Shown here piece by piece: positions 1 through 64,000 of a DNA stretch of 64,000 nt. Position 1 is the first letter of the stretch, and each line of letters begins with the position of its first letter. The translations under genes and the position numbers were made by a program. The notes beneath the pieces are model-generated. The model worked only from the letters and a program-made list of their open reading frames with translations, did no database searches and was not told the origin of the DNA. The DNA is taken from positions 3,803,915 to 3,867,914 of the forward strand of contig NZ_JXDL01000001.1 of assembly GCF_001590795.1 (NCBI RefSeq), written 5' to 3'. The stretch is from Bradyrhizobium sp. AT1 (GTDB lineage: Bacteria > Pseudomonadota > Alphaproteobacteria > Rhizobiales > Xanthobacteraceae).

Positions 1-674
1 TTGTCGACGGTCTCCGACAGCTTAGCGATCTTCGCCAGCGGTTCGGCCTGGGCTTTCTCGAGCTTATCGAGGCGGTCGTTGGCGCGATTGAACTGGCTGA
101 CGCCAGTCTTCGTGCTGTGCTCGACATTGGCCTTCAGCGCGACGAGATCGGCATCGATCCGCGCGACCGAAGCATCCAGCGCGCTGGTGTCAGCGACTTG
201 CACCGGCGCCTCGGCCGGGCTCGCGAAATGCATCATGCCGGCGGTCGCAAGCGCACCGCTGATGGCGCCGACGCTCGCGGCAATCGCCACCACCGCGGCC
301 ATCGCCGACAGGCGCCGCTTGCCGCCGGCCTCGCGCGGCTCGTCCGGCTTCACATGGGGGGCAAAACCCTCGCGGTCCCAGTTGCGCTCCGAGGGCGCCA
401 TGACGATGAGCTTGCCGGGCTTCGGCTCGGGCTTGGTCTCGGCTTTGGCTTCGAGCTTCGACAGCTCGATTTTGGAGGCCTCGATCTTCGGCGGCTCCAC
501 CTTCACCGAATCCGGCTTGACGGGATCCGCTTTGGGCGGCGCCTCGTGGTCCGGGGCAATCGAGGGGGCCTCGATCCCAGCGGCTTCGACGACGTGCGGC
601 GCGGTCGCAGCAGCTTCGACGCCGGCCTGTTCGCCAGTCCTTTGGGCAGCCTGATCGGGCATTGGTTCGCTCAC
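1..674 (-). CDS. Predicted membrane-anchored hypothetical protein (C-terminus cut by window)
   Basis: Function not recognised. The frame is open from a GTG at 674 (in-frame ATG at 662) to the window edge, so the C-terminus is missing. About 100 Pro/Glu/Lys-rich residues come first, then a hydrophobic segment with the flavour MAAVVAIAASVGAISGA, then a stretch that looks like a coiled coil (heptad-like, with KLEKAQAEPLAKIAKL). This is a cytoplasmic acidic tail, one membrane helix and a periplasmic coiled coil. The Pro/Lys-rich opening resembles spacer regions of envelope proteins, but no family can be named. The strand choice rests on the sensible low-complexity-then-TM architecture; the opposite strand reads as Ser/Ala noise. 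Confidence 0.7.
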   Translation of the reverse strand, partial: MSEPMPDQAAQRTGEQAGVEAAATAPHVVEAAGIEAPSIAPDHEAPPKADPVKPDSVKVEPPKIEASKIELSKLEAKAETKPEPKPGKLIVMAPSERNWDREGFAPHVKPDEPREAGGKRRLSAMAAVVAIAASVGAISGALATAGMMHFASPAEAPVQVADTSALDASVARIDADLVALKANVEHSTKTGVSQFNRANDRLDKLEKAQAEPLAKIAKLSETVD

Positions 675-901
675 GGCTCAAATACTCCAGTCGGGGTTGA
701 CCTTTTGGTAACTTTCATTGCTTGCGAATTCCTTACCTGCGGACCCGCTTACCGAAATTTTAGGAAGTCATCAGGGGCTGAATTGAGCCGGGAAGATGGA
801 ACCGGTGTGGCGAGCGTGAAACAATTTGTAACCGGGGCAAGATGAACGGCGGCGGAATGCGGGCGCTCTCGCAATGCCGGAGTTTGATTATCGCCCGTCC
901 G

Positions 902-1399
902 TCACATCACGACGGGCGCATCCGGCAGCTCGTTGCTCTGCGAGCCCTGCGGCGGAAAATGCCGCGCCAGCTCGCGCGACACCGCCGCGATGCCGTCGAT
1001 CACACCGCGCTCGAACTGGCCCGACCTGAACTCGGCCTCCATCGCGCGGCAGATGCGCTCCCAGCCTTCGGCACCGACCTTGGCATGAATGCCGCGATCG
1101 GCCACGATCTCGACGTCGCGGTCGGCGAGCAGGAGATAGATCAGCACGCCGTTGTTGTGCGCGGTGTCCCAGATGCGTAAGTGCGAGAACACGTCGAGTG
1201 CGCGCGCGCGGGCCGGCTGGTTACGGAACAGCGGCGCGCCGTCGAGGGCGCCTTCGACCACGAATCGAACCTGGCCCGAATGGGTGGCTTCACCCTGCTT
1301 GATCGCCTGCTCGATGCGGTCGAGCACGGCTGCCGGAAAGACCTGCTTTGCCCGCCAATGATGCTGCACGAGGTGCGTCGCAATGCGCTTGATGCTCAT
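902..1399 (-). CDS. TPM-domain protein (TLP18.3/Psb32/MOLO-1 type, DUF477)
   Basis: A 165-residue protein with the TPM fold and no signal peptide. Residues such as HLRIWDTAHNNGVLIYLLLADRDVEI match the core beta-alpha unit of the family, cut short here to HNNGVLIYLLLADRDVEI as the clearest part. The ATG at 1399 is chosen because it lies 5 bases after the stop of the upstream TPM gene; longer reading frames only add Arg-rich sequence antisense-like in style. In alphaproteobacteria this small TPM protein usually follows the Gly-rich TPM membrane protein and lemA, as here. The biochemical role is not established; phosphatase activity has been reported for plant relatives only. It is probably cytoplasmic and part of a lemA operon. 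Confidence 0.85.
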   Translation of the reverse strand: MSIKRIATHLVQHHWRAKQVFPAAVLDRIEQAIKQGEATHSGQVRFVVEGALDGAPLFRNQPARARALDVFSHLRIWDTAHNNGVLIYLLLADRDVEIVADRGIHAKVGAEGWERICRAMEAEFRSGQFERGVIDGIAAVSRELARHFPPQGSQSNELPDAPVVM

Positions 1400-1404
1400 G
1401 ACCG

Positions 1405-2286
1405 CTACCAGCTCCCCGAGGCGCCGCCGCCGCCAAAACTGCCGCCACCGCCGCTGAAGCCGCCGCTGCTGGACGAACCGCTGCTCCAGCCGCCCGACGA
1501 CGAGCCGCTCGACCACGAGCCGCCGCGCGAGCGGCCGGTGCCGGGCGTGATCGCCGAAAACAGGTCGGCGACGAAGCCGATGACGAAGCCGAGACCACCC
1601 AGCGCGAGGGCAAGGCCGACGGACCCGAGAATGAACCAGGTCAAGGTCGCAATGATGCCTCCCGTCGCCAATGATCCGAGCAGCCGTCCGAGCGCGGCGC
1701 GGAAGGCGCCGCCGATGCCCACCGAGACAAACAGCGTGACGATGAACAGCGGTGCAAGGTCATCGAGACTGCCGAAGCTCACGGTCGGAGAGGGAACCGG
1801 CAAGGGCTCGCCGTCGATCACCCGCACCATGCGCTCGACGCCATCGGAGATGCCGCCGGCGAAATCGCCGCTCCTGAATTTCGGCGTGATGATCTCGTCG
1901 ATGATCCGCCGCGAGGTGACATCGGTGAGCGCGCCTTCGAGACCGTAGCCGACCTCGATGCGCAAATGCCGGTCGTTCTTGGCGACGACGAGGATGGCGC
2001 CGTCGTCGATCTTCTTGCGGCCGATTTTCCAGGCCTCCGCGACGCGGATCGAGAACTGCTCGATCGTCTCGGGCTGCGTGGTCGGCACGATCAGGACGGC
2101 GATCTGGCTGCCCTTGCGGTTCTCGAAGTCGCGCAGCTTTTGCGACAGCGCCGCGACGTCGCTGCTGGAGAGCGTGCCGGTCTGGTCGACGACGCGCCCG
2201 GTGAGCTCGGGGACGGCGACATCGGCGAGGACGGGGAGCGCGAAGGCGAGGAAGAGCGCGATAGCCAGCCATAAGCTCGCTGTCAT
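1405..2286 (-). CDS. YgcG-like TPM-domain membrane protein with Gly/Ser-rich tail
   Basis: A 293-residue protein. It opens with a signal peptide (SLWLAIALFLAFALPVLA), followed by a TPM domain (about residues 22-170, containing ILVVAKNDRHLRIEVGYGLE), two membrane helices near residues 190-260, and a Ser/Gly-rich tail ending in GGGGASGSW. This is the usual layout of the YgcG family found with LemA. The start at ATG 2286 gives the signal peptide directly; an upstream GTG-type extension to 2412 would be encoded by a dispersed repeat and is rejected. The ATG itself sits in the terminal bases of that repeat. It probably works with LemA at the inner membrane; the function is unknown. Confidence 0.85.
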   Translation of the reverse strand: MTASLWLAIALFLAFALPVLADVAVPELTGRVVDQTGTLSSSDVAALSQKLRDFENRKGSQIAVLIVPTTQPETIEQFSIRVAEAWKIGRKKIDDGAILVVAKNDRHLRIEVGYGLEGALTDVTSRRIIDEIITPKFRSGDFAGGISDGVERMVRVIDGEPLPVPSPTVSFGSLDDLAPLFIVTLFVSVGIGGAFRAALGRLLGSLATGGIIATLTWFILGSVGLALALGGLGFVIGFVADLFSAITPGTGRSRGGSWSSGSSSGGWSSGSSSSGGFSGGGGSFGGGGASGSW

Positions 2287-2384
2287 CGCCCGGCTTGACC
2301 GGGCGATCCAGTATTCCAGAGACGCCAGCGGGATGCGGAGAAGCCGCGGCGTACTGGATTCCCCGCCTTCGCGGGGAATGACAG
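2281..2384. repeat. Palindromic dispersed repeat (TGTCAT...ATGACA) between lemA and the TPM gene
   Basis: An element of about 104 bases with terminal inverted sequence TGTCAT/ATGACA and internal paired arms (CGCCCGGCTTGACCGGGCG at one end, CCCCGCCTTCGCGGGG at the other). It is of the type scattered through Bradyrhizobium intergenic regions. It separates lemA from the downstream TPM gene and abuts the latter's start codon. Confidence 0.75.
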
Positions 2385-2424
2385 CGGTGGGTGGAGCCTG
2401 GCGCATTCGCAAGACGACGCGAGC

Positions 2425-3036
2425 TTACTTCGACGGTGCCGGCGCCGGATTGAAATCCACCTTCGGCGCGGTCGAGATTTCCTTTTCGTTCGCGACCGAG
2501 AAATTCGGCTTCTCCTTGTAGCCGAACATCATCGCGGTGAGATTGCTCGGGAAGGAGCGGATGGTGACGTTATAGTCCTGCACCGACTTGATGTAGCGGT
2601 TGCGCGCCACCGTGATGCGGTTCTCGGTGCCCTCGAGCTGCGACATCAAATCCTTGAAGAGCGCGTCCGACTTGAGCTGGGGATAGTTCTCGGTCACCAC
2701 CAGAAGCCGCGACAGCGCGCTGGACAACTCGCCCTGGGCGGCCTGGAACTTCTGGAAGGCGGCGGGGTCGTTCAGCACCTCGGGCGTTGCCTGGATGCTG
2801 CCGACCTTGGCGCGCGCATTGGTGACGCCGAGCAGCACGTCCTTTTCCTGCTGCGCAAAGCCCTTCACCGAATTGACGAGATTGGGCACGAGGTCGGCGC
2901 GGCGCTGATACTGGTTCACGACCTCGGACCAGTTGGCCTTGATCTGCTCGTCCTCGCTCTGGATCGCGTTGTAGCCGCAATTGGTGAGGCTCAGCGAGGC
3001 CAGCGCCGCCAGCACGGTCAGGATCTTGCGCATCAA
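2425..3036 (-). CDS. lemA: LemA family protein
   Basis: A 203-residue LemA-family protein. A short N-terminal hydrophobic segment with Cys20 (LTNCGYN) suggests lipoprotein processing or a single anchor. The conserved LemA helical core follows, with NQYQRRADLVPNLVNSVKG and ENYPQLKSD, and a family-typical end around FPSNLTAMMFGYKEKPNF. LemA proteins present an N-out helical domain outside the cytoplasmic membrane; the function is unknown. It is first in an apparent lemA-TPM-TPM transcription unit running leftward, interrupted by a palindromic repeat. An ATG at 3036 is preceded by a purine-rich GGGAGAAATT, a good ribosome site. Confidence 0.93.
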   Translation of the reverse strand: MMRKILTVLAALASLSLTNCGYNAIQSEDEQIKANWSEVVNQYQRRADLVPNLVNSVKGFAQQEKDVLLGVTNARAKVGSIQATPEVLNDPAAFQKFQAAQGELSSALSRLLVVTENYPQLKSDALFKDLMSQLEGTENRITVARNRYIKSVQDYNVTIRSFPSNLTAMMFGYKEKPNFSVANEKEISTAPKVDFNPAPAPSK

Positions 3037-3208
3037 ATTTCTCCCGGTGGAATCCGGCGCAAACTACCAGATGCGACCCGCAAGGCGCCAGACATCTTGC
3101 ATCCCTCCCAAGGCGCGAAAAGCAGCCGACTGACGCAAGCCTCTTGCCTATCCCTGACCGACATAGTCAACTCGACGAAACAATTAAGACAGAACTGGGG
3201 GAAGCGCG

Positions 3209-4063
3209 ATGACCTCGTTCGAGACCATCCTCGTGGAGCGGCCCGAGCCCGCGATCACAAGGGTCGTGATGAACCGGCCCGAGGCGCGCAACGCGCAGAA
3301 CCTGCAGATGACCTATGATCTCAACGCCGCCTTCGACGCGGCGGTGCAGGACGATGCGGTCAAGGTCATCATCCTCGCGGGTAACGGCCCGCACTTCTCC
3401 TCCGGCCATGATTTGCGCCCCGGCGGCAAGAACACCGCCGGCGTCGATTTCCCGCCGATCGGAAATTGGGGCGGTTTTGCCGAGCCCAACGCCCACGGCC
3501 GCTTCGCGCGCGAGCAGGAAATTTATCTCCAGATCACCCGGCGCTGGCGCAACCTTGCCAAGCCCACCGTCGCCGAGGTGCACGGCAAATGCATCGCCGG
3601 CGGACTAATGCTGGCCTGGGCCTGCGACCTCATCGTCGCCAGCGACGATGCGCAGTTCTGCGACCCCGTCGTCACCATGGGCGTCTGCGGCGTCGAATGG
3701 TTCGTACATCCCTGGGAGCTGGGCCCGCGCAAGGCCAAGGAGTTCCTCTTCACCGCCGACAGCTGGAGCGCGCAGGAGGCGCACCAGCTCGGCATGGTCA
3801 ACCAGGTCGTGCCGCGGGCCGAGCTGTCATCACGCGTGCTGGAGCTGGCGCGCCGGATCGCGGCAAAGCCATCCTTCGCGCTGAAGATGACCAAGGAAGC
3901 CGTCAACCGCTCGGTCGACGTGATGGGCCAACCGGCCGCGATCGACCAGGCGTTTGCGCTGCATCAGCTCTGCCACGCCCACAATCTTCAGGAGTTCGGC
4001 ATGATCGTCGATCCCTCCGGCCTGCATCCCTCCGTGCGCAAGCCGCCGGCGGCCGCGGAGTAG
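3209..4063 (+). CDS. Enoyl-CoA hydratase/isomerase (crotonase) family protein
   Basis: A 284-residue crotonase-fold protein. The oxyanion-hole segments are visible as SSGHDLRPGG and GKCIAGGLMLAWACDL. Compared with rat mitochondrial hydratase, the position of Glu144 (GGGCEL) reads GGLML and that of Glu164 (PEILLG) reads DPVVTMG, so the usual acid/base pair seems absent. The protein may therefore be an isomerase, hydrolase or other crotonase rather than a hydratase. GGGGGAAGCGCG precedes the ATG. It overlaps functionally with the two acyl-CoA dehydrogenase genes that follow at 4 and 15 bases, and likely forms one acyl-CoA catabolic operon. Confidence 0.88.
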   Translation: MTSFETILVERPEPAITRVVMNRPEARNAQNLQMTYDLNAAFDAAVQDDAVKVIILAGNGPHFSSGHDLRPGGKNTAGVDFPPIGNWGGFAEPNAHGRFAREQEIYLQITRRWRNLAKPTVAEVHGKCIAGGLMLAWACDLIVASDDAQFCDPVVTMGVCGVEWFVHPWELGPRKAKEFLFTADSWSAQEAHQLGMVNQVVPRAELSSRVLELARRIAAKPSFALKMTKEAVNRSVDVMGQPAAIDQAFALHQLCHAHNLQEFGMIVDPSGLHPSVRKPPAAAE

Positions 4064-4067
4064 AACC

Positions 4068-5207
4068 ATGGACCTCAATCTCAGTGACGAGCAGAAGCTG
4101 CTGCGCGAGAGCGCGGAGCGTTTCGTGGCCGGCAGCTACAATGCCGATCACCGCCGCAAGATGGCGAACGATCCGCTCGGCTTCAGCCCCGCGGTGTGGA
4201 AGCAGTTCGCCGAGCTCGGCTGGCTGGCGCTGCCGCTTCCCGAAGAGTTCGACGGGCTCGGCGGCGGCGCGGTCGAGATCGGCATTTTGATGGAAGCGTT
4301 CGGCCGCGGGCTGGTGTCGGAGCCCTATGTCGCGACGGTCGTGCTCGGTGCCGGGCTGCTCGACAGATGCGGCACGGCCGAGCAGAAGCAGGCGAGCCTG
4401 CCCAAGGTCGCCGACGGATCGCTGAAGCTCGCCTTTGCGCATTCCGAGCGCGCGGCACGGTTCGACCTCGCCAAGGTCGCGACGTCAGCGACCAAGACCG
4501 CGCAAGGCTGGCGGCTGTCCGGCAGCAAGATCGCCGTGCTCGACGGCCATGCCGCCGACGAGATCATCGTCTCCGCGCTGATCCACGACCATCACGGCCC
4601 ATCGGGACGGATCGGCCTGTTCGTGCTGGCGGCGACGGCCGACGGCCTCGCGATGTCCGACTACGCGCGCCTCGGCGGCGGACGCGCCTGCAACATCGAA
4701 TTGTCCGACGTGCATCTGCCGGAAGACGCCCTGCTCGGCGACGGCCACGACGCGCTGCCGGCGATCGAATGGGCGGTCGATCGCGCCATGGCCGCGCTGG
4801 GGGCGGAGGCCGTCGGCATCATGCAGACGCTGCTGGAGACCACGCTGGACTACACCAAGATCCGCAAACAATTCGGCCGGCCGCTCTCCGCCAACCAGGT
4901 GATCCGCCACCGCCTTGCCGACATGGCGATGCAGGTGGACGAAGCGCGATCGATGGCGCTGCGGGCGGCGTTGAAGATGGATGCCGCGCCGACCGAACGG
5001 GCCCGGGCGGCGTCAGGCGCGAAGGCCAAAATCGGCAAATGCGCGCGCTTCGTCGGCGAGCAGTCGATCCAGCTTCACGGCGGCATGGGCGTCACCGAGG
5101 AGCTCGAGGTCGGCGCCTATTTCAAGCGCCTCGTCGCCTTCGACACGCTGTTCGGCGGCAGCGCGCACCATTATGCCCGCCACGCCGAGCTCGGCCGCAA
5201 AGCCTGA
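4068..5207 (+). CDS. Acyl-CoA dehydrogenase, smaller subunit of a putative heteromeric pair
   Basis: A 379-residue FAD-dependent acyl-CoA dehydrogenase (N-terminal helical, beta-barrel and C-terminal helical domains). It starts 4 bases after the crotonase stop. The C-terminal LHGGMGVTEELEVGAYFKR motif is clear, but the position of the classical catalytic Glu (IYEGT in MCAD) reads LFGGS, and the alternative helix-G Glu is not evident (VDRAMAALGAEA). A degenerate partner of this kind is known in alpha2-beta2 dehydrogenases and in PimC/PimD-like pairs, where only one subunit carries the base. The substrate is unknown; the context suggests dicarboxylic or branched acyl-CoA degradation. Confidence 0.88.
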   Translation: MDLNLSDEQKLLRESAERFVAGSYNADHRRKMANDPLGFSPAVWKQFAELGWLALPLPEEFDGLGGGAVEIGILMEAFGRGLVSEPYVATVVLGAGLLDRCGTAEQKQASLPKVADGSLKLAFAHSERAARFDLAKVATSATKTAQGWRLSGSKIAVLDGHAADEIIVSALIHDHHGPSGRIGLFVLAATADGLAMSDYARLGGGRACNIELSDVHLPEDALLGDGHDALPAIEWAVDRAMAALGAEAVGIMQTLLETTLDYTKIRKQFGRPLSANQVIRHRLADMAMQVDEARSMALRAALKMDAAPTERARAASGAKAKIGKCARFVGEQSIQLHGGMGVTEELEVGAYFKRLVAFDTLFGGSAHHYARHAELGRKA

Positions 5208-5222
5208 CACCGGGAGAGCCTC

Positions 5223-6419
5223 ATGGACCTCACCTTCAATGCCGAAGAACGCGCCTTCCAGAGCGAGGTGCGCAGCTTCATCGCCAAAAATCTCACCGAT
5301 GAGATGAAGCGCGCGACCGCGCTGACGCCGTCGGTGTTCTCCGACCCCGATATCGGCATGGCCTGGCAGCGCGCGCTGCACGCCAACGGCTGGGGCGCGC
5401 CGGGCTGGCCGATCGAACACGGCGGACCGGCCTGGACGCCGGCGCAGCGCTGGATCTTCGAGACCGAATGCGCGCGGGCCGGCGTGCCCAATGTCAACGT
5501 GATGGGCGTGAAGATGGTCGGGCCCGTCATCATCGGCTTTGGCAGCCCCGAGCAGAAGAACTTTTATCTGCCACGGATCCTCTCCGGCGAGGATTATTGG
5601 TGCCAGGGCTATTCCGAGCCGGGCTCCGGCTCCGACCTGTCCTCGCTGAAGACGCGCGCGGTACGCGACGGCGACGACTACATCATCAACGGCACCAAAA
5701 TCTGGACCACGCACGCCCACCACGCCAACCGCATGTTCGCGCTGGTGCGCACCAGCGACGGCGAGCGTCAGCAGGACGGCATCAGCTTCATCCTGATCGA
5801 CATGAAGACGCCCGGCATCACCACGCGGCCCATCCTCACCATCGGCGGCGACCACGAGGTCAACCAGGTGTTCTTCGACGACGTCCGCGTGCCCGTGGCC
5901 AACCGCGTCGGCGACGAGGGCAAGGGCTGGACCTACGGCAAATATCTGCTCGAGTTCGAGCGCGGCTCGGGCATCGCGTCGGCGAAGCTGCGCGAGGGGT
6001 TGAAGGCGATCTCTGATCTTGCCGAATCCGATTTGACGGGCCGCGCGATCGACAGCCCCGATATTGCCAGCCGCATCTCCGAGGTCGAGATCGACATCGA
6101 CGCGCTGGAGATGACGGAGCTGCGCGTGCTCTCGGCGCTGCAGACCGGGCAAAACCCCGGCGCGGTGTCGTCGATCCTGAAGCTGCGCAACAGCGAGATC
6201 AGGCAAGCCGTCACGCGCCTCGGCGTCGACGTGATCGGCCATGACGCCCTCGCCGTCGAGCCGATGCGTCCGCTCTACAAGCTCAACCACGAGCCGCCGA
6301 CGCCGGAGGAGATGCTGACGGTGGTCCCGGAATATCTCAACGGCCGCGCCTACACGATTTTCGGCGGCACCTCGGAGATCCAGCGCGACATCATCGCGAA
6401 GATGATGCTGGGGATTTAG
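5223..6419 (+). CDS. Acyl-CoA dehydrogenase, larger subunit of a putative heteromeric pair
   Basis: A 398-residue acyl-CoA dehydrogenase starting 15 bases after its partner, with a GGGAG ribosome site. The flavin-binding signature is clear: WCQGYSEPGSGSDLSSL, then the barrel segment, then TIFGGTSEIQRDIIAK at the end. The classical Glu (IYEGTS) is replaced by Gly, but LEFERGSGIA places a Glu where isovaleryl-CoA dehydrogenase carries its base, so this subunit is the likelier catalytic one. Size and order resemble the large/small subunits of pimeloyl-CoA dehydrogenase of Rhodopseudomonas. It ends a three-gene operon; palindromic repeats follow. Confidence 0.9.
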   Translation: MDLTFNAEERAFQSEVRSFIAKNLTDEMKRATALTPSVFSDPDIGMAWQRALHANGWGAPGWPIEHGGPAWTPAQRWIFETECARAGVPNVNVMGVKMVGPVIIGFGSPEQKNFYLPRILSGEDYWCQGYSEPGSGSDLSSLKTRAVRDGDDYIINGTKIWTTHAHHANRMFALVRTSDGERQQDGISFILIDMKTPGITTRPILTIGGDHEVNQVFFDDVRVPVANRVGDEGKGWTYGKYLLEFERGSGIASAKLREGLKAISDLAESDLTGRAIDSPDIASRISEVEIDIDALEMTELRVLSALQTGQNPGAVSSILKLRNSEIRQAVTRLGVDVIGHDALAVEPMRPLYKLNHEPPTPEEMLTVVPEYLNGRAYTIFGGTSEIQRDIIAKMMLGI

Positions 6420-6424
6420 CGCGC

Positions 6425-6510
6425 GTAGCCCGGATGGAGCGAAGCGCAATCCGGGATGGTGTTTCCGCGAGGCAGCGCTACCGGATTTCGCTTCGCTCCA
6501 TCCGGGCTAC
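6425..6510. repeat. GTAGCCCGGATGGAGCGAAG-type palindromic repeat
   Basis: The left arm GTAGCCCGGATGGAGCGAAG pairs with the right arm CTTCGCTCCATCCGGGCTAC around a short centre. The same family recurs at 12481-12548 and 18708-18821 in this window. It probably folds as a long hairpin and may stop transcription after the dehydrogenase operon. Confidence 0.85.
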
Positions 6511-6552
6511 GTCACGGAGTATTTTGCGAACTCTCGCGCTCCAATCTCCGCT

Positions 6553-6633
6553 GTCGTCCCCGCGAACGCGGGGACCCATAACCACAGGGAGAGGTGGTTG
6601 CGGGGACTCGGAGTTGCCGGCGCCCCGGGACGA
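6553..6633. repeat. GTCGTCCCCGCGAACGCGGG-type palindromic repeat
   Basis: An element of about 80 bases starting GTCGTCCCCGCGAACGCGGG and ending CGCCCCGGGACGAC. The ends are mutually complementary (GTCGTCCC/GGGACGAC) and there is an internal CCCCGCGAACGCGGGG hairpin. It lies between the convergent dehydrogenase operon and the molybdenum hydroxylase gene. Confidence 0.7.
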
Positions 6634-6676
6634 CGACTGAATTTGTCGTGACGGCTCGCGCAACAACGTGCTGCGC

Positions 6677-9001
6677 TTACCCCGCCGCCTTCGCGTCCTT
6701 GATCGCCTTCCACACCTTCTGCGGCGTCAAGGGTGTATTCAGCTGGGTGATGCCGAGCTCGGCGAGCGCGTCCATCACGCCGTTGGTGACGCAAGGAGGG
6801 CCGCCGATGGCGCCGGATTCGCCGCAGCCCTTGGCGCCGAGCGGGTTGGTGCGGCAGGGCGCGGAATCGTCCAGCGTCACCACGATCGGCGGCACGTCGT
6901 CGGCGCGCGGGATGCAATAGTCCTGGTAGCTCGCGGTGAGGAGCTGGCCGTCGGCATCGTAGGACACGCCCTCATACAGCGCCTGGCCGATGCCTTGCGC
7001 CACGCCGCCATGGATCTGCCCGGTGACCAGCATCGGGTTCACGGCGACGCCGACGTCGTCGACGGTGGTGTAGCGCACCACCTTCGAGACACCGGTCTCG
7101 GGGTCGATCTCGACCTCACAGATATGCGTGCCGTTCGGCCAGCTCGGGCCGTCGACCTCACCTTCGGAATCGACGCTGAGCTTGGCGCCGCTCTCCTTCT
7201 CGGCGAGATCGAACAGGCTGATGCGGCGGTCGGTGCCGACCACGGTGAGCATGCCGCCCTGGTACTCGATGTCCTCGATCGAGGTCTCCAGCACATTCGC
7301 CGCCTTCTCGCGCGCCTTCTGAATCAGATCGTTGGAGGAGACCGCAACCGCCGTGCCGCCGACGAACAGCGAGCGCGAGCCGACGCTGCCAAAGCCCTGC
7401 GCCAGATCGGTGTCGCCCTGGACCACGTCGATCTTGTCTATGGCGATGCCGAGCGTGTCGGAGATCATCTGGGTGTAGGTGGTCTGCAGCCCCTGCCCCA
7501 TCGCCATGGTGCCGGAATGCAGCACGACGCGCCCCTGCGAGGTCGCGTGCAGGCTGACCTTCTCGGTGTGGGCGCGGCCGCCGGTCCATTCGATGTAGGA
7601 GGTGAGACCGCGGCCGTAGAGCAGGCCCTTCTTCTTCGCCGCCTTCTTGCGCGCGGCAAAGCCGTCCCAATCGGCGAGCTTCACGGCGCGGTCGAGCATG
7701 TGCGCGAAGGCGCCGGAATCGTAGACCTGGCCGGCCGCATTGGTGTAGGGCAGCTGCGCCGGCTTGATGTAGTTGGCTTTGCGGATCGCGCGCGGATCCA
7801 TGCCGATCTTTCGCGCCGCGGCGTCGAACAGTCGCTCGACGATGAACACCGCCTCGGGACGGCCGGCGCCACGATACGCCCCGACCGGTGCGGTGTGGGT
7901 CATCACCGACTTCACCTCGAAATGCACCAGCGGCAAATCGTAGACGCCGGTCTGCACGAAGGGCCCGAGCACCAGCGGGATGATGTTCGCCGCACCGGAA
8001 GAATAGGCGCCGGTGCAGCCGATCGACTTGACGCGATAGGCCAGCACCTTGCCCTTCTCGTCCAGCGCGAAGGAGGCGGTCGAGGTGAGATCGCGGCCGT
8101 GGGTGCCGCCGACGAATTCGTCGGTGCGATCGCCGCGCCAGCGGATCTTCTTGTTCAGCTTGGTCGCGGCATAGGCGACGATGCCGTCCTCGGGATAGAG
8201 ATTGGTCTTCTGGCCAAAGCCGCCGCCGATATCGCCGACCAGCACGCGGACGCTGTCCTTCGGACGCTTGAGCACGGCTTCGGCCAGCACGTCGCGGGTC
8301 GAGGCGGGAGTCTGCGACTGCACGTGCAGCAGGAGGCGGCCGGACTTCTTGTCGATCTCGGCGATGGTCGAGCGCGGCTCCATCGCGGAAGGCACGAGGC
8401 GCTGGCTGACGAGATCGAGCTCGACCGTGTGCGCGGCCTTGGCGAAGGCCTCGTCCACCTTGGCGGCATCGCCGTAGGACATCGCGCCGACGATGTTGTC
8501 GGGCGCCTCCGGCCACACCACGGGCGCGCCGGGCTTGACGGCCTCGACCGGATCGACCACCGCGGGCTGCACGTCGTATTCGACGACGATCGCCTCGGCC
8601 GCGGTCTGTGCCTCAGTGCGCGAGGATGCCACTACCGCGGCGACAGCCTCGCCGGCATAGCGCACGACCTCGTGGGCGAGCAGCCGGCGCGGCGGCACCG
8701 TCATCGGCTTGCCGTCCGGGCGCTTGAAGATGCTCAGGGTCGGGATGCTGCCGATATCGTCCTTGACGAGGTCGGCGCCGGTGTAGATCGCGGCAACGCC
8801 CGGCATCGACGCTGCGGCGCTGGTGTCGATCGAGACGATTCTGGCGTGGGCATGCGGCGACCGCAGCACATACAACCACAGCGCGCCGTCCTGCGGCTTG
8901 TCGTCGATGAATTGCCCCTTCCCGGTCAGCAGCCGCTGGTCTTCCAAACGCTTGACGGGCTGCCCCGCTCCGAAACGCAAATTGCCGGGAAGAATGTTCA
9001 T
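6677..9001 (-). CDS. Molybdenum hydroxylase large subunit, CoxL form II type
   Basis: A 774-residue xanthine oxidase-family molybdopterin subunit. It has the aldehyde oxidase a/b hammerhead domain (about residues 20-130) and the Mo-cofactor domain. The active-site loop reads [10 protein letters not shown], the form II signature, whereas true aerobic CO dehydrogenase (form I) carries AYxCSFR. The Glu near the C-terminus ([10 protein letters not shown]) that acts as general base in the family is present. The substrate cannot be given: form II enzymes oxidise various aldehydes or N-heterocycles. No small Fe-S or FAD subunit gene lies next to it, so its electron-transfer partners must be elsewhere. 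Confidence 0.9.
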
Positions 9002-9121
9002 TCCGTGGGGTCCTCAGGGTCTTTTCGAAATTACGGGCAGCCTTTTAGCGGATCGAGCAGAGGCATGCCAGCCGCGGTTTTGGGCGGAAAACCCGCCGGA
9101 TTTGTCATGCCGGGGTAGCGG

Positions 9122-9997
9122 CTATGCCAACTCGTTCAACGCCGCCTCGACCACCTTGCGCGCATCCGCCGCCAGCGGGGCCTGGGGCGGGACGGGATCG
9201 CCGACGTCGTAGCCCTGGATCGAAAGTCCGGCCTTGATGCAGGCGGCGAGGTTGAAGCGGGCGAAGGCCTCGTTGATGCGCCACAGCCGGCGTTGCAGCG
9301 CCATGGCCTCGTCCCAGCGGCCGGCCTTGCCGAGCTCGTAGAGCTTGACGCTCTGGCGCGGGATGATGCAGGCCGGGCCCGCCATCCAGCCGAGGCCGCC
9401 GATCAGCATCACCGCGGCCGGGATGTGGGCGGAGGCCGAGAACACGCGCAGGGAATCGCCGCACCGGTTCATGATCGAGAGCAGCCGGCCGGTGTTGGTC
9501 GAGGCGTCCTTGATGTAGCCGATGCGCGGATGCTCGGCGAGCCGCGCAATGGTGTCGAGCGTGAGGTCGGAGCGCTGGAATTGCGGATTGGTGTAGATGA
9601 CGACGGGGATGTCGACGGCATCCGCGATGGCGCGGAAGTAGGATTCGACCTGCGCGTCACTCAGCGGAAAATACGCTTCCAGGATCGCCAGGATGCCGTC
9701 GGCGCCGAGCTTCTGATAGGCCTTCGCCTGCGCCACCGCATCCGCCGTCGAGGTCGAGGCGACGCCGGCAATGACAGGCACCCGGCCTTTCGCGGCTTCG
9801 ATCGTGGTCTGGACGATCGCCGTCCGTTGCGCGGCATTGAGATAGGCGAATTCGCCGGTCGAGCCGAGCGGCGTCAAGCCGTGCACGCCGGCGCCGATCA
9901 GATCGTCGCAGAGCTTGGCGAGCACTTCGGTGCGCACGCTGCCGTCGGCATCGACGGGAGAAACGAGATAGGGGAAGACGCCGTGGAATTCGGACAT
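9122..9997 (-). CDS. Dihydrodipicolinate synthase/N-acetylneuraminate lyase family protein
   Basis: A 291-residue TIM-barrel aldolase/lyase of the DapA superfamily. The signatures visible are GSTGEFAYL near residue 45, the catalytic Tyr in VIYTNPQF and the Schiff-base Lys in GYIKDAS. Length and motifs fit class I pyruvate-type aldolases. It is unlikely to be the biosynthetic DapA because the neighbours are catabolic. The start at ATG 9997 gives the normal N-terminus ([16 protein letters not shown]); longer frames run into the VOC gene. It shares strand with the VOC gene (62-base gap) and the CoxL-like gene, perhaps one catabolic unit. Confidence 0.9.
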
Positions 9998-10059
9998 GTC
10001 GGTGAGGGCCCCGGAGCTGGTTTGCGCCTGACCGGTCTTACCAACGCTCGCTCCGGCGA

Positions 10060-11025
10060 TCAAACCCTGAGCAGGCGCACCCGCGTGCCCCAGGGATCGA
10101 CGGCCTCGACGCCGCCCGCAAGCGCCGTCACCTGCACGCCTCCCTTGCGCAGGCGCTGCTCCTGGGCGGCGAGAATGTCCGGCTTGTCCGTCACCAGCGA
10201 GAACCAGGCAAGGCCGGTCATCTGATCGTCGCGCAGGCCCGCGCCCTCGCTCTGCCAGACGTTCATGCCGAGGTGATGGTGATAGCGGCCCGACGACAGG
10301 AACGCCGCGCCACTGCGGCTGCGGGTCGGATCGAGGCCGATGGTGCCGTGATAGAAGTTGCCGGCCTGCGCGAGATCGCCGACGCGCAGATGCATGTGGC
10401 CGACGCGCATGCCGTCCGGCGCCTTGGCGTAGTCGGGCACCCGCGGGTTGGTCAGCGACAGCAAATCGGGAATGTTGAGTTCGTCGCTCGCCATCTTCAC
10501 GCTGCCCTCGCTCCATTGCCATTGCGAGGGATCGCGGTCGGCATAGACCTCGATGCCGTTGCCTTCGGGGTCGTCGAGATAAACGGACTCGCTGACGAGA
10601 TGATCGGCAAAGCCCGACAGCTTCACGCGGTGCGAGGCGGCGTGCACCAGCCAGCGCGCCAGGTCCTTGCGGGTCGGCATCAGGAAAGCGGTGTGGTAGA
10701 GGCCGGCGGCGTTGCGCGGCTCGATGGCCGCATCGGGGCGGGCCTCCAGCACCAGCAGCGTGATGCCCGATGTACCGAGCCTTGCGGCGGCGGCCGAGCG
10801 CTCCATCACGGTGAGACCGATCACGTCGCGGTAGTAATCGGCAACCTTGTCGAGGTTCTTCACCCGCAGCGTCACCATGCCGACCCGCATCGGCGTGCGG
10901 CTGGCATAGGTCGGCCCGCCGCCCTGCGGTGCGCCCTCGGCACGCGCCGCAGCCGCGGCGGCCATCGCGAGCGAGGTCGCGCCGGCGAGTTGCAGCAGGG
11001 TCCGGCGGGTGAGGTCGATGGTCAT
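10060..11025 (-). CDS. Tat-exported VOC-family protein, CatE/catechol 2,3-dioxygenase-like
   Basis: A 321-residue protein with a twin-arginine-type leader (LTRRTLLQL, then an Ala-rich h-region ending AARAEG) followed by two vicinal-oxygen-chelate modules (about residues 45-165 and 190-320). In the second, His residues in VGHMHLRV and YHHHLGMN fit metal ligands, but the expected terminal Glu is not obvious ([10 protein letters not shown]). In the first, LYHTAFL and GIEVY supply a His and a Glu but the opening His is missing. Ring cleavage is therefore uncertain. Export of a dioxygenase-like protein is unusual. The start at ATG 11025 is chosen because it begins the leader and follows GGAGG-like GCCTCCACCG on the opposite strand. 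Confidence 0.85.
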
Positions 11026-11217
11026 CGGTGGAGGCTCGCTGAAATGCTTGAGGCGATAGAACGCAATCGGCCGATTGCTACACGTTCCCGTGAGACGCTC
11101 CCAATCACATGTTCGTCGGCCGTGATCCCAGGAGCGCCCCTCCCTGTCCTGGCCACCCGGCCAGTTTCGCAATCGCCCGTGACATCCCAGATTGAGGACA
11201 ACTTACAGGAGCTGACC

Positions 11218-12075
11218 ATGACCGACCTTACCTCGCTGTCGTCCGCGCTCGCGGAATTGGTGGCGCGCACCGCGCCCTCTGTCGTGTCCGTCCATTCGCA
11301 TCGCTCCCGCGCGACCGGCTTCGTCTGGAAAAGCGGCCTGATCGTCACCGCCGACGAGGCGCTGGCCGACGAGGGCGAGGTCGAGATCGGCCTTGCCGAT
11401 GGCAGCCGGGTCGCCGCCACGATCGTGGGCCGCGACCACACCACCGACATCGCACTGCTGCGTGCCGACGTCGCCACGGCCCCGGTCAAGCTCGCCGCAG
11501 CCGTGCCGCCGCTTGGCGCCTTGGCGGTCGTGGTTGCCACCAACCGCGACACGCCGAGCGCGGCGCTCGGGATGGTGTCGGCCTCCGGGAGCGGCTGGCG
11601 CTCCCTGCGCGGCGGCGAGATCGACGCGCGGATCGAGCTCGACGTTCGTCTGCGTCCCGCCCAGCAGGGCGGCCTTGCGCTCGATGCTTCGGGAGCGGCG
11701 TTCGGCATGGCCGTGCTTGGTCCGCGGCGCGTGCTGGTGATCCCGACCGCGACGATCGAACGCGTTGCGGCCCAGCTCGAGACGCGCGGCCGCATCGCGC
11801 GCGGCTATCTCGGCCTCGGGCTGCAGCCGGTCCGGCTCGACGACGGCGTCGGCGCGATGGTGATGAACGTCGACAAGGCCGGGCCGTCGGCCACGGCCGG
11901 CATCCGCCAGGGCGACGTGATCGTCGCGGTCAACGACCAGAAACTGTCGGGCGTGCGTGCGCTGTCGCGAACGCTGGGGCCGGCGAGCGTCGGCGCGGTG
12001 GTCGAGATCGCGGCGCGCCGGGGCGGCGAGCCGGTCAGCTTCAAGGTCACGGTCGGCGAGAGGCCGGAGGCGTGA
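11218..12075 (+). CDS. HtrA/DegP-like PDZ protein lacking catalytic His and Ser (pseudoprotease)
   Basis: A 285-residue protein with a chymotrypsin-fold segment (about 10-185) and one C-terminal PDZ domain (about 195-280; GYLGLGLQPVRL, GIRQGDVIVAVND). Against DegP the catalytic His position (VTNNHVV) reads VTADEAL, so Glu47 replaces His. The Asp is kept (TDIALLR, Asp77). The nucleophile motif GNSGG reads AQQGG, so Gln150 replaces Ser. There is no signal peptide, unlike periplasmic DegP. It is probably a cytoplasmic peptide- or protein-binding scaffold. Its stop overlaps the next gene's GTG start by 4 bases, implying translational coupling with a LuxR-type regulator. ACAGGAGCTGACC precedes the ATG. 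Confidence 0.88.
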   Translation: MTDLTSLSSALAELVARTAPSVVSVHSHRSRATGFVWKSGLIVTADEALADEGEVEIGLADGSRVAATIVGRDHTTDIALLRADVATAPVKLAAAVPPLGALAVVVATNRDTPSAALGMVSASGSGWRSLRGGEIDARIELDVRLRPAQQGGLALDASGAAFGMAVLGPRRVLVIPTATIERVAAQLETRGRIARGYLGLGLQPVRLDDGVGAMVMNVDKAGPSATAGIRQGDVIVAVNDQKLSGVRALSRTLGPASVGAVVEIAARRGGEPVSFKVTVGERPEA

Positions 12076-12443
12076 GCGAGGACAAGGCACCGGAGATCGT
12101 GCTCGCACTGGAGATAGACGATCCCGCCCTCGCCGATCGCCTGGCGGTGCTGCTCGGCCATGTCGACGGGCTTCGCCTTGCCGGGCCCGGCGAGGCAGCC
12201 GCGGCGACGATCGTCGCCCGCGATCCGCGCATCATACCCGACGACATCGCGCTGACGCAGCGCGAGCTCGACGTGCTGGCGCTGATGGCCGAGGGCGCCT
12301 CCAACAAGATGATCGCCCGCCGGCTCGGCATCTCCGTGCACACCGTCAAATTCCATGTCGGCTCGCTGCTGGACAAGCTCGATGCCACCGGTCGCACCGA
12401 TGCGGTGGCGCATGCGGCGCGACGCGGCGTGATCGAGCTGTAG
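12072..12443 (+). CDS. LuxR-type HTH regulator without a receiver domain
   Basis: A 123-residue protein. The C-terminal half is a GerE/LuxR helix-turn-helix (LTQRELDVLALMAEGASNKM, then ISVHTVKFHV). The N-terminal 50 residues are too short for a response-regulator receiver and show no phospho-acceptor pattern, although VLALEIDDPALADRLAVLL resembles the opening of a degenerate receiver. The GTG start overlaps the upstream pseudoprotease stop (GTGA), so the two are co-translated and probably work together, for example with the PDZ protein controlling the regulator. The target genes are unknown. Confidence 0.85.
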   Translation: MSEDKAPEIVLALEIDDPALADRLAVLLGHVDGLRLAGPGEAAAATIVARDPRIIPDDIALTQRELDVLALMAEGASNKMIARRLGISVHTVKFHVGSLLDKLDATGRTDAVAHAARRGVIEL

Positions 12444-12480
12444 TGCCGACGGCGACGGGTCGAGCCACCCAATAGGTCGC

Positions 12481-12548
12481 GTAGCCTGGATGGAGCGAAG
12501 CGCAATCCGGGACGGTCCCCGCATTCCGCTTCGCTCCATGCGGGCTAC
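12481..12548. repeat. GTAGCC..GGATGGAGCGAAG-type palindromic repeat
   Basis: A short copy of the same family as 6425-6510: left arm GTAGCCTGGATGGAGCGAAG, right arm CTTCGCTCCATGCGGGCTAC. It lies between the convergent LuxR-type gene and tex and may act as a bidirectional terminator. Confidence 0.85.
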
Positions 12549-12555
12549 GACGCAC

Positions 12556-14892
12556 TCACACCCGCTTGCCGTTGTTCTTTTCCGCGGCCCTGCGCAGCGC
12601 TTCGGCGAGGGCGCCGCCGCCGGAAGACGACTCCTGCTTGCGCGGGGCCGAGGAGGTCATGCGGTTGGCGTTGCGCGCGCTATTGTCGCGCTGCATGCCG
12701 GGAGCGTCCTTCTTGGCACCGACTTCGTCGTCCAGACGCAAGGTCAGCGAGATGCGCTTGCGCGCGACCTCGAAGTCCAGCACCTTTACCTTGACGATGT
12801 CGCCCGGCTTCACCACCTCGCGCGGGTCCTTGATGTAGGTCTTTGACATCGCCGAGATGTGCACGAGGCCGTCCTGGTGCACGCCGATGTCGACGAAGGC
12901 GCCGAACGCGGCGACGTTGGTCACGGTGCCCTCGAGGATCATGCCCTTCTTGAGGTCCTTGATCTCCTCGACGCCCTCCTTGAACACCGCGGCCTTGAAC
13001 GCCGGACGCGGATCGCGGCCGGGCTTTTCCAATTCCTTCAAGATGTCGGTGACGGTCGGCAGGCCGAAGGTCTCGTCGACGAAATCCTTCGGCTTCAAGG
13101 TGCGCACGATCTCGCTGGAGCCGATCAGCGCCTTGATGTCGCTCTTGGTCGCCGCGAGGATGCGGCGCACCACCGGATAGGCTTCCGGATGCACACCGGA
13201 CGCATCGAGCGGATCCTCGCCGCCGAGGATGCGCAGGAAGCCCGCGCACTGCTCGAACGCCTTCGGGCCGAGCCGCGGCACCTCCTTCAGCGCCTTGCGC
13301 GACTTGAACGGGCCGTTGGCGTCGCGGTGCGCCACGATGCTCTGGGCCAGACCGGAGCCGACGCCCGACACGCGCGCGAGCAGCGGCGCCGAGGCGGTGT
13401 TGACGTCGACGCCGACCGCGTTCACGCAATCTTCGACCACCGCGTCGAGCGACTTGGCGAGCTTGGCCTGGCCGAGATCGTGCTGATACTGACCGACGCC
13501 GATCGCCTTGGGCTCGATCTTGACGAGCTCGGCGAGCGGGTCCTGCAGACGACGCGCGATCGAGACGGCGCCGCGCAGCGTGACGTCGAGACCCGGCAGC
13601 TCTTCCGAAGCGAAGGCGGACGCCGAATAGACCGACGCGCCGGCCTCCGACACCACGATCTTGGACATCTTCAGCTCGGCCAGACCCTTGACGAGATCGC
13701 CTGCGAGCTTGTCGGTCTCGCGCGAGGCGGTGCCGTTGCCGATCGCGATCAGCTCGACCTTGTGCTTCATCGCGAGCCGGCCGAGCGTCGCGAGCGACTC
13801 GTTCCACTGCCGCTGCGGCTCGTGCGGATAGATCACCGCGGTATCGACGACCTTGCCGGTCGCATCGGTGACGGCGACCTTGACGCCGGTGCGGTAGCCG
13901 GGATCGAGCCCCATGGTGACGCGGGTGCCGGCCGGCGCGGCCAGCAGCAGGTCTCGCAAGTTCGAGGCGAACACGCGCACTGCCTCGGTCTCCGCCGCGT
14001 TCCACAGCCGCATGCGCAGGTCGATGTTGAGATGCACCTGGATCTTGGTGCGCCAGGCCCAGCGCACGGTGTCGATCAGCCAGCGGTCGCCGGGGCGCTT
14101 GAGGTCGGCGATGCCGAACCGCTTCATGATCTTCAGCTCATAGGCGCCCGGCACGCCGGCAGGCGGCGCTTCCTCCGCCTGGATCTGCAGATCGAGGATC
14201 TCTTCCTTCTCGCCGCGGAACATCGCGAGGATGCGGTGCGAGGGCAGCTTGGTCAGAGGCTCCGAGAAATCGAAATAGTCGGCGAACTTCTCGCCCTCGG
14301 TCTTCTTGCCGTCGCGGACCTTGGAGGCCATGCGCGCATTGGTCCACATCTCCTCGCGCAGCGCGCCGATCAGATCGGCGTCCTCGTCGAAACGCTCGAC
14401 CAGGATGGCGCGGGCGCCGTCGAGCGCAGCTGTCGTATCCGCAACGCCCTTCTCGGCGTTGACGAAGCCTTCGGCCACGACCTTCGGATCGTTGCCGGGC
14501 TCGGCCATCAGCTGATTGGCGAGCGGCTCGAGGCCGGCTTCCTTGGCGATCTCAGCCTTGGTGCGGCGCTTCGGCTTGAATGGCAGGTAGATGTCCTCGA
14601 GGCGGGCCTTGCTGTCGGCCGCCATGATCGAGGCTTCCAGCGCGGCATCGAGCTTGCCCTGCTCGCGCACTGATTCGAGGATGGCCTTGCGGCGGTCTTC
14701 GAGCTCGCGCAAGTAAACCAGGCGCTCCTCCAGGGTACGCAATTGCGCGTCGTCGAGCGCACCGGTCGCTTCCTTGCGGTAGCGGGCGATGAAGGGAACC
14801 GTGGCGCCGCCGTCGAGCAGCGTCACCGCCGCCTCGACCTGCTCGGCCCGAACCCCAAGCTCCTGCGCAATTTTCTGGTTGATATTTGCCAC
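12556..14892 (-). CDS. tex: Tex-family RNA-binding transcription accessory protein
   Basis: A 778-residue Tex protein. It shows the N-terminal helical region, a YqgF/RNase H-like domain (around [16 protein letters not shown]), helix-hairpin-helix DNA/RNA-binding motifs ([20 protein letters not shown]) and a C-terminal S1 domain ([20 protein letters not shown]). The length equals the family norm of about 770-780. A basic tail ([21 protein letters not shown]) ends it. Tex proteins bind nucleic acids and affect transcription and RNA quality control in the cytoplasm. It stands alone; both flanks are repeat-bearing gaps. Confidence 0.96.
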
Positions 14893-15060
14893 GCGAGAAT
14901 TCCTCTATCCAAGCACGCAACGCGGCGGCGAACCACCGGCCACGGGACGCCGCTTATGGACCAACCGGGGTCGATTCATCAAGGTACGAAGCAGCATCGT
15001 CGACAGGGGATTTTTTTGTCGAGATGATGCGATCTCGCCACATTCATGGGGACGTGCTGC

Positions 15061-15221
15061 TCTCGTGTCCCGGACGCGCTGCAGCGTTCTTACGCTGCTG
15101 CGCAGAGCCGAGACCCAAAAGCGGCACGGCATGCGGCGACATGGGCCCCGGCTCTGCAGCGCACCAGCCCGAACGATGCTTCGCATCGCCGGGGCCGCTG
15201 CGCTGCGTCCGGGGCACGAGA
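15061..15221. repeat. Inverted-repeat element with TCTCGTGTCCCGGACGC ends
   Basis: The left end TCTCGTGTCCCGGACGC matches the right end GCGTCCGGGGCACGAGA as an inverted repeat. Inner sequence includes a second nested pair (AGCCGAGACCC / GGGCCCCGGCT, imperfect). It is of the dispersed type common between rhizobial genes. Confidence 0.65.
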
Positions 15222-15256
15222 CGCGTGGGCACGCTTGCGCTTTGCCCACCCTGCCC
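15222..15256. repeat. Partial copy of the GTGGGCACGC...TTTGCCCACCCT repeat
   Basis: CGTGGGCACGCTTGCGCTTT followed by GCCCACCCTGCC. It matches the right half of the fuller element at 26028-26115, so this is a fragment of that family. Confidence 0.6.
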
Positions 15257-15350
15257 TGTCGGTGATTTTGACTCGCAGACATGCCTTCTCCTCCTCGCGG
15301 CTTGTTTCGCCCGAGTTTTACTGTCCTCTTCACGCCCTTATCGCGAAAGG

Positions 15351-15464
15351 GCGCAGGGAAGGCCGGGCGCCGGCTGGCACCCGCTTGTCCGTCGTGCGAT
15401 GAGAATGCACACGCAATGCACAACGGATGACAGGTGAAGCCGGAACGTCCGGCCTTCCCTGCGC
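15351..15464. repeat. Inverted repeat with GCGCAGGGAAGGCCGG arms
   Basis: A perfect 16-base inverted pair: GCGCAGGGAAGGCCGG at 15351-15366 and CCGGCCTTCCCTGCGC at 15449-15464, enclosing about 80 bases. It can fold as a long-stemmed cruciform or RNA hairpin. Confidence 0.7.
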
Positions 15465-15588
15465 GATGTTTGACGGCGTATGGCGCGCTCTCCCGGGAGC
15501 CGACTTTTCCTTTGGCCTCCCTCGTCCTCGCGAATTGACGGTGCGCTTTGCCCGGTTGGGCTCCACGCACCTCCGCAAGGCTTGACTG

Positions 15589-15863
15589 TAGCAACGACAG
15601 CCAGGACCACGCGATTTGGCCGTACGCTTCAGCGCCGTTCGTCCGCACGCGGCCGGATCTCACGGGGGTCTCCCGCCCTGCTCCGCCTCTCGTGCACGAC
15701 GCTGCCGCGTCCACCGCTCCCCGATCCGCGGTTCGAAACGACGTACGACCGCCCCTTTCGCCGGATCAGGATGGACGACACATACGCCGAAACCGAATTT
15801 CGGTAAAGTAGAATATTTCGACCGGCATTGATTGACCCAGCGCTCGTGTGTTTTGCCCGCCGG
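15589..15863. repeat. Long dispersed repeat, copy A (about 275 bases)
   Basis: Starts TAGCAACGAC and ends TGTTTTGCCCGCCGG. It matches 41215-41497 over its length with scattered mismatches; shared blocks include CAGCGCCGTTCGTC, GAAACGACGTACGACCGCCC and GAATTTCGGTAAAGT. Neither copy holds a convincing gene, and there are no transposase remnants. Confidence 0.8.
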
Positions 15864-15968
15864 TAACGCAAGCCCTCGTGGCGGCGATGGAGCTTGCGGC
15901 TTGACATGCGCCCCGGTTCCACGGCTGGTTGGCTCGCCGGACCACCGAACTGCCCACGAGGACCATCC

Positions 15969-17081
15969 ATGCGGACCACATCGGTCGGCGTCATCAGGAT
16001 CGCCACCAGGGGACCCGGCGACGTTTCCGGCCTCATGAAAATGATCGATGCCGGCGCCATCGATCCAAACGAGATACTCGCCGTCCTCGGCAAGACTGAA
16101 GGCAATGGCGGCGTCAACGACTTTACCCGTGAGTATGCCGTCACCGCCCTCTGCGCGGCGCTGGCGCCACGGCTCGGCCTGACGCCACATGAGGTGGAGC
16201 AGCGCATCGCGTTCGTGATGTCGGGCGGCACCGAGGGCGTGCTCAGCCCGCACATCACGGTGTTTACGCGCGAGGAGATCGGGAGGCCGCTCGCCGGCAT
16301 CTCCGGCAGGCGCCTGAGCATCGGCATGGCGCAGACCCGCGATTTCCTGCCCGAGGAGCTTGGCCGTTCCGCGCAGATCAATGAGACCGCCAAGGCCGTG
16401 AAGGCCGCGATGGCGGATGCCGGCATCGCCGATCCCGCTGACGTCCATTTCGTGCAGATCAAATGCCCGCTGCTCACCAGCGAGCGCGTGGAGGCGGCCG
16501 CCGCGCGCGGCAACAAGACCGCGACGATCAGCGCTTACAGCTCGATGGCCTATTCGCGCGGCGCCTCCGCGCTCGGGGTTGCGGTCGCACTTGGCGAGGT
16601 CACATCCGACATTCGCGATGAGGACGTGCTGCGGCGTTATGATCTTTTCTCGAAGGTCGCCTCGACCTCGTCCGGAATCGAGCTGATGCACAACGTCGTC
16701 ATCGTGCTCGGAAATTCGGACATTTCAGCCAGCGAGTTCGTGATCGGGCATGCCGTGATGAACGATGCAATCGATGCGCCCGCGGTGGTATCTGCGTTGC
16801 AGAGCGTCGGGCTTGGAATCGCGCCGCGTGCAGAAGCAGGTCGCGAGCTCGTCAACATCTTCGCCAAGGCCGAGGCTTCGCCCGATGGCAGCGTGCGCGG
16901 CTTCCGTCACACCATGCTGGAAGATACCGACATCAGCTCGACACGCCATGCCCGCGCGGCGGTCGGCGGCTTGATCGCAGGCCTTGCCGGCACCGGGGTG
17001 GTCTATGTTTCCGGCGGCGCCGAACATCAAGGGCCGGCCGGCGGCGGACCCATTGCCGTCATCGCAAAGCTCTCGAGTTGA
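15969..17081 (+). CDS. Ring-opening amidohydrolase (cyanuric acid hydrolase/barbiturase family)
   Basis: A 370-residue member of the AtzD/TrzD/barbiturase family, the usual length. The three internal repeats of the fold can be traced by their Ser-bearing loops: VMSGGTEGVLSPH, SAYSSMAYSRGASALG and YVSGGAEHQGPAGGGP. Family enzymes open the ring of cyanuric acid or barbiturate using a Ser-Lys dyad; they are narrowly specific, so the substrate is not decided by sequence alone. The start at ATG 15969 gives the family-like N-terminus (TTSVGVIRIATRGPGD). An amidase follows on the same strand after 132 bases, which would suit hydrolysis of a ring-opened product. Confidence 0.9.
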   Translation: MRTTSVGVIRIATRGPGDVSGLMKMIDAGAIDPNEILAVLGKTEGNGGVNDFTREYAVTALCAALAPRLGLTPHEVEQRIAFVMSGGTEGVLSPHITVFTREEIGRPLAGISGRRLSIGMAQTRDFLPEELGRSAQINETAKAVKAAMADAGIADPADVHFVQIKCPLLTSERVEAAAARGNKTATISAYSSMAYSRGASALGVAVALGEVTSDIRDEDVLRRYDLFSKVASTSSGIELMHNVVIVLGNSDISASEFVIGHAVMNDAIDAPAVVSALQSVGLGIAPRAEAGRELVNIFAKAEASPDGSVRGFRHTMLEDTDISSTRHARAAVGGLIAGLAGTGVVYVSGGAEHQGPAGGGPIAVIAKLSS

Positions 17082-17213
17082 TGCGTGCGCATGTAACACG
17101 GGTTTGCAGCCGACCTCTCCATCCGACGCAACCCTGCCCTTCGCCCTGAATCAGTTGATTAAAGTGTTCCTGTGCGAAACTAAGGTGGCGCCGCACGAAG
17201 GGGTTTGGACCAC

Positions 17214-18683
17214 ATGACTTTGCCGATGACCTGGAACGAATGGGCGCAGCACGATGGCGTCGCGCTGGCGGGGCGTGTCCGCAAGGGCGAGCTGACGGCG
17301 AAGGAATTGGCGCGCCAGGCGGCCGCGGGCGTCGCCAAGGTCAATCCGGCCCTGTCCGGCGTGGTCGAGCTGTTCGAGGACGTCATCGCCGATCCCGCCA
17401 AGGACGGCGCCAATCTCGCAGGTCCGTTCGCCGGCCTGCCCTTCCTGATGAAGGATCTCGGGCCGACCATGAAGGGCCGGCTGCAGGAGATGGGCTCGCT
17501 GCTGATGCGCGGCAATCGTGCCGCGGCCGATACCTTCCTCACCGGTAAATTCCGCCAGGCCGGTCTCAATCTGATCGGCCGCACCACGACGCCGGAATTC
17601 GGCGTGTGCTCCTCGGCCGACAATCCCGCGGTCTACGTCACCCGCAATCCCTGGAATACCGACTACACCACGTGCGGATCGTCCGCAGGCAGCGCGGCGA
17701 TGGTCGCCGCCGGCGTGGTGCCGATCGCGCATGCCACCGACGGCGGCGGCTCGATCCGCATTCCCGCCGGCGTCAACGGCAATATCGGTTTGAAAGTCTC
17801 GCGCGGCGTATTCTCACTGGCGCCGCACATGTCGGACCTCACCGGGCTCGTCTCGATCCAGGGCTGCCAGTCGCGCAGCGTGCGCGACACCGCCGCGTTC
17901 GTCGATCATGCCAGGGGACCTGCGCCCGGCGAGTTCATGCCATTCTGGACCACGGCGCAGCCTTATACCGAGATGATCAAGCGCGATCCGGGCAAGCTTC
18001 GCATCGCGCTGTCGCACAGTTGGGGCAATTACACCGCAACGCCGGAGCTCGCAGCCGAGCTGGAGAAGGCCGGCCGTTTCCTCGAAGGCCTCGGCCATCA
18101 CGTCGACTATGCGCTGCCGGAGATCGACCTGCCCGCCGCCTTCGAGGCACAGACCACCTGCTACATCTCGAACTTCGCGGTGGTGATCTCCAACATGCTC
18201 GCCGCGCGCGGGCTCACGAGCCCGCCGGAAGATCTGATCGAGCCGATGAATATCCGGATCTGGGAAGCCGGCCGGCACACGACCTTCGCCGAGCGCGCGA
18301 AGATGCAGGGCGTGTTCAACACGACGTCGCGCGGCTTCGGCGCCTTCTTCGAGCAGTGGGACGTCATCCTGACGCCGATCACCGCGCTGCCGACACCGAA
18401 GGTCGGCACCAGGGAATATCTCACCATCTCAGACAATCCTGATGTGCGCGACTGGTTCGAAAATCTCTGGCGCTTCTTCGCCTTCACCCCGCTTGCCAAT
18501 CTCTGCGGCATGCCCGCGATCTCGATGCCGATGGCCATGCAAGACCACGGCCTGCCGCTTGGCATCCAGGCGATCGCGAAGCAGGCGGGTGACGGCCTGC
18601 TGCTGCAGCTCGCCGCCCAGATCGAGCGCGCGCTCGACGGCAAGTGGAATGGTGGCAAGAAGCCGAAGGTGCATGTGAGCTGA
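17214..18683 (+). CDS. Amidase-signature family hydrolase
   Basis: A 489-residue amidase-signature enzyme with the full Ser-cisSer-Lys triad: Lys in LPFLMKDLG, the Gly/Ser-rich CGSSAGSAA and the nucleophile loop DGGGSIRIPAGV. Length and C-terminal LANLCGMPAISMPM fit soluble amidases. ATG 17214 is preferred over a TTG at 17205, since AAGGGG lies 10 bases before it and only 1 base before the TTG. The substrate is unknown. Its position after the ring-opening amidohydrolase makes a role on biuret-, urea- or amide-type intermediates possible, but that is inference. Confidence 0.92.
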   Translation: MTLPMTWNEWAQHDGVALAGRVRKGELTAKELARQAAAGVAKVNPALSGVVELFEDVIADPAKDGANLAGPFAGLPFLMKDLGPTMKGRLQEMGSLLMRGNRAAADTFLTGKFRQAGLNLIGRTTTPEFGVCSSADNPAVYVTRNPWNTDYTTCGSSAGSAAMVAAGVVPIAHATDGGGSIRIPAGVNGNIGLKVSRGVFSLAPHMSDLTGLVSIQGCQSRSVRDTAAFVDHARGPAPGEFMPFWTTAQPYTEMIKRDPGKLRIALSHSWGNYTATPELAAELEKAGRFLEGLGHHVDYALPEIDLPAAFEAQTTCYISNFAVVISNMLAARGLTSPPEDLIEPMNIRIWEAGRHTTFAERAKMQGVFNTTSRGFGAFFEQWDVILTPITALPTPKVGTREYLTISDNPDVRDWFENLWRFFAFTPLANLCGMPAISMPMAMQDHGLPLGIQAIAKQAGDGLLLQLAAQIERALDGKWNGGKKPKVHVS

Positions 18684-18707
18684 GGCGAAGCCGGTCAGGT
18701 AGCCTTG

Positions 18708-18821
18708 TAGCCCGGATGGAGCCAACGGGTCGGCGCAAAGCGCCGCCCGATGACAGGCTCCGCGTAATCCGGGGAACGGCGACAAAGACTCCCGGATTAC
18801 GCTTCGCTCCATCCGGGCTAC
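18708..18821. repeat. GTAGCCCGGATGGAG-type repeat with internal insertion
   Basis: The ends GTAGCCCGGATGGAG and CTCCATCCGGGCTAC are those of the 6425-6510 family, but the centre is longer and contains a second palindromic segment (GGCGCAAAGCGCC). It is a composite copy between the convergent amidase and small hypothetical gene. Confidence 0.8.
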
Positions 18822-18848
18822 GCGCCCAATCGTCAAAAAATGCCTAGC

Positions 18849-19169
18849 TCAGTTCTTCACCGCCGGAATCTCCTCCGCCACCGGCTGCTGCTGGCCCTGC
18901 TTGTACATCGCCAGCGCCTTGTCGAGCGCTTCGCGCAGCGCCAGCGCGGCGGCCACGCTGCAACGTAAGTGCGCGGTCTGGACCACGTCGACCCTGACGG
19001 CGGCGCCGACCGGCATCAGGAGGTTCGCGGCGAGCTCGATCTGGATCGCGCCGTTGTGATGGCCGAAGCAGGACGCACCGTCGAAATAGATGATCGGGGC
19101 GCGCTCCGAGCTGGAGCTCGAAATGGTGACGGGCCCCTGATTGGCGGCGGGCGTTTCGGGGTCGGCCAT
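18849..19169 (-). CDS. Hypothetical protein, 106 residues
   Basis: Not recognised. After a Ser-rich leader, the body (IIYFDGASCFGHHNGAIQIE, then a Val/Ala-rich strand-helix part ending LREALDKALAMYKQG) looks like a small alpha/beta domain. The order is vaguely like DUF3467 proteins (strand, strand, strand, helix), but I would not assign it. ATG 19169 has AAGGAGCG upstream, a strong ribosome site. It is divergent from the thioesterase gene with a 117-base gap that must hold both promoters. Confidence 0.75.
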   Translation of the reverse strand: MADPETPAANQGPVTISSSSSERAPIIYFDGASCFGHHNGAIQIELAANLLMPVGAAVRVDVVQTAHLRCSVAAALALREALDKALAMYKQGQQQPVAEEIPAVKN

Positions 19170-19286
19170 GGGCGCTCCTTGCAGCTCAACGACGAACGAA
19201 GCGCCCACCATCGGTGCTTTGGCCCGCCCTGTCGAGGCCCATTCAGGGGTTTTGCGCGGCGCCCGACACTGGTCTAGAACGTCCCC

Positions 19287-20195
19287 ATGAGCACCAATCC
19301 GACCACGCTGCCATTCGAGGAACTCGCCGAGGCGATCAAGGGCCGCCGCTCCGACTACGGCCATATCAGCGGACTGCAGCTCGACCGTTTCGCGCCTGCC
19401 GAGGCCTGGTCCAGCCTGCCCTACCGGCCCGTCTTCGTCGGCGACACCGAGACCGGCGTGCTGCATGGCGGCGTCGTCACCGCGATGCTGGACGAGAGCT
19501 GCGGCATGGCGGTGCAGCTTGCGCTCGACGGCACGCGCGCGATCGCGACGCTCGACCTGCGCATCGACTATCAGAAGCCGGCGACGCCGGGCCTCGACAT
19601 CAAGGCGCATTCGGTCTGCTACCGTACCACGCGCTCGATCGCCTTCGTGCGCTCCACCGCCTATCAGGAATCCGAGGACGATCCGGTGGCGACCGCGACC
19701 GCCTGCTTCATGGTCGGCGCCAACCGCACCAACATGCTCGCCGATCGCAGGATGAGTGCGCTGGACATAGCGGCGCTGGAGGCGCCGGAGGATCCGGACG
19801 GGCCGTTCGCACGCAGCCCCTTTGCGCGCTGGCTCGGCATCCGCGTCAACGACGATGGCACGCTGACGATGCCGTTCTCACCAAAGATCATCGGCAATCC
19901 GATCCTGCCCGCGATCCATGGCGGCATGACCGGCGCCTTCCTCGAAACCACCGCCGTCATCGGAGTCGGGCGCGAGCTCGCCACGGCCGCGCCGCCCAAG
20001 CCGATCGGGCTCACCGTCAATTATTTGCGCTCCGGCCGGGCGCTCGACACGTTCGCCAACGTCTCGATCGTGAAGCAGGGCCGCCGCATCGTCGCCTTCG
20101 AGGCACGCGCCTGGCAGGACGATGCGGAGAAGCCGATCGCCACCGCTTTCGGTCATTTCATGCTGCGCCCGACGCCGGGACATGACGAGGAATGA
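19287..20195 (+). CDS. PaaI-type thioesterase family protein with two hotdog domains
   Basis: A 302-residue protein built of two hotdog-fold modules. The first has VFVGDTETGVLHGGVVTAML near residue 50 with the Asp/Glu/His-bearing loop and a long helix. The second repeats the pattern with ILPAIHGGMTGAFLETTAVI. The HGGxxxAxLD/E motif is the usual mark of PaaI-like acyl-CoA thioesterases. Fused double-hotdog forms act as a pseudo-dimer. It probably hydrolyses an acyl- or aryl-acyl-CoA in the cytoplasm; the substrate is unknown. A small membrane protein follows after 67 bases. Confidence 0.88.
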   Translation: MSTNPTTLPFEELAEAIKGRRSDYGHISGLQLDRFAPAEAWSSLPYRPVFVGDTETGVLHGGVVTAMLDESCGMAVQLALDGTRAIATLDLRIDYQKPATPGLDIKAHSVCYRTTRSIAFVRSTAYQESEDDPVATATACFMVGANRTNMLADRRMSALDIAALEAPEDPDGPFARSPFARWLGIRVNDDGTLTMPFSPKIIGNPILPAIHGGMTGAFLETTAVIGVGRELATAAPPKPIGLTVNYLRSGRALDTFANVSIVKQGRRIVAFEARAWQDDAEKPIATAFGHFMLRPTPGHDEE

Positions 20196-20262
20196 GCGCA
20201 TTTTGACTTGACGGCCGCGGCTCCGGCCACAACGATAGCGCGTTCCTGCGAGAGGTATTGGA

Positions 20263-20628
20263 TTGCGGCATCCGCTCGACATCGTCGCCATGTTCGCCGC
20301 GCTCTGGCTGCTGGCCGCGATGATGCTCGACGCGTTGACGCCGAAGGAGCTGAACGCGGTCATGATCGCGGTTGCGATCGGCCCCGCCATCGTCACCACC
20401 GCCGTGTTCTACTATTTGCGCTGTCCGCGGACCGACTTCGCGGTGATGTTCGCGGCGCTCTGGCTGATCTCGGACATCGCCATCGCCTTCATCTCACCGG
20501 CGCAGCTGCCGCATTTCCTGATCGTGCTCGGGTTCGTGCCGGCGCTGCTGATCGGCGGCGTGCTGCACTGGCAACGCCTCCAGCGCCGTGAGCAGCGGCT
20601 GCCCGCGCCTTCGGTGAAGCGGGGCTGA
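20263..20628 (+). CDS. Small inner-membrane protein
   Basis: A 121-residue hydrophobic protein with about four membrane helices (around residues 7-24, 33-51, 58-77 and 83-101) and a basic C-terminal tail (RLQRREQRLPAPSVKRG) that should face the cytoplasm. The two halves look related (IVAMFAALWLLAAMMLD against FAVMFAALWLISDIAIAF), so it seems to be an internal duplication. TTG at 20263 is chosen because GAGAGG ends 7 bases upstream. Function unknown. Confidence 0.75.
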   Translation: MRHPLDIVAMFAALWLLAAMMLDALTPKELNAVMIAVAIGPAIVTTAVFYYLRCPRTDFAVMFAALWLISDIAIAFISPAQLPHFLIVLGFVPALLIGGVLHWQRLQRREQRLPAPSVKRG

Positions 20629-20646
20629 GGCCGTGCCGCAGATGTC

Positions 20647-20670
20647 CACCTCTCCCCTTCGGGAGAGGTG
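20647..20670. terminator. Perfect 10-bp hairpin between convergent genes
   Basis: CACCTCTCCC, a 4-base loop, GGGAGAGGTG. There is no T-run, so it may be a dispersed hairpin element rather than a factor-independent terminator. It separates the membrane protein gene from poxB. Confidence 0.5.
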
Positions 20671-20691
20671 AAACCGGGCCGCTCGACGAAA

Positions 20692-22428
20692 TCACCTTGG
20701 CAGCAAATTCGTCTTCGCAAGGTCGAGCACCTCGTCGCCGCGGCCGTTCATCACCGCGCGCAGCACCCAGAGGCTGAAGCCCTTGACCTGCTCGGCCGTG
20801 ATGGTCGGCGGCATCGACAGTTCCTGCTTGGCAGTGACGACGTCGAGCAGCGCCGGCCCGTCATGCGCCAGCATCTCCTTCACCGCGCCGGGGAGCTCGC
20901 CGGGATCCTCGACGCGCCTGGCGAAGATGCCCATCGCGCGCGCCATCGCCGCGAAGTCGGGATTCTTCAGGTCGACATTGGTGTCGACGAAGCCCGCGGC
21001 CTTCATCTCCAGCGCGACGAAGCCGAGCACGCCGTTGTTGAACACGACCACCTTCACCGGCAGCTTCTCTTGCGTAAGCGTGATCAGATCGCCCATCAGC
21101 ATGGTGAAGCCGCCGTCGCCGGACAGCGAGATGACCTGGCGGCCAGGCTGCGAAGCCTGCGCGCCGATCGCCTGCGGCATCGCGTTGGCCATCGAGCCGT
21201 GAACGAAGGAGCCGATCAGCCGGCGGCGGCCGTTCATGCCGAGATAGCGCGCGGCCCACACTGTGGGCGTGCCGACGTCGGCGGTGAAGACTGCGTCATC
21301 CGAGGCGTGGTCGCTGACGACTTTTGCGAGATATTGCGGATGGATCGGCTTACTTCCGGGCGTGCCCTTGGCGAGCGAGTCCAGGCCCTCGCGCGCCTTC
21401 TTGTAATGCGCGACGGCGTCGTCGAGATGCTTGCGCTGCGTCTTCGCCTTCAGCAGCGGCAGCAGCGCCTCGATGGTGAGCTTGACGTCGCCGACGAGGC
21501 CGAGATCGATCTTGCAGCGCCGCCCGAGATTTTCCGGGCGGATGTCGATCTGCGCGACCTTCGCATCGGTGGGGAAGAACTGCTTGTAGGGAAAATCGGT
21601 CCCGAGCATCACCAGCGTGTCGCAGGCATGCATGGCGGCATAGCCCGAGGAGAAACCGATGAAGCCGGTCATGCCGACGTCGTAGGGATTGTCGTATTCG
21701 ACATGCTCCTTGCCGCCGAGCGCATGCACGATCGGGCTCTTCAGCGTCTCGGCGAGCTGCATCAAGGGCGCGTGCGCGCCGGCGCAGCCGCGACCGCAGA
21801 ACAGGGTGACGCGCTCGGCGCCGTTGAGGAGATCGGCGAGCGCCTTGAGCTCATCGGCCTGCGGCACGACCCTGGGCGCCGCCACGCTGAGGCCGCGCGT
21901 CGTCGACAAGGCGCGCTTCGGCGGGCTGCGGAAGGCGACGTCACCGGGCATGGCGACGACGGCGACACCGCGCAGTCCCACCGCCGCGCGGATCGCGTTC
22001 TCCAGCACGAAGGGAAGCTGGCTGGGGTCGGAGACCAGCTCGCAATAATGGCTGCATTCGCGGAACAGGTTTTGCGGATGGGTCTCCTGGAAATAGCCGC
22101 CGCCGATCTCGGCCGTCGGGATCTGCGCCGCGATCGCCAGCACGGGAACGCGGCTGCGATGCGCGTCGAACAGGCCGTTGATCAGGTGCAGATTGCCGGG
22201 ACCGCAGGAGCCCGCGCACACCGCAAGGCTGCCGGTCATCTCCGCTTCGCCGGCCGCCGCGAAAGCCGCGACCTCCTCGTGGCGGACATGGACCCATTCG
22301 ATCGTGCCGCGGCGGCGCAATGCCTCGGTCAGAGCGTTCAGGCTGTCGCCGACAATGCCGTAGATGCGCTTGACGCCGGCCTGTTCGAGCGTTGCCACGA
22401 ACAGATCGGCTACGTTGTTGATCGTCAT
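20692..22428 (-). CDS. poxB: Thiamine-diphosphate-dependent pyruvate dehydrogenase (quinone)
   Basis: A 578-residue ThDP enzyme of the pyruvate oxidase group, matching the length of E. coli PoxB (572). Visible features are the catalytic Glu in [16 protein letters not shown], the family-typical [14 protein letters not shown], the FAD-binding central domain and the ThDP motif [11 protein letters not shown] ... NNG. PoxB decarboxylates pyruvate to acetate and passes electrons to ubiquinone at the inner membrane. ATG 22428 has CAGGAGA upstream. It lies 80 bases after dgoA on the same strand, which may link galactonate breakdown to the pyruvate it produces. Confidence 0.92.
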
Positions 22429-22508
22429 GTCGGTCTCCTGATCTCGCTGGTTCAGCAAGATAGGATAACGCGCGACGGTGACGGCATCACGGCTTGTTTA
22501 TTGCCGGC

Positions 22509-23141
22509 TCAGTCTTTCGCAATCGCCCGATCGTAGGCCGCGATCGTCGCCTTCGCGCGCGCCGCGACGTCGGCGGCGCTCATGCCGGGCTTGTAGAGGC
22601 TGGAGCCCAGCCCGAACGCGGTCACGCCGCCCTTGATGTAGTCGGCAAAGTTCTGGTCGGAGACGCCGCCGACCGCGGCGATCATCACGCCTGATGGCAG
22701 CACCGCCTTGATCGCGGCGATGCCGGCGGCACCTAACACGCTCGCCGGAAAGAACTTCAATCCCGATGCGCCGGAGCGCGCGGCCAGCAACGCCTCGGTC
22801 GGCGAGAACACGCCGGGCAGCGTCACCATGGCGTATTGATGCGCGCGCACGAGCACCTGCGTGTCGATATTCGGCGAGACCATCAGCCTGCCGCCGACGT
22901 CGTTGAGGCGATCGACATCCGCGGTGGCCAGCACCGTGCCGGCGCCGATCAGCACGCCCGACGGCGCGAGCTTCACAGCCGTCGCGATGGAGCGGAACGG
23001 ATCGGGCGAGTTCAGCGGGATCTCGATCGCGGTCATGCCGGCCTCGATCAAGACGCCGACGATGGCCTCGGTCTCCTCGGGCTTGATGCCACGCAGGATC
23101 GCGACCAGCGGCCGCTGCATCGGCGGAAACGGAACGGTCAT
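22509..23141 (-). CDS. dgoA: 2-dehydro-3-deoxy-6-phosphogalactonate aldolase
   Basis: A 210-residue class I KDPG/KDPGal aldolase. The Glu in AIEIPLNSPDP and the Schiff-base Lys in ASGLKFFPAS are in place, with a GxxTVLA-type phosphate loop (IGAGTVLATADVD). The pair with dgoK, 13 bases upstream, points to the De Ley-Doudoroff galactonate route (to pyruvate and glyceraldehyde-3-phosphate) rather than Entner-Doudoroff. The start at ATG 23141 follows GAAGGATC. Cytoplasmic. Confidence 0.93.
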   Translation of the reverse strand: MTVPFPPMQRPLVAILRGIKPEETEAIVGVLIEAGMTAIEIPLNSPDPFRSIATAVKLAPSGVLIGAGTVLATADVDRLNDVGGRLMVSPNIDTQVLVRAHQYAMVTLPGVFSPTEALLAARSGASGLKFFPASVLGAAGIAAIKAVLPSGVMIAAVGGVSDQNFADYIKGGVTAFGLGSSLYKPGMSAADVAARAKATIAAYDRAIAKD

Positions 23142-23154
23142 CTCGAAGATCCTT

Positions 23155-24069
23155 CTATGTCGTCCAAATCGCGGCAGAAGCCATCGACAGGCCGCGGCGG
23201 ACCGCTTCATCCGCATCGACCGGATGCACGGTAACAGACAAGGCGTCGAAGGCGTGGCGATACAGCATCGCGAGCCGCCCCGAGGCGATCAGCGTGACGC
23301 CGGCTTGCGGCACGGCGCCGGAGAGCCCGGCCGCCAGCTCGACGCCGATCAGCGTGCCCGACAGCGTCTCGCGCGCCGCAGCGGGCGTGCCGCCAAACAA
23401 CAGCTGGCGCGAGCGTGCCGTGAACAACAGATTGGCGGCGAAGGCCGGCGCTGCATGGGCAGCCTTGACCGCCGCCTTGAAGCTCGCGACATCCTCGGCC
23501 TCGTCAGCGCCCGCGACCGCGAGCGACAGGATCGTCTCGCGCGAGACCACGCTGAACAGCTCCCCGGTCATGAAGGTGGAGAAACCTTCGACGATGCCGC
23601 CCTTGACCCGCACCCATTTCGAATGCGTGCCGGGCATGCAGACCAGCGCCTCGCCGGCGGCCTCAAAGCCGAGCGCGCCGAGCAGCTGCGTTTCCTCACC
23701 GCGCATGACGTCGGGCGCGCTCACGTCGCGTTGCGCGATGCCGGGCAGGATGCGGATGTCGCGCGCTTGCGCGGGGACACGCACGGCCTGTTTCAGGATA
23801 GCCGCGAGCGGCGCCGGCGTATCGACATAGCCGGCTTCGACCCAGCCGGTCTTGGCGCCGGCCATGCCGCAAACCAGAACCGGCAGATGATCCGGCGCCT
23901 CTACCGCCGCGAGATGCGATTGCAGCACGGCAGGAAAGCCGGTCTTCGCCGCCGCCAGCATGCCTTCATCGCTGCGGCGCTCGGCCAGCACCCGGCCGCC
24001 ACGATCGACCAGCCACAGGCGAAAGCTGCTGGTGCCCCAGTCCACCGCGACATAAGCGGGTTCGGTCAT
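23155..24069 (-). CDS. dgoK: 2-dehydro-3-deoxygalactonokinase
   Basis: A 304-residue sugar kinase of the DgoK family. The N-terminal phosphate-binding strand VAVDWGTSSFRLWLV is diagnostic, and VCMPGTHSKWVRVKGGIVE and FSTFMTGELFSVV are the family's conserved mid-protein motifs. It phosphorylates 2-keto-3-deoxygalactonate before cleavage by DgoA. The ATG at 24069 yields the expected N-terminus; longer frames run into the regulatory region of the divergent sigma-54 operon. No galactonate dehydratase or transporter lies in the window. Confidence 0.94.
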   Translation of the reverse strand: MTEPAYVAVDWGTSSFRLWLVDRGGRVLAERRSDEGMLAAAKTGFPAVLQSHLAAVEAPDHLPVLVCGMAGAKTGWVEAGYVDTPAPLAAILKQAVRVPAQARDIRILPGIAQRDVSAPDVMRGEETQLLGALGFEAAGEALVCMPGTHSKWVRVKGGIVEGFSTFMTGELFSVVSRETILSLAVAGADEAEDVASFKAAVKAAHAAPAFAANLLFTARSRQLLFGGTPAAARETLSGTLIGVELAAGLSGAVPQAGVTLIASGRLAMLYRHAFDALSVTVHPVDADEAVRRGLSMASAAIWTT

Positions 24070-24099
24070 CGTGGTGCGTATCCTTCGTCTCATCGACAA

Positions 24100-24129
24100 G
24101 ACGCCGTCTCGCGACAATGAGACGGCGTC
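24100..24129. promoter_or_regulatory. Perfect 11-bp inverted repeat, candidate activator site upstream of the sigma-54 promoter
   Basis: GACGCCGTCTC (24100-24110), 8-base spacer, GAGACGGCGTC (24119-24129). It lies about 80 bases before the -24 element at 24209, the usual distance for an enhancer-binding protein. It also sits 31 bases upstream of the divergent dgoK start and could instead act there. Confidence 0.5.
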
Positions 24130-24208
24130 GGCGCAAATCCGCCCCGGGATATCGGCAATTGCCGGCCCAAACCAGCCTTTTCTCGCGGGTCTGGAGCGCG
24201 AAGCACGC

Positions 24209-24224
24209 TGGCACACCGCTTGCT
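24209..24224 (+). promoter_or_regulatory. Sigma-54 (-24/-12) promoter
   Basis: TGGCACACCGCTTGCT: the -24 TGGCAC and -12 TTGC elements are both exact, and exactly 10 bases separate GG from GC as RpoN requires. Transcription would begin near 24235, giving a leader of about 50 bases to the monooxygenase start at 24288. Confidence 0.8.
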
Positions 24225-24287
24225 GAAACAGTGCCGTTCAAGCCCCGAACGCGCAACAAGACGCGTCAACATCAGATGAGGAAACCC

Positions 24288-25385
24288 ATGGAGATCGGCT
24301 ATTTCACGATGCCTTCGCACCCGCCGGAGTGCGGCCTGAAGGAAGGACACGACTGGGACCTGCAGGTCATGCGCTGGCTCGACGAGCTCGGCTATCAGGA
24401 AGCCTGGATCGGCGAGCACCACACCGCACCCTGGGAACCCAACCCCACGCCGGACCTGTTGATCGCGCAGGCCTTGATGCAGACCAAGAAGCTTCGCATC
24501 GGGCCGGGCGGCTTCCTGCTGCCCTATCATCATCCGGCCGAGCTCGCCAACCGCGTCGCGATGCTCGACCATCTCTCCGAGGGAAGGCTCAATTTCGGCG
24601 TCGCCGCCTCAGGCCTGCCGAGCGACTGGGCGATGTTCAACGTCGACGGCATGAGCGGGCAGAACCGCGACATGACCCGCGAGGCGCTGGAGATCATCCT
24701 GAAGATGTGGAGCGATCCCGCGCCCTGGACCTACAAGGGCAAGTTCTGGACGGTGTCCAAGCCGGACACCATGTTCGACTTCCTGAAACCCCACATCAAG
24801 CCGTTGCAGGCGCCGCATCCGCCGATCGGCGTCGCGGGCCTGTCGAAGAACTCGGACACGCTGAAGCTCGCGGGCGAGCGCGGCTTCATCCCGATGAGCC
24901 TCAACCTCAACCCGGCCTATGTCGGCAGCCACTGGGACTCCGTGGAGATCGGCGCGGCCAAGACCGGGCGCAAGCCGAACCGCGCGGACTGGCGGCTGGT
25001 GCGCGAAGTCTTCGTCGCCGACACCGACGAGGAGGCCTGGCGGCTCTCGACCGGCGACATGATGGGCCGGATGATGGGCGAGTACTTCCTGCCGCTGCTC
25101 GGCCATTTCGGCTTCAAGGATTATCTGAAGCACGCGCCCGACGTGCCGGACAGCGACGTCACGGTCGAATATTGCGCCAAGCGGAACTGGATCGTCGGCT
25201 CGCCTTCGACCGTCGCCGAGAAGATCGAGAAGATCTACGACGAGGTCGGCGGCTTCGGCGTGCTCTGCGTGTTCGGTTTCGACTACAAGCACAAGGCCGA
25301 AGCCTGGCACCACTCGCTCTCGCTGCTCAAGAACGAGGTGATGCCGCGCCTTGCGCATCTCGGCTCCGCGAAGAAGGCAGCTTGA
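24288..25385 (+). CDS. LLM-class flavin-dependent monooxygenase
   Basis: A 365-residue bacterial-luciferase-like TIM-barrel oxygenase. Typical segments are WIGEHHTAPWEPNPTPDLL near residue 45, LLPYHHPAELANRVAMLD and the SEGRLNFGVAASGLPSDW loop. Such enzymes use reduced FMN supplied by a separate reductase to oxygenate aldehydes, terpenes, sulfonates or similar; the substrate is not predictable here. ATG 24288 is preferred over ATG 24276, since AGGA lies 7 bases before it. It is driven by a sigma-54 promoter, and a flavin reductase follows after a stem-loop. Confidence 0.9.
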   Translation: MEIGYFTMPSHPPECGLKEGHDWDLQVMRWLDELGYQEAWIGEHHTAPWEPNPTPDLLIAQALMQTKKLRIGPGGFLLPYHHPAELANRVAMLDHLSEGRLNFGVAASGLPSDWAMFNVDGMSGQNRDMTREALEIILKMWSDPAPWTYKGKFWTVSKPDTMFDFLKPHIKPLQAPHPPIGVAGLSKNSDTLKLAGERGFIPMSLNLNPAYVGSHWDSVEIGAAKTGRKPNRADWRLVREVFVADTDEEAWRLSTGDMMGRMMGEYFLPLLGHFGFKDYLKHAPDVPDSDVTVEYCAKRNWIVGSPSTVAEKIEKIYDEVGGFGVLCVFGFDYKHKAEAWHHSLSLLKNEVMPRLAHLGSAKKAA

Positions 25386-25392
25386 CGGAGAC

Positions 25393-25422
25393 GCGGGTGC
25401 GGCGCGATCGTGCCGCACCCGC
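25393..25422 (+). promoter_or_regulatory. Stem-loop between monooxygenase and flavin reductase
   Basis: A perfect 11-bp stem, GCGGGTGCGGC and GCCGCACCCGC, with the loop GCGATCGT, starting 8 bases after the monooxygenase stop. There is no T-run. It could protect the upstream mRNA 3' end or reduce read-through to the reductase. Confidence 0.6.
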
Positions 25423-25443
25423 ATTCATTTCGGAGATTTCCGC

Positions 25444-26013
25444 GTGACGGTGGACGCCAAACCTCTCGACGCCAAGGATTTCAAGCAGGCGATGCGCCAA
25501 TGCGCCGGCGCGGTCGCCCTGGTCACGGTCGGCGCCGAGCACGGCAAGCGCACGGGGCTGACGGTGACCTCGGCCTGCTCGTTGTCGGACTCGCCGCCCT
25601 CGCTGATCGTCTGCGTCAACCGCAACGCCAGCGCGCATGCGCGGATCCGCGAGGAAGGCGCCTTCGCCATCAACTTCCTGCACGAGGACCACGCGCTGCT
25701 CGCGCTCACCTTCAGCGGCCAGAAGGGCGTCAACGGCGACGACCGCTTTGCCTTCGGGCAATGGACCCGCGGCGCCACCGGCGCCCCGGTGCTGACGGAT
25801 GCGGTTGCCGCATTCGATTGCGTGCTGGCGCAGGAATTCGAGACGAAGACGCATTCGATCTTCGTCGGCGAAGTGCGAGGGGTGTCGCACGGCGCGGAAG
25901 CGACCCCGCTGATCTATCTCCGCAGCAGCTTCCACACGCCGCGGGAGATGCGCGGCACCGTCACGGTTGGCGATCTCGACTCGCGGCATCTGAGCTGGAC
26001 GGATTTTTCGTGA
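25444..26013 (+). CDS. Flavin reductase family protein
   Basis: A 189-residue FMN-binding split-barrel flavin reductase. Visible marks are GLTVTSACSLSDSPPSLIVCVN near residue 40, shown best by TVTSACSLSDSPPSL, then FAINFLHEDHALLA and the C-terminal PLIYLRSSFH. It reduces free FMN with NAD(P)H and hands it to the upstream luciferase-like monooxygenase, making a two-component oxygenase. The GTG start at 25444 has CGGAGA 8 bases upstream. Same operon, 58-base gap containing the stem-loop. Confidence 0.9.
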   Translation: MTVDAKPLDAKDFKQAMRQCAGAVALVTVGAEHGKRTGLTVTSACSLSDSPPSLIVCVNRNASAHARIREEGAFAINFLHEDHALLALTFSGQKGVNGDDRFAFGQWTRGATGAPVLTDAVAAFDCVLAQEFETKTHSIFVGEVRGVSHGAEATPLIYLRSSFHTPREMRGTVTVGDLDSRHLSWTDFS

Positions 26014-26027
26014 AGGCGGCGACTTTG

Positions 26028-26115
26028 TAGGGTGGGCAAAGGCGCACTTGCGCCGTGCCCACCATCTCTCTCGATCGCAAAAATGCGTGGGCACGCTTCG
26101 CTTTGCCCACCCTAC
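26028..26115. repeat. GTAGGGTGGGCAAA...TTTGCCCACCCTAC palindromic repeat
   Basis: An 88-base element with 14-base perfect inverted ends and inner GGCGCACTTGCGCC and GTGGGCACGC hairpins. It lies between convergent genes, so it may end both transcripts. A fragment of the family is at 15222-15256. Confidence 0.85.
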
Positions 26116-26126
26116 GATACTCGACA

Positions 26127-27980
26127 CTACTGCGCCGTCTCGATCTTCAGCTGTTTGATCTTCCGGTACAGCGTCGCGCGGCTGAGCTTCAGCGCGCGTG
26201 CGGCTTCCGTCACGCGGCCACCATGCTTGCGCAGCGCGTCGACGATCGTGGCGCGCTCGGCTGCTTCGAGATCAGGCTCCGCCCTGCCGCCGAACGGCGG
26301 CAGATCGAGATCCGCATCCGTGATCACCCCATCCTCCGCCGTGCAGCCGGCGAGCCGCAATACATGACGGAGCTGGCGCATGTTGCCGGGATACGAATAG
26401 GCCGAGAGCCGCGCCCAGGCTTCATCCGACAAGCGGCAATTCGGCGCCTCTTCGCGCGCGATCTGGCGGATGATATCGTCGCGATCGGCGCGCTCGCGCA
26501 GGGCCGGCAGCCGCACCGCGATGCCGCGCAGGCGGAAGTAGAGATCGGCGCGGAAGGCGCCCTCCTCGGCCATGCGGCCGAGGTCGCGGTGGGTGGCGCT
26601 GATCAGGCGGATGTCGACGGCCACGGGTTTGAGCGCGCCGAGCGGCCAGACCTCGCGGTTTTCCAGGACGCGCAGCAGGCGCGTCTGCAGCGCGATCGGC
26701 ATGTCGCCGATCTCGTCGAGGAACAGCGTGCCACCGTCGGCCTGCACGATCAGGCCCTTCGAGCCGTCGCGGCGCGCGCCCGTGAAAGCGCCGGCCTCGT
26801 AGCCGAACAGCTCGGCGTCGATCAGGCTCTCGGGCATCGCCGCGCAATTCAGCGCCACATAATTGTTGCGCGCCCGGTTGCTTGCGGCGTGAATGGCACG
26901 CGCGAACACGTCCTTGCCGACGCCGGTCTCGCCCTGCAGCAGCACCGGCAGATTGTGGTCGCCGATGCGCTTCAGCCGTTTCACGCTTCCGATCAAGCCG
27001 GGATCGCCGCCGGCGAGCCGGTGCAGCGCGTCAAAACGATCGACGGGCGGATCGCGGCGCCTGGCAAGCGGCCGCGCGCGCTGCGGCGGCGCGATCTGCC
27101 CCTGTCCCAAAGGACTGCCGTCGGCGCGGCGCAGCTGGACGATGTCGCCCTCCTCGCGCGCGGCGTGGTGATCGAACTTGACGTAGCGCGACAGGTCGAT
27201 GCCGGACGCGATCAGGCCGTCGGTGAGGCCCAGCAGGGCGCGCGCGGACCGGCAGGCGCCGACGACGCGGCGATCGTCGTCATAGGCGACGAGGCCGCTG
27301 CCGCCATCGCCCGGCACGGTGGCGATCCAGGCATCGCGGAAATGGTCGCGAAAGATCGCGCCCTCGATGCGGCGCGTCGCCTGTATCGCGACCGCGAGCG
27401 CGAGCTGGTGCGCGGCGCGGCTGAGGTCATCACGACACGAGGTGATGTTGACGGCGCCGGCGATGCGGCCGACCTGATCGAACAGCGGCGTCACCGCACA
27501 GGAGAAGATGCCCCATTGCTCGCGAAAATGCTCGTCGCGATGAACCAGGATCGGCTTTTGCTCGGCAAGGCAGGTGCCGAGCCCGTTGGTGCCTTCCTGG
27601 GCCTCCGAAAAATTCGAGCCGGTATAGACCTTCCAGCGCAGGAAGATCTCGGTGTCGGCCTCGCCCGGCAAGCGGCTGAACAGCATGGTCGCGTTGGCAT
27701 CAGCGAGATTGACGCAATAGCCCGCGTCCCGCAGCACGCGCGCGAGATCCTCGAGCTCGGACGTGGCGAGCCGGATCGTCTGCTCCATCGGTTCGGCGAC
27801 ATGCCGAACCTCGGCTTCGGTGAGCGTCTGCGGCGGTCCCCGGCGGGCGGGATCGAGCTTGTGGCTGATCAGGGAGCGCCGCCAGGAATTGGCAATGCGC
27901 GAGGAGGCATCGACGTCGGCCACATGATTGGCGACGGACAAGACACGGGCGACATGGTTCGAGGCCGAAAGGCTCGCCAT
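26127..27980 (-). CDS. Sigma-54-dependent activator, AcoR-like (GAF - AAA+ - Fis)
   Basis: A 617-residue enhancer-binding protein. The N-terminal part carries a GAF-type sensory domain (around GTNGLGTCLAEQKPI and ITSCRDDLSRAAHQ, typical of AcoR). The AAA+ domain has Walker A GETGVGKD, the sigma-54-contacting GAFTGA loop at residues 397-402 and Walker B GGTLFLDEIGD. The C-terminus is a Fis-type helix-turn-helix (GRVTEAARALKLSRATLYRK). The only strong sigma-54 promoter seen nearby is at 24209, so it is the natural activator of the monooxygenase operon. ATG 27980 is used (GGTGGAG upstream); a GTG at 27995 overlaps that site. Confidence 0.92.
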   Translation of the reverse strand: MASLSASNHVARVLSVANHVADVDASSRIANSWRRSLISHKLDPARRGPPQTLTEAEVRHVAEPMEQTIRLATSELEDLARVLRDAGYCVNLADANATMLFSRLPGEADTEIFLRWKVYTGSNFSEAQEGTNGLGTCLAEQKPILVHRDEHFREQWGIFSCAVTPLFDQVGRIAGAVNITSCRDDLSRAAHQLALAVAIQATRRIEGAIFRDHFRDAWIATVPGDGGSGLVAYDDDRRVVGACRSARALLGLTDGLIASGIDLSRYVKFDHHAAREEGDIVQLRRADGSPLGQGQIAPPQRARPLARRRDPPVDRFDALHRLAGGDPGLIGSVKRLKRIGDHNLPVLLQGETGVGKDVFARAIHAASNRARNNYVALNCAAMPESLIDAELFGYEAGAFTGARRDGSKGLIVQADGGTLFLDEIGDMPIALQTRLLRVLENREVWPLGALKPVAVDIRLISATHRDLGRMAEEGAFRADLYFRLRGIAVRLPALRERADRDDIIRQIAREEAPNCRLSDEAWARLSAYSYPGNMRQLRHVLRLAGCTAEDGVITDADLDLPPFGGRAEPDLEAAERATIVDALRKHGGRVTEAARALKLSRATLYRKIKQLKIETAQ

Positions 27981-28075
27981 CGCGGACGTCTCCACCCTGT
28001 ATTATTGTGCAAAGTCTGGCACCACAGGCGGGGATGTCAATCGGGAACAGGAAAGGAGCTATTGCTGCACCGCCC

Positions 28076-31000
28076 TCACCACGTGTCGATACACGGCCGC
28101 TTTTTCCCCGCCCTGGCCGGCGGCTTCGGCACCGAACGGAGCCCTGCCATGATCCAGCGCCGCGTCTCGGCGGGGTCGATGACGTTGTCGATCTCGAACA
28201 CCGAGGCGATCGAGACGGCTTTGCCGTTCGCGTAGAGCTCGGCGACCTTGTTGCGGTAATAGGTCTCGCGCTCCTCGGGATCGGCGATCGCCTCCATCTC
28301 CTTGCGGAAGCCGAGGCGGACATAGCCCTCCAGGCCCATGCCGCCGAACTCGCCGGTCGGCCAGGCCGCCGTGAAGAACGAGGCGTGGAAGCCGCCGCCG
28401 ATCATCGACTGTGCCCCTAAGCCATAGCCCTTGCGCAGCACGATGCCGAACAGCGGCACGGTGAGGCTCGCGCCGGTCACGAACATGCGCGAGACGTGGC
28501 GCACGATCGCGGTCTTCTCGGCTTCGGGTCCGACCATGAAGCCGGGCGTGTCGCAGAGCGAGACGATGGGCAGATCGAAGGCATCGCAGAGCTGCAGGAA
28601 GCGCGCGGCCTTGTCGCCGGCATCGGCATCGATGGCACCGCCGAGATGGCGCGGGTTGTTGGCGATCAGGCCGAACGGCTTGCCTTCGATGCGGATCAGC
28701 GCGGTGATCATGCCGACGCCGTAGTCGCGGCGCAACTCCAGCACGCTGTCCTTGTCGGCGACGAGGTCGATCACGCTGCGGATGTCGTAGACTCGCAGGC
28801 GGTTCTCGGGGATGGCGCGGCGCAGCAGGCGCTGGTCGGCGGCCTCCCACTCCGTCACCGCGCCCTGGAAATAGGACAGGTATTTTTGCGCGACGGACGT
28901 CGCCTCTTCCTCGTCCTCGACCAGGATGTCGATGACGCCGTTCGGCGACTGGAACGAGACCGGGCCGACCTCGGCCGGATGATAGACGCCGAGCCCGCCG
29001 CCTTCGATCATGGCGGGACCGCCCATGCCGATCGAGGCGTTCCTGGTCGCAATGATGACGTCGCAGCAGCCGAGCATCGCGGCGTTGCCGGCGAAACAAT
29101 AGCCGGAGACCACGCCGACGACAGGCACGAGGCCGGAGAGCCTTGCGAATTGCACGAAGGACGGGCCGTCGAGCCCGGTCATGCCGAGCCGGTCGGTGTC
29201 GCCGGGCCGGCCGCCGCCGCCCTCGGCGTAAAACACCAGCGGCACGCGCCAGTCTTCCGCCAGCGTCAGCATGCGGTCGATCTTCTTGTGGTTCATGTGG
29301 CCCTGCGTGCCCGCGAGCACGGTGTAGTCATAGGCCACGACGATGCAGCGCGCGCCTTCGGGCCCGAACTTCTCGCCATTGACCGTGGCGACGCCCATGA
29401 CGAGGCCGTCGGCCGGCGTGTTCTTGATGAGATCGTCGAGCTTGCGCCGGCGCCGCTGTGCCGCGATCGCCAGGCTGCCGTACTCCATGAACGAGCCTTC
29501 GTCGACGAGCTGCGCGACGTTTTCGCGCGCGGTGCGCTGGTTGGTGTTGCGGCGGCGCTCGACCGATGACGGACGGTTCGCATCCAGCGTGTTGGCCTGG
29601 CGCGCGATCAGCTCGGCAAGGTCGGCGCGGATGTGGTCGAGATCGATGTCGGCTTCCGCGGCCGTTTGGTCGGCCGCGACGTCGAGCGGTTCCAGATACA
29701 GGATCGGCTCGCCGTGCAGGAGCGTGACGCCGTCGCCGGCCACGAGCTTCATGACCCGCCCGCCCTGCTCGGCCATCACGAGATGCTCCATCTTCATGGA
29801 CTCGATCACGGCGAGCTGCTGGCCGGGGCGCACGATCTCGCCTTCCTTCACCTGGATGGTGACGATAGTTCCCTGCAAGGGTGCCGCGACCATGACCGTG
29901 CCTTCGGGCACGATCTGCGCGACGTGGGACTCAGCGGCGTGCGCGCCGCTTCGCTCGGCCGCCGCAAAGTAGAGCGGCTTGGCCGCGCCATCGGCGGCCT
30001 CGACGAGCTTTGCGATGTTGCGATCGATGAAATCGGTCGCGATCCGATTGGTCCTGAAATCGGGATGCGCCAGCACCGCCTGGAGGAAGGCGATGTTGGT
30101 GACGACGCCGTCGATCCGGAATTCGCGCAAGGCGCGCGAGGCCTTGGCGACCACGTCGTGCCAGGCTTCGCCCGGCGTATGCACGATGACCTTCGCCAGC
30201 AGCGAGTCGAAGGCCGCGCTGGTCTTGTAGCCGGCGTAACCAAAACTATCGACGCGCACGCCGGGCCCCGACGGCGGCTCGAACACGGCGAGCGCGCCAC
30301 CGGTCGGATGCGTCGCGCCCGTCTCGTCCAACGTCTCCATGTTGACGCGAAGCTGCATGGCATGGCCGCGCGGCTTCGGGATCGACCCTTGCGCGAGGCC
30401 GAGCGAAGCCAGCGTCGCGCCCGCGGCGACCGCGAGTTGGGCGCGCACGAGATCGAGCCCGAGCACCTCTTCCGTCACGGTGTGCTCGACCTGCAGCCGC
30501 GGATTCGCCTCGATGAAGGCAAAGCTGTCCTCGGCGGTGCCGTCGACCAGGAATTCGAACGTGCCGAGATTGTCGTAAGAGGCTGCCGTCGCAAGCTGCT
30601 TCGCCGCATCGATGATGCGACCGCGCAGGGGATCGCTCAGCGAGGGACTTGGCGCGACCTCGATCAGCTTCTGGTGGCGACGCTGGATGGTGCATTCGCG
30701 CTCCCAGAGATGGGAGATCGCGCCGTGCTTGTCGCCGATGATCTGCACCTCGATATGGCGCGCCTGCCGGATCAGCCGCTCGGCATAGACGCCGTCGAAG
30801 CCGAACGCGGCCTTGGCCTCGGATTGGCAGCGCGCATAGGCCTCCGCGAGCTCGGATGCGCTCTCCACCACGCGCATGCCGCGCCCGCCGCCGCCGGCCA
30901 TTGCCTTGATCACGATCGCCGCATGGCTGCCGAGCGAGGTGAAGAACGCGGTGATCTCTTCGAGGGTGGACGGCCCGCTGGTGCCGGCGATGATGGGGAC

Positions 31001-31381
31001 GCCGCAACGCTTTGCCAATTGCCGTGCCGCGACCTTGTCGCCGAACAATTCGAGCGCGGCCGGCTTTGGGCCGACGAAGGTCAGGCCGCCATCGGCGCAA
31101 GCCCTGGCGAATGCCGCGTTCTCGCTGAGAAAGCCATAGCCCGGATGCACGGCGTCGCAGCCGGCCGCCTTCGCCGCTTTCACCACCGCCTCGATGTCGA
31201 GATAGGCCCGGGCGCCGCGGCCGGGGATTTCGACGGCATCATCGGCCACGCGCACGTGCAGCGACAGCGCATCGTCGGCGGGATGGATCGCGACCGTCGC
31301 GATGCCGGCATCGGCCGCAGCGCGCGCGATACGGATGGCGATCTCGCCGCGATTGGCGATCAGGAGCTTTTTGAACGACAT
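28076..31381 (-). CDS. Single-chain biotin-dependent acyl-CoA carboxylase (BC-BCCP-CT fusion)
   Basis: An 1101-residue fusion of all three carboxylase parts. Residues 1-450 are biotin carboxylase (KKLLIANRGEIAIRIARAA; ATP-grasp loop MAGGGGRGM; FEFLVDG ... IEANPRLQVEHTVTE). Residues 490-570 are the biotinyl domain with ESMKMEH, the biotin Lys being residue 530. Residues 590-1101 are carboxyltransferase with both crotonase-like halves (VVGVVSGYCFAGNAAMLG; LCDTPGFMVGP; SMIGGGFHASFF). Most bacterial carboxylases split these parts over two or more chains; single-chain long-chain acyl-CoA carboxylases are a known exception. The substrate is unknown. The sigma-54 activator gene lies 95 bases downstream on the same strand. 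Confidence 0.93.
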   Translation of the reverse strand: MSFKKLLIANRGEIAIRIARAAADAGIATVAIHPADDALSLHVRVADDAVEIPGRGARAYLDIEAVVKAAKAAGCDAVHPGYGFLSENAAFARACADGGLTFVGPKPAALELFGDKVAARQLAKRCGVPIIAGTSGPSTLEEITAFFTSLGSHAAIVIKAMAGGGGRGMRVVESASELAEAYARCQSEAKAAFGFDGVYAERLIRQARHIEVQIIGDKHGAISHLWERECTIQRRHQKLIEVAPSPSLSDPLRGRIIDAAKQLATAASYDNLGTFEFLVDGTAEDSFAFIEANPRLQVEHTVTEEVLGLDLVRAQLAVAAGATLASLGLAQGSIPKPRGHAMQLRVNMETLDETGATHPTGGALAVFEPPSGPGVRVDSFGYAGYKTSAAFDSLLAKVIVHTPGEAWHDVVAKASRALREFRIDGVVTNIAFLQAVLAHPDFRTNRIATDFIDRNIAKLVEAADGAAKPLYFAAAERSGAHAAESHVAQIVPEGTVMVAAPLQGTIVTIQVKEGEIVRPGQQLAVIESMKMEHLVMAEQGGRVMKLVAGDGVTLLHGEPILYLEPLDVAADQTAAEADIDLDHIRADLAELIARQANTLDANRPSSVERRRNTNQRTARENVAQLVDEGSFMEYGSLAIAAQRRRRKLDDLIKNTPADGLVMGVATVNGEKFGPEGARCIVVAYDYTVLAGTQGHMNHKKIDRMLTLAEDWRVPLVFYAEGGGGRPGDTDRLGMTGLDGPSFVQFARLSGLVPVVGVVSGYCFAGNAAMLGCCDVIIATRNASIGMGGPAMIEGGGLGVYHPAEVGPVSFQSPNGVIDILVEDEEEATSVAQKYLSYFQGAVTEWEAADQRLLRRAIPENRLRVYDIRSVIDLVADKDSVLELRRDYGVGMITALIRIEGKPFGLIANNPRHLGGAIDADAGDKAARFLQLCDAFDLPIVSLCDTPGFMVGPEAEKTAIVRHVSRMFVTGASLTVPLFGIVLRKGYGLGAQSMIGGGFHASFFTAAWPTGEFGGMGLEGYVRLGFRKEMEAIADPEERETYYRNKVAELYANGKAVSIASVFEIDNVIDPAETRRWIMAGLRSVPKPPARAGKKRPCIDTW

Positions 31382-31575
31382 GCGGCGGTCTCCATGCCCA
31401 CGCGGCAAGGCGCGGGTCGGCAGGTTCGATGATCCTGCTTCTTCACTTTAGCCGCAGCCGTCAAGGGCGAGAACACCGGCCGCGATGACCGCTCCCGCCG
31501 GCCGGAATTTCGACGCGCTGCACGCGCGGCGGCGCGGCGAATTATCCGCGCCGCGGCAGACCGCGTCGGCGACGA

Positions 31576-33258
31576 TCAGGCCGCCCGCACGCCCGCGACG
31601 AAGGTGCTGACCTCGTTTTCGAGCGCTTGCAGCTTCTGCGTCAAGCGGCCGCTCGATTGCAGCACGAGGCCGGCGGCCTGGCCGGTCGCCGCGGTGGCGT
31701 CGGTGACGCCGGAGATGTTTTGCGAGACCTGGTCGGTGCCGGAGGCTGCCTCCTGCACGCTGCGGGCGATCGCCTGCGTGGCTGCGCCCTGCTCCTCGAC
31801 GGCGGCGGCGATCGAGGAGGAGATTTCGTTGACCTCCATGATGGTGGCGCGGATGCTCTCGATGTTGCCGACGACCTGATTGGTCTCGGCCTGGATCGCG
31901 GTGATCTGCGCGCCGATCTCGTCGGTGGCCTTCGCGGTCTGGCTCGCCAGCGATTTCACTTCGCTCGCGACCACCGCAAAGCCCTTGCCGGCTTCACCGG
32001 CGCGCGCCGCCTCGATGGTGGCGTTGAGCGCGAGCAGATTGGTCTGCGAGGCGATCTGGTTGATGAGGTCGATGACCTCGCCGATCTTGTGCGCGGCCGC
32101 GGCCAGCCCCTGCACGGTGTCGTTGGTGCGCTGTCCGTCGGCGGCGGCCTTGTCGGCCACGGTCGCGGCCTGCGCGACGCGCTGGCTGATCTCCGATATC
32201 GAGGACGACAATTCGCCGGCGGCGGAGGCCACCGTCTGCACGTTGTCCGAGGCCTGCTGGCAGGCGGATGCGACGATGCTCGCGCGGTCGCTCGCCTTGT
32301 TCGCGGTCTCCGACATGCCTTGCGCGGCCTGCTGCATCGCGCGCGCCTCGTTGAAGACGTCGCGGACGACGGCCTGGACGCTCGCCTCGAACTTGCCGGC
32401 GAGATCGGCCATCGCCTTGCGCTTCTCGCCGTCGGCCCGCTGCTTCAGCTCCTGCTGCTCGTCATGCATCCGGCTGACCGCCGATGCGTTGTCCTTGAAC
32501 ACGGCCAGCGCCTTGGCGAGCCCGCCGACCTCGTTGTTGTGGTCGGTATAGGGCACCTCGAACGCGCTGTCGCCGGCGGCAAGCCGCTCGGTCAGCGCGG
32601 TGATCCTTGCGAGTGGCCGGGTCACGCTGCGGCCGATCAGGAACGAGGCGCCCAGCACCAGGACCAGCACGGCCAGACAGACATAGCCGAACGTCGTCGC
32701 GGCCTGGCGGAAGACAGCGTCGACGTCGTCGAGATAGATGCCGGTGCCGATGATCCAGCCCCAGGGCGCAAAGCCCTTCACATAGGAGATTTTCCCGACC
32801 GGCTGGTCGAAGCCGGGCTTCGGCCAGAGGTAGCCGTAGAAGCCCGCGCCCTGCTTCTTGACGACGTCGACGAAGCCCATGAACAGCGCATTGCCGGCAG
32901 GATCCTTCATGCCGGAGAGATCCTTGCCGTCGAGCTCGGGCTTGATCGGATGCATGACCATCTTGGGGGTCATGTCGTTGATCCAGAAATACTCGACCTT
33001 GTCGTAACGCAAGCTCTTGATTTCGGCCATGGCAGCCGCCTGTGCCTGCTCGCGCGGGAGTTTTCCTTCGCTCTCCAGCTTCTGATAGTGCGCGAGGATG
33101 CCGTAACCGACATCGACCATGTGCTGCGTCTTGGCCTGGCGATCGGCGACCATCTGCGCGCGCAGCGTCGACAGCGCGATCGGGGCCAGCGCGATCATGC
33201 CGAGCAGGCTGATGCCGACAATGAGAACCAGCTTGAAACTGATGCGGGAGAAAAACAT
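31576..33258 (-). CDS. Methyl-accepting chemotaxis protein with periplasmic Cache domain
   Basis: A 560-residue chemoreceptor. TM1 ([20 protein letters not shown]) is followed by a periplasmic single-Cache domain (about 45-185; [15 protein letters not shown] and [17 protein letters not shown] are family-typical), then TM2 ([20 protein letters not shown]), a HAMP domain, and the cytoplasmic signalling hairpin with the conserved tip [20 protein letters not shown]. Cache_2 domains often sense small carboxylates. ATG 33258 is preferred to a TTG at 33270. The C-terminus lacks a CheR-tethering pentapeptide of the NWETF type. It stands alone. Confidence 0.93.
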
Positions 33259-33543
33259 CGGGGCTCGCAAAATTGGCGGTACAGATATGCCAATTTATCC
33301 CGATCCCCTTAGCAAAGCTTTAAGCATTCGGGTTCCGCAAAGGGCCCACACGGAGGCCTGCGGCCGCCCACCGCTTTCGCATTCCGCCGACACGGTCCCG
33401 CATCCCAATGTAAACCTCTTCAAATCTAGAACACCTCGATATCGCCCTTCCGCGCGTTGACTTGCAGAGGGCTCTGGCCGAACGATCGATGCAGACAATC
33501 AGCGCCAGCTGTGGCGTGAGCGCAGCCAAGGGCGAGAGGCTTC

Positions 33544-34044
33544 ATGCATTCATCGACATCATCAGCGTCGCTCGACCTTCCCGCACTCTGCGCGGCGGAA
33601 CGGCTCTTCATCTGGGGATTTCGCGCCAAGGCGCGCAGCGGCGGCGCCGTTCCGAACGCCGCCGACATCCAGGAGGTGTACGACCATTTCCGCGTCGGCG
33701 ATGCCGTGCTCTCGCTGGAATCGATCGTCGAGATCTTCGCCTGCACGGCCCATACGGCCATCGAGGTGCACTGCCCGACCTGTCCGCGCATGTCCGAGAG
33801 CGAGCACGGAATTCTGCACGCCATTGCCGCGGCCCAACAGGATCGCATCGACGTCGTGCGCGAGCAATTCGAGAGCTGGCTTCCGCCGGTCGGCGCCGAT
33901 TGGGCGCTCGCGCCCGTGCGGGGCCTGGCGACGATCTTCCGCATGGCGGGTCTCATCCTGCCTGACCGGCGGGTGCGGTCCATCGACCATGGCCGGACCA
34001 TGGCGATGAAAAGCTGGCTGGTCGGAAGCCCGACATTGCATTGA
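33544..34044 (+). CDS. Hypothetical Cys-containing protein, 166 residues
   Basis: Not recognised. Mostly helical, with a cluster CTAHTAIEVHCPTCPRMSES (Cys at about residues 75, 86 and 89, with two His nearby) that could bind a metal or Fe-S cluster, followed by a long amphipathic helix with AAAQQDRIDVVREQFESW. No signal peptide. GAGAGGCTTC gives a good ribosome site for ATG 33544. The next gene starts 12 bases after its stop and also has a Cys cluster, so the two are likely co-expressed and perhaps form a complex. Confidence 0.75.
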   Translation: MHSSTSSASLDLPALCAAERLFIWGFRAKARSGGAVPNAADIQEVYDHFRVGDAVLSLESIVEIFACTAHTAIEVHCPTCPRMSESEHGILHAIAAAQQDRIDVVREQFESWLPPVGADWALAPVRGLATIFRMAGLILPDRRVRSIDHGRTMAMKSWLVGSPTLH

Positions 34045-34055
34045 CGAGGTCGTTC

Positions 34056-34529
34056 ATGAACCCGGATGTCTGCGGTTCTGCGGCGACGCCGGACGCCGGC
34101 CAGATGCGGCTCTGTCCGCTGCAGGCCGCGCTTGCGGCGCGCCCCTTGGTCGACAGCTACGATGATTTCTGCCGCGTCGCGCTGTCGCTGTTCCGGTTCA
34201 TCGGCGCAGCCTATACGACCGGCGCGTCCGATTGCTGGGAAGCGGCCTATCGCTTTGCCGACGAGGCGCCGGGCATCTCCGACAGTCCGCTGCTGGTGGC
34301 CCGCGCCGCCGCCCTCGTCAGGATCCTGCGCAGCGGCCGGCCCTGCGAGCTGTGCTTCATGCCGCCGTCGTGCCGGCGCTTGTCGAAGGACGAGGCCGAA
34401 TTGATGCGATTGCTCGCGGTGGCGCGCCGCACGCAGCCGGGCGAGATCGAATCCATCGTCGGCCAGTTCGTCAGCTCCGGCAAGGAAGCTGCGGCAACGC
34501 GGGCGGTCAACGCGCTGGCCTCGTGCTGA
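34056..34529 (+). CDS. Hypothetical Cys-containing protein, 157 residues
   Basis: Not recognised. Seven Cys residues, with RPCELCFMPPSC (CxxC plus one Cys) near residue 98 suggesting a metal site. The rest is helical (YDDFCRVALSLFRFIGAAY; EAELMRLLAVARRTQPGE). The ATG at 34056 is chosen for the GAGG 8 bases upstream; an upstream TTG would overlap the preceding stop. It ends 3 bases before the convergent TetR gene's stop. It pairs with the preceding gene in an apparent two-gene operon. Confidence 0.72.
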   Translation: MNPDVCGSAATPDAGQMRLCPLQAALAARPLVDSYDDFCRVALSLFRFIGAAYTTGASDCWEAAYRFADEAPGISDSPLLVARAAALVRILRSGRPCELCFMPPSCRRLSKDEAELMRLLAVARRTQPGEIESIVGQFVSSGKEAAATRAVNALASC

Positions 34530-34532
34530 CAC

Positions 34533-35132
34533 CTAGCCGCCTTTCTTGCCGAGCACGAGATCGATGGTATGCGCGGCGATCTTGCGCAATTGCGGCTCGT
34601 CGCCGAAGGCACGTTCGAGCACGGCAAGGCCGCGCGTCACGGTGACGATGTGCAGCGCCGCGGCCGCGGCATTGCCGTCGAACTCGCCGCGCGCCGCGCC
34701 TGCCGACAACGTGTCCTGAACAAGCGCGGTGATGCGCGCGATGAGGTTTGCAAAGGCCTGCCGCGCGTCGTCATCGAGCCCCTCGCCTTCGGCGGCGCCG
34801 AGCTCCATCAGCCCACGCGTCGTCGGACAGCCGCGCGGCGGCGTGCCGGAGCGGAAATTGGTGATGGTGAGGTCGAAGAACGCAGTGATGCGCTTGCGCA
34901 AGCTGCCCGCGCCGAGCGCCTTTTGCAGCGCGGCGAGATAATCCTCCGCATAGCGTTCATAGGCCTGCAGGAACAGCGCCTCCTTGCTGCCGAAGGCATT
35001 GTAGAGACTGCCGCGCTGCACGCCGGCATCGCGCGCGATGTCGGACAGCGAGGTGCCGCGCACGCCGTTGCGCCAGAACTGGTCGAACGCGATGCGCAGC
35101 ACCTCGTCGTGATCGAACTCGCGCGGTCTCAA
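34533..35132 (-). CDS. TetR/AcrR family transcriptional repressor
   Basis: A 199-residue TetR-family repressor. The N-terminal helix-turn-helix is plain (RGTSLSDIARDAGVQRGSLY NAFGSKEALF, broken here at the turn), and the C-terminal part resembles the YcdC/TetR_C type with FRSGTPPRGCPTTRGLMELG and a Cys that could sense electrophiles. It is divergent from a tautomerase gene; a TTTGAC-N5-GTCAAA palindrome lies 19 bases upstream of its start, which suggests autorepression and control of the tautomerase. Confidence 0.92.
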   Translation of the reverse strand: MRPREFDHDEVLRIAFDQFWRNGVRGTSLSDIARDAGVQRGSLYNAFGSKEALFLQAYERYAEDYLAALQKALGAGSLRKRITAFFDLTITNFRSGTPPRGCPTTRGLMELGAAEGEGLDDDARQAFANLIARITALVQDTLSAGAARGEFDGNAAAAALHIVTVTRGLAVLERAFGDEPQLRKIAAHTIDLVLGKKGG

Positions 35133-35150
35133 ACTTTGCTCCCCGATGTA

Positions 35151-35197
35151 TTTGACGCTGTGTCAAAAACATGCATTATCGACATCGTGTCAAAAAC
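35151..35197. promoter_or_regulatory. Candidate TetR operator: TTTGAC-N5-GTCAAA plus direct repeat
   Basis: TTTGAC (35151-35156), GCTGT, GTCAAA (35162-35167) is a perfect 6+6 palindrome. The sequence GTGTCAAAAAC occurs at 35160-35170 and again at 35187-35197, 27 bases apart. Lying between the divergent tetR and tautomerase genes, these are plausible sites for the local repressor. Confidence 0.55.
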
Positions 35198-35289
35198 CAG
35201 ACGGGATTGATAGTCCGTTCCGTCGATCGGACGAACCGGCGAGGCGACCAGCGCCGCCGGATCGAGCCCGCATGCAAAGGGACCTGCTC

Positions 35290-35667
35290 ATGCCTCTGCT
35301 TCACATCGCAATGCGCGCCGGCAAGTCCGAAGCCTACCGGCAGGCTATACTCGACGGCCTCTATCACGCCATGCGTGATGCGCTCGACGTGCCCGAGGAC
35401 GACGCGTTCATGTCCATCACCGAACACGAGCCTGCGAACTTCCGCTGCGGCACCGGTTACGGCGTCGCGCGCAGCGACGACGCATTGATGATCCAGATCA
35501 CCGTGTTCGCCTCGCGCACGCCCGAGCAGAAGAAGGCGCTGTATCGCCAGATCGCCGATCGTCTCGGGGCAAATCCGGGCATCCGGCCGGAAGACGTGTT
35601 CGTGAACGTGCTCGATGCGCCCAAGGAGAACTGGTCGGTCGGACACGGCATCGCGCAGTTTGCGTGA
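35290..35667 (+). CDS. Tautomerase family protein
   Basis: A 125-residue 4-oxalocrotonate tautomerase superfamily protein. The start at ATG 35290 gives Met-Pro-Leu-Leu; removal of Met would expose the catalytic Pro. The length (two beta-alpha-beta units, with a second half VFASRTPEQKKALYRQIADR) matches the 'tautomerase_3-like' fused form rather than the 62-residue monomer. The C-terminal ENWSVGHGIAQ is a common end of this subgroup. It is probably repressed by the divergent TetR protein. The substrate is unknown. Confidence 0.88.
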   Translation: MPLLHIAMRAGKSEAYRQAILDGLYHAMRDALDVPEDDAFMSITEHEPANFRCGTGYGVARSDDALMIQITVFASRTPEQKKALYRQIADRLGANPGIRPEDVFVNVLDAPKENWSVGHGIAQFA

Positions 35668-35811
35668 GGCGCGAAGACGTGGAAGCGATGGCGCTCTGTT
35701 GAGGCCGACGGAGGGCTGAAGCCCGGCATTACCGGCATCTCCTCTATATCGGGACGGAAAGTCCTCGTTCAACCCCTCGTACGGGTCCGTCGCCCATGCT
35801 ATTCTCGGTAT

Positions 35812-36390
35812 ATGGAAGAGCATTCGGATCTTTCGTTGCAGGAGACGCCCATCAAGGTCGATCCGCAGTCGAACGCCCCGGTTTGGACACCCCCGCGACA
35901 GGCCCTGTGGCAGCGCATTGCGCAGCATGATTTCGAACCCGATACCCCGCTGAACTTCACCCGCCGGCTCGCACGCGATCACGGCTGGCGCCTCGACGAG
36001 GCCCGCGCGGCGATCGATGCCTATCGGCGCTTCTGCTTTCTCGCAATCGTCTCGCCGGCGCCGGTGACGCCGAGCGAGGTGGTCGACGAGGTCTGGCATC
36101 AGCACCTGATTTACTCCCGCGACTATTGGACGATCTGGTGCGGGCAGGCGCTCCGGGCACCGCTGCATCATGATCCAACACCGGGCGGGCCCGAGGCGCA
36201 GATGGTCTATCGCCAGCAATATGCCGAGACGCTGGCGCTGCACGAGCAATTCTTCGGGCCGCCGGCTGCCGAGTTGTGGCCCGCGACGCATCTTCGCTTC
36301 GGACGTCCGCGCTATCACGTGACGGACCGCAGCCACTGGCTGATCTTTCCAAGACCGACGGCCTGGATCCGACGTTTATCCAAGAGGTGA
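35812..36390 (+). CDS. Glycine-rich domain-containing protein-like (GRDP/DUF1399 type) protein
   Basis: A 192-residue soluble protein. The central motif EVVDEVWHQHLIYSRDYW with its following LHHDPTPGG is the hallmark of the GRDP-like family (vDxxWHxHLxxxxxYw), found in plants, fungi and bacteria, function unknown; its His residues could bind metal. The rest is helical. It ends 4 bases before a TIGR04222 membrane protein whose ribosome site (AAGAGGTGA) includes this gene's stop codon, so translation is coupled. No signal peptide. Confidence 0.82.
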   Translation: MEEHSDLSLQETPIKVDPQSNAPVWTPPRQALWQRIAQHDFEPDTPLNFTRRLARDHGWRLDEARAAIDAYRRFCFLAIVSPAPVTPSEVVDEVWHQHLIYSRDYWTIWCGQALRAPLHHDPTPGGPEAQMVYRQQYAETLALHEQFFGPPAAELWPATHLRFGRPRYHVTDRSHWLIFPRPTAWIRRLSKR

Positions 36391-36394
36391 ACCG

Positions 36395-37219
36395 ATGATT
36401 TGGAATCCTTTCAACTGGACTGCCGGCCCTTTCCTCACGCTCTATCTGGCTCTCGCCTTCACGATCTTTTGGCTCGGCTTCCGCCTCAAGTCGGAGATTG
36501 GTCCGAGCGCGCAACCGAGCGGCCGGCTGGGCATCCTTGAGCTGGCTTATCTCGCCGGGGGTGCGCGCCGGCTCGGTGACGCCGCGCTGTTCAGGCTCAC
36601 CTCCGAAAACGGCGCCATCATCGAGCCCAACGGCCGCAAGATCAACGTGATCGACCAGGCACCGCTGGCGAGCCTGGTCGGGCAACCGCTGCGAATGCAA
36701 TTCCAACCCGACATGACCCGTCAGCAATTCCAGACGGCGATCGAGCCGATTGTCGAGCGCATCCAGCAACGCCTGCAACGGTCCGGCTATTGCCCGAGCC
36801 AAGAGCAGATGGCGTCCTTCCGCATGACGGTCCTGCCCTTCGTCGGGCTGCTGGTGGTGTTTGGGATCACCAAGGCCTTGATAGGCTCCTCGCGGCATCA
36901 TCCCGTCGATTTTCTGGTGTTTCTGATCGTGGTCACAGTGGTCGGCGGTATCGTGCTGGCTACAGCGCCACGACGCACGCGGGCTGGCACCAACGTGCTC
37001 GAGGGCTATCAGGCCTCGCATGAGCGCGCCTCGCGTGCGCCGCTCGACAACGAGCTGCTCCTCGCCGTCGCGCTGACGGGCGCTGTCGTCCTGACGGGGA
37101 CCGCCCACGCCTCCGTCTATAGCGCGTCGCAGACGATGAGCAGCAGCGGCGACGGCGGCGGTGGGGGTTGCGGAGGCGGCGGCGGTGGTGGTGGTGGCGG
37201 ATGCGGCGGCTGCAGCTGA
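36395..37219 (+). CDS. TIGR04222-type membrane protein with Gly/Cys-rich C-terminus
   Basis: A 274-residue protein. TM1 (FLTLYLALAFTIFWLGFRL) is followed by a helical domain (ILELAYLAGGARRLGDAALF is the TIGR04222 core), two close membrane helices (about 145-190), another hydrophobic segment near 225-242, and a tail of about 30 residues made almost only of Gly and Cys (GDGGGGGCGGG, then GCGGCS). This layout is that of the 'near-uncomplex' TIGR04222 family. The tail resembles Gly/Cys-rich processed peptides, but no processing enzyme is seen. Coupled to the GRDP-like gene upstream. Confidence 0.85.
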   Translation: MIWNPFNWTAGPFLTLYLALAFTIFWLGFRLKSEIGPSAQPSGRLGILELAYLAGGARRLGDAALFRLTSENGAIIEPNGRKINVIDQAPLASLVGQPLRMQFQPDMTRQQFQTAIEPIVERIQQRLQRSGYCPSQEQMASFRMTVLPFVGLLVVFGITKALIGSSRHHPVDFLVFLIVVTVVGGIVLATAPRRTRAGTNVLEGYQASHERASRAPLDNELLLAVALTGAVVLTGTAHASVYSASQTMSSSGDGGGGGCGGGGGGGGGGCGGCS

Positions 37220-37283
37220 ACGAGGCGCCGCCGCCCGACCGGGAGCACAAACGATCGGCACGGATCGAGATAGGGCGGTCACC

Positions 37284-38213
37284 TCAGTCATCCGCAACGC
37301 ACGCCGCCATGATCGCGTCGAGCTCGGCCTTCGAGAGCACGCCGAGCTCCGTGATGAAGACGATCCGCGAGCGCGGCACGCCCGGTGCGGGCGCATCGCC
37401 CGTGGCCAGCGTGGCGCGGCCGGCGGCGAACTGAAACACCATCTGGTGCCCGGGCTTCTCGACCGTTTCGAACAGGCCTTTTGCGCGCGCCAGCTTCGGT
37501 GCCAGCTTGCCGATCGCCTGCTGCAGGCGCGGCAATGAGAGCGGGTGCTCCGAGGTCCAGCTCAAGGTCTCGAAGCGTTCTTCTGCCGGGCGCTTTGGCC
37601 CGGGCTCGCGCGGCGCGGGCGCGCGATCGACATGCGCGGGAAACAGCAGCGCGGTCGGAATTGCGCCGTGTGGCGCATCGACCACCACAGCGGGAAGACG
37701 CTGGGCGCGGAGGGCCTCGCGCATCCGCACGCCCGCGCCCTCGTCCGCCAGATCGAGCTTGCTGAGCGCAATGATATCGGCGACGCGCAGTTGCGAGCGC
37801 TGGAGCGCGTCGTCCAGAGCTGACGGCGGCGTGCCGGCGTCGATCACGCAGAGCACCGTCTCCAGCGGCGCCTCGCGCAGGATCACGGGGTCCATCAGAT
37901 TGCGCACGATGTCGGCGGGGTCGGCGACGCCGCTGGTCTCGATCACGATGTATTCCGGCTTCGGATCGCGCCGCAACAGCGTCGAGAGCGTGCGGAGCAG
38001 GTCGCCTTCGAGCGAGCAGCAGATGCAGCCATTGGCGAGGCTGACGACGCCGTCGGTGGCGCCGGCGATCAATTCCGCATCGATGTTGATGGCGCCGAAA
38101 TCGTTGACGATGGCGGCGATGCGCCGTCCTTGCGCATGCGCCAGCAGATGGTTCACCACCGTGGTCTTGCCCGCCCCCAGAAAGCCCGTGACCAGCAGAA
38201 TGGGGACCGGCAT
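37284..38213 (-). CDS. CobW/COG0523-family G3E GTPase, putative metallochaperone
   Basis: A 309-residue G3E P-loop GTPase. Walker A is TGFLGAGKTTVV, the metal-binding CxCC motif is GCICCSLEGDL, switch II region ETSGVADPADI, and the base-recognition loop LSKLDLAD. The C-terminal CobW domain is short (PLSLPRLQQAIGKLAP ...). COG0523 proteins deliver metals, often zinc, to client enzymes. The gene starts 3 bases after the stop of an amidohydrolase that should need such a metal, so that enzyme is the obvious client. Cytoplasmic. Confidence 0.9.
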   Translation of the reverse strand: MPVPILLVTGFLGAGKTTVVNHLLAHAQGRRIAAIVNDFGAINIDAELIAGATDGVVSLANGCICCSLEGDLLRTLSTLLRRDPKPEYIVIETSGVADPADIVRNLMDPVILREAPLETVLCVIDAGTPPSALDDALQRSQLRVADIIALSKLDLADEGAGVRMREALRAQRLPAVVVDAPHGAIPTALLFPAHVDRAPAPREPGPKRPAEERFETLSWTSEHPLSLPRLQQAIGKLAPKLARAKGLFETVEKPGHQMVFQFAAGRATLATGDAPAPGVPRSRIVFITELGVLSKAELDAIMAACVADD

Positions 38214-38216
38214 CGG

Positions 38217-39707
38217 TCAGCTCTCGGCGACGGGACGGCGCACGGGTTTTCCCGGCCGCGCCGCGACATCGAGAATGCCGTCGCTGATCAACGGCTGGCC
38301 GCTGACGACGAGGTGCCGCACGCCTTCGGACGGACGGTTCATCGCCGTGAAGGTGGCGCGATCGGAGAGCTTCTCGTAGTCGAACACGACGATGTCGGCA
38401 TCGGCGTCTTTCGCCAGCCGACCCTTGGCGCGCATCGCGGGCGTACTCTGCGACAAAATCTCCGCCGGGATCAGCGCGCATTTGCGCACGCCTTCCAGCA
38501 GCGACACGGTCTTGCGCTCGCGCACCCATTCGCGGATGAACTTGGTGAAGCAGCCGGCCGAGCGCGGATGCGAGGTGGCATCGTCAGGCAGCGGCCAGGC
38601 ATCGCCGGTGTAGGTCTTGCCGTCCGACGTCGTCCACGGCATCGCGTCGGAGGCGATGGCGCCGCCGGGATACAGCACCGACATGTCGAGCAGGTCGCGG
38701 TGATGCGCGTTGTGCTCGGTGTCGAGGATGTGCCAGAGCACCAGCGAGGACGGCTCTTCCGCTTGCGCCTTCAACAGCTCCTCGCGGTCGTGGAAGCGAT
38801 AGCCGTCGGTGACGCGCTGCACGGAATCGTATCCGGTGCCGTTACGCTCGACGAATTCGGGGTCGCTGAAGAAGGCGGCGGCCAGCACGGTGGAGCCGGT
38901 GCCGTAAGGATAGGCCTCGACCGTAATGGGCAGGCCCTGCGCTTGCGCCTTTTCGATCAGCGCGCGGCAGCGCTCGACGTCGGTCTTGCTCGACGAGTTG
39001 AAATGGCAGATGTGCATGTGCGCGCCGGTGGCGCCGGCATAGCCGATCAGGCGAACATAGGCCTCCACCGCGCTCTCGGGGTCGATGCGCGACATGAAGG
39101 CGACGTGGGTGAAGGTCGGCACGTTCTGCGAGGCCGCGAGCTGGCAGACGGCGGTCAGCTCCTGCACGCCGGCGCCTGGCGCATAGGCATTGAGGATACC
39201 GATGCCGATGCCGCCTTCGTTGAGGCCGCGCGAAAGCCGTTCGAGAACGCCGGCGACCTCGGCGTCGGTCGCGACGTTGTCCATCCAGCGGCGGTCGCGC
39301 ATGGCGTTGCCGAACGCCTCCAGCGAGCTCTCGGCATTGGAGCCCGTCATCGCACCGATGCGGGCAAACGCCCAATTGGTGGCGGCGCCGTAGTTCAGCA
39401 CGCGGCCCTTTCGCGCCTGGCGCTCGTACCAGGAGGCGACCGGCAGCACGCCGGCCTCGAGATCCAGCGTGGTCGTGACGCCGTCGAAGGCCTGCATGCG
39501 GTCGGCCGGAATGGACTGGCCGTGCGCGTGCAGATCGATGAAGCCGGGCGCGACCACAAGGCCGGTGGCGTCGATCACCCGCTCGGCGCCGCCGAGGCCC
39601 GTGCCGACGGCGGCGATCCTGCCGTCCACCACCGCCACGTCGCCGACGGCGTCCATCCCACTCGCGGGATCCACCACCCGGCCGCCAGAGATCACCAAGC
39701 CGCTCAT
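38217..39707 (-). CDS. N-acyl-D-amino-acid deacylase-type amidohydrolase
   Basis: A 496-residue amidohydrolase-superfamily protein of the D-aminoacylase group. The N-terminal small beta domain leads to the first metal motif [32 protein letters not shown] and [10 protein letters not shown] are the family's later barrel motifs, and SDAMPW carries the terminal Asp. It would remove N-acyl groups from D-amino acids or a related amide. ATG 39707 gives the standard N-terminus ([17 protein letters not shown]); longer frames extend into the promoter gap. Operon with the CobW GTPase. Confidence 0.9.
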
Positions 39708-40079
39708 ATCGTCACTCCCAAAAGGAAATTGCCAAAATCTCCAAAGGCCCGGCAGCAGCTCCGGAGGTGCGGGGCGCATAGTGCAGATTTTGGCAACAAC
39801 GACCACCTCCGCCAATGCCGACGCAGCATGCATATTGCTGCGCCGCTGTTGCGAGGCCGCAGCAACACAATGCAGTCTCGGGTTGCAATCCGGCCGATGC
39901 CGAGCTATGGGATGCGCGCAATTTCGTTTTAGAGGCGACCATGTCTACGACAGCACGCTTCCCGGGTTCGACGCACGATATTTGATGCGCCCCCGGGATT
40001 GATCCCCGGGTGAAATCTCAAGACCCCATCTCAAATTGAATCTGCCGCAGCCTTTGGCCTGCGATCGAGATCTATTGGC
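39708..40079. other. Intergenic region between divergent amidohydrolase and PcfJ-like genes
   Basis: 372 bases with no credible gene. It should hold both divergent promoters. A CCCGGGATTGATCCCCGGG near-palindrome at about 39992-40010 could be a regulatory or terminating hairpin. Local G+C is lower in the middle. Nothing else is recognised. Confidence 0.5.
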
Positions 40080-41207
40080 ATGACATCCCTTGTTCTGCTG
40101 GCCCCCCGTCAGGCGGCCGGCCGTTCCGACCTGCTCGAACGCAGGCTTCGGCGCTATCATCCGCGCTTCCAGGGCGCGGTGCGCACCTTGGCCTTGCGGC
40201 ACTCGCGCCTTGCGGACCTTGCTGCAAGCTTTCCCGCGCTGCTCTTCGCGCTGGCCGTTCCGCAGGTCCGGCTCGATCCCGCGCGCGCGATTGCCGGCGT
40301 AATTGACGGCCGCCCGCTCGCGGAGGCGGCGATTGCCGCCGGCGTTCCGCTGTGGCTGCGCAAGCTGCCGCCGGAAGCCTTTGCGCGCCCGATCCCGCGA
40401 TTGCCCGATGGCGAGCTGTTTCGCCGGCGGATCGCGAACTACCTTCCGCGCTCTCCCAAGCTGGCGCCGGCATGGCTCCAGCTCGTGGCCGATGCTGCCG
40501 AGATCGCGCATGAGCCGATGGCCGCATGGATCGCACGCGAGTTCACCCGCGAGCCCGGGCGAGTGAAGACTGCGCGGTTGCGTCCGATCTGGCTCTGGGC
40601 CTGGTTTTCCTCTCAGCCCACGACGCTGGGGCATGACCTGATCGAGCGGCCGTGGACGCCGGACATGCGCATCGATGCCGCACGTTCGGCCGCAAGCGAT
40701 TGGCGAACGATCGTTGCCTTGCAGGTCAATCTCGGCCGCACACCGATCGCCGACATGTGGCTGCGGCCCGGCCGGATGGCCGGTTACGACTTCGCGCCGC
40801 TGGATTCGATGGCTGCCATCGTCGACGAGGCGAGAGCGATGCGGAACTGCCTCAAGACATTCGGCAGCAGCCTCGCACACAATCGAGCCCGCCTCTGGAG
40901 CATCCGGAAGGACGGCGAGCGGCTTGCGACGTTGCGGATTTCCCGCCATCGCGATCCGCTGCCGAACATCGTCGAGCTCAAGGGCCCCGGCAACACCGAA
41001 GTCTCGCGCGAATTGTGGTGGGCCGCCCGCCAATGGCTGCACAGGCATGATCTGTCGCAGCTCGACATCAGGCAATGTGACTGGGGGACGGCGCCGCTCG
41101 ACCGCGAAAGCTGGATGTCGCTGTGGCGGCCCTACTGGCTCGCCAAGCGGCGCATCCCGCACTGGCTGCCGATAGCCCCGTCGCGCGAGGCGCTGGAGCT
41201 GCTGTGA
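40080..41207 (+). CDS. PcfJ-like domain protein
   Basis: A 375-residue Arg/Trp/Leu-rich protein of uncertain family. Around residue 260, AMRNCLKTFGSSLAHNRARLW followed by SIRKDGERLATLRIS resembles the PcfJ-like pattern (nCvxxYxxx...xxiFxvrxxgxxxaTlEi), and ELKGPGNTEVS then fits the following loop. PcfJ proteins are best known from conjugative plasmids and mobile elements; their function is unclear. There are no mobile genes here. No signal peptide; predicted cytoplasmic. A long dispersed repeat begins 8 bases after the stop. Confidence 0.7.
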   Translation: MTSLVLLAPRQAAGRSDLLERRLRRYHPRFQGAVRTLALRHSRLADLAASFPALLFALAVPQVRLDPARAIAGVIDGRPLAEAAIAAGVPLWLRKLPPEAFARPIPRLPDGELFRRRIANYLPRSPKLAPAWLQLVADAAEIAHEPMAAWIAREFTREPGRVKTARLRPIWLWAWFSSQPTTLGHDLIERPWTPDMRIDAARSAASDWRTIVALQVNLGRTPIADMWLRPGRMAGYDFAPLDSMAAIVDEARAMRNCLKTFGSSLAHNRARLWSIRKDGERLATLRISRHRDPLPNIVELKGPGNTEVSRELWWAARQWLHRHDLSQLDIRQCDWGTAPLDRESWMSLWRPYWLAKRRIPHWLPIAPSREALELL

Positions 41208-41214
41208 GCGGATA

Positions 41215-41497
41215 TAGCAACGACGGCCAGGACCACACGGTTTCGCCGTACGCAAGCAGCGCCGTTCGTCTTTGCGGGCCACGCGTGCTCACGAGGTTCA
41301 TCCCGCCCTGCACGCGCAAGCTCCGCCTTTAACGCCGCCCGCGTCCACCGCAACTCCCAGCCCGCGCTCGAAACGACGTACGACCGCCCCTTTGGTGGGC
41401 TGGGATGGCCGATACATACGATAAATCCGAATTTCGGTAAAGTGGAATATTTTCGGCGGAAGGGGTTGACAGCGGATCGGGGTGTTTTGCCCGACGG
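41215..41497. repeat. Long dispersed repeat, copy B (about 283 bases)
   Basis: Second copy of the element at 15589-15863, same orientation. It starts TAGCAACGAC and ends TGTTTTGCCCGACGG. The best-kept blocks are CAGCGCCGTTCGTC, GAAACGACGTACGACCGCCC and GAATTTCGGTAAAGT. With the adjoining bases it fills most of the gap between the PcfJ-like and UPF0158 genes. Confidence 0.8.
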
Positions 41498-41575
41498 GCG
41501 GCACTTCGTCCCAAACTGTGCTTGTGTTTTTGTTTGGCCGCTTCCCCCTGTATGCTCGCCGTGATGGAGCCGATC

Positions 41576-42010
41576 ATGCCAGTTCGCTTTGGAGACATCC
41601 TTCAGGCTTTCGAGTTCGCCGACGCCAGCGGCGGCATGGGTGGGTGCCGCACCTTCGTCTGCAGGCAGACAGGAAAAATCTACTACCAGTTCGACGACGA
41701 CAGCCTGCAGGAGCTCGAAGACGACGAACTGCCTGACGATATCGACGACGAGACCAAATACCTGCCGATGCCGAACTCGCGCGATCTCAGCCTCGGCAAG
41801 CCGCTTGTGCTGGATTTCGTCCGCGAGCACCTGCCGAGTGACCTGGACGACGTTCGCGACATCTTCAGCAAGCGCGGCGCCTATCAGAAATTCAAGAACC
41901 TCCTCTCTCGATGGGGAGCGATCGATGCTTGGCATGACTATCGGAACAGGGCGACAAAGCGGGCATTGCGGGATTGGTGCGAGGTCCATTCCATCGAGAT
42001 CGTCGACTGA
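41576..42010 (+). CDS. UPF0158 family protein
   Basis: A 144-residue UPF0158 protein. The N-terminal strand-turn with FVCRQTGKIYYQFDD and an acidic patch (ELEDDELPDDIDDE), then the conserved YLPMPNSRDLSLGKPLVLDF and the Arg/Trp C-terminal helices with KRALRDWCE, are all typical. Function unknown. ATG 41576 is chosen because GGAG lies 8 bases upstream, while the ATG at 41564 has no ribosome site. Cytoplasmic. Confidence 0.9.
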   Translation: MPVRFGDILQAFEFADASGGMGGCRTFVCRQTGKIYYQFDDDSLQELEDDELPDDIDDETKYLPMPNSRDLSLGKPLVLDFVREHLPSDLDDVRDIFSKRGAYQKFKNLLSRWGAIDAWHDYRNRATKRALRDWCEVHSIEIVD

Positions 42011-42130
42011 CCGGGCAATCACTCGAACACCAAGATGTACGCGAGGAGGCTCCCGCCGTCTTCTCGCCCCCATTGTCATTCAGGGGATAGGGGGGCGGCG
42101 TTACGGTGGGCAAGTTCCCTGAGGTTCCGT

Positions 42131-43156
42131 GTGATCGTCCGACATCTTCCACAATTTGCGTCCCGTCATTCTGCTTCGCGCCGCGCTTTCCTCGGCGGAT
42201 TGCTGTCGGCGGGCAGCGCCCTTGCGCTCGGCGGATGCGCCGGCCTCGGTGCGACCGGCGCGCGTTATGACGCATCGTCGCTGTCCGTCGATCCCACGTT
42301 GCTCGTCGCCACCACGCGCAAGCCCGTGAACGGTGCTCGCGCCAAACCCTGGTTCGGTCCGGAGCGTGCGACGAGCATGACGGTGGCGCGGGCCAAGCTG
42401 GTGGCGCCCGATGAGAGCCGCCTGTCTCTCGCCTCGGTCGGACTTGGCGGCTGGCGTCTCGATCGGCTCGAAACCGCGCCAGCCGACGCCGGCGATCTCG
42501 CGACCCAGGCCGGCGGAGGCGACGTGCTGATCTATGTGCACGGCTTCAAGCAGACGTTCGAGACGGCGGTGCTGGATGGCGCCTATCTCTCCGATGCGAT
42601 CCGGTTCCGCGGCCGGACCATGGTGTTCGCCTGGCCCTCCAAGGCCGGACTGTTCGACTACGCCTATGACCGCGACAGCGCGATGTGGTCGCGCGACGAA
42701 TTCGAGCGCGTGCTCTCGGCGCTGGTGTCGGCACCGGGGCCGGGCCGCGTGCACATCGTCGCGCACAGCATGGGAACCATGCTGACGCTAGAGAGCCTGC
42801 GTCAGCTCTACGGGCGATACGGCGACACGGTCACGAGCAAGATCGGCGCGGTGGTGTTCGCCGCGCCCGACATCGACATGGACGTGTTCTCGTCGGCGGT
42901 CCAGCGCATCGGCCCACTCGCCGGCAAGATCACCGTGATCGCCGCGACTAACGATCGCGCATTGGCGCTGTCGGGACAGCTCGCAGGCGGCATGACCAGG
43001 GTCGGCGCCGCCGAGAAGGCGGTCATCGCGCGGCTCGGCGTCCGCGTGGTCGATGCGTCCGCGGAAGGCTGGGGCATCATCAACCACGATTTGTTCCTGT
43101 CGAACGCGGAGGTGCAGCGGGTGATCCGGCGGTCGATCGACGGCACGACGGCGTGA
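42131..43156 (+). CDS. Alpha/beta-hydrolase lipoprotein (DUF900 family)
   Basis: A 341-residue alpha/beta hydrolase of the DUF900 type. The leader has a twin-arginine-like SRRAFLGG followed by a lipobox LALGGC (Cys36), so it is probably a lipoprotein. The fold is marked by VLIYVHGFKQTFETAV (oxyanion strand), the nucleophile elbow IVAHSMGTML and the catalytic His in IINHDLFLS near the end. Esterase or lipase-like activity is likely; substrate unknown. GTG 42131 is used (TGAGG 7 bases upstream); the longer frame to 42035 would precede the leader with Pro/Arg-rich noise. Confidence 0.88.
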   Translation: MIVRHLPQFASRHSASRRAFLGGLLSAGSALALGGCAGLGATGARYDASSLSVDPTLLVATTRKPVNGARAKPWFGPERATSMTVARAKLVAPDESRLSLASVGLGGWRLDRLETAPADAGDLATQAGGGDVLIYVHGFKQTFETAVLDGAYLSDAIRFRGRTMVFAWPSKAGLFDYAYDRDSAMWSRDEFERVLSALVSAPGPGRVHIVAHSMGTMLTLESLRQLYGRYGDTVTSKIGAVVFAAPDIDMDVFSSAVQRIGPLAGKITVIAATNDRALALSGQLAGGMTRVGAAEKAVIARLGVRVVDASAEGWGIINHDLFLSNAEVQRVIRRSIDGTTA

Positions 43157-43216
43157 GGGAGCCTGTGCGGCACGCGTTCGATGCATGGCCATCAATCACG
43201 CCGAAGCGATGACCGG

Positions 43217-43750
43217 CTACGCCGGTAGCTTTCGCTCGGCGATGATCCGCACGGGCGGAAAGACAACGCAATCCGCGACGTCGAACAGCACTTCGATGCG
43301 GCGATCAAACGCCCGAGCAAAGGCAAGCGCAGCATCGCGCCGTTCGTCGGCAATGGCGGTGCCGAGCGTGCAATGGGGCGTCCAGGCGCCGGGGCGATAA
43401 TGTGGACGACAATGCGCTGGATCGATGGCCGCGCTGATCGCGCGGTGGATGCGAGCCAGGGTTTCGTCGGCCTCCGGCTCGGCCCAGAGGACGAGCGGAG
43501 AACCTTCGAACCAGCGAATTCGGTTGAATGCGATCCGCAACTGCGTCTCGCCGGCGACAGCTGCCAGCATGACGTCCCACACGGCCTTCTCGTCGACCGC
43601 AGGCTCGTCGTAGATCGCGAATGTGAAATGTGGCCGATAGCCGAGGGCGCGCATCGAAGGCTCGGCCTCGAACACGGCAACCTGATCCCACAGCCGCTCG
43701 ATCTCGCCTGCTGACTCGTTGTCGGCCCGGATATTGATCGCCAATGCCAC
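43217..43750 (-). CDS. 2H phosphoesterase / 2'-5' RNA ligase family protein
   Basis: A 177-residue 2H-superfamily protein. The two His motifs are HFTFAIYD (about residue 41) and HCTLGTAI (about residue 126), the latter in the H-x-T form. The family includes cyclic phosphodiesterases and ThpR-type RNA enzymes; the exact reaction is open. The start is uncertain: GTG 43750 has GGTGAG just upstream, TTG 43762 would add four residues. It lies beside tRNA-Glu on the same strand, which may be chance. Confidence 0.85.
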   Translation of the reverse strand: MALAINIRADNESAGEIERLWDQVAVFEAEPSMRALGYRPHFTFAIYDEPAVDEKAVWDVMLAAVAGETQLRIAFNRIRWFEGSPLVLWAEPEADETLARIHRAISAAIDPAHCRPHYRPGAWTPHCTLGTAIADERRDAALAFARAFDRRIEVLFDVADCVVFPPVRIIAERKLPA

Positions 43751-43813
43751 AGGCTCACCCAAAGGGCGGAATAATCAAGTGGAGATCAAGGGAAAGACTG
43801 TCTTGAAGACAAA

Positions 43814-43888
43814 TGGCGCTCCCTAGGGGAATCGAACCCCTGTTTCAGCCTTGAGAGGGCCGCGTCCTAACCGCTAGACGAAGGGAGC
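43814..43888 (-). tRNA. tRNA-Glu (anticodon CTC)
   Basis: The minus strand reads GCTCCCTTCGTCTAGCGG as acceptor and D arm, an anticodon loop CTCTCAA (anticodon CTC), a TTCGATT T-loop and the matching AGGGAGC acceptor strand, then the discriminator G and an encoded CCA (43814-43816). All four arms pair. It is a standard elongator tRNA-Glu. Confidence 0.97.
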
Positions 43889-43945
43889 GTGAGGGCTAGC
43901 CAATAGCCTCGAAATTTGTTCGCCGCAAGGACCCCGACAGGCCTT

Positions 43946-44290
43946 TTAGGGCTCATTGGCGAATTTCAGCCGTCCGGCCGGCTTCAGGGTATGGGCATCG
44001 AAGGTCCTGATCTCGGTGACCCCGTTAAGATCCAGCGTGATCACGAGGCGGTCGCCCGCAACCCCAGTCGAGATGATTTTGGCGCCCTTGGGCAGGGTGG
44101 CGGTGACGTCGCCGACCGGCTCGGCCGCCCTTCCCTCCGACTTGAAAAGGCGGTAGCCCACCGCGATCAGCACGGCGCAGATCGCCAGCGCCGTGGTCAA
44201 CCCCGCGATCAGCATCATCCGCCGCACCCGCGCGAACAGCGCGGCCTGCTCGGGGCTCGGTTCGGGAACAGCGGTATCAGACGTCGTCAT
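43946..44290 (-). CDS. Small single-TM protein beside rluD
   Basis: A 114-residue protein. A short acidic N-terminus is followed by one membrane helix (LIAGLTTALAICAVLIAVGY) and a beta-rich C-terminal domain of about 60 residues (VTATLPKGAKIISTGVAGDR). The orientation is probably N-in, C-out. It is of the kind often annotated DUF6476 next to rluD and rpoH in alphaproteobacteria; function unknown. Its ATG overlaps the rluD ATG on the other strand by two bases (CATG), so each promoter must lie inside the other gene's beginning. Confidence 0.8.
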   Translation of the reverse strand: MTTSDTAVPEPSPEQAALFARVRRMMLIAGLTTALAICAVLIAVGYRLFKSEGRAAEPVGDVTATLPKGAKIISTGVAGDRLVITLDLNGVTEIRTFDAHTLKPAGRLKFANEP

Positions 44291-45296
44291 GGAAAATTCT
44301 GGCTCTGCGCAAAGGTTGGAGGTTGTCGTCGCCGGCGACGAGGGTTCGGCCCGGCTCGACCGCGTGCTGGCGGCGCGGTTGCCGGAGCTGTCGCGATCGA
44401 GGCTGAAAGCCCTGATCCTGGCGGGCGCAGTACACCTGAAGGCCTCCGCGGTCCGCGACCCCGCTTATCACGTCGCATCCGGCGATACGATCATAATCGA
44501 CGTGCCGGAGGCGGCTCCGCCGGAGCCGAAGGGGGAGGATATCGCCCTCGATATCGTGTTCGAGGACGACGACATCGTCGTTCTCAACAAGCCCAAGGGG
44601 CTGGTGGTGCATCCCGCCGCCGGCCACGAGACCGGCACGCTGGTGAATGCGCTGATCGCCCATTGCGGCACCTCGCTCTCCGGCATCGGCGGGGTGCGCC
44701 GGCCCGGCATCGTGCACCGGCTCGACAAGGACACGACCGGGTTGATGGTCGTCGCCAAGAACGACCTCGCCCATGCCTCGCTGACAGCGCAATTCGCCGA
44801 CCATGGCCGCACCGGCCAGATGCGCCGCGGCTACATGGCCTTCGCCTGGGGCGTGCCCGGCCGGCATCGCGGCACCGTCGATGCGCCGATCGACCGCCAC
44901 CCGCATGCGCGCGAGAAGATGGCGGTGCGCCAGGGCGGCCGCGAGGCGGTGACCCATTGGGAAATCCTGGAGAGTTTTAGCGGGCGCGACGGCAAGCCGA
45001 TCGCGACGCTGCTCGCCTGCGAGCTCGAGACCGGACGCACCCACCAGATCCGCGTCCACCTCGCCCATATCGGCCATCCCCTGATGGGCGATGCGGTCTA
45101 TGGCCCGCATTTCAAGACCAAGGCGAACCAGCTCGGCCCGGAATCGCAGGCAGCCCTGGCCGCGCTGGGCCGGCAAGCCCTGCATGCCTATTTGCTGGTA
45201 TTGGAGCACCCAAGGACCGGAGAATTACTCCACTGGGAGGCGCCTTTGCCGGAGGATTTGCTTCTCCTTCAAGCGGCGCTGAAAGCGGCGCAATGA
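44289..45296 (+). CDS. rluD: RluA-family 23S rRNA pseudouridine synthase, RluD type
   Basis: A 335-residue RluD-like enzyme: an N-terminal S4 domain (ARLDRVLAARLPELSRSRLK) and the catalytic domain with HRLDKDTTGLMVVAK, whose Asp is the nucleophile. The conserved ETGRTHQIRVHLAHIGHPLMGD follows, best seen as GRTHQIRVHLAHIGHP. RluD modifies helix 69 of 23S rRNA. The ATG at 44289 gives the right N-terminal length; no clear ribosome site precedes it. The gene is divergent with, and overlaps by start codon, a small membrane protein gene. Confidence 0.93.
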   Translation: MENSGSAQRLEVVVAGDEGSARLDRVLAARLPELSRSRLKALILAGAVHLKASAVRDPAYHVASGDTIIIDVPEAAPPEPKGEDIALDIVFEDDDIVVLNKPKGLVVHPAAGHETGTLVNALIAHCGTSLSGIGGVRRPGIVHRLDKDTTGLMVVAKNDLAHASLTAQFADHGRTGQMRRGYMAFAWGVPGRHRGTVDAPIDRHPHAREKMAVRQGGREAVTHWEILESFSGRDGKPIATLLACELETGRTHQIRVHLAHIGHPLMGDAVYGPHFKTKANQLGPESQAALAALGRQALHAYLLVLEHPRTGELLHWEAPLPEDLLLLQAALKAAQ

Positions 45297-45514
45297 CGCA
45301 GGAGCTTTAAGAAAAGCGTTACATTACAAAAAGTTATAGCTGCCACACGGGGACGTGACGTCAGCAATCCTTCCCTTTTTGACCCTCCATGGGGTATATT
45401 GCGCCTGCGTTGGAAATGACCAACGCGGAACATCGCAGCTACGGCCGGCTTTAACACAGCGGTCGTCTGCCTGGCCCGCCGCTGTCGGGGGCCTGAACCT
45501 TGGAGGGCTTCAGT

Positions 45515-46414
45515 ATGGCCCGTACCGCTGCTCTGCCGGTCCTCAATGGAGAATCCGGCTTATCTCGTTACCTCGCCGAGATCCGCAAGTTCCCGATGCT
45601 GGAACCCCAGCAGGAATACATGCTCGCCAAGCGTTGGCGCGAGCATGACGATCGCGACGCGGCGCACCAACTCGTCACCAGCCATCTCCGGCTCGTGGCC
45701 AAGATCGCCATGGGCTATCGCGGCTACGGCTTGCCGATTTCCGAGGTCGTCTCGGAGGGCAATGTCGGCCTGATGCAGGCGGTGAAGCGTTTCGAACCCG
45801 AGAAGGGATTCCGTCTCGCCACCTACGCCATGTGGTGGATCAAGGCGTCGATTCAAGAGTACATCCTGCGTTCCTGGTCGCTCGTGAAGATGGGCACCAC
45901 CGCGAACCAGAAGAAGCTGTTCTTCAACCTGCGCAAGGCGAAGAGCAAGATCAACGCGCTGGACGAAGGCGATCTGCGCCCCGACCAGGTGAAGATCATT
46001 GCCAAGCGTCTCGGCGTCACCGATCAGGACGTGATCGACATGAACCGCCGCCTCGGTGGCGACGCGTCGCTCAACGCACCGATCCGCGACGACGGCGAAG
46101 CCGGCGAATGGCAGGACTGGCTGGTCGACAACACGCCCAACCAGGAAGCCATGCTGGCCGAGCACGAGGAATATGACGAACGCCGTGACGCGCTGAACGG
46201 CGCCATGGGCGTGCTCAACCCGCGCGAACGCCGCATCTTCGAGGCCCGCCGCCTCGCCGATGAGCCGATGACGCTGGAAGACCTCGCTGCCGAGTTCGGC
46301 GTGTCGCGCGAGCGCGTCCGCCAGATCGAGGTTCGCGCCTTCGAGAAGGTGCAATCCGCGGTCAAGGGCACGATCGCAAGAGCCGAGCAGGCCGCGCTGG
46401 AAGCCGCGCATTAA
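45515..46414 (+). CDS. rpoH: RNA polymerase heat-shock sigma factor
   Basis: A 299-residue sigma-32. Regions 2.1-2.4 are clear (LVTSHLRLVAKIAMGYRGYG; GLMQAVKRFEPEKGFRLATY; AMWWIKASIQEYILRSWSLV), followed by the RpoH box QKKLFFNLRK that distinguishes it from other group 3 sigmas. Region 4 has the helix-turn-helix with LEDLAAEFGVSRERVRQIE. GGAGG stands 7 bases before ATG 45515. A 220-base leader with low G+C precedes it, which may carry the promoter and an mRNA temperature element. A strong terminator follows. Confidence 0.96.
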   Translation: MARTAALPVLNGESGLSRYLAEIRKFPMLEPQQEYMLAKRWREHDDRDAAHQLVTSHLRLVAKIAMGYRGYGLPISEVVSEGNVGLMQAVKRFEPEKGFRLATYAMWWIKASIQEYILRSWSLVKMGTTANQKKLFFNLRKAKSKINALDEGDLRPDQVKIIAKRLGVTDQDVIDMNRRLGGDASLNAPIRDDGEAGEWQDWLVDNTPNQEAMLAEHEEYDERRDALNGAMGVLNPRERRIFEARRLADEPMTLEDLAAEFGVSRERVRQIEVRAFEKVQSAVKGTIARAEQAALEAAH

Positions 46415-46461
46415 GCGGGGTTTTCACAGCACCAGAAATTGGCGGATCGAAAAGACAGAAA

Positions 46462-46485
46462 GCCGGCGGCAACGCCGGCTTTTTT
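46462..46485 (+). terminator. Factor-independent terminator of rpoH
   Basis: GCCGGC, loop GGCAAC, GCCGGC, then six T (46480-46485), 47 bases after the rpoH stop. Confidence 0.9.
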
Positions 46486-46641
46486 GTTGGCTGGGTGATG
46501 CGGGGTGCAACTCCGCATCCAATGAGACGACGCTCACAGTCCCCGCTCCGCGTCCGTCCTAAAACCGTCCCGACTTGAACCCACGCGGCCGGTCGACCGA
46601 CGCAACACGATCGGACCGACAGCATCGATTGGACGGACACC

Positions 46642-46983
46642 GTGGCGATCATCCTGCAATCCACCGTCGGCGGATTCTCCGCCCAGTTCATGCGCAAGCT
46701 GCCGCTGGTCGAGCAGGCGATGCGCGAGCACGGGCTCGAGCCGTCGGAATTCGTGATCTCGAAGGACTACGCGTCGACCGCGACGATCCCGATCATGGGC
46801 CCGTTCTTCTTCAGCTACAGCGTGTTCTTCGGCGAAGAGCAGTTCACCGTCACCGAGCCGAACGACATGGTGTTCCTGGATTACTTCTTCAAACGCGTGC
46901 TGGCCGCGGACGAGCCGCCGCAAGTGCCGCGACGGCCGGGCCTGATGCGGCGGCTATTCGACTGGATGTCGCAGCCGGTGTGA
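46642..46983 (+). CDS. Hypothetical protein, 113 residues
   Basis: Not recognised. The first half is alternating strand/helix (ILQSTVGGFSAQFMRKLPLV; PSEFVISKDYASTATIPIMG), with an aromatic patch FFFSYSVFFGEEQFTV, and the tail is basic (RRPGLMRRLFDWM). No signal peptide or clear membrane helix. GTG 46642 has GGACGGACACC upstream, a moderate ribosome site. It is convergent with the amidase gene. The coding strand is supported by its normal residue composition; the opposite frame is Arg/Gly-rich. Confidence 0.65.
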   Translation: MAIILQSTVGGFSAQFMRKLPLVEQAMREHGLEPSEFVISKDYASTATIPIMGPFFFSYSVFFGEEQFTVTEPNDMVFLDYFFKRVLAADEPPQVPRRPGLMRRLFDWMSQPV

Positions 46984-46992
46984 CTGCTCTCG

Positions 46993-47619
46993 TCACTCCC
47001 CCCACGTCCGCGCCAGTGTCGCAAGCCAGCAGCCTTCGCAATAGCGCGCGTCCTTGTAGTCGATCCAGTTGTGCGCATAGACATGATCGAGCGGGATGCC
47101 GTAGCGCGCGCGCAGCACCTTGACGAGGATCTTCCACGCCGCGACCTGCGCTTCGGTCGGGCCCGTCGTCACGTCGGGATAATTGCCGGCGAATTCGACG
47201 CCGATCGAATTGTCGCGCACGACCTGGCGGAAGGTCGCGCTGTTGTCGATGTACTTGTTGTCGTTGCGGTTGGCGCCGTCGCCATGGGTCGGCACCAGGT
47301 TTTCTGCGACCGCCCAATAGACCGTGCCGTCGGTCTCCACCCACACCGTGACGCCGCGCCGCGTCGGGGCCTTTGCCTGCGCCTGCGCGCCGCCGCGCGC
47401 CGAGCCCGCCGGGCCTTCGGTCTGGTGCACGATGATGTTGCGCCAGGGATTTGCGTCGCGGACGTCCCCCCATGGCGCGAGCCAGACGATTCTGAGGCCG
47501 GGAATGTCGGGCGTGCCGGAGGCGCGCGCGAGCTTCGTCAGTTCGGCATCGTCAGCGGTTGCGGGGACGATCAGAAACAGTGCGGCGACAGCGGCCACGA
47601 GCAGGCGAGCAATCATCAT
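46993..47619 (-). CDS. Secreted N-acetylmuramoyl-L-alanine amidase (Amidase_2 family)
   Basis: A 208-residue protein with a signal peptide (LLVAAVAALFLIVPATA) and an amidase_2 domain. The zinc ligands can be traced as His in NIIVHQTEGP, His in HVYAHNWIDY and Cys in DARYCEG, and the family Tyr/Glu elements are seen in NSIGVEFAGNY. It would cleave the amide link between MurNAc and the stem peptide in the periplasm. Two ATGs in tandem (47619, 47616); the first is used. Confidence 0.9.
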   Translation of the reverse strand: MMIARLLVAAVAALFLIVPATADDAELTKLARASGTPDIPGLRIVWLAPWGDVRDANPWRNIIVHQTEGPAGSARGGAQAQAKAPTRRGVTVWVETDGTVYWAVAENLVPTHGDGANRNDNKYIDNSATFRQVVRDNSIGVEFAGNYPDVTTGPTEAQVAAWKILVKVLRARYGIPLDHVYAHNWIDYKDARYCEGCWLATLARTWGE

Positions 47620-47660
47620 GCGGATCCCATCACGGACCCTGATCTAGCACGGCTCCAAAA

Positions 47661-47702
47661 CATGATCCGGAAAAGTGCGCCGCGGTTTTCGAAAGGATCA
47701 TG
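47661..47702. repeat. CATGATCCGGAAAAG..GGATCATG palindromic repeat
   Basis: CATGATCC (47661-47668) and GGATCATG (47695-47702) close a 42-base element with inner GGAAAA/TTTTCG arms. This type is frequent in rhizobial intergenic DNA. Confidence 0.75.
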
Positions 47703-47714
47703 CTCCAGCAACGA

Positions 47715-47759
47715 CCTGAAACGCGATGGTGGTTCATCCCGATCATATCGCGTTTCAGG
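47715..47759 (-). terminator. Perfect 13-bp hairpin containing the stop codon of the GGDEF gene
   Basis: CCTGAAACGCGAT (47715-47727) and ATCGCGTTTCAGG (47747-47759). The diguanylate cyclase stop codon (47755-47757) lies within the stem, so the hairpin begins at the end of translation. There is no T-run. It may end or protect that transcript. Confidence 0.55.
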
Positions 47760-48966
47760 CGAATTTGTGCGCGGCCTGGCCGCGGCCAACCGGCTCGGGC
47801 GAGAGCGGCGGCGCCGGATCGTAGACGGCGAAGTCGTTCTTGCCGTTCTTCTTGGCGGCGTAGAGCGCGTGGTCGGCGTTGGCCATCAGGCGGTCCGGGA
47901 ACGCGCCGATGCCGTGATCCCACTGCGCGACGCCGATCGAAATCGCGATCGGGATCTCGTCGCCGGTGCAGGCCTCGGCATCCCGGCGGCAGACCTCGAG
48001 CACGCGGCGGGCAATCATGGCCGCCTCACGCAGGGACGAGGACGGCAGCACGACGCAGAACTCGTCGCCGCCGGTGCGGGCGAGCATGTCGCCGGGCCGC
48101 AGCCGCGTCTGCGCCATCAGCGTGAAGTGCTTCAGGCAGGCATCGCCGGCGGCATGGCCGTGGGTGTCGTTGATGGTCTTGAAGCCGTCGAGATCGATCA
48201 CCAGCAGCGAGAACGGCGCGCCGCTACGCTCGGAGCGGGCGCATTCCTCGGTCAGGCGCTGCAGCAGATGCCGCCGGTTGGCGACGCCCGTGAGATCGTC
48301 GAGCAGCGCGAGGTCGGCAACCTCGCCCCGCAGGCGGTCCATCGCCATCAGCAGGAAGCCGAAATTGAGCGTCATCGACAGGAACAGCAGGCCCAGCACC
48401 ATCACGGCATGAACCTGACCGCCGGCGCGCGCCGAGAAATCGTGACCGAGCAGATTGCCCAGCGTGCGGACCAAGAGGATCGCAATGATGGTGAGAATGA
48501 CGAGGCCGGACAGTCGGGCGCCCGGACTGACCTGGCCTTCCGGCGGCCACAGCAGCAGACGCAGCGCCAGCACCAGCGGCAGGGCCTGGCCGAACGTGTA
48601 GCTGAGCATGCGCAGCTGCATGTGCTCGACGCCGACCATGAACACTGCGACGCCGGCAAGGCTCAGGATTCCCGTCCCCGTCAAGAGGCGCCACGACACG
48701 GTGCGGTCATAGAAGCGCTGAATGCCCATGGCCGCCAGGCAGCTCGCCGCGATCACACCGGCCGCGCCGAGCAGAAGCGGCAAGGGAGACACGACGAACA
48801 GGCGGGCCAGGGCCGTCATCGCTCCGATTGCGCCGACAAAGGACGACGCCATCCAGAACCGCGCGGCGGCAAACTTCGGATAGGACCGCGTCACGTAGGC
48901 CCAGATCACGCCAAGCGCCAGGAAGTTGACGACGAAGACGGTCCACAATGTCGGTACGTTCAGCAT
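47755..48966 (-). CDS. Membrane-bound diguanylate cyclase (GGDEF)
   Basis: A 403-residue protein. About seven membrane helices (residues 5-210) are followed by a GGDEF domain (about 225-385). The active site is ARTGGDEFCVV with an intact GGDEF, and RPGD five residues before it is a complete inhibitory I-site (RxxD), so product inhibition is likely. DLTGVANRRHLLQRL is the conserved domain opening. It makes cyclic di-GMP from GTP. No EAL domain. ATG 48966 is used; a longer frame adds His/Arg-rich residues. The sensory signal is unknown. Confidence 0.93.
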   Translation of the reverse strand: MLNVPTLWTVFVVNFLALGVIWAYVTRSYPKFAAARFWMASSFVGAIGAMTALARLFVVSPLPLLLGAAGVIAASCLAAMGIQRFYDRTVSWRLLTGTGILSLAGVAVFMVGVEHMQLRMLSYTFGQALPLVLALRLLLWPPEGQVSPGARLSGLVILTIIAILLVRTLGNLLGHDFSARAGGQVHAVMVLGLLFLSMTLNFGFLLMAMDRLRGEVADLALLDDLTGVANRRHLLQRLTEECARSERSGAPFSLLVIDLDGFKTINDTHGHAAGDACLKHFTLMAQTRLRPGDMLARTGGDEFCVVLPSSSLREAAMIARRVLEVCRRDAEACTGDEIPIAISIGVAQWDHGIGAFPDRLMANADHALYAAKKNGKNDFAVYDPAPPLSPEPVGRGQAAHKFA

Positions 48967-49371
48967 GACGCGTGCGCCGTGCGCAGCGTCGCGCTCCCCG
49001 TTCCTGGCAGCCGTCCGTCCATGACCCATCCCCGTTTTCTTGCGGACAAGATGCGGCCATTGCGCTTAATGGAGTCTCACTGCGATCCTCGAAAGTTCCG
49101 CTTTGGTTTTGGATTCATGAAGGGCGCGGGGCTGTTGGGGGATCGTTAAGCCTGTCGCCGGCAAAGGCATCGCCGACCCCGTGATGCGGATTCGCGGACC
49201 GAAATCACCCGAAAATGCATCTGAGCTGTGGATAACATGATGACAGGGATGTGACTGCGCGGGGCAGTCGCCTGCGAATCTGCTGAGTTTGTCGTCGAGG
49301 ATGTTGCGAGGCTGGCCCTCCGCCGAGCATCCCTCGTGTCGCGTTTCACCATTAACCCTGAAGAGGATCCT
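48967..49371. other. Intergenic region before the Lys/Ala mini-gene
   Basis: 405 bases without a credible longer gene. It contains the leader of the GGDEF gene on the left and, on the right, a GACTGC..GGGCAGTC hairpin (about 49252-49268) and a lower-G+C stretch that could be the promoter of the mini-gene at 49372. Confidence 0.45.
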
Positions 49372-49440
49372 ATGGCTAAGAAAGCGAAGAAGGCGACGAA
49401 GAAGAAGGCGAAAAAGGCCAAGAAGGCGAAGAAGAAGTAA
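49372..49440 (+). CDS. 22-residue Lys/Ala-rich mini-protein (histone H1-tail-like)
   Basis: A tiny frame coding Met followed by 14 Lys, 6 Ala and 1 Thr in an AKKAKK pattern. Reasons to believe it: AGAGGA 6 bases before ATG, both AAA and AAG Lys codons and GCT/GCG/GCC Ala codons used rather than a simple DNA repeat, a stop TAA, and a strong terminator within 90 bases. The sequence is like the AKKA tails of bacterial H1-like proteins, so nucleic-acid binding or nucleoid compaction is plausible. It may also be a remnant of a larger protein, but there is no upstream coding. Confidence 0.6.
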   Translation: MAKKAKKATKKKAKKAKKAKKK

Positions 49441-49499
49441 CGAGGCTTGTTCTTTGCCCGGGTGGAGCCTCGCTCCGCCCGGGCGTCGGGTAAGAGGTG

Positions 49500-49522
49500 G
49501 CGGGCGCGAGGCCCGCTTTTTT
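49500..49522 (+). terminator. Factor-independent terminator after the mini-gene
   Basis: GCGGGC, loop GCGAG, GCCCGC, then six T (49517-49522). A second hairpin, GCCCGGGTGGAG..CTCCGCCCGGGC, lies just before it at about 49456-49484. Confidence 0.85.
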
Positions 49523-49536
49523 ATTGGCCGGAGAAC

Positions 49537-50148
49537 CTACCGCTCCGCGAACGCCAGCTTGGCGCCGAGCGCGGCGAAGCCGGCCGCAAAACTGCGGCGC
49601 AGCCAGGCCATGACTCGCGGGCGGGAGATGACGCGCTCGCGCACGGAGGCGGCGCAGAGGCCGTAGACGACGAACACCGCGAAGGTCATCGCCATGAAGG
49701 CGCCGCTCAATTCCAGCATGCGCGCCAGCACATGGGCCTCGTCCACGGCGATGAACTGCGGCAGGAAGGCGAGGAAGAAGATCGACAGCTTCGGATTGAG
49801 GATGTTGATCAAAAAGCCTGTCACGATGACGCGGCCGCTCGAACGCTCCTTGATATTGCCTTCGACCGAAAGCGCGCCGCTCTCGCGCAGCGTCTGCCAG
49901 GACATGTAGAGCAAATAGAGCACGCCGCCCCATTTCAGCGCGGCGAAGGCCAGCGCGCTGGTGTGGAGCACCGCGGCGAGGCCCAGCATCGCCGCACACA
50001 TGTGCGGCACGATCCCGAGCGTGCAGCCGAAGGCCGCGGCGACGCTGGCGCGCGAGCCGCGCGTCAGCGCGGCGGCCAGCGTATAGAGCACGCCGGTGCC
50101 GGGCGAGGCGACGACGATCAGCGAGGTAAGCAGAAAGGACCAGGACAT
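49537..50148 (-). CDS. LysE/RhtB-family amino-acid exporter
   Basis: A 203-residue LysE-superfamily translocator with five to six membrane helices. The family N-terminus (LIVVASPGTGVLYTLAAAL, with the conserved SPGP-like motif) and the mid loop FLINILNPKLSIFFLAFLPQ, holding the NPK signature, are both clear. It exports amino acids or similar small molecules across the inner membrane; the substrate is unknown. The ATG at 50148 follows a GGTCCGGCC-type leader with a weak ribosome site. Single gene. Confidence 0.93.
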   Translation of the reverse strand: MSWSFLLTSLIVVASPGTGVLYTLAAALTRGSRASVAAAFGCTLGIVPHMCAAMLGLAAVLHTSALAFAALKWGGVLYLLYMSWQTLRESGALSVEGNIKERSSGRVIVTGFLINILNPKLSIFFLAFLPQFIAVDEAHVLARMLELSGAFMAMTFAVFVVYGLCAASVRERVISRPRVMAWLRRSFAAGFAALGAKLAFAER

Positions 50149-50201
50149 GGCCGGACCTTAGCAGCCCGCCGCACGGCGAGGAAGGTGGCCGTCCAGGCGC
50201 T

Positions 50202-50576
50202 TCAAGACAGCTGCGCGATCTCGGCTTCGCGCAGGACGTCGAGCGGCGCCCAGGGCTTGGCCCAGAATTTTGCGCCCGCGGGCAAGGGCTGCCGCAGCGG
50301 ACGGCCGGAGGTGACGACGACGTCGAGCTTGGGATTGCGATCCTTGGCGACGTGGGCCAGCTCGACCCCGTTCATACGGCCGGCCAGTTGCACGTCGGTC
50401 ATCATCAGGCAGAGCGCGCCGGCGCTCTTGTCGAGCACACGCTCGGCGGCTTCGGCGCTTTCGCACTGGATGACCTGATAGCCGCTCTCTTCCAGCAGGA
50501 GACTGAGCATCTCTCGCTGCATGGCGTCGTCCTCAACGATCAGAGCAGTTGCACGAAATGGCTGCGCTTGTCCCAT
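50202..50576 (-). CDS. Stand-alone response regulator receiver protein
   Basis: A 124-residue CheY-like receiver with no output domain. The acidic pocket (IVEDDAMQREM), phospho-acceptor Asp in LMMTDVQLAG, the Thr/Ser in VVVTSGRP and the Lys in FWAKPW are all present, so it should be phosphorylated. No kinase gene is adjacent; it probably works with a distant histidine kinase. ATG 50576 gives the proper N-terminus, whereas the longer frame starts in the upstream gap. Divergent from the SDR gene. Confidence 0.92.
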   Translation of the reverse strand: MGQAQPFRATALIVEDDAMQREMLSLLLEESGYQVIQCESAEAAERVLDKSAGALCLMMTDVQLAGRMNGVELAHVAKDRNPKLDVVVTSGRPLRQPLPAGAKFWAKPWAPLDVLREAEIAQLS

Positions 50577-50695
50577 GAGCGTCTCCCAATGCTTGCTTTC
50601 GTAACGTAGGTTAAGGAGCAAATTCCCAGGTGGTTCGGTTCCATTCTGAAAAAATGTAAAGCATAGTTCCACGATCCGGGCTTGACGGGGGGAAC

Positions 50696-51526
50696 ATGAC
50701 GAGGATTCGGGGCGCTGCGGCCATCACGGGAGCGGCCGGCGGCATCGGCCGCGCGCTGGCCATCGAGCTTGCGCAGCGCGGCTGCGATCTCGCGCTGGCT
50801 GATCGCGACGAGGCCGGACTGAAGACGCTCGCTGCGGAGATCGGCGCAACACGCAGGGTCAGCGTGCATCGCGTCGACGTCGGCGAGCCCGATGACATCG
50901 CGCAATTCGCGGCGGAGGCGACCGCGGCGCATCCCGCGCTCGGCATCGTCGTCAACAATGCCGGCGTGGCGCTGATGGGCTCGTTCGAGGAGATCGACCA
51001 GGCGCAGATGGACTGGCTGTTCGACATCAATTTCTGGGGCGTGGTGCACGGCACGCGCGCCTTCCTGCCGCATCTGAAGACGAGGCCCGAGGCGCACATC
51101 GTCAACCTGTCCTCGATCTTCGGCATCATCGCGCCGCCGGGACAATCGGCCTATGCGGCGGCGAAATTCGCGGTGCGCGGCTTTTCTGAGAGCGTGCGGC
51201 ACGAACTCAGCGTTGCGGGCAGTCCCGTCAAGCTGTCGGTCGTGCATCCCGGCGGCGTCGCCACCGCGATCGCGCGCAACTCCCGCACCGGTGTCGGCGT
51301 CACCGACAATGCCCGCCGCGCGCAGTCGATCGAGCGGTTCGAGACCGCGGCAAGAACCACGCCGAAGGATGCCGCGCGGCGCATCATCAGGGGCATCGAG
51401 AAGAACGAGCCGCGCATCCTGATCGGCAACGACGCGCGCTTCATGGACCTCTTGCAGCGCTTCCGCCCGGGGACCTACTGGGCGCCGCTGCAGCGGAAGC
51501 TGGAGAGGATGGCGAAGGGGACGTGA
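50696..51526 (+). CDS. Short-chain dehydrogenase/reductase
   Basis: A 276-residue classical SDR. The NAD(P) motif is TGAAGGIGRAL, the structural motif NNAG occurs in IVVNNAGVALMG, the Ser of the catalytic set in IVNLSSIFG and the YxxxK in SAYAAAKFAVR. The acidic residue after strand beta2 (LADRDEAGL) suggests NAD preference. The C-terminus (RFMDLLQRFRPGTYW) is like the SDRs acting on large hydrophobic substrates. Substrate unknown. GGGGGGAAC precedes ATG 50696. Confidence 0.92.
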   Translation: MTRIRGAAAITGAAGGIGRALAIELAQRGCDLALADRDEAGLKTLAAEIGATRRVSVHRVDVGEPDDIAQFAAEATAAHPALGIVVNNAGVALMGSFEEIDQAQMDWLFDINFWGVVHGTRAFLPHLKTRPEAHIVNLSSIFGIIAPPGQSAYAAAKFAVRGFSESVRHELSVAGSPVKLSVVHPGGVATAIARNSRTGVGVTDNARRAQSIERFETAARTTPKDAARRIIRGIEKNEPRILIGNDARFMDLLQRFRPGTYWAPLQRKLERMAKGT

Positions 51527-51540
51527 GCGTTGCCTGCTCT

Positions 51541-51565
51541 TTCACCCCTCCAGGGGAGGGGTGAA
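51541..51565. terminator. Hairpin between convergent SDR and mltB-like genes
   Basis: TTCACCCCTCC, 3-base loop, GGAGGGGTGAA: an 11-bp perfect stem placed 15 bases after the SDR stop and 1 base before the transglycosylase stop, where it can serve both transcripts. No T-run. Confidence 0.55.
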
Positions 51566-51566
51566 G

Positions 51567-52373
51567 TCACTGTCCCGCCAGCCGATCGGCGAAATAGCCG
51601 ATGGTCTTCCTGTAGATCACCGCCCTGTTCCACTCGCGCATCGCCTCGAAATTGGCGGTGCCTTCGCCGTAGGGCTGGCCCATCTTGAAGCCGTTGGTGT
51701 GGAGCAAATTGGCGGTCGAGGCCAGCACGTCAGGGACGCTGTGGCGGAGGTCGACATGGCCGTCGCCGTCGAAATCGACGCCGTATTTGATGTAGGACGA
51801 CGGCAGGAACTGGGTCTGGCCGATCTCGCCGGCAAAGGCGCCGATGAGATCGCGCAGCGGCAGGTCGCCGCGCTGCACGATCTTGAGCGCGGCGAGCAGC
51901 TCGCCCTGGAAAAGGTCTGTGCGGCGGCAATCATGCGCCAGCGTCGCCAGCGTGCGGACCACCGGCATCTTGCCGATGTCGCCCTTGCCGAAATCGCTTT
52001 CCAGGCCCCAGATCGCGACCAGGATAGTGCGCGGCACGCCGAACTGCTGCTCGATGCGCGAGAGCAATGCGGCATGGCGCTGCAACAGCGCGCGGCCGCC
52101 ATTGATGCGGCCCGGACCGACGCGGGTCGAGACGTACTGCTCGAAACTCTTGTTGAAGGTGTGGCGCTGGCGCCGGTCGAAGGCGAGCACCGCGCCATCA
52201 GGAGTCACGCCACTGAGCGCTGCGCTGGTCACGCTCGCCGAGACGCCGGCGGCCTGGGCCTCCTGCGCCATGGTGGCGACGAACGCGTTGAAGTCGCCGC
52301 CGCAGCGCGCGGCCTGCGCCGCTCCGCCGGCCAGACACAGGACGGACGCGGCGGCGAGAAGCAGTCTCAGCAT
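51567..52373 (-). CDS. Lytic murein transglycosylase, MltB family
   Basis: A 268-residue MltB-like enzyme. After a signal peptide (LRLLLAAASVLCLAGGAAQA), the domain contains GVPRTILVAIWGLESDFGKG, with the catalytic Glu in WGLES, and the family motif GEIGQTQFLPSSYIKYGVDF. It cleaves the glycan strands of peptidoglycan with formation of 1,6-anhydro-MurNAc. The ATG at 52373 is picked because it starts the signal peptide; longer frames add 33 residues that hide it. It is probably periplasmic. Confidence 0.93.
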   Translation of the reverse strand: MLRLLLAAASVLCLAGGAAQAARCGGDFNAFVATMAQEAQAAGVSASVTSAALSGVTPDGAVLAFDRRQRHTFNKSFEQYVSTRVGPGRINGGRALLQRHAALLSRIEQQFGVPRTILVAIWGLESDFGKGDIGKMPVVRTLATLAHDCRRTDLFQGELLAALKIVQRGDLPLRDLIGAFAGEIGQTQFLPSSYIKYGVDFDGDGHVDLRHSVPDVLASTANLLHTNGFKMGQPYGEGTANFEAMREWNRAVIYRKTIGYFADRLAGQ

Positions 52374-52532
52374 GTGGAGCAATCCCTTGAAGAAAATCGT
52401 GGCGCGAAGCAGCGCGCGGATCATGCCCGGGAAAGCAGCGAGCGTCAAAGCACCCGGCTTGATCCGCATCAAACTGTCTCACGCCCCCGCTCCCTAGATT
52501 GCAGCGAGCAGGAGCCGCCCAGGAGAAGCGCC

Positions 52533-53060
52533 ATGACCGGAATTACCTTGACCGCCGAGCAGATTCGCAACGCCCCCGCAGCGGTACGGCAGTGGATCGA
52601 GCAGGAGGTGACCAGTTCGCTTGGCCTTTCGCCGCGCGCGCCCGTGACGATCCCGCCCCAGGCCTCGCATCTCGTCGCCTGCAGCGTGGAGGACGTCGCC
52701 GGCGTGCTTGAGCACATCAGGGGCGTGCTTCCGGCGGTCAACGTGCTGCTCGAGCTCGGCCGTCCCGGCATCAGCTTCGGCCAGCCCGCGGTGATGACGT
52801 TCCGCCTGATGGATATCCTGCATCACACCCGCCTGCCCGATATCAGCGGGGTGCTCACGTGCCTGGAGATGATCAACCAGGCGCTGATCGAGGTGAAGAA
52901 GGATCCGTCGGCCCGGTTCTGCGGCTTCGACCATGAAGGCCATTGCCTGATCGCGCCGCAGACGCAAACGAGCATCGCGGCGCTCTGGCAAAGCATGATG
53001 GAGCGCCAGCAGGCCGCGCAGGAGCGCGCGGCCGCCGGCCAGGCCGCGCCGGCGGCGTGA
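52533..53060 (+). CDS. Hypothetical protein, 175 residues
   Basis: Not recognised. Mostly helical, starting with ITLTAEQIRNAPAAVRQWIE, with a hydrophobic middle (EHIRGVLPAVNVLLELGRPG) and Cys/His residues in CGFDHEGHCLIAP that could bind metal. The C-terminus is Ala/Gln-rich. The reading frame stays open almost 1 kb upstream antisense to the mltB-like gene, but AGGAGA 6 bases before ATG 52533 settles the start. Divergent with mltB; 159-base gap. Confidence 0.75.
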   Translation: MTGITLTAEQIRNAPAAVRQWIEQEVTSSLGLSPRAPVTIPPQASHLVACSVEDVAGVLEHIRGVLPAVNVLLELGRPGISFGQPAVMTFRLMDILHHTRLPDISGVLTCLEMINQALIEVKKDPSARFCGFDHEGHCLIAPQTQTSIAALWQSMMERQQAAQERAAAGQAAPAA

Positions 53061-53177
53061 GGCAGACGGCAATTCCGCGGCAATCGGATCGGGAATGGCC
53101 CGTCGGTTAGAACCGGCGGGGCGGCGGGCGAGACTAACGCTTTGCGCCCCTTCCCCCGCAACCGACAGAGAGTGCCG

Positions 53178-54119
53178 ATGTCCGCGCTGCACAACATCCC
53201 GGGAATGCTCGTCATTACCACCCTGCTCTGCCTGCACGCAGTTCCCGCCTCCGCGCAGACGCGGGACGTCGCCGGCAGCCGCGACTATCCCGGCATCGGC
53301 CGGTTCGCCGGCAGCGTGATCACCGGCTATGCCGTGAAGGACTTCGACGCGACGCGGATGCAGGCCGCGAGCTTCAGGGACGGTCAGCCGACCGATGCCC
53401 GGCGGCTCGAGGGCCGCATCGTCCGCATCGCCTATCGCACCAATCCCGGTCCCTCGATCCTGGAGGTGTCGCGGAATTTCGAAACGCAGCTCGCCAAGGC
53501 CGGCTTCGAGACCTTGCTCGCCTGCGACACCGACACCTGCGGCGGCATTCCCTTCACCGAGAGCATCGACACGCTGCCGGTGCCGCAGATGTGGGTCGAC
53601 GGCTTCAACTACCGCTACTTCGCCGGCCGCAAGACCGAGGGCGGACGGGAGACCTATGCCAGCGTCCTCGTCAGCCAGAACAACCAGGACATCACCGCGC
53701 AGGTCACCGTCGCCGAGCTCGGGGCGATCACGAACAAGATGGTCGACGCCGCCGCGATGGCGAAGGGCCTTGGCGAGACCGGCCACATCGCGCTCTACGG
53801 CATCTATTTCGACACCGACAAGGCCGTGCTGAAACCGGAAAGCCGCCCGACGCTGGAGCAGATCGCAAAGCTGCTGGCGAGCCAGCCGCAGCTCAGCGTC
53901 TTCATCGTCGGCCATACCGACAGCCAGGGCGCCTATGACTACAATCTCGATCTGTCGAGGCGGCGCGCGGAGGCGGTCGCCGCCGAGCTGGTGAAGAACT
54001 TTCGGATCGTGCCGACGCGCCTGCGCACCGCCGGCGTCGGATTGCTGGCGCCGGTCGGCTCGAACGCGACGGATGCCGGCCGTGCACTCAACCGGCGCGT
54101 CGAGCTGGTGGCGCCATGA
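53178..54119 (+). CDS. OmpA-family outer-membrane/periplasmic protein (DUF4892-like N-terminal domain)
   Basis: A 313-residue protein with a signal peptide (LVITTLLCLHAVPASAQ), a N-terminal domain of about 165 residues of the DUF4892 kind (DYPGIGRFAGSVITGYAVKD; two Cys in ACDTDTCGG), and a C-terminal OmpA domain (about 195-310; GIYFDTDKAVLKPES, VFIVGHTDSQGAYDYNLDLS) that binds peptidoglycan non-covalently. It thus links an envelope protein to the wall. ATG 53178 is used, since AGAGAGTG lies just upstream and the leader follows. Single gene. Confidence 0.9.
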   Translation: MSALHNIPGMLVITTLLCLHAVPASAQTRDVAGSRDYPGIGRFAGSVITGYAVKDFDATRMQAASFRDGQPTDARRLEGRIVRIAYRTNPGPSILEVSRNFETQLAKAGFETLLACDTDTCGGIPFTESIDTLPVPQMWVDGFNYRYFAGRKTEGGRETYASVLVSQNNQDITAQVTVAELGAITNKMVDAAAMAKGLGETGHIALYGIYFDTDKAVLKPESRPTLEQIAKLLASQPQLSVFIVGHTDSQGAYDYNLDLSRRRAEAVAAELVKNFRIVPTRLRTAGVGLLAPVGSNATDAGRALNRRVELVAP

Positions 54120-54238
54120 AACGTTGCGTCCGGGTTTGATGCGGGTCAATATCGCGGCACGAACGACATGAGATGGATGGCCGCAGACATCCATCTCCTC
54201 TGTCATCCCCGGCGCGACAACGTCCGAGGCAACCGGCC

Positions 54239-54580
54239 ATGCCCGACCATCAGAACAAGCCGAGCCGCCCCGCCCTGCTCCGCATTCCCCTGTTCCGCCT
54301 GCTCGCCATCAACCTTGCGATCGGCGCCTGTGCCGCGACGCTGCTGGTCGGCGGACTGCTCTGGCTCAATCCCGGACATCTGCGCGAGCTGATCTTCGCC
54401 GACCGCGCACCGGGCATTGCGCTGGTCCTGCTGCTCGCCTCCTTCCTCATCACATTCGGTTCCGCCGCGATGGGCAGCGCGATCATGGCGCAGGGGCGCA
54501 AGGAGGACAGCGGCAAAGGCGGCGGACACGGATCGCGGCTCGCGGTGCAGAAGGTGACGCAGCGTCCGCGCGCGCATTGA
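54239..54580 (+). CDS. Small two-helix inner-membrane protein
   Basis: A 113-residue protein with two membrane helices (about 20-43, LAINLAIGACAATLLVGGLL; and about 58-82, GIALVLLLASFLITFGSAAM) and a basic Gly/Arg tail (GRKEDSGKGGGHGSRLAVQK) likely in the cytoplasm. Function unknown. ATG 54239 comes after GAGGCAACCGGCC, a usable ribosome site. Accessory DNA with lower G+C begins about 40 bases after it. Confidence 0.8.
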   Translation: MPDHQNKPSRPALLRIPLFRLLAINLAIGACAATLLVGGLLWLNPGHLRELIFADRAPGIALVLLLASFLITFGSAAMGSAIMAQGRKEDSGKGGGHGSRLAVQKVTQRPRAH

Positions 54581-54922
54581 GACGCGCACCGTGACGATGG
54601 AACCCACCAAGCGAACACCAAGGGCACATTGCATCACATTGTCTGCACGCCGCAGGGAAGACATGCAGGCTCGCGCACCTTCACGCACGACGCGCGCGAC
54701 ACACGGCGTCACCGGGATCGCCAAGATGAACAAAGTGGTTTGACAATCCAAACAATTGCTTCGATCTGGTTCCACATCACACGTCGCGACCAACGCATAT
54801 CTGATGCGCTCGCTGCGACATCAACGCCGCCTCGATTTGCCTTGCCATCGCAAAGCGCCTTCTATAGAATTCTATTCTAGGTTGTCGCCCCGCCAGCCCC
54901 GGGTGACGCTGAAGACCAAAAA
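54581..54922. other. Non-coding border of the accessory block
   Basis: About 340 bases of visibly lower G+C with no convincing gene. A TTGACA at 54740-54745 has no good -10 partner, and the palindrome TAGAATTCTA occurs near 54867-54876. A short RNA ending at the strong hairpin 54923-54950 is possible but not supported further. Confidence 0.4.
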
Positions 54923-54950
54923 TAAACGGCGGGCTTTGGCCCGCCGTTTA
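54923..54950 (-). terminator. Strong 12-bp hairpin terminator of the SLATT operon
   Basis: TAAACGGCGGGC, loop TTTG, GCCCGCCGTTTA: a perfect 12-bp stem. On the minus strand it is followed by TTTTTGG-like U-rich sequence, so it suits the end of the leftward operon; it may also work for rightward transcription. Confidence 0.8.
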
Positions 54951-54979
54951 TTGAGGGCCGCGCGATTTGCGCAGGTCGA

Positions 54980-55064
54980 CATCGAGCTCACCTGAGCATC
55001 GAACTCACCTCAACGTCGAACGCACCTCAACATCGAACTCACCTCAACGTCAAACTCACTTGGA
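54980..55064. repeat. Five tandem copies of a 17-bp unit at the 3' end of the SLATT gene
   Basis: Units start at 54980, 54997, 55014, 55031 and 55048; consensus CATCGAACTCACCTCAA with CGTC variants alternating. The last unit spans the SLATT stop codon (55056-55058). Since 17 is not a multiple of 3, the array is not a protein repeat. Confidence 0.8.
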
Positions 55065-55934
55065 CTGTCTCGTCTGTTTCGCGATCCAGGAGGCGTTCTC
55101 CGCCGACAGGATATTTTCGCAGTCGTTGACGAAGTCCGACAGCGGTGCCTTCGCGCCGTCCACGCGCCGCTGCAGCTGCAATGCCGTTGCGCGATACGTC
55201 ACCACGAGAAAGCTGTAACGCTCCGCCTCGATATGGGCGATCACGGCGCCGCCGAGCGTCGTGAGCACCGCCGTCAGCGCGGCGAAATCGAAGTGGACGC
55301 CCAGAATCACGGGCTTGGCAACAACGCTGGCAACGGCCGTGAGCAACGTCGCCGCTCCCGCCAAGGCCAGCTCCAGGGACCTGAGCTGCGAGGCCGTTGA
55401 TTGGTACGTCTTGGCGCGGTCCTCATAGAACGCGATCTGCTTGCTGGTCCGCCTCGCCAGATATTCGTCGAGCCCGAGAAAAACGCGCGGCGATGATCCC
55501 TGGTCCTTGGCCGGGATCTGCTGCTCGAGCAATTCCTTGGCATCTTCATCGATCTTCTGCAGCTCGGTACGGAGAACGTCGTCCGCCTTGGCCGGATCGT
55601 CATAAGGCGCAGCTTTCGTCGCGTAGCGGTAGGCCTCGCGCTTCAGGCGTTCCGAGATGGCGCGAGAGCGAACCCAGGCCGTGATACGCTCGGGGCCGAG
55701 CAGGCGTTGCGTGAAGAGGGTCGCGAATGCGAGGCATATCGCAGCCGTGATCGCGACCCAGGTGCGGGCATTGGCATTCCCTTCCGGTAGCTGGCTCGCC
55801 ACGGACGCCAACACCGCGCCGAGCGACGACAGGGCGAACACGCACCACCGCGCACGATCGATCGTCGACTTCATGCCATTCGCGGTGGTCGACCATTTGG
55901 CCTGACTATCCGCAACAGACTCCAAGATGGTCAT
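55056..55934 (-). CDS. Double SLATT-domain membrane protein (DUF4231-type, putative effector)
   Basis: A 292-residue protein with four membrane helices in two pairs (about 30-48 and 60-80; about 185-206 and 215-235), i.e. two SLATT (SMODS/SLOG-associating 2TM) units, probably SLATT_3 then SLATT_1. The linker is helical and charged (ELQKIDEDAKELLEQQIPAK). The end, FVNDCENILSAENASWIAKQ, is the typical SLATT C-terminal helix. SLATT proteins are predicted pore-forming effectors in nucleotide-signal-dependent conflict systems. It follows the NDT-like/TPR gene by 91 bases; GGGGAGA precedes ATG 55934. Confidence 0.82.
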   Translation of the reverse strand: MTILESVADSQAKWSTTANGMKSTIDRARWCVFALSSLGAVLASVASQLPEGNANARTWVAITAAICLAFATLFTQRLLGPERITAWVRSRAISERLKREAYRYATKAAPYDDPAKADDVLRTELQKIDEDAKELLEQQIPAKDQGSSPRVFLGLDEYLARRTSKQIAFYEDRAKTYQSTASQLRSLELALAGAATLLTAVASVVAKPVILGVHFDFAALTAVLTTLGGAVIAHIEAERYSFLVVTYRATALQLQRRVDGAKAPLSDFVNDCENILSAENASWIAKQTRQSK

Positions 55935-56025
55935 CGTCGTCTCCCCAAGATGTTTGCATTGAACTCACGGGCAATTGGCGCGATCGGCGGCGCACGTCGC
56001 CCTTGATGAGCGAAGGCGTGTTCGG

Positions 56026-57333
56026 TCACGTCGACGGCAGCTTCTTCTCCAGCTCCTCCAAGCCCGCCTTCAATCCCGGAAGCTCGCTCTCCACGGGCAG
56101 CAGCCCGCGCAAAGCGTCGATGAAGGTCTTGCGCTGCGAGTCCACCGTGTCGAGATTGGCAAATCCATCCTTGGCTATCTGGAGAAAGGCGGCGGCATCT
56201 CCCTGGTAGAGCTTGATCTCCGCGAGGTCGAAATAGCACCAGGGCCGGTCGAATGGCGGCACCTGTTTCAATTGCGCCTCCCGGATGCGGGCCGCGCGCG
56301 CCAGGGCAAGCTGATCCGACTCGGACAGAGCAAGACGGCCATTGATCTGCGCACGCAGCTTCAGGGCGTTGAGCAGCGGATAGGGATGTCCGCCCGAGAC
56401 TTTCATCGATTCCTCGTAGGCCGCAAGGGCGGGCGCAAGGCGCTTGGCGCGCCTGAGGACTCCGCCGAGCGATGCGAGCGCGTCAAACCCCTTCGGGTTG
56501 AGCCTGATCGCCTCGCGAAGGGATGTTTCGCCGGGCGCCGGATCGGAATCGAGTGGCGGCTGCTTGGCGATCTGCGCGACCTTGTTCTCGGCGACCCCCT
56601 TCTCGCGCCAGGCTTCGCTATAGGTCGGCGACGCCGCGGCCGCAGCGGTGAACTGTTCGAGCGCTTCATCCCAGATGTCGTTGTCTCGGCACAACAGGCC
56701 GAGCTTCATCCGCGGTAACGGATTGTTGGGATCGACCGCGACCACCTGGCGATAGATCTCCATTGCACCGGTCACGTTGTAGGCGCGGATCTCATTCTCG
56801 GCCTGTGCCAACAGGTCGTTGACCGGTGGAGACTGCCGCTGCACGTTGAGAGCCTGCCGTACCGGACTGTTGATCCGGTTGCGCTTGAGCGATTCCGTCA
56901 ACACCTGCGTGATCAGCTCGCGCGATTTCTGCGCCTCCGTCGCCGGCGCATACTCGTAGGGAAAAGCCTTGACCGAGGAGATATCGAAGGGCGGGGCGGC
57001 GTTGCCCTGGCGAAAGATCGCGGTGCCGGCCTCACGGGCGCGGTGCCGGACGCCGAGCTCGTACGCGACGTTGAAGTTGAGCCCGCTGATGTCGGCCAAC
57101 GCGAAACGCGAGTATTCCAGATACTCGAACATGTCCTGCGTGATCAATGCCGAGAAGAAGTCCTGATCGGTGCGTCGGGGCTCGAGCTTGCCGCCCTCGG
57201 GCAGGTCGACCACGGCGATCGCGGGGACGAAGATGTCACTGTAGATCGCATTGAAATCGACATCCTTGTCGCCGACTTTCTTCAAACCGAACGGCATGAT
57301 GACGAAACAGATTTTGGAATAATCCATGGCCAT
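56026..57333 (-). CDS. NDT/TIR-like MPFG-domain protein fused to TPR repeats
   Basis: A 435-residue protein. The N-terminal 125 residues open with KICFVIMPFG (MPFG at 13-16), followed by Asp81 in LADISGLN and Glu92 in NVAYELGVRHR: the pattern of nucleoside deoxyribosyltransferase-like and TIR-like nucleotide-processing domains, where the Glu is catalytic. Residues 180-435 are TPR-like helical repeats (AMEIYRQVVAVDPNNPLPRM; ALEQFTAAAAASPTYSEAWR), a likely sensor. It is upstream of, and probably co-transcribed with, the SLATT gene. ATG 57333 has GGGAG 8 bases before it. A defence role is inference. Confidence 0.8.
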   Translation of the reverse strand: MAMDYSKICFVIMPFGLKKVGDKDVDFNAIYSDIFVPAIAVVDLPEGGKLEPRRTDQDFFSALITQDMFEYLEYSRFALADISGLNFNVAYELGVRHRAREAGTAIFRQGNAAPPFDISSVKAFPYEYAPATEAQKSRELITQVLTESLKRNRINSPVRQALNVQRQSPPVNDLLAQAENEIRAYNVTGAMEIYRQVVAVDPNNPLPRMKLGLLCRDNDIWDEALEQFTAAAAASPTYSEAWREKGVAENKVAQIAKQPPLDSDPAPGETSLREAIRLNPKGFDALASLGGVLRRAKRLAPALAAYEESMKVSGGHPYPLLNALKLRAQINGRLALSESDQLALARAARIREAQLKQVPPFDRPWCYFDLAEIKLYQGDAAAFLQIAKDGFANLDTVDSQRKTFIDALRGLLPVESELPGLKAGLEELEKKLPST

Positions 57334-57578
57334 ATCAGGCGCTCCCAAATGCAGCGGAGCAATTGAAAGCTTCATGTTTGCGCAAGATCAACTTCAGGTC
57401 AAGCGTGCCGCGGCAGCTGCGATCCGCCGACGGTGGCAAGCCCTGGCGATTCTTGCCGGCCAGCGGCGCGGTGACCGTGCATCAGGGACGTGGCGGCTAC
57501 CTGCCCCTCGGGCGAATCCCGCCTCCAGCTGGCCCCAAAGTCATTTGACTACGACGCCCTTATCGACGACAAGCCGCC

Positions 57579-57815
57579 ATGGCCAAGAAACCCGGAACCA
57601 ATCCCAAAGGCGAATTCGCCTTTTTCAACGTCTTCTATGAAGACGATTCCCAACGCTCCAACCGCCGCGTGCCCTCCGAGCTGCTCGGCGGCCTCGACGG
57701 CGACGAACCCGCGCGCGCCTTCATCATGGAGCAGGACCGCGAGATCGCGGAGAAGAGCGGCAAGCCGGCGCTCGAGATCAAGCGGATCGAGCGGGTCGGG
57801 GTGAAGAAGAAGTAG
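57579..57815 (+). CDS. Small conserved-looking hypothetical protein, 78 residues
   Basis: Not recognised. Basic ends (MAKKPGTNPKGEF; ERVGVKKK) flank an acidic, charged middle (GGLDGDEPARAFIMEQDREI). Probably a small globular or partly disordered cytoplasmic protein. Its composition and codon use are those of the host genome. Divergent from the NDT-like/TPR gene with a 245-base gap in which I find no other feature. ATG 57579 is preceded by GACGACAAGCC, only a weak ribosome site. Confidence 0.7.
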   Translation: MAKKPGTNPKGEFAFFNVFYEDDSQRSNRRVPSELLGGLDGDEPARAFIMEQDREIAEKSGKPALEIKRIERVGVKKK

Positions 57816-57910
57816 GCGACGCGCCGGGAAGACACGTAAGCTTCATCACAAACAAGAACGGCTAGCCTCGACCCGCCGCTCCTTAGAAGTAAGGCTAGGC
57901 CGAGCTGTTC

Positions 57911-58927
57911 TTACACCACAAGCAATCTATAGAAGCGACTACCTTTGCCGATTGTGGCGAGTGCCTCGAACATGGTGTCGCCAAACTCCGAAGCTGCCGC
58001 CATGTATGAGTGACTATCTTCCTTATTCATAAATCGCTGGATTAGGTCGGCTTCTTGACCGTTGGTTGTCTCTAGGAAGCGATTGTACTGTTCCAAGAGT
58101 TTGTTGATGGTTGGATTGGCATCCTTCAGCTCAGGACGACCTCGAAGCCATTCAAGCCTTCCAGTTGGCGTTAGCTTCGTCATATCCAGCGCGTCCGCTG
58201 GCGTGACTGATTTCTTCGAGTTGTAAATCGTAAGAAGATAGAGCAGAGCCGAATAGCAAGTCAGTAGTCTGCTATGCTTTAATTTATAGTTCTTGAGTTT
58301 TCCGCCCGCCTTCTTGTCCTCAGGCTCTCGCTTCGTGCGAGCCTCATAGTTCACACAAAAAGTCCGCCAAATTCTCAATATGTCGTTGGCCAAGAACGCA
58401 GGCATGAATTCAGCCTGATGGCCTTGATAGTCCCTCCAGTAGCTGTTGATCACACTTTGAACGATCTCTTCATAAACCGCGTCTTCTACAAGCGGCTTGC
58501 TTTCTAAAAGAAGGAGGAGGCGAGCAGTAAACGTATTGGCAACGTCGTCTTTCTCGGTTCCCAGGGTATTGGTGAACTCGTACACCGAATGATGGTCCAA
58601 ATATCGCCCATCACCCGAAAATTCCGGGAAGCCCATCTCTCGAGACCGTTCTATGAGCTCGGCCTGGACGCAGATTTCGTCGAGGTGATTCAGAAGGTTC
58701 TTCTGTCCAAAATCTTCGCCAGAGCCATCAGAGCGAGCAATCCGCTCGCTCCTTCCTGCGATGAAGAGGTCGAGATCGCTGAATTCACTTGCTTCGCAAC
58801 GTCCGAACGAGCCGGTCGCATAGACGCACGCTTTCCCGGAGGCGAATTTAGCCGCACCTGCAAAGTTGGCGCGAAGCTTATCGATAACACTGGAGGAGAA
58901 GTCGCGACGCCTAGCGAGCTCGCTCAT
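57911..58927 (-). CDS. Pol-beta-fold nucleotidyltransferase, GlnD/GlnE-like
   Basis: A 338-residue protein. The nucleotidyltransferase signature is intact: Gly39-Ser40 and Arg43 in ATGSFGR, with Asp51 and Asp53 in SDLDLFIAG, which bind the catalytic metals. After it, VANTFTARLLLLLESKPLVE resembles the GlnD/GlnE region downstream of the active site; the rest is helical (NDILRIWRTFCVNYEARTK). It would transfer a nucleotide to a protein, RNA or small molecule; target unknown. Its start overlaps the exonuclease stop by 17 bases. G+C and codon use (many AT-ending codons) differ sharply from neighbours, pointing to recent transfer. Confidence 0.83.
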   Translation of the reverse strand: MSELARRRDFSSSVIDKLRANFAGAAKFASGKACVYATGSFGRCEASEFSDLDLFIAGRSERIARSDGSGEDFGQKNLLNHLDEICVQAELIERSREMGFPEFSGDGRYLDHHSVYEFTNTLGTEKDDVANTFTARLLLLLESKPLVEDAVYEEIVQSVINSYWRDYQGHQAEFMPAFLANDILRIWRTFCVNYEARTKREPEDKKAGGKLKNYKLKHSRLLTCYSALLYLLTIYNSKKSVTPADALDMTKLTPTGRLEWLRGRPELKDANPTINKLLEQYNRFLETTNGQEADLIQRFMNKEDSHSYMAAASEFGDTMFEALATIGKGSRFYRLLVV

Positions 58928-59558
58928 AAGCACCCTTCCACTCAAATATATTCGCAAATATCTCTGCCTGTTCGATCGCATCGTCGATTGCATGATGCGT
59001 ATGCTGCCGCTTGGACGATAAAGACGGGTCGAGCTTTGAGCGGCCGGCCCGCGAGATCGGTACTCCAGCCTTAACAGCAAATGCGGTCTTTATGTCGAAA
59101 CAACGAGAATAATCGAATGGCGAACCAGCCTTACAGAACTGAACAAAATACCAATAGAGCCATGTCCAATCAAAGCTCAGTGGATAGGCAACGAGTACTG
59201 GCCGGGCGCCGTTTGCGTTCTTTGTGATCCAGCCAAAGGCTTCGGTCATGGCCTCTTGGGGTGCTGCTCCCTCAACGCATAAACGAGCTCGATCTAGTCC
59301 ATTAACGTCCAAAGCTTCCTTCTCGAAGGAGTCGGAGATCGGCTTCAGTTCACGATAAAAGACTTCATCATAATTTTGAGGGCGCGAAAAATTTCGCCCA
59401 TCAAAAGAGCCAGCGTAGACTATTGCGAACGACAAGATTGAATATGGGCCGGGGATTGGACCGTCAGTCTCAACGTCAGCAGAGAAATACAGATCAGACG
59501 TGGCTCCTTCCAGCCGCTCATCGTGCCAAGCACCGAGTTTAGGTGTGCCTATAAGCAT
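58911..59558 (-). CDS. DEDDh 3'-5' exonuclease (DnaQ-like)
   Basis: A 215-residue DnaQ-fold exonuclease with a complete DEDDh set: Asp28 and Glu30 in SADVETDG (ExoI), Asp in YPLSFDWTWLYW (ExoII), and His/Asp in HHAIDDAIEQAEIF (ExoIII). It is stand-alone, so it may be a DNA or RNA trimming enzyme. The last residues overlap the next gene's start by 17 bases, giving obligate translational coupling to the nucleotidyltransferase. ATG 59558 starts MLIGTPKLG. Lower G+C than the flanks; the leader to 59738 has no other feature. Confidence 0.88.
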   Translation of the reverse strand: MLIGTPKLGAWHDERLEGATSDLYFSADVETDGPIPGPYSILSFAIVYAGSFDGRNFSRPQNYDEVFYRELKPISDSFEKEALDVNGLDRARLCVEGAAPQEAMTEAFGWITKNANGARPVLVAYPLSFDWTWLYWYFVQFCKAGSPFDYSRCFDIKTAFAVKAGVPISRAGRSKLDPSLSSKRQHTHHAIDDAIEQAEIFANIFEWKGAYERAR

Positions 59559-59705
59559 AGAAAACTCTAATCCCCTTAGCGGACATTCTTCAGGTCAACA
59601 GTTCCGCTGATAGCGTCGCAAAGCACTCCAACCGTAGTTTAGCCGAATATCTTCCAAATTGAATCGCAATCCACTGCAATTCGGCTCAAGGATAGAATGC
59701 CAGCA

Positions 59706-59727
59706 GCCCTCGGGCGGACCCGAGGGC
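59706..59727 (-). terminator. Hairpin after rpoD
   Basis: GCCCTCGGG, loop CGGA, CCCGAGGGC: a perfect 9-bp stem 12 bases beyond the rpoD stop. No clear T-run on either strand. Confidence 0.6.
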
Positions 59728-59738
59728 AACAACCAGCG

Positions 59739-61892
<2,154 letters not shown>

Positions 61893-62269
61893 CCATTGCT
61901 CCTAAACGCGCTTCATGCGGGGCGCTTTTTCGCGCCTTGCGTGAAATCACTTGAACCTGTTGCTCGACGCTCTCGCTTCGACAGTTCTCGACACAGAAAG
62001 GGCGGCGCGCATGTCTCTCGCCACCCCCAACTCTCTCTCGCCGGAATTGCCTAACGCTTCGTCAGCCTCTTTGTCGCAGCGGATGCAGGTGTAGTGCCAA
62101 CAGCGATTGCGCGGATTCATTCCTGACGCGTCTGTTCTGCCTGCGGCCGCCTCTGGGCCAAAGTGCTACAAGACCGTTAAGCCTCGATTAACCCTGTTTT
62201 TGCCGCCAAACCCAGGATTTGGCGAGTCTTTTAGCGGTACCTAGCCCGGCCGTCCGCATGATTCTTTCA
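61893..62269. other. dnaG-rpoD intergenic region
   Basis: 377 bases. It contains the rpoD ribosome site, a GGCGCTTTTTCGCGCC hairpin at 61921-61936 and a CtrA-like site at 62177-62193. A 57-codon frame at 61947-62120 has two CxxC-spaced Cys but no ribosome site and is not accepted. Promoters for rpoD must lie here; no exact -35/-10 is evident. Confidence 0.5.
62177..62193. promoter_or_regulatory. CtrA-like motif TTAA-N7-TTAACC upstream of rpoD
   Basis: TTAA (62177-62180), 7 bases GCCTCGA, TTAACC (62188-62193) fits the CtrA consensus TTAA-N7-TTAAC known from Caulobacter and conserved in rhizobia. In DNA this rich in G+C, a chance match is uncommon. Binding is not shown. Confidence 0.4.
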
Positions 62270-64000
62270 TCACATGCTCTTCTGGAACCGGCCCGACAGC
62301 TCGCCAAAACCCTCGATCAGGGCTTCGGTGCCGTCGACCTCGGCCAGACGCGCCTTGACGTCACGCAGCCACGCCAAATTGGCCTCGCTGGGATCCTCCC
62401 CCAAGGCCAGCTCGGCGTCTTTCAGTTCTCTAAGTAGTGAATGGTATTGCCGATGCAAGGCAACCAGCTGATGCCAGGTGGCGAGGACATCGTCCCTTGC
62501 CGCGCCTTCGCGGGCGCCCCACACCGCCGCGGTGGTGATCCCGCCCTCAACCCGTTGAAGAAGCTGTGAAAATCCGCCTTTTTCGAGGTCGCTGCGCATC
62601 TTCTCGGCGAGCTCGCCGGGGTCTGGCGAATGGTGATGGTCGTTGGCGAAAGCCGCGATGATGCCGGCCCGGAGCTTGTGGGCCTCGGGATGGGCCAGCT
62701 CCAGGGCCGCGACCTCCTCGAGATGGTCGTGCAGCAGCCAGGGGTGGTTGATCAGGCTTTGCAGGATCAGGGCCTCCCGGCGGGAGATGGCACTGCGCTG
62801 GCCGCGCATGATCGGGCTCGCTGCCAGCTGGGGGCTAGCCGCCTGGTAGGGACCCGACGGTAACGGGGTGGGGCCGGGCGCACCGCGCCGCCCTCCGAAG
62901 CCCTGGCTCCCGAATCCCTGACCGCCGAATCGATTCGCGCCCGCCCCGCCGCGGGGCTGAAATTGGCGGCCGCCGCCACCCTGGCGGAAATTGCCCCGGC
63001 CGCCGAAGCCGCCGCGCCCGCCCTCCGGCGCAAAGGCGCGCTGCAGCCGCTCGACGAATTCGTCGCGGTAATAGCGCCGCACCACCTCGTCGCGGATGCC
63101 GTTGGTCAGCTCCTTGATGCGCGCTTCCAGCGCAGCGCGGCGCTCGGGCGTCGCAAAGTTGCCGCCTTCGAGCTCGCGCGACCAGATCATGTCGGCGAGC
63201 GGGCGGGCCGCGCCGATCACCTCCTCGATCGCGCCGCGGCCGCCGGAGCGCGCGAGATCGTCCGGATCCTGTCCCTCCGGCAGCAGCGCGAAACGAAGGC
63301 TCTTTCCGGGTGCGAGGAAGGGCAGCGCGAGATCGGCCGCACGATAAGCCGCCTTCTGGCCGGCGCGGTCGCCGTCGAAGCAGAGGATCGGCTCGTCCGC
63401 CATCTTCCAGAGCAGCGCGAGCTGGTTTTCGGTGAGCGCGGTGCCGAGCGGCGCGACGGCGCCGGGAAAACCTGTCGTGACCATGGCGATGACGTCGACA
63501 TAGCCTTCGACCACGATCAGCGATGCGCCGTCATGCGTCGCCTTGCGCGCGGTCTGGTGGTTGTAGAGATTGTCGCCCTTGTGGAAGAGCGGCGTCTCCG
63601 GCGAGTTCAGGTATTTTGCAGCGACGTCCTTGTCCAGCGCGCGCCCGCCGAAGGCGATGACGCGGCCGCGCAAATCCGTGATCGGAAACATCACGCGATC
63701 GCGGAAGCGGTCGTAGGGCACGGGAATGTCGTCGCCCGCCACCAGAAGCCCGGTCTCGACCATGTCCTCGACGGAGATTCCAAGCTTGCCGAGATGCTCC
63801 TTCAGCGCGAAGCGATCGGGCGAGGCATAGCCGAGGCGGAACTGCAATTGCGTCGCCGGCGAGATGGCGCGGTCGGCGAGATAGCCGCGCGCTTTCGCGC
63901 CGACGCGCGAGGCCAGCGTCTCCGCGAAATAGGTCGCGGCGAGATCCATGACGTCATGCAGCGTGCGGCGGCGCTGCTCCTGCCGCGCCGCATCCGGCGT
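62270..64000 (-). CDS. dnaG: DNA primase (N-terminus cut by window)
   Basis: 576 residues are present and the frame remains open at the edge, so about the first 80-110 residues (the zinc-binding domain) lie outside. The RNA polymerase core (RDRVMFPITDLRGRVIAFGG) and TOPRIM fold with Glu in VVEGYVDVIAM and the acidic DxD in CFDGDRAGQ are complete. A Gly/Arg/Phe-rich linker (RGGFGGRGNFRQGGGGR) precedes the C-terminal DnaB-binding domain. It makes RNA primers at the replication fork. The ATG at 63949 is internal and not the start. rpoD follows. Confidence 0.97.
   Translation of the reverse strand, partial: TPDAARQEQRRRTLHDVMDLAATYFAETLASRVGAKARGYLADRAISPATQLQFRLGYASPDRFALKEHLGKLGISVEDMVETGLLVAGDDIPVPYDRFRDRVMFPITDLRGRVIAFGGRALDKDVAAKYLNSPETPLFHKGDNLYNHQTARKATHDGASLIVVEGYVDVIAMVTTGFPGAVAPLGTALTENQLALLWKMADEPILCFDGDRAGQKAAYRAADLALPFLAPGKSLRFALLPEGQDPDDLARSGGRGAIEEVIGAARPLADMIWSRELEGGNFATPERRAALEARIKELTNGIRDEVVRRYYRDEFVERLQRAFAPEGGRGGFGGRGNFRQGGGGRQFQPRGGAGANRFGGQGFGSQGFGGRRGAPGPTPLPSGPYQAASPQLAASPIMRGQRSAISRREALILQSLINHPWLLHDHLEEVAALELAHPEAHKLRAGIIAAFANDHHHSPDPGELAEKMRSDLEKGGFSQLLQRVEGGITTAAVWGAREGAARDDVLATWHQLVALHRQYHSLLRELKDAELALGEDPSEANLAWLRDVKARLAEVDGTEALIEGFGELSGRFQKSM

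Follow-up and report, generated by a model that had tools for sequence, protein, structure and literature searches.

Two adjoining minus-strand genes in the window (the whole 64,000-nucleotide stretch of Bradyrhizobium sp. AT1 DNA that was analysed) encode a predicted DEDDh 3'-5' exonuclease and a predicted GS-x10-DxD nucleotidyltransferase (NT), as summarized in Table 1. A sequence-only reading of this DNA had placed a 17-base overlap between them; its coordinates and frames were right, the overlap being exactly 17 bp, with the NT starting at an ATG (58927) and ending at 57911. Translation of the two genes is therefore probably coupled. Both active sites are complete, as had also been stated: the exonuclease retains D28, E30, D130, H188 and D193, all invariant across an 8-row alignment, and the NT carries the motif G39-S40-x10-D51-x-D53, which was likewise present in 24 of 24 NT rows examined.

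Table 1. Features of the exonuclease-NT locus (positions in the window).
Feature	Position	Strand	Basis
DEDDh 3'-5' exonuclease, Cap18-type with 11-residue insert, 215 aa	58911..59558	-	Pfam RNase_T + Rv2179c-like; PADLOC PDLC00753 'Exonuclease' 123.6 bits; PDB 7t2s_A E=1.3e-18
GS-x10-DxD nucleotidyltransferase (NT), 338 aa, NT domain + predicted C-terminal helical part	57911..58927	-	PADLOC PDC-M70A 84 bits; AlphaFold2 model; VIA-align
Exonuclease stop/NT start overlap, 17 bp	58911..58927	-	
Exonuclease D28/E30, first DEDDh motif	59469..59477	-	invariant in 8/8 alignment rows
11-residue insert of exonuclease, ~residues 54-64, F-x-R-P-x-x-Y	59367..59399	-	8/8 NT-linked copies
Exonuclease H188..D193, last DEDDh motif	58980..58997	-	alignment
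NT active-site motif GSFGRCEASEFSDLD (GS-x10-DxD)	58769..58813	-	alignment
Low-GC segment, ~1.86 kb, flanked by conserved small gene and rpoD	57879..59739	.	comparison with empty sites

The G+C content of the pair was correctly read as lying below that of rpoD (~50.5% versus 63.1%). The exonuclease has 50.5% and the NT 50.6%, compared to 65.5% for the window, and GC3 is 49% and 58%, respectively, compared to 88% for rpoD. At the three clearest empty sites (L099, L100 and L108), 50-67 bp stand in place of the low-GC segment, and none of the 28 other genomes read carries the pair at this site. Its absence from the site in other Bradyrhizobium genomes, together with copies on viral contigs, supports the earlier proposal that the pair sits on transferred DNA.

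A search of other genomes, as the sequence-only reading had suggested, found the pair to be conserved at 8 loci, six of them in four genera (with a broken NT in one) and two on viral contigs; L002 and L016 are one locus and were counted once. All 8 keep the order exonuclease-then-NT, with the genes overlapping or abutting (a 17 bp overlap also in L015 and L016, 4 bp in L057 and L084, and a 0-3 bp gap in L086 and L059). The pair is sporadic, occurring in 3 of 265 Bradyrhizobium genomes, and both genes share these same three hosts. Among the three copies, dN was 0.07-0.18, while dS was >2.5 or too saturated to compute. The low dN relative to dS, the order and coupling kept at 8 loci and the shared hosts place the pair beyond chance, leaving next to no probability that the genes are chance neighbours in acquired DNA. 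Exonuclease and NT distances were correlated across 7 pairs (r=0.80; 62/5040 permutations); since this correlation vanishes upon removal of L015 and L016 (r=0.06; 54/120), it gives no independent support for co-evolution.

On sequence grounds, the exonuclease represents a subfamily within Cap18, which serves CBASS as an ancillary 3'-5' exonuclease. The PDB chain given in Table 1 was its sole PDB match at E<=0.01, and we take entry 7t2s to be Cap18. Both proteins are of the same DEDDh family, with homology spanning nearly the full length, and the exonuclease is 33-36% identical to five aligned plasmid copies, four of which lie in CBASS operons. RNase T, which trims tRNA 3' ends, is related to the exonuclease more distantly. 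The NT-linked exonucleases are nevertheless distinct: the 11-residue insert was present in 8 of 8, whereas all 7 exonucleases used for comparison, of which 6 were CBASS-type and 1 was actinobacterial, lacked it. In addition, 38 positions (6 within inserted columns) were invariant in the 8 NT-linked proteins but never found in the six CBASS-type copies compared. Within 257 Bradyrhizobium genomes, the 3 close homologues all had an NT, whereas 18 of 18 distant homologues adjoined a TRIP13-like gene; one such TRIP13-linked operon, on a Mesorhizobium plasmid, is a confirmed type III CBASS. Cap18-type exonucleases were also found with neither NT nor CBASS genes nearby (3 of 7 plasmid regions examined) and in 6 large-genome phage records, for which the exonuclease gene alone was considered. 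The available text of a review describes Cap18 as a 3'-5' exonuclease on ssDNA or ssRNA (PMC10419184).

No CD-NTase stands beside the exonuclease, in contrast to Cap18 in CBASS, and profiles for the CBASS cyclase, ThiF/E1-E2, JAB, TRIP13 and SAVED/HNH (a set that lacks HORMA) had no match in the window or at the seven other exonuclease-NT loci. PADLOC Cyclase models likewise failed to match the NT at E<=1, while the true cyclase of L053 scored 422 bits. Given these surroundings and the unmatched NT, membership in CBASS was rejected. We also considered a TPR gene (56026-57375) and a SLATT/DUF4231 gene (55056-55934) as extra members of the locus and rejected both, since tblastn found neither at the other exonuclease-NT loci (0/7 each); in L099, L100 and L108, the stretch containing them is absent as a segment of its own. 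The TPR protein showed a weak match (28 bits) to a CBASS TIR effector model. Comparison of seven exonuclease-NT loci revealed no shared third gene that is specific to the pair. These findings bear on a model in which the NT makes an oligonucleotide messenger that the exonuclease degrades to set its level, with the effector encoded elsewhere. Cap18 is an ancillary enzyme in CBASS, where a CD-NTase makes the messenger and the effector is a distinct protein, but the want of a pair-specific third gene, the absence of the TPR and SLATT genes from seven other exonuclease-NT loci and the failure of the cyclase models to detect the NT make this model very improbable.

Scanned against PADLOC at E<=1, the NT matched PDC-M70A alone, over no more than residues 122-294 and with 84 bits, compared to a score of 481 bits for L017. 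The NT is thus likely a distant relative of this PADLOC candidate, at the edge of its family. PDC-M70 (NT M70A plus TIM barrel M70B) is a PADLOC database entry whose name did not appear in the literature searched. Some relatives of the NT described here do have a TIM-barrel partner, but its own partner is a DEDDh exonuclease rather than M70B, and it is only 23-24% identical to the NT of L017.

An AlphaFold2 model of the NT, built from 5 sequences, had a mean pLDDT of 78.8 and a pTM of 0.82. Using VIA-align, the best match was DrrA (Z 14.6) and the DrrA/GlnE set scored Z 14.6, 13.5 and 12.9 over 257-265 residues, with the next best at 8.2, although VIA-align can give a Z near 14 to helical models that lack any clear match. 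Foldseek returned no match to the model at E<=0.001. CloB and CD-NTases were absent among the VIA-align matches listed, which excludes neither. The predicted fold appears nearest to the AMPylators DrrA and GlnE, to which it matches near whole-length, with an NT domain and a C-terminal helical part in their arrangement; the proteins differ in that identity is 11-15% and the hydrolase here is a separate gene of another fold. As modeled, this fold points more to protein nucleotidylylation than to the tRNA-end or DNA-end substrate raised earlier.

Across 28 NT loci, the partner changes clade by clade among different proteins. In an NT tree of 24 of these loci (omitting the broken NT of G763 and the same-genus rows L075, L077 and L078), the partner follows the clade: exonuclease in 7 rows, HD in 12 (in two of which the HD gene lies 0.5-8 kb from the NT), TIM in 3, and histidine phosphatase and 2H-like in 1 each. 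Dropped before these counts were L012-L014, the 3 partial members among 10 PDC-M70A matches, and 24 of 28 genomes with matches all <30 bits that covered the NT domain alone. The NT proteins span 310-382 aa. The HD partners are SAMHD1-like, bear the motif H112-D113...H121..E124 and look like dNTPases of the SAMHD1 type, which is already known among effectors. The TIM barrels resemble xylose isomerase/AP endonuclease; that of L017 matches M70B at 321 bits, and those of L082 and L083 match the barrel of L017. Since this partner is annotated as an isomerase, with a Pfam score below the cut-off, it may be an isomerase rather than a phosphoesterase. The possible 2H protein, found once (L079), is so assigned from two HxT motifs only and had no 2H family match in Pfam, PADLOC, PHROGs or PDB. 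Genes for TIM, histidine-phosphatase and 2H-like partners come after the NT, not before. An NT without a partner in G528, G636 and G640 (one genus) was considered and rejected, since in each of them an HD gene lies 0.5-8 kb from the NT. The profile of NT-linked HD partners had no match in this genome, and none at E<=1e-8 in G000, G102, G245, G763 and G810. Mobile settings extend to these relatives: in addition to two phage-type contigs carrying the exonuclease-NT pair, an inovirus-like contig carries an HD-NT pair, and HD-NT is the main cargo of a 4.5-kb E. coli plasmid. Taken together, the NT family with its exchangeable partners looks like a regulator with modular effectors.

A DEDDh exonuclease beside an NT-fold protein is also found in the DUF294 family, occurring at 21 of the 30 DUF294_C loci with the highest scores (two of these 21 being marginal, with 31-38 bits), and the literature search found no paper treating the two together. 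These loci favour a non-defence regulatory or RNA-end pair of the DUF294 type. We regard this as unlikely, since the pair described here differs from a metabolic locus in its sporadic occurrence, its low GC, its absence from this site in the 28 other genomes read and its copies on viral contigs. DUF294 NT proteins are larger (mostly about 600-650 aa), the exonuclease usually follows the NT, and it comes from another RNase_T subfamily (EXO profile <=19 bits; RNase_T in 10 of 10 scanned). The sequence-only reading had known of no description of the pair. Our search of titles and abstract openings agreed in finding none, although a listing in supplements or in Clover preprint figures is possible; the components are less novel, as the exonuclease falls in the described Cap18 family, the NT lies at the edge of PDC-M70A and NT-DEDDh neighbours also occur in DUF294. 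The earlier interpretation is supported in part, insofar as the pair is mobile, genuinely coupled and drawn from families otherwise seen in conflict systems.

We tentatively favour the view that the pair is a mobile two-gene conflict module in which the NT restrains an effector exonuclease, by analogy to HepT-MntA or Clover, and hold it at somewhat less than an even chance. In the scheme that we infer from the observed pairing, mobility, families, partner exchange and predicted fold, the harmful protein would be the free exonuclease, which would trim the 3' ends of DNA or RNA and thereby halt growth or phage replication. In healthy cells, the NT translated from the overlapping second cistron would hold it off, either by attaching an NMP to the exonuclease, in the way that MntA modifies HepT, or by synthesizing a small inhibitory nucleotide, as CloB does for CloA in Clover. 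Infection would upset this restraint and free the exonuclease. In relatives, the same NT family would be wired to other proteins, mostly the SAMHD1-like HD enzyme.

Several findings count for this restrained-effector view. Because partner type follows NT clade, the modular-effector reading is one; others are the Cap18/CBASS kinship, the mobile settings, the lack of a further pair-specific gene, the CloA-like spacing and dNTPase likeness of the HD partners, the MntA motif and the AMPylator-like predicted fold. MntA has the motif GSX10DXD (available text of PMC7641770). HepT-MntA (HEPN-MNT) thus joins such an NT to an adjoining nuclease, as here, and MNT chains align with the NT domain of our model at Z ~7. 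In contrast to HepT, the nuclease here is DEDDh, with Pfam returning RNase_T and Rv2179c-like only and no HEPN, and the NT, at 338 aa, has a large predicted helical C-terminal part. According to the portion of the Clover report available (PMC12265719), the CloA dGTPase and CloB NTase are encoded by two genes, mutation of the NT active site unleashed toxicity of the HD enzyme, the CloB product is p3diT, and ~650 CloB homologues were coloured by adjacent effector, such that effector exchange was already noted there. The hydrolase-plus-NT arrangement resembles ours, and the CloA HD motif and HE dyad (H117/D118, H126/E129) have the spacing of the HD partners of our NT relatives, although CloA entries were absent from the best 60 of 77 PDB matches of the HD profile. 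However, the partner here is a DEDDh exonuclease and not an HD dNTPase, and with an operon of 2203 bp and a CloA of at least 452 residues, CloB seems shorter than the NTs of this family, an estimate from lengths rather than from the CloB sequence. Gene order is no evidence for Clover-like logic, because the order CloA-before-CloB is known here only from an expression construct.

Other findings count against restraint of an effector. In one Cap18 system, the active site was dispensable, a catalytic mutant leaving protection by its CBASS system unchanged (available text of PMC9122588), so an effector role is not established for this exonuclease family. Cap18-type exonucleases lacking NT or CBASS genes nearby, the placement of TIM, histidine-phosphatase and 2H-like genes after the NT, the possible isomerase nature of the TIM barrel and the lack of a HEPN partner also weigh against it. 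Finally, genome G763 has an NT interrupted by an in-frame stop together with an intact exonuclease, the opposite of what is expected for a toxic exonuclease held by its NT, unless the stop arose recently or reflects a sequencing error.

For a toxic NT, in contrast, loss of the kind seen at the G763 locus would be expected. The main rival holds that the NT is harmful, placing an NMP onto a cell protein or an RNA 3' end, and that the exonuclease, like HD and the other partners, acts as an enzymatic antitoxin by erasing this mark. Precedents are GlnD, which combines an NT with an HD uridylyl-removing domain, GlnE, and the neighbours DrrA and SidD. Most partners belong to phosphoester-hydrolase types despite different folds, as expected if all need only cut one kind of phosphodiester; the NT is predicted to fold like protein AMPylators, and the kinship with RNase T would suit an RNA 3' end. 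Yet an intact NT with its HD gene 0.5-8 kb away (G528, G636, G640) fits poorly with an antidote that is tightly coupled, it would be unusual for erasers of several unrelated folds to replace one another, the TIM barrel may be no phosphoesterase, and the HD partner resembles a known effector type. We therefore consider this write-and-erase arrangement rather doubtful, albeit a serious possibility.

Extended to the whole family, the restrained-effector view becomes the proposal, possible but held with reserve, that one AMPylator-like NT has been wired clade by clade to four or five unrelated effector folds, mostly phosphoesterases, and that a Cap18-type exonuclease, otherwise a CBASS accessory, was here recruited, remodelled with an insert and made into an NT-gated effector. 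If true, the pair would represent a branch of inhibitory-nucleotide or NMPylation-gated defence that is built on an exonuclease and has not been described before. Three subjects that are usually listed apart meet at this locus: Cap18, the PADLOC candidate PDC-M70, and the pairing of NTase and hydrolase on which Clover and HepT-MntA are based. Should the NT gate the exonuclease, this compact pair would be a clean system for studying the substrates of Cap18-type exonucleases and the control of a nuclease by an NT, and the natural variants, in which other enzymes accompany members of this NT family, would serve as ready-made comparisons. In Hailong, NT-made DNA oligomers restrain the effector (available text of PMC12657230); by analogy, the proposed gating would share this NT-made inhibitor logic, with a different partner. 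Hailong HalB matched the NT profile weakly (E=0.41) and was weak in the fold search too.

The window's exonuclease and nucleotidyltransferase (NT) genes overlap by 17 bp, and the overlap and coordinates agree with the sequence-only reading; the active sites described there as complete were likewise borne out, with all residues present in both proteins. As had also been claimed, the G+C content of the pair (~50.5%) is below that of rpoD (63.1%), the window as a whole being at 65.5%. GC3 was 49% for the exonuclease and 58% for the NT, compared to 88% for rpoD.

Features at the exonuclease-NT locus of the window
Feature	Coordinates	Strand	Length
DEDDh exonuclease	59558-58911	minus	215 aa
NT	58927-57911	minus	338 aa
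Conserved small gene	~57535-57878		

A search of 265 Bradyrhizobium genomes for PDC-M70A, the NT of a PADLOC phage-defence candidate, returned 10 matches, 7 of them within full-length genes. The exonuclease-NT pair was present in 3 of the 265 (the window genome, G102 and G245), each time directly past rpoD; one copy (L002) resides in Bradyrhizobium sp. SSUT77. An NT profile matched 8 of 397 genomes of the order, namely the window genome, three with the pair (G693, G763 and G810) and four with an HD-NT pair, as well as 6 of 385 genomes of the class (the window genome, three with HD-NT, one with a 2H-like neighbor, and G528). Two viral contigs also carry the pair: on L057 it adjoins phage-type regulator and terminase genes, with an NT 48-49% identical to that of the window, while on L059 it directly follows an integrase (NT 54% identical).

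Used as a query against 31 Bradyrhizobium genomes, the rpoD end matched 29, comprising the window genome and 28 others. Both the exonuclease and the NT were absent from all 28 pieces retrieved from these others, which spanned ~1.5 kb per side, or less at contig ends. Spacing between the small gene and rpoD was 50 to 1241 bp in 15 of the pieces compared to ~1.86 kb in the window, with the clearest empty sites (L099, L100 and L108) at 50-67 bp; in the remaining 13 the small gene had no match within the piece. Absence from these 28 rpoD sites and presence on two viral contigs support the earlier view that the pair is transferred DNA. At the seven exonuclease-NT loci measured, the G+C content of the pair was 44-52%, against 58-66% for the locus. 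Beyond the small gene, away from the pair, L099, L100 and L108 also lack a second, separate segment (55056-57375, minus strand). It holds a TPR gene followed by a DUF4231/SLATT gene, the TPR C-terminus weakly matching a CBASS TIR-effector model, and is possibly a defence pair of its own.

Exonuclease and NT cistrons share 17 bp in all three Bradyrhizobium loci (the window, L015 and L016) and 4 bp in L057 and L084, and lie 0-3 bp apart in L086 and L059; in G763 they share ~71 bp, assuming that the first ATG is the NT start. An all-against-all comparison of neighbors at seven loci (the window, L015, L084-L086, L057 and L059; L016, with the same flanks, was omitted) revealed nothing in common between any of them beyond the exonuclease and NT, save rpoD and dnaG, which the two Bradyrhizobium loci have in common. 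Thus, exonuclease and NT travel together as a unit of two genes.

Across 28 distinct NT loci, the partner was a DEDDh exonuclease in 8 (including G763, whose NT is broken), an adjacent HD protein in 12 (one of which, L058, also has a histidine phosphatase), an HD gene 0.5-8 kb away in 3, a TIM barrel resembling PDC-M70B in 3, and a histidine phosphatase alone in 1. At the remaining locus, L079, a sister NT precedes a protein of 204 aa (878-1489) whose two HxT motifs are separated by 65 residues; no family match was found for it, and its motifs suggest that it is possibly a 2H phosphoesterase. In a 24-row NT tree, in which 8 of 21 inner branches reached the higher support mark and the exonuclease clade scored 94/98, partner type tracked NT clade and the 2H-like row was sister to the exonuclease clade. 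At E<=1e-8, no HD match was found in exonuclease-clade genomes G000 (the window genome), G102, G245, G763 and G810, and one weak match was found in G693. The HD partners resemble SAMHD1-type dNTPases and keep the HD/HE spacing of CloA, the dGTPase of Clover.

Several of these loci have features of their own. E. coli plasmid pISHS7_5 (4499 bp) carries a Rop-family gene and, as its main cargo, an HD-NT pair whose HD gene spans the record ends; among 5426 genomes of the species, one yielded it. HD, NT and histidine phosphatase genes are consecutive on L058 (3840-6428), an inovirus-like contig that includes a Zot-type gene, and on a Sinorhizobium plasmid (L082, 1263-3418) an AbiEii/AbiGii-type NT gene lies just upstream of an NT/TIM-barrel pair.

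We tentatively favor a mechanism in which the exonuclease would be a harmful hydrolase that the NT keeps restrained. Support comes from the modular partners carried by a single regulator-like NT family, and from the SAMHD1/CloA-type HD enzyme that is the partner on the sister branch. By analogy, the same is suggested by Clover, in which an NT active-site mutant releases toxicity (PMC12265719), and by the MntA motif and its precedent (PMC7641770). On the other hand, a Cap18 active-site mutant left CBASS protection unaltered (PMC9122588), which weakens an effector role for exonucleases of this type.

The converse, in which the NT would be a harmful writer and its hydrolase partner the eraser, also fits and is in our view somewhat less likely; three observations speak for it. 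One is the AMPylator fold predicted for the NT. An AlphaFold2 model built from 5 sequences (mean pLDDT 78.8, pTM 0.82) gave alignments of 257-265 residues to DrrA (Z 14.6) and to each half of GlnE (13.5 and 12.9), in a comparison where Z ~14 can also be reached by largely helical models that have no clear match; AadA (8.2) and MNT (~7) ranked lower, and Foldseek gave no match at E<=0.001. Since every top-ranking row is an NT protein, a DrrA/GlnE-like fold is favored for the model, although fold alone does not establish function. Second, the majority of NT partners are interpretable as phosphoester hydrolases; the TIM barrel need not be one, since it scored below the Pfam cut-off for PF01261 and one copy is annotated as a sugar phosphate isomerase/epimerase. 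Third, G763 has retained an intact exonuclease and lost its NT (L085, 8638-9654), which a single in-frame stop codon interrupts at a conserved residue, a natural test of which partner is dispensable.

Restraint of the exonuclease by the NT would have the pair work like Clover or HepT-MntA, as it may by analogy. The pair itself belongs to none of the systems as defined: it lacks a CD-NTase, with no cyclase, E1-E2, JAB, TRIP13 or SAVED/HNH profile match nearby (CBASS), and has no M70B (PDC-M70), CloA-like partner (Clover) or HEPN protein (HEPN-MNT). The statement that no description of the pair is known holds in part, its exonuclease being Cap18-like and its NT falling at the edge of PDC-M70A. 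Of the 30 DUF294_C NT loci with the best scores (L124-L153), 21 have a DEDDh exonuclease beside the NT, so an NT with such a neighbor is a recurrent theme; no paper on the DUF294 pairing was found in the literature searched. The Clover preprint already groups CloB homologues by adjacent effector (PMC12265719).

The window exonuclease matched the PADLOC 'Effector, Exonuclease' model (123.6 bits) and, at E<=0.01, a single PDB entry, 7t2s (E=1.3e-18). We take 7t2s to be the Cap18 structure, and by sequence the enzyme is Cap18-like. Relatives occur in six large-genome phage records and in 91 plasmid records, every one of the latter below 60% identity. Four of seven plasmid regions examined hold a CBASS operon, including a Mesorhizobium plasmid region (L053) confirmed as type III CBASS (cyclase, HORMA, TRIP13, TIR effector and exonuclease); none was found in the other three (Streptomyces, an unannotated Nonomuraea, and one Klebsiella). 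The query matched 21 of 257 Bradyrhizobium genomes: 3 matches, at 83-100% identity, correspond to the NT-linked copies, and the other 18 are distant (34-39%). Each of these 18 (L157-L174) adjoins a match to a profile built from the L053 TRIP13, and is apparently a type III CBASS component.

The NT-linked exonucleases constitute a separate subfamily, marked by an insert of 11 residues that is present in 8 of 8 copies and in none of the 6 CBASS-type ones. Among these 8, three of which are close relatives, 38 positions (6 in inserted columns) hold an invariant residue never seen in the 6 CBASS-type enzymes compared, and the FDW motif is preceded by AYPL rather than the G-F/L-N-A/V of the CBASS type. 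We infer that these differences, including the stretch before FDW, suggest a changed substrate or partner. A further viral contig with an integrase (L062) carries a Cap18-type exonuclease adjoining apparent type II CBASS genes.
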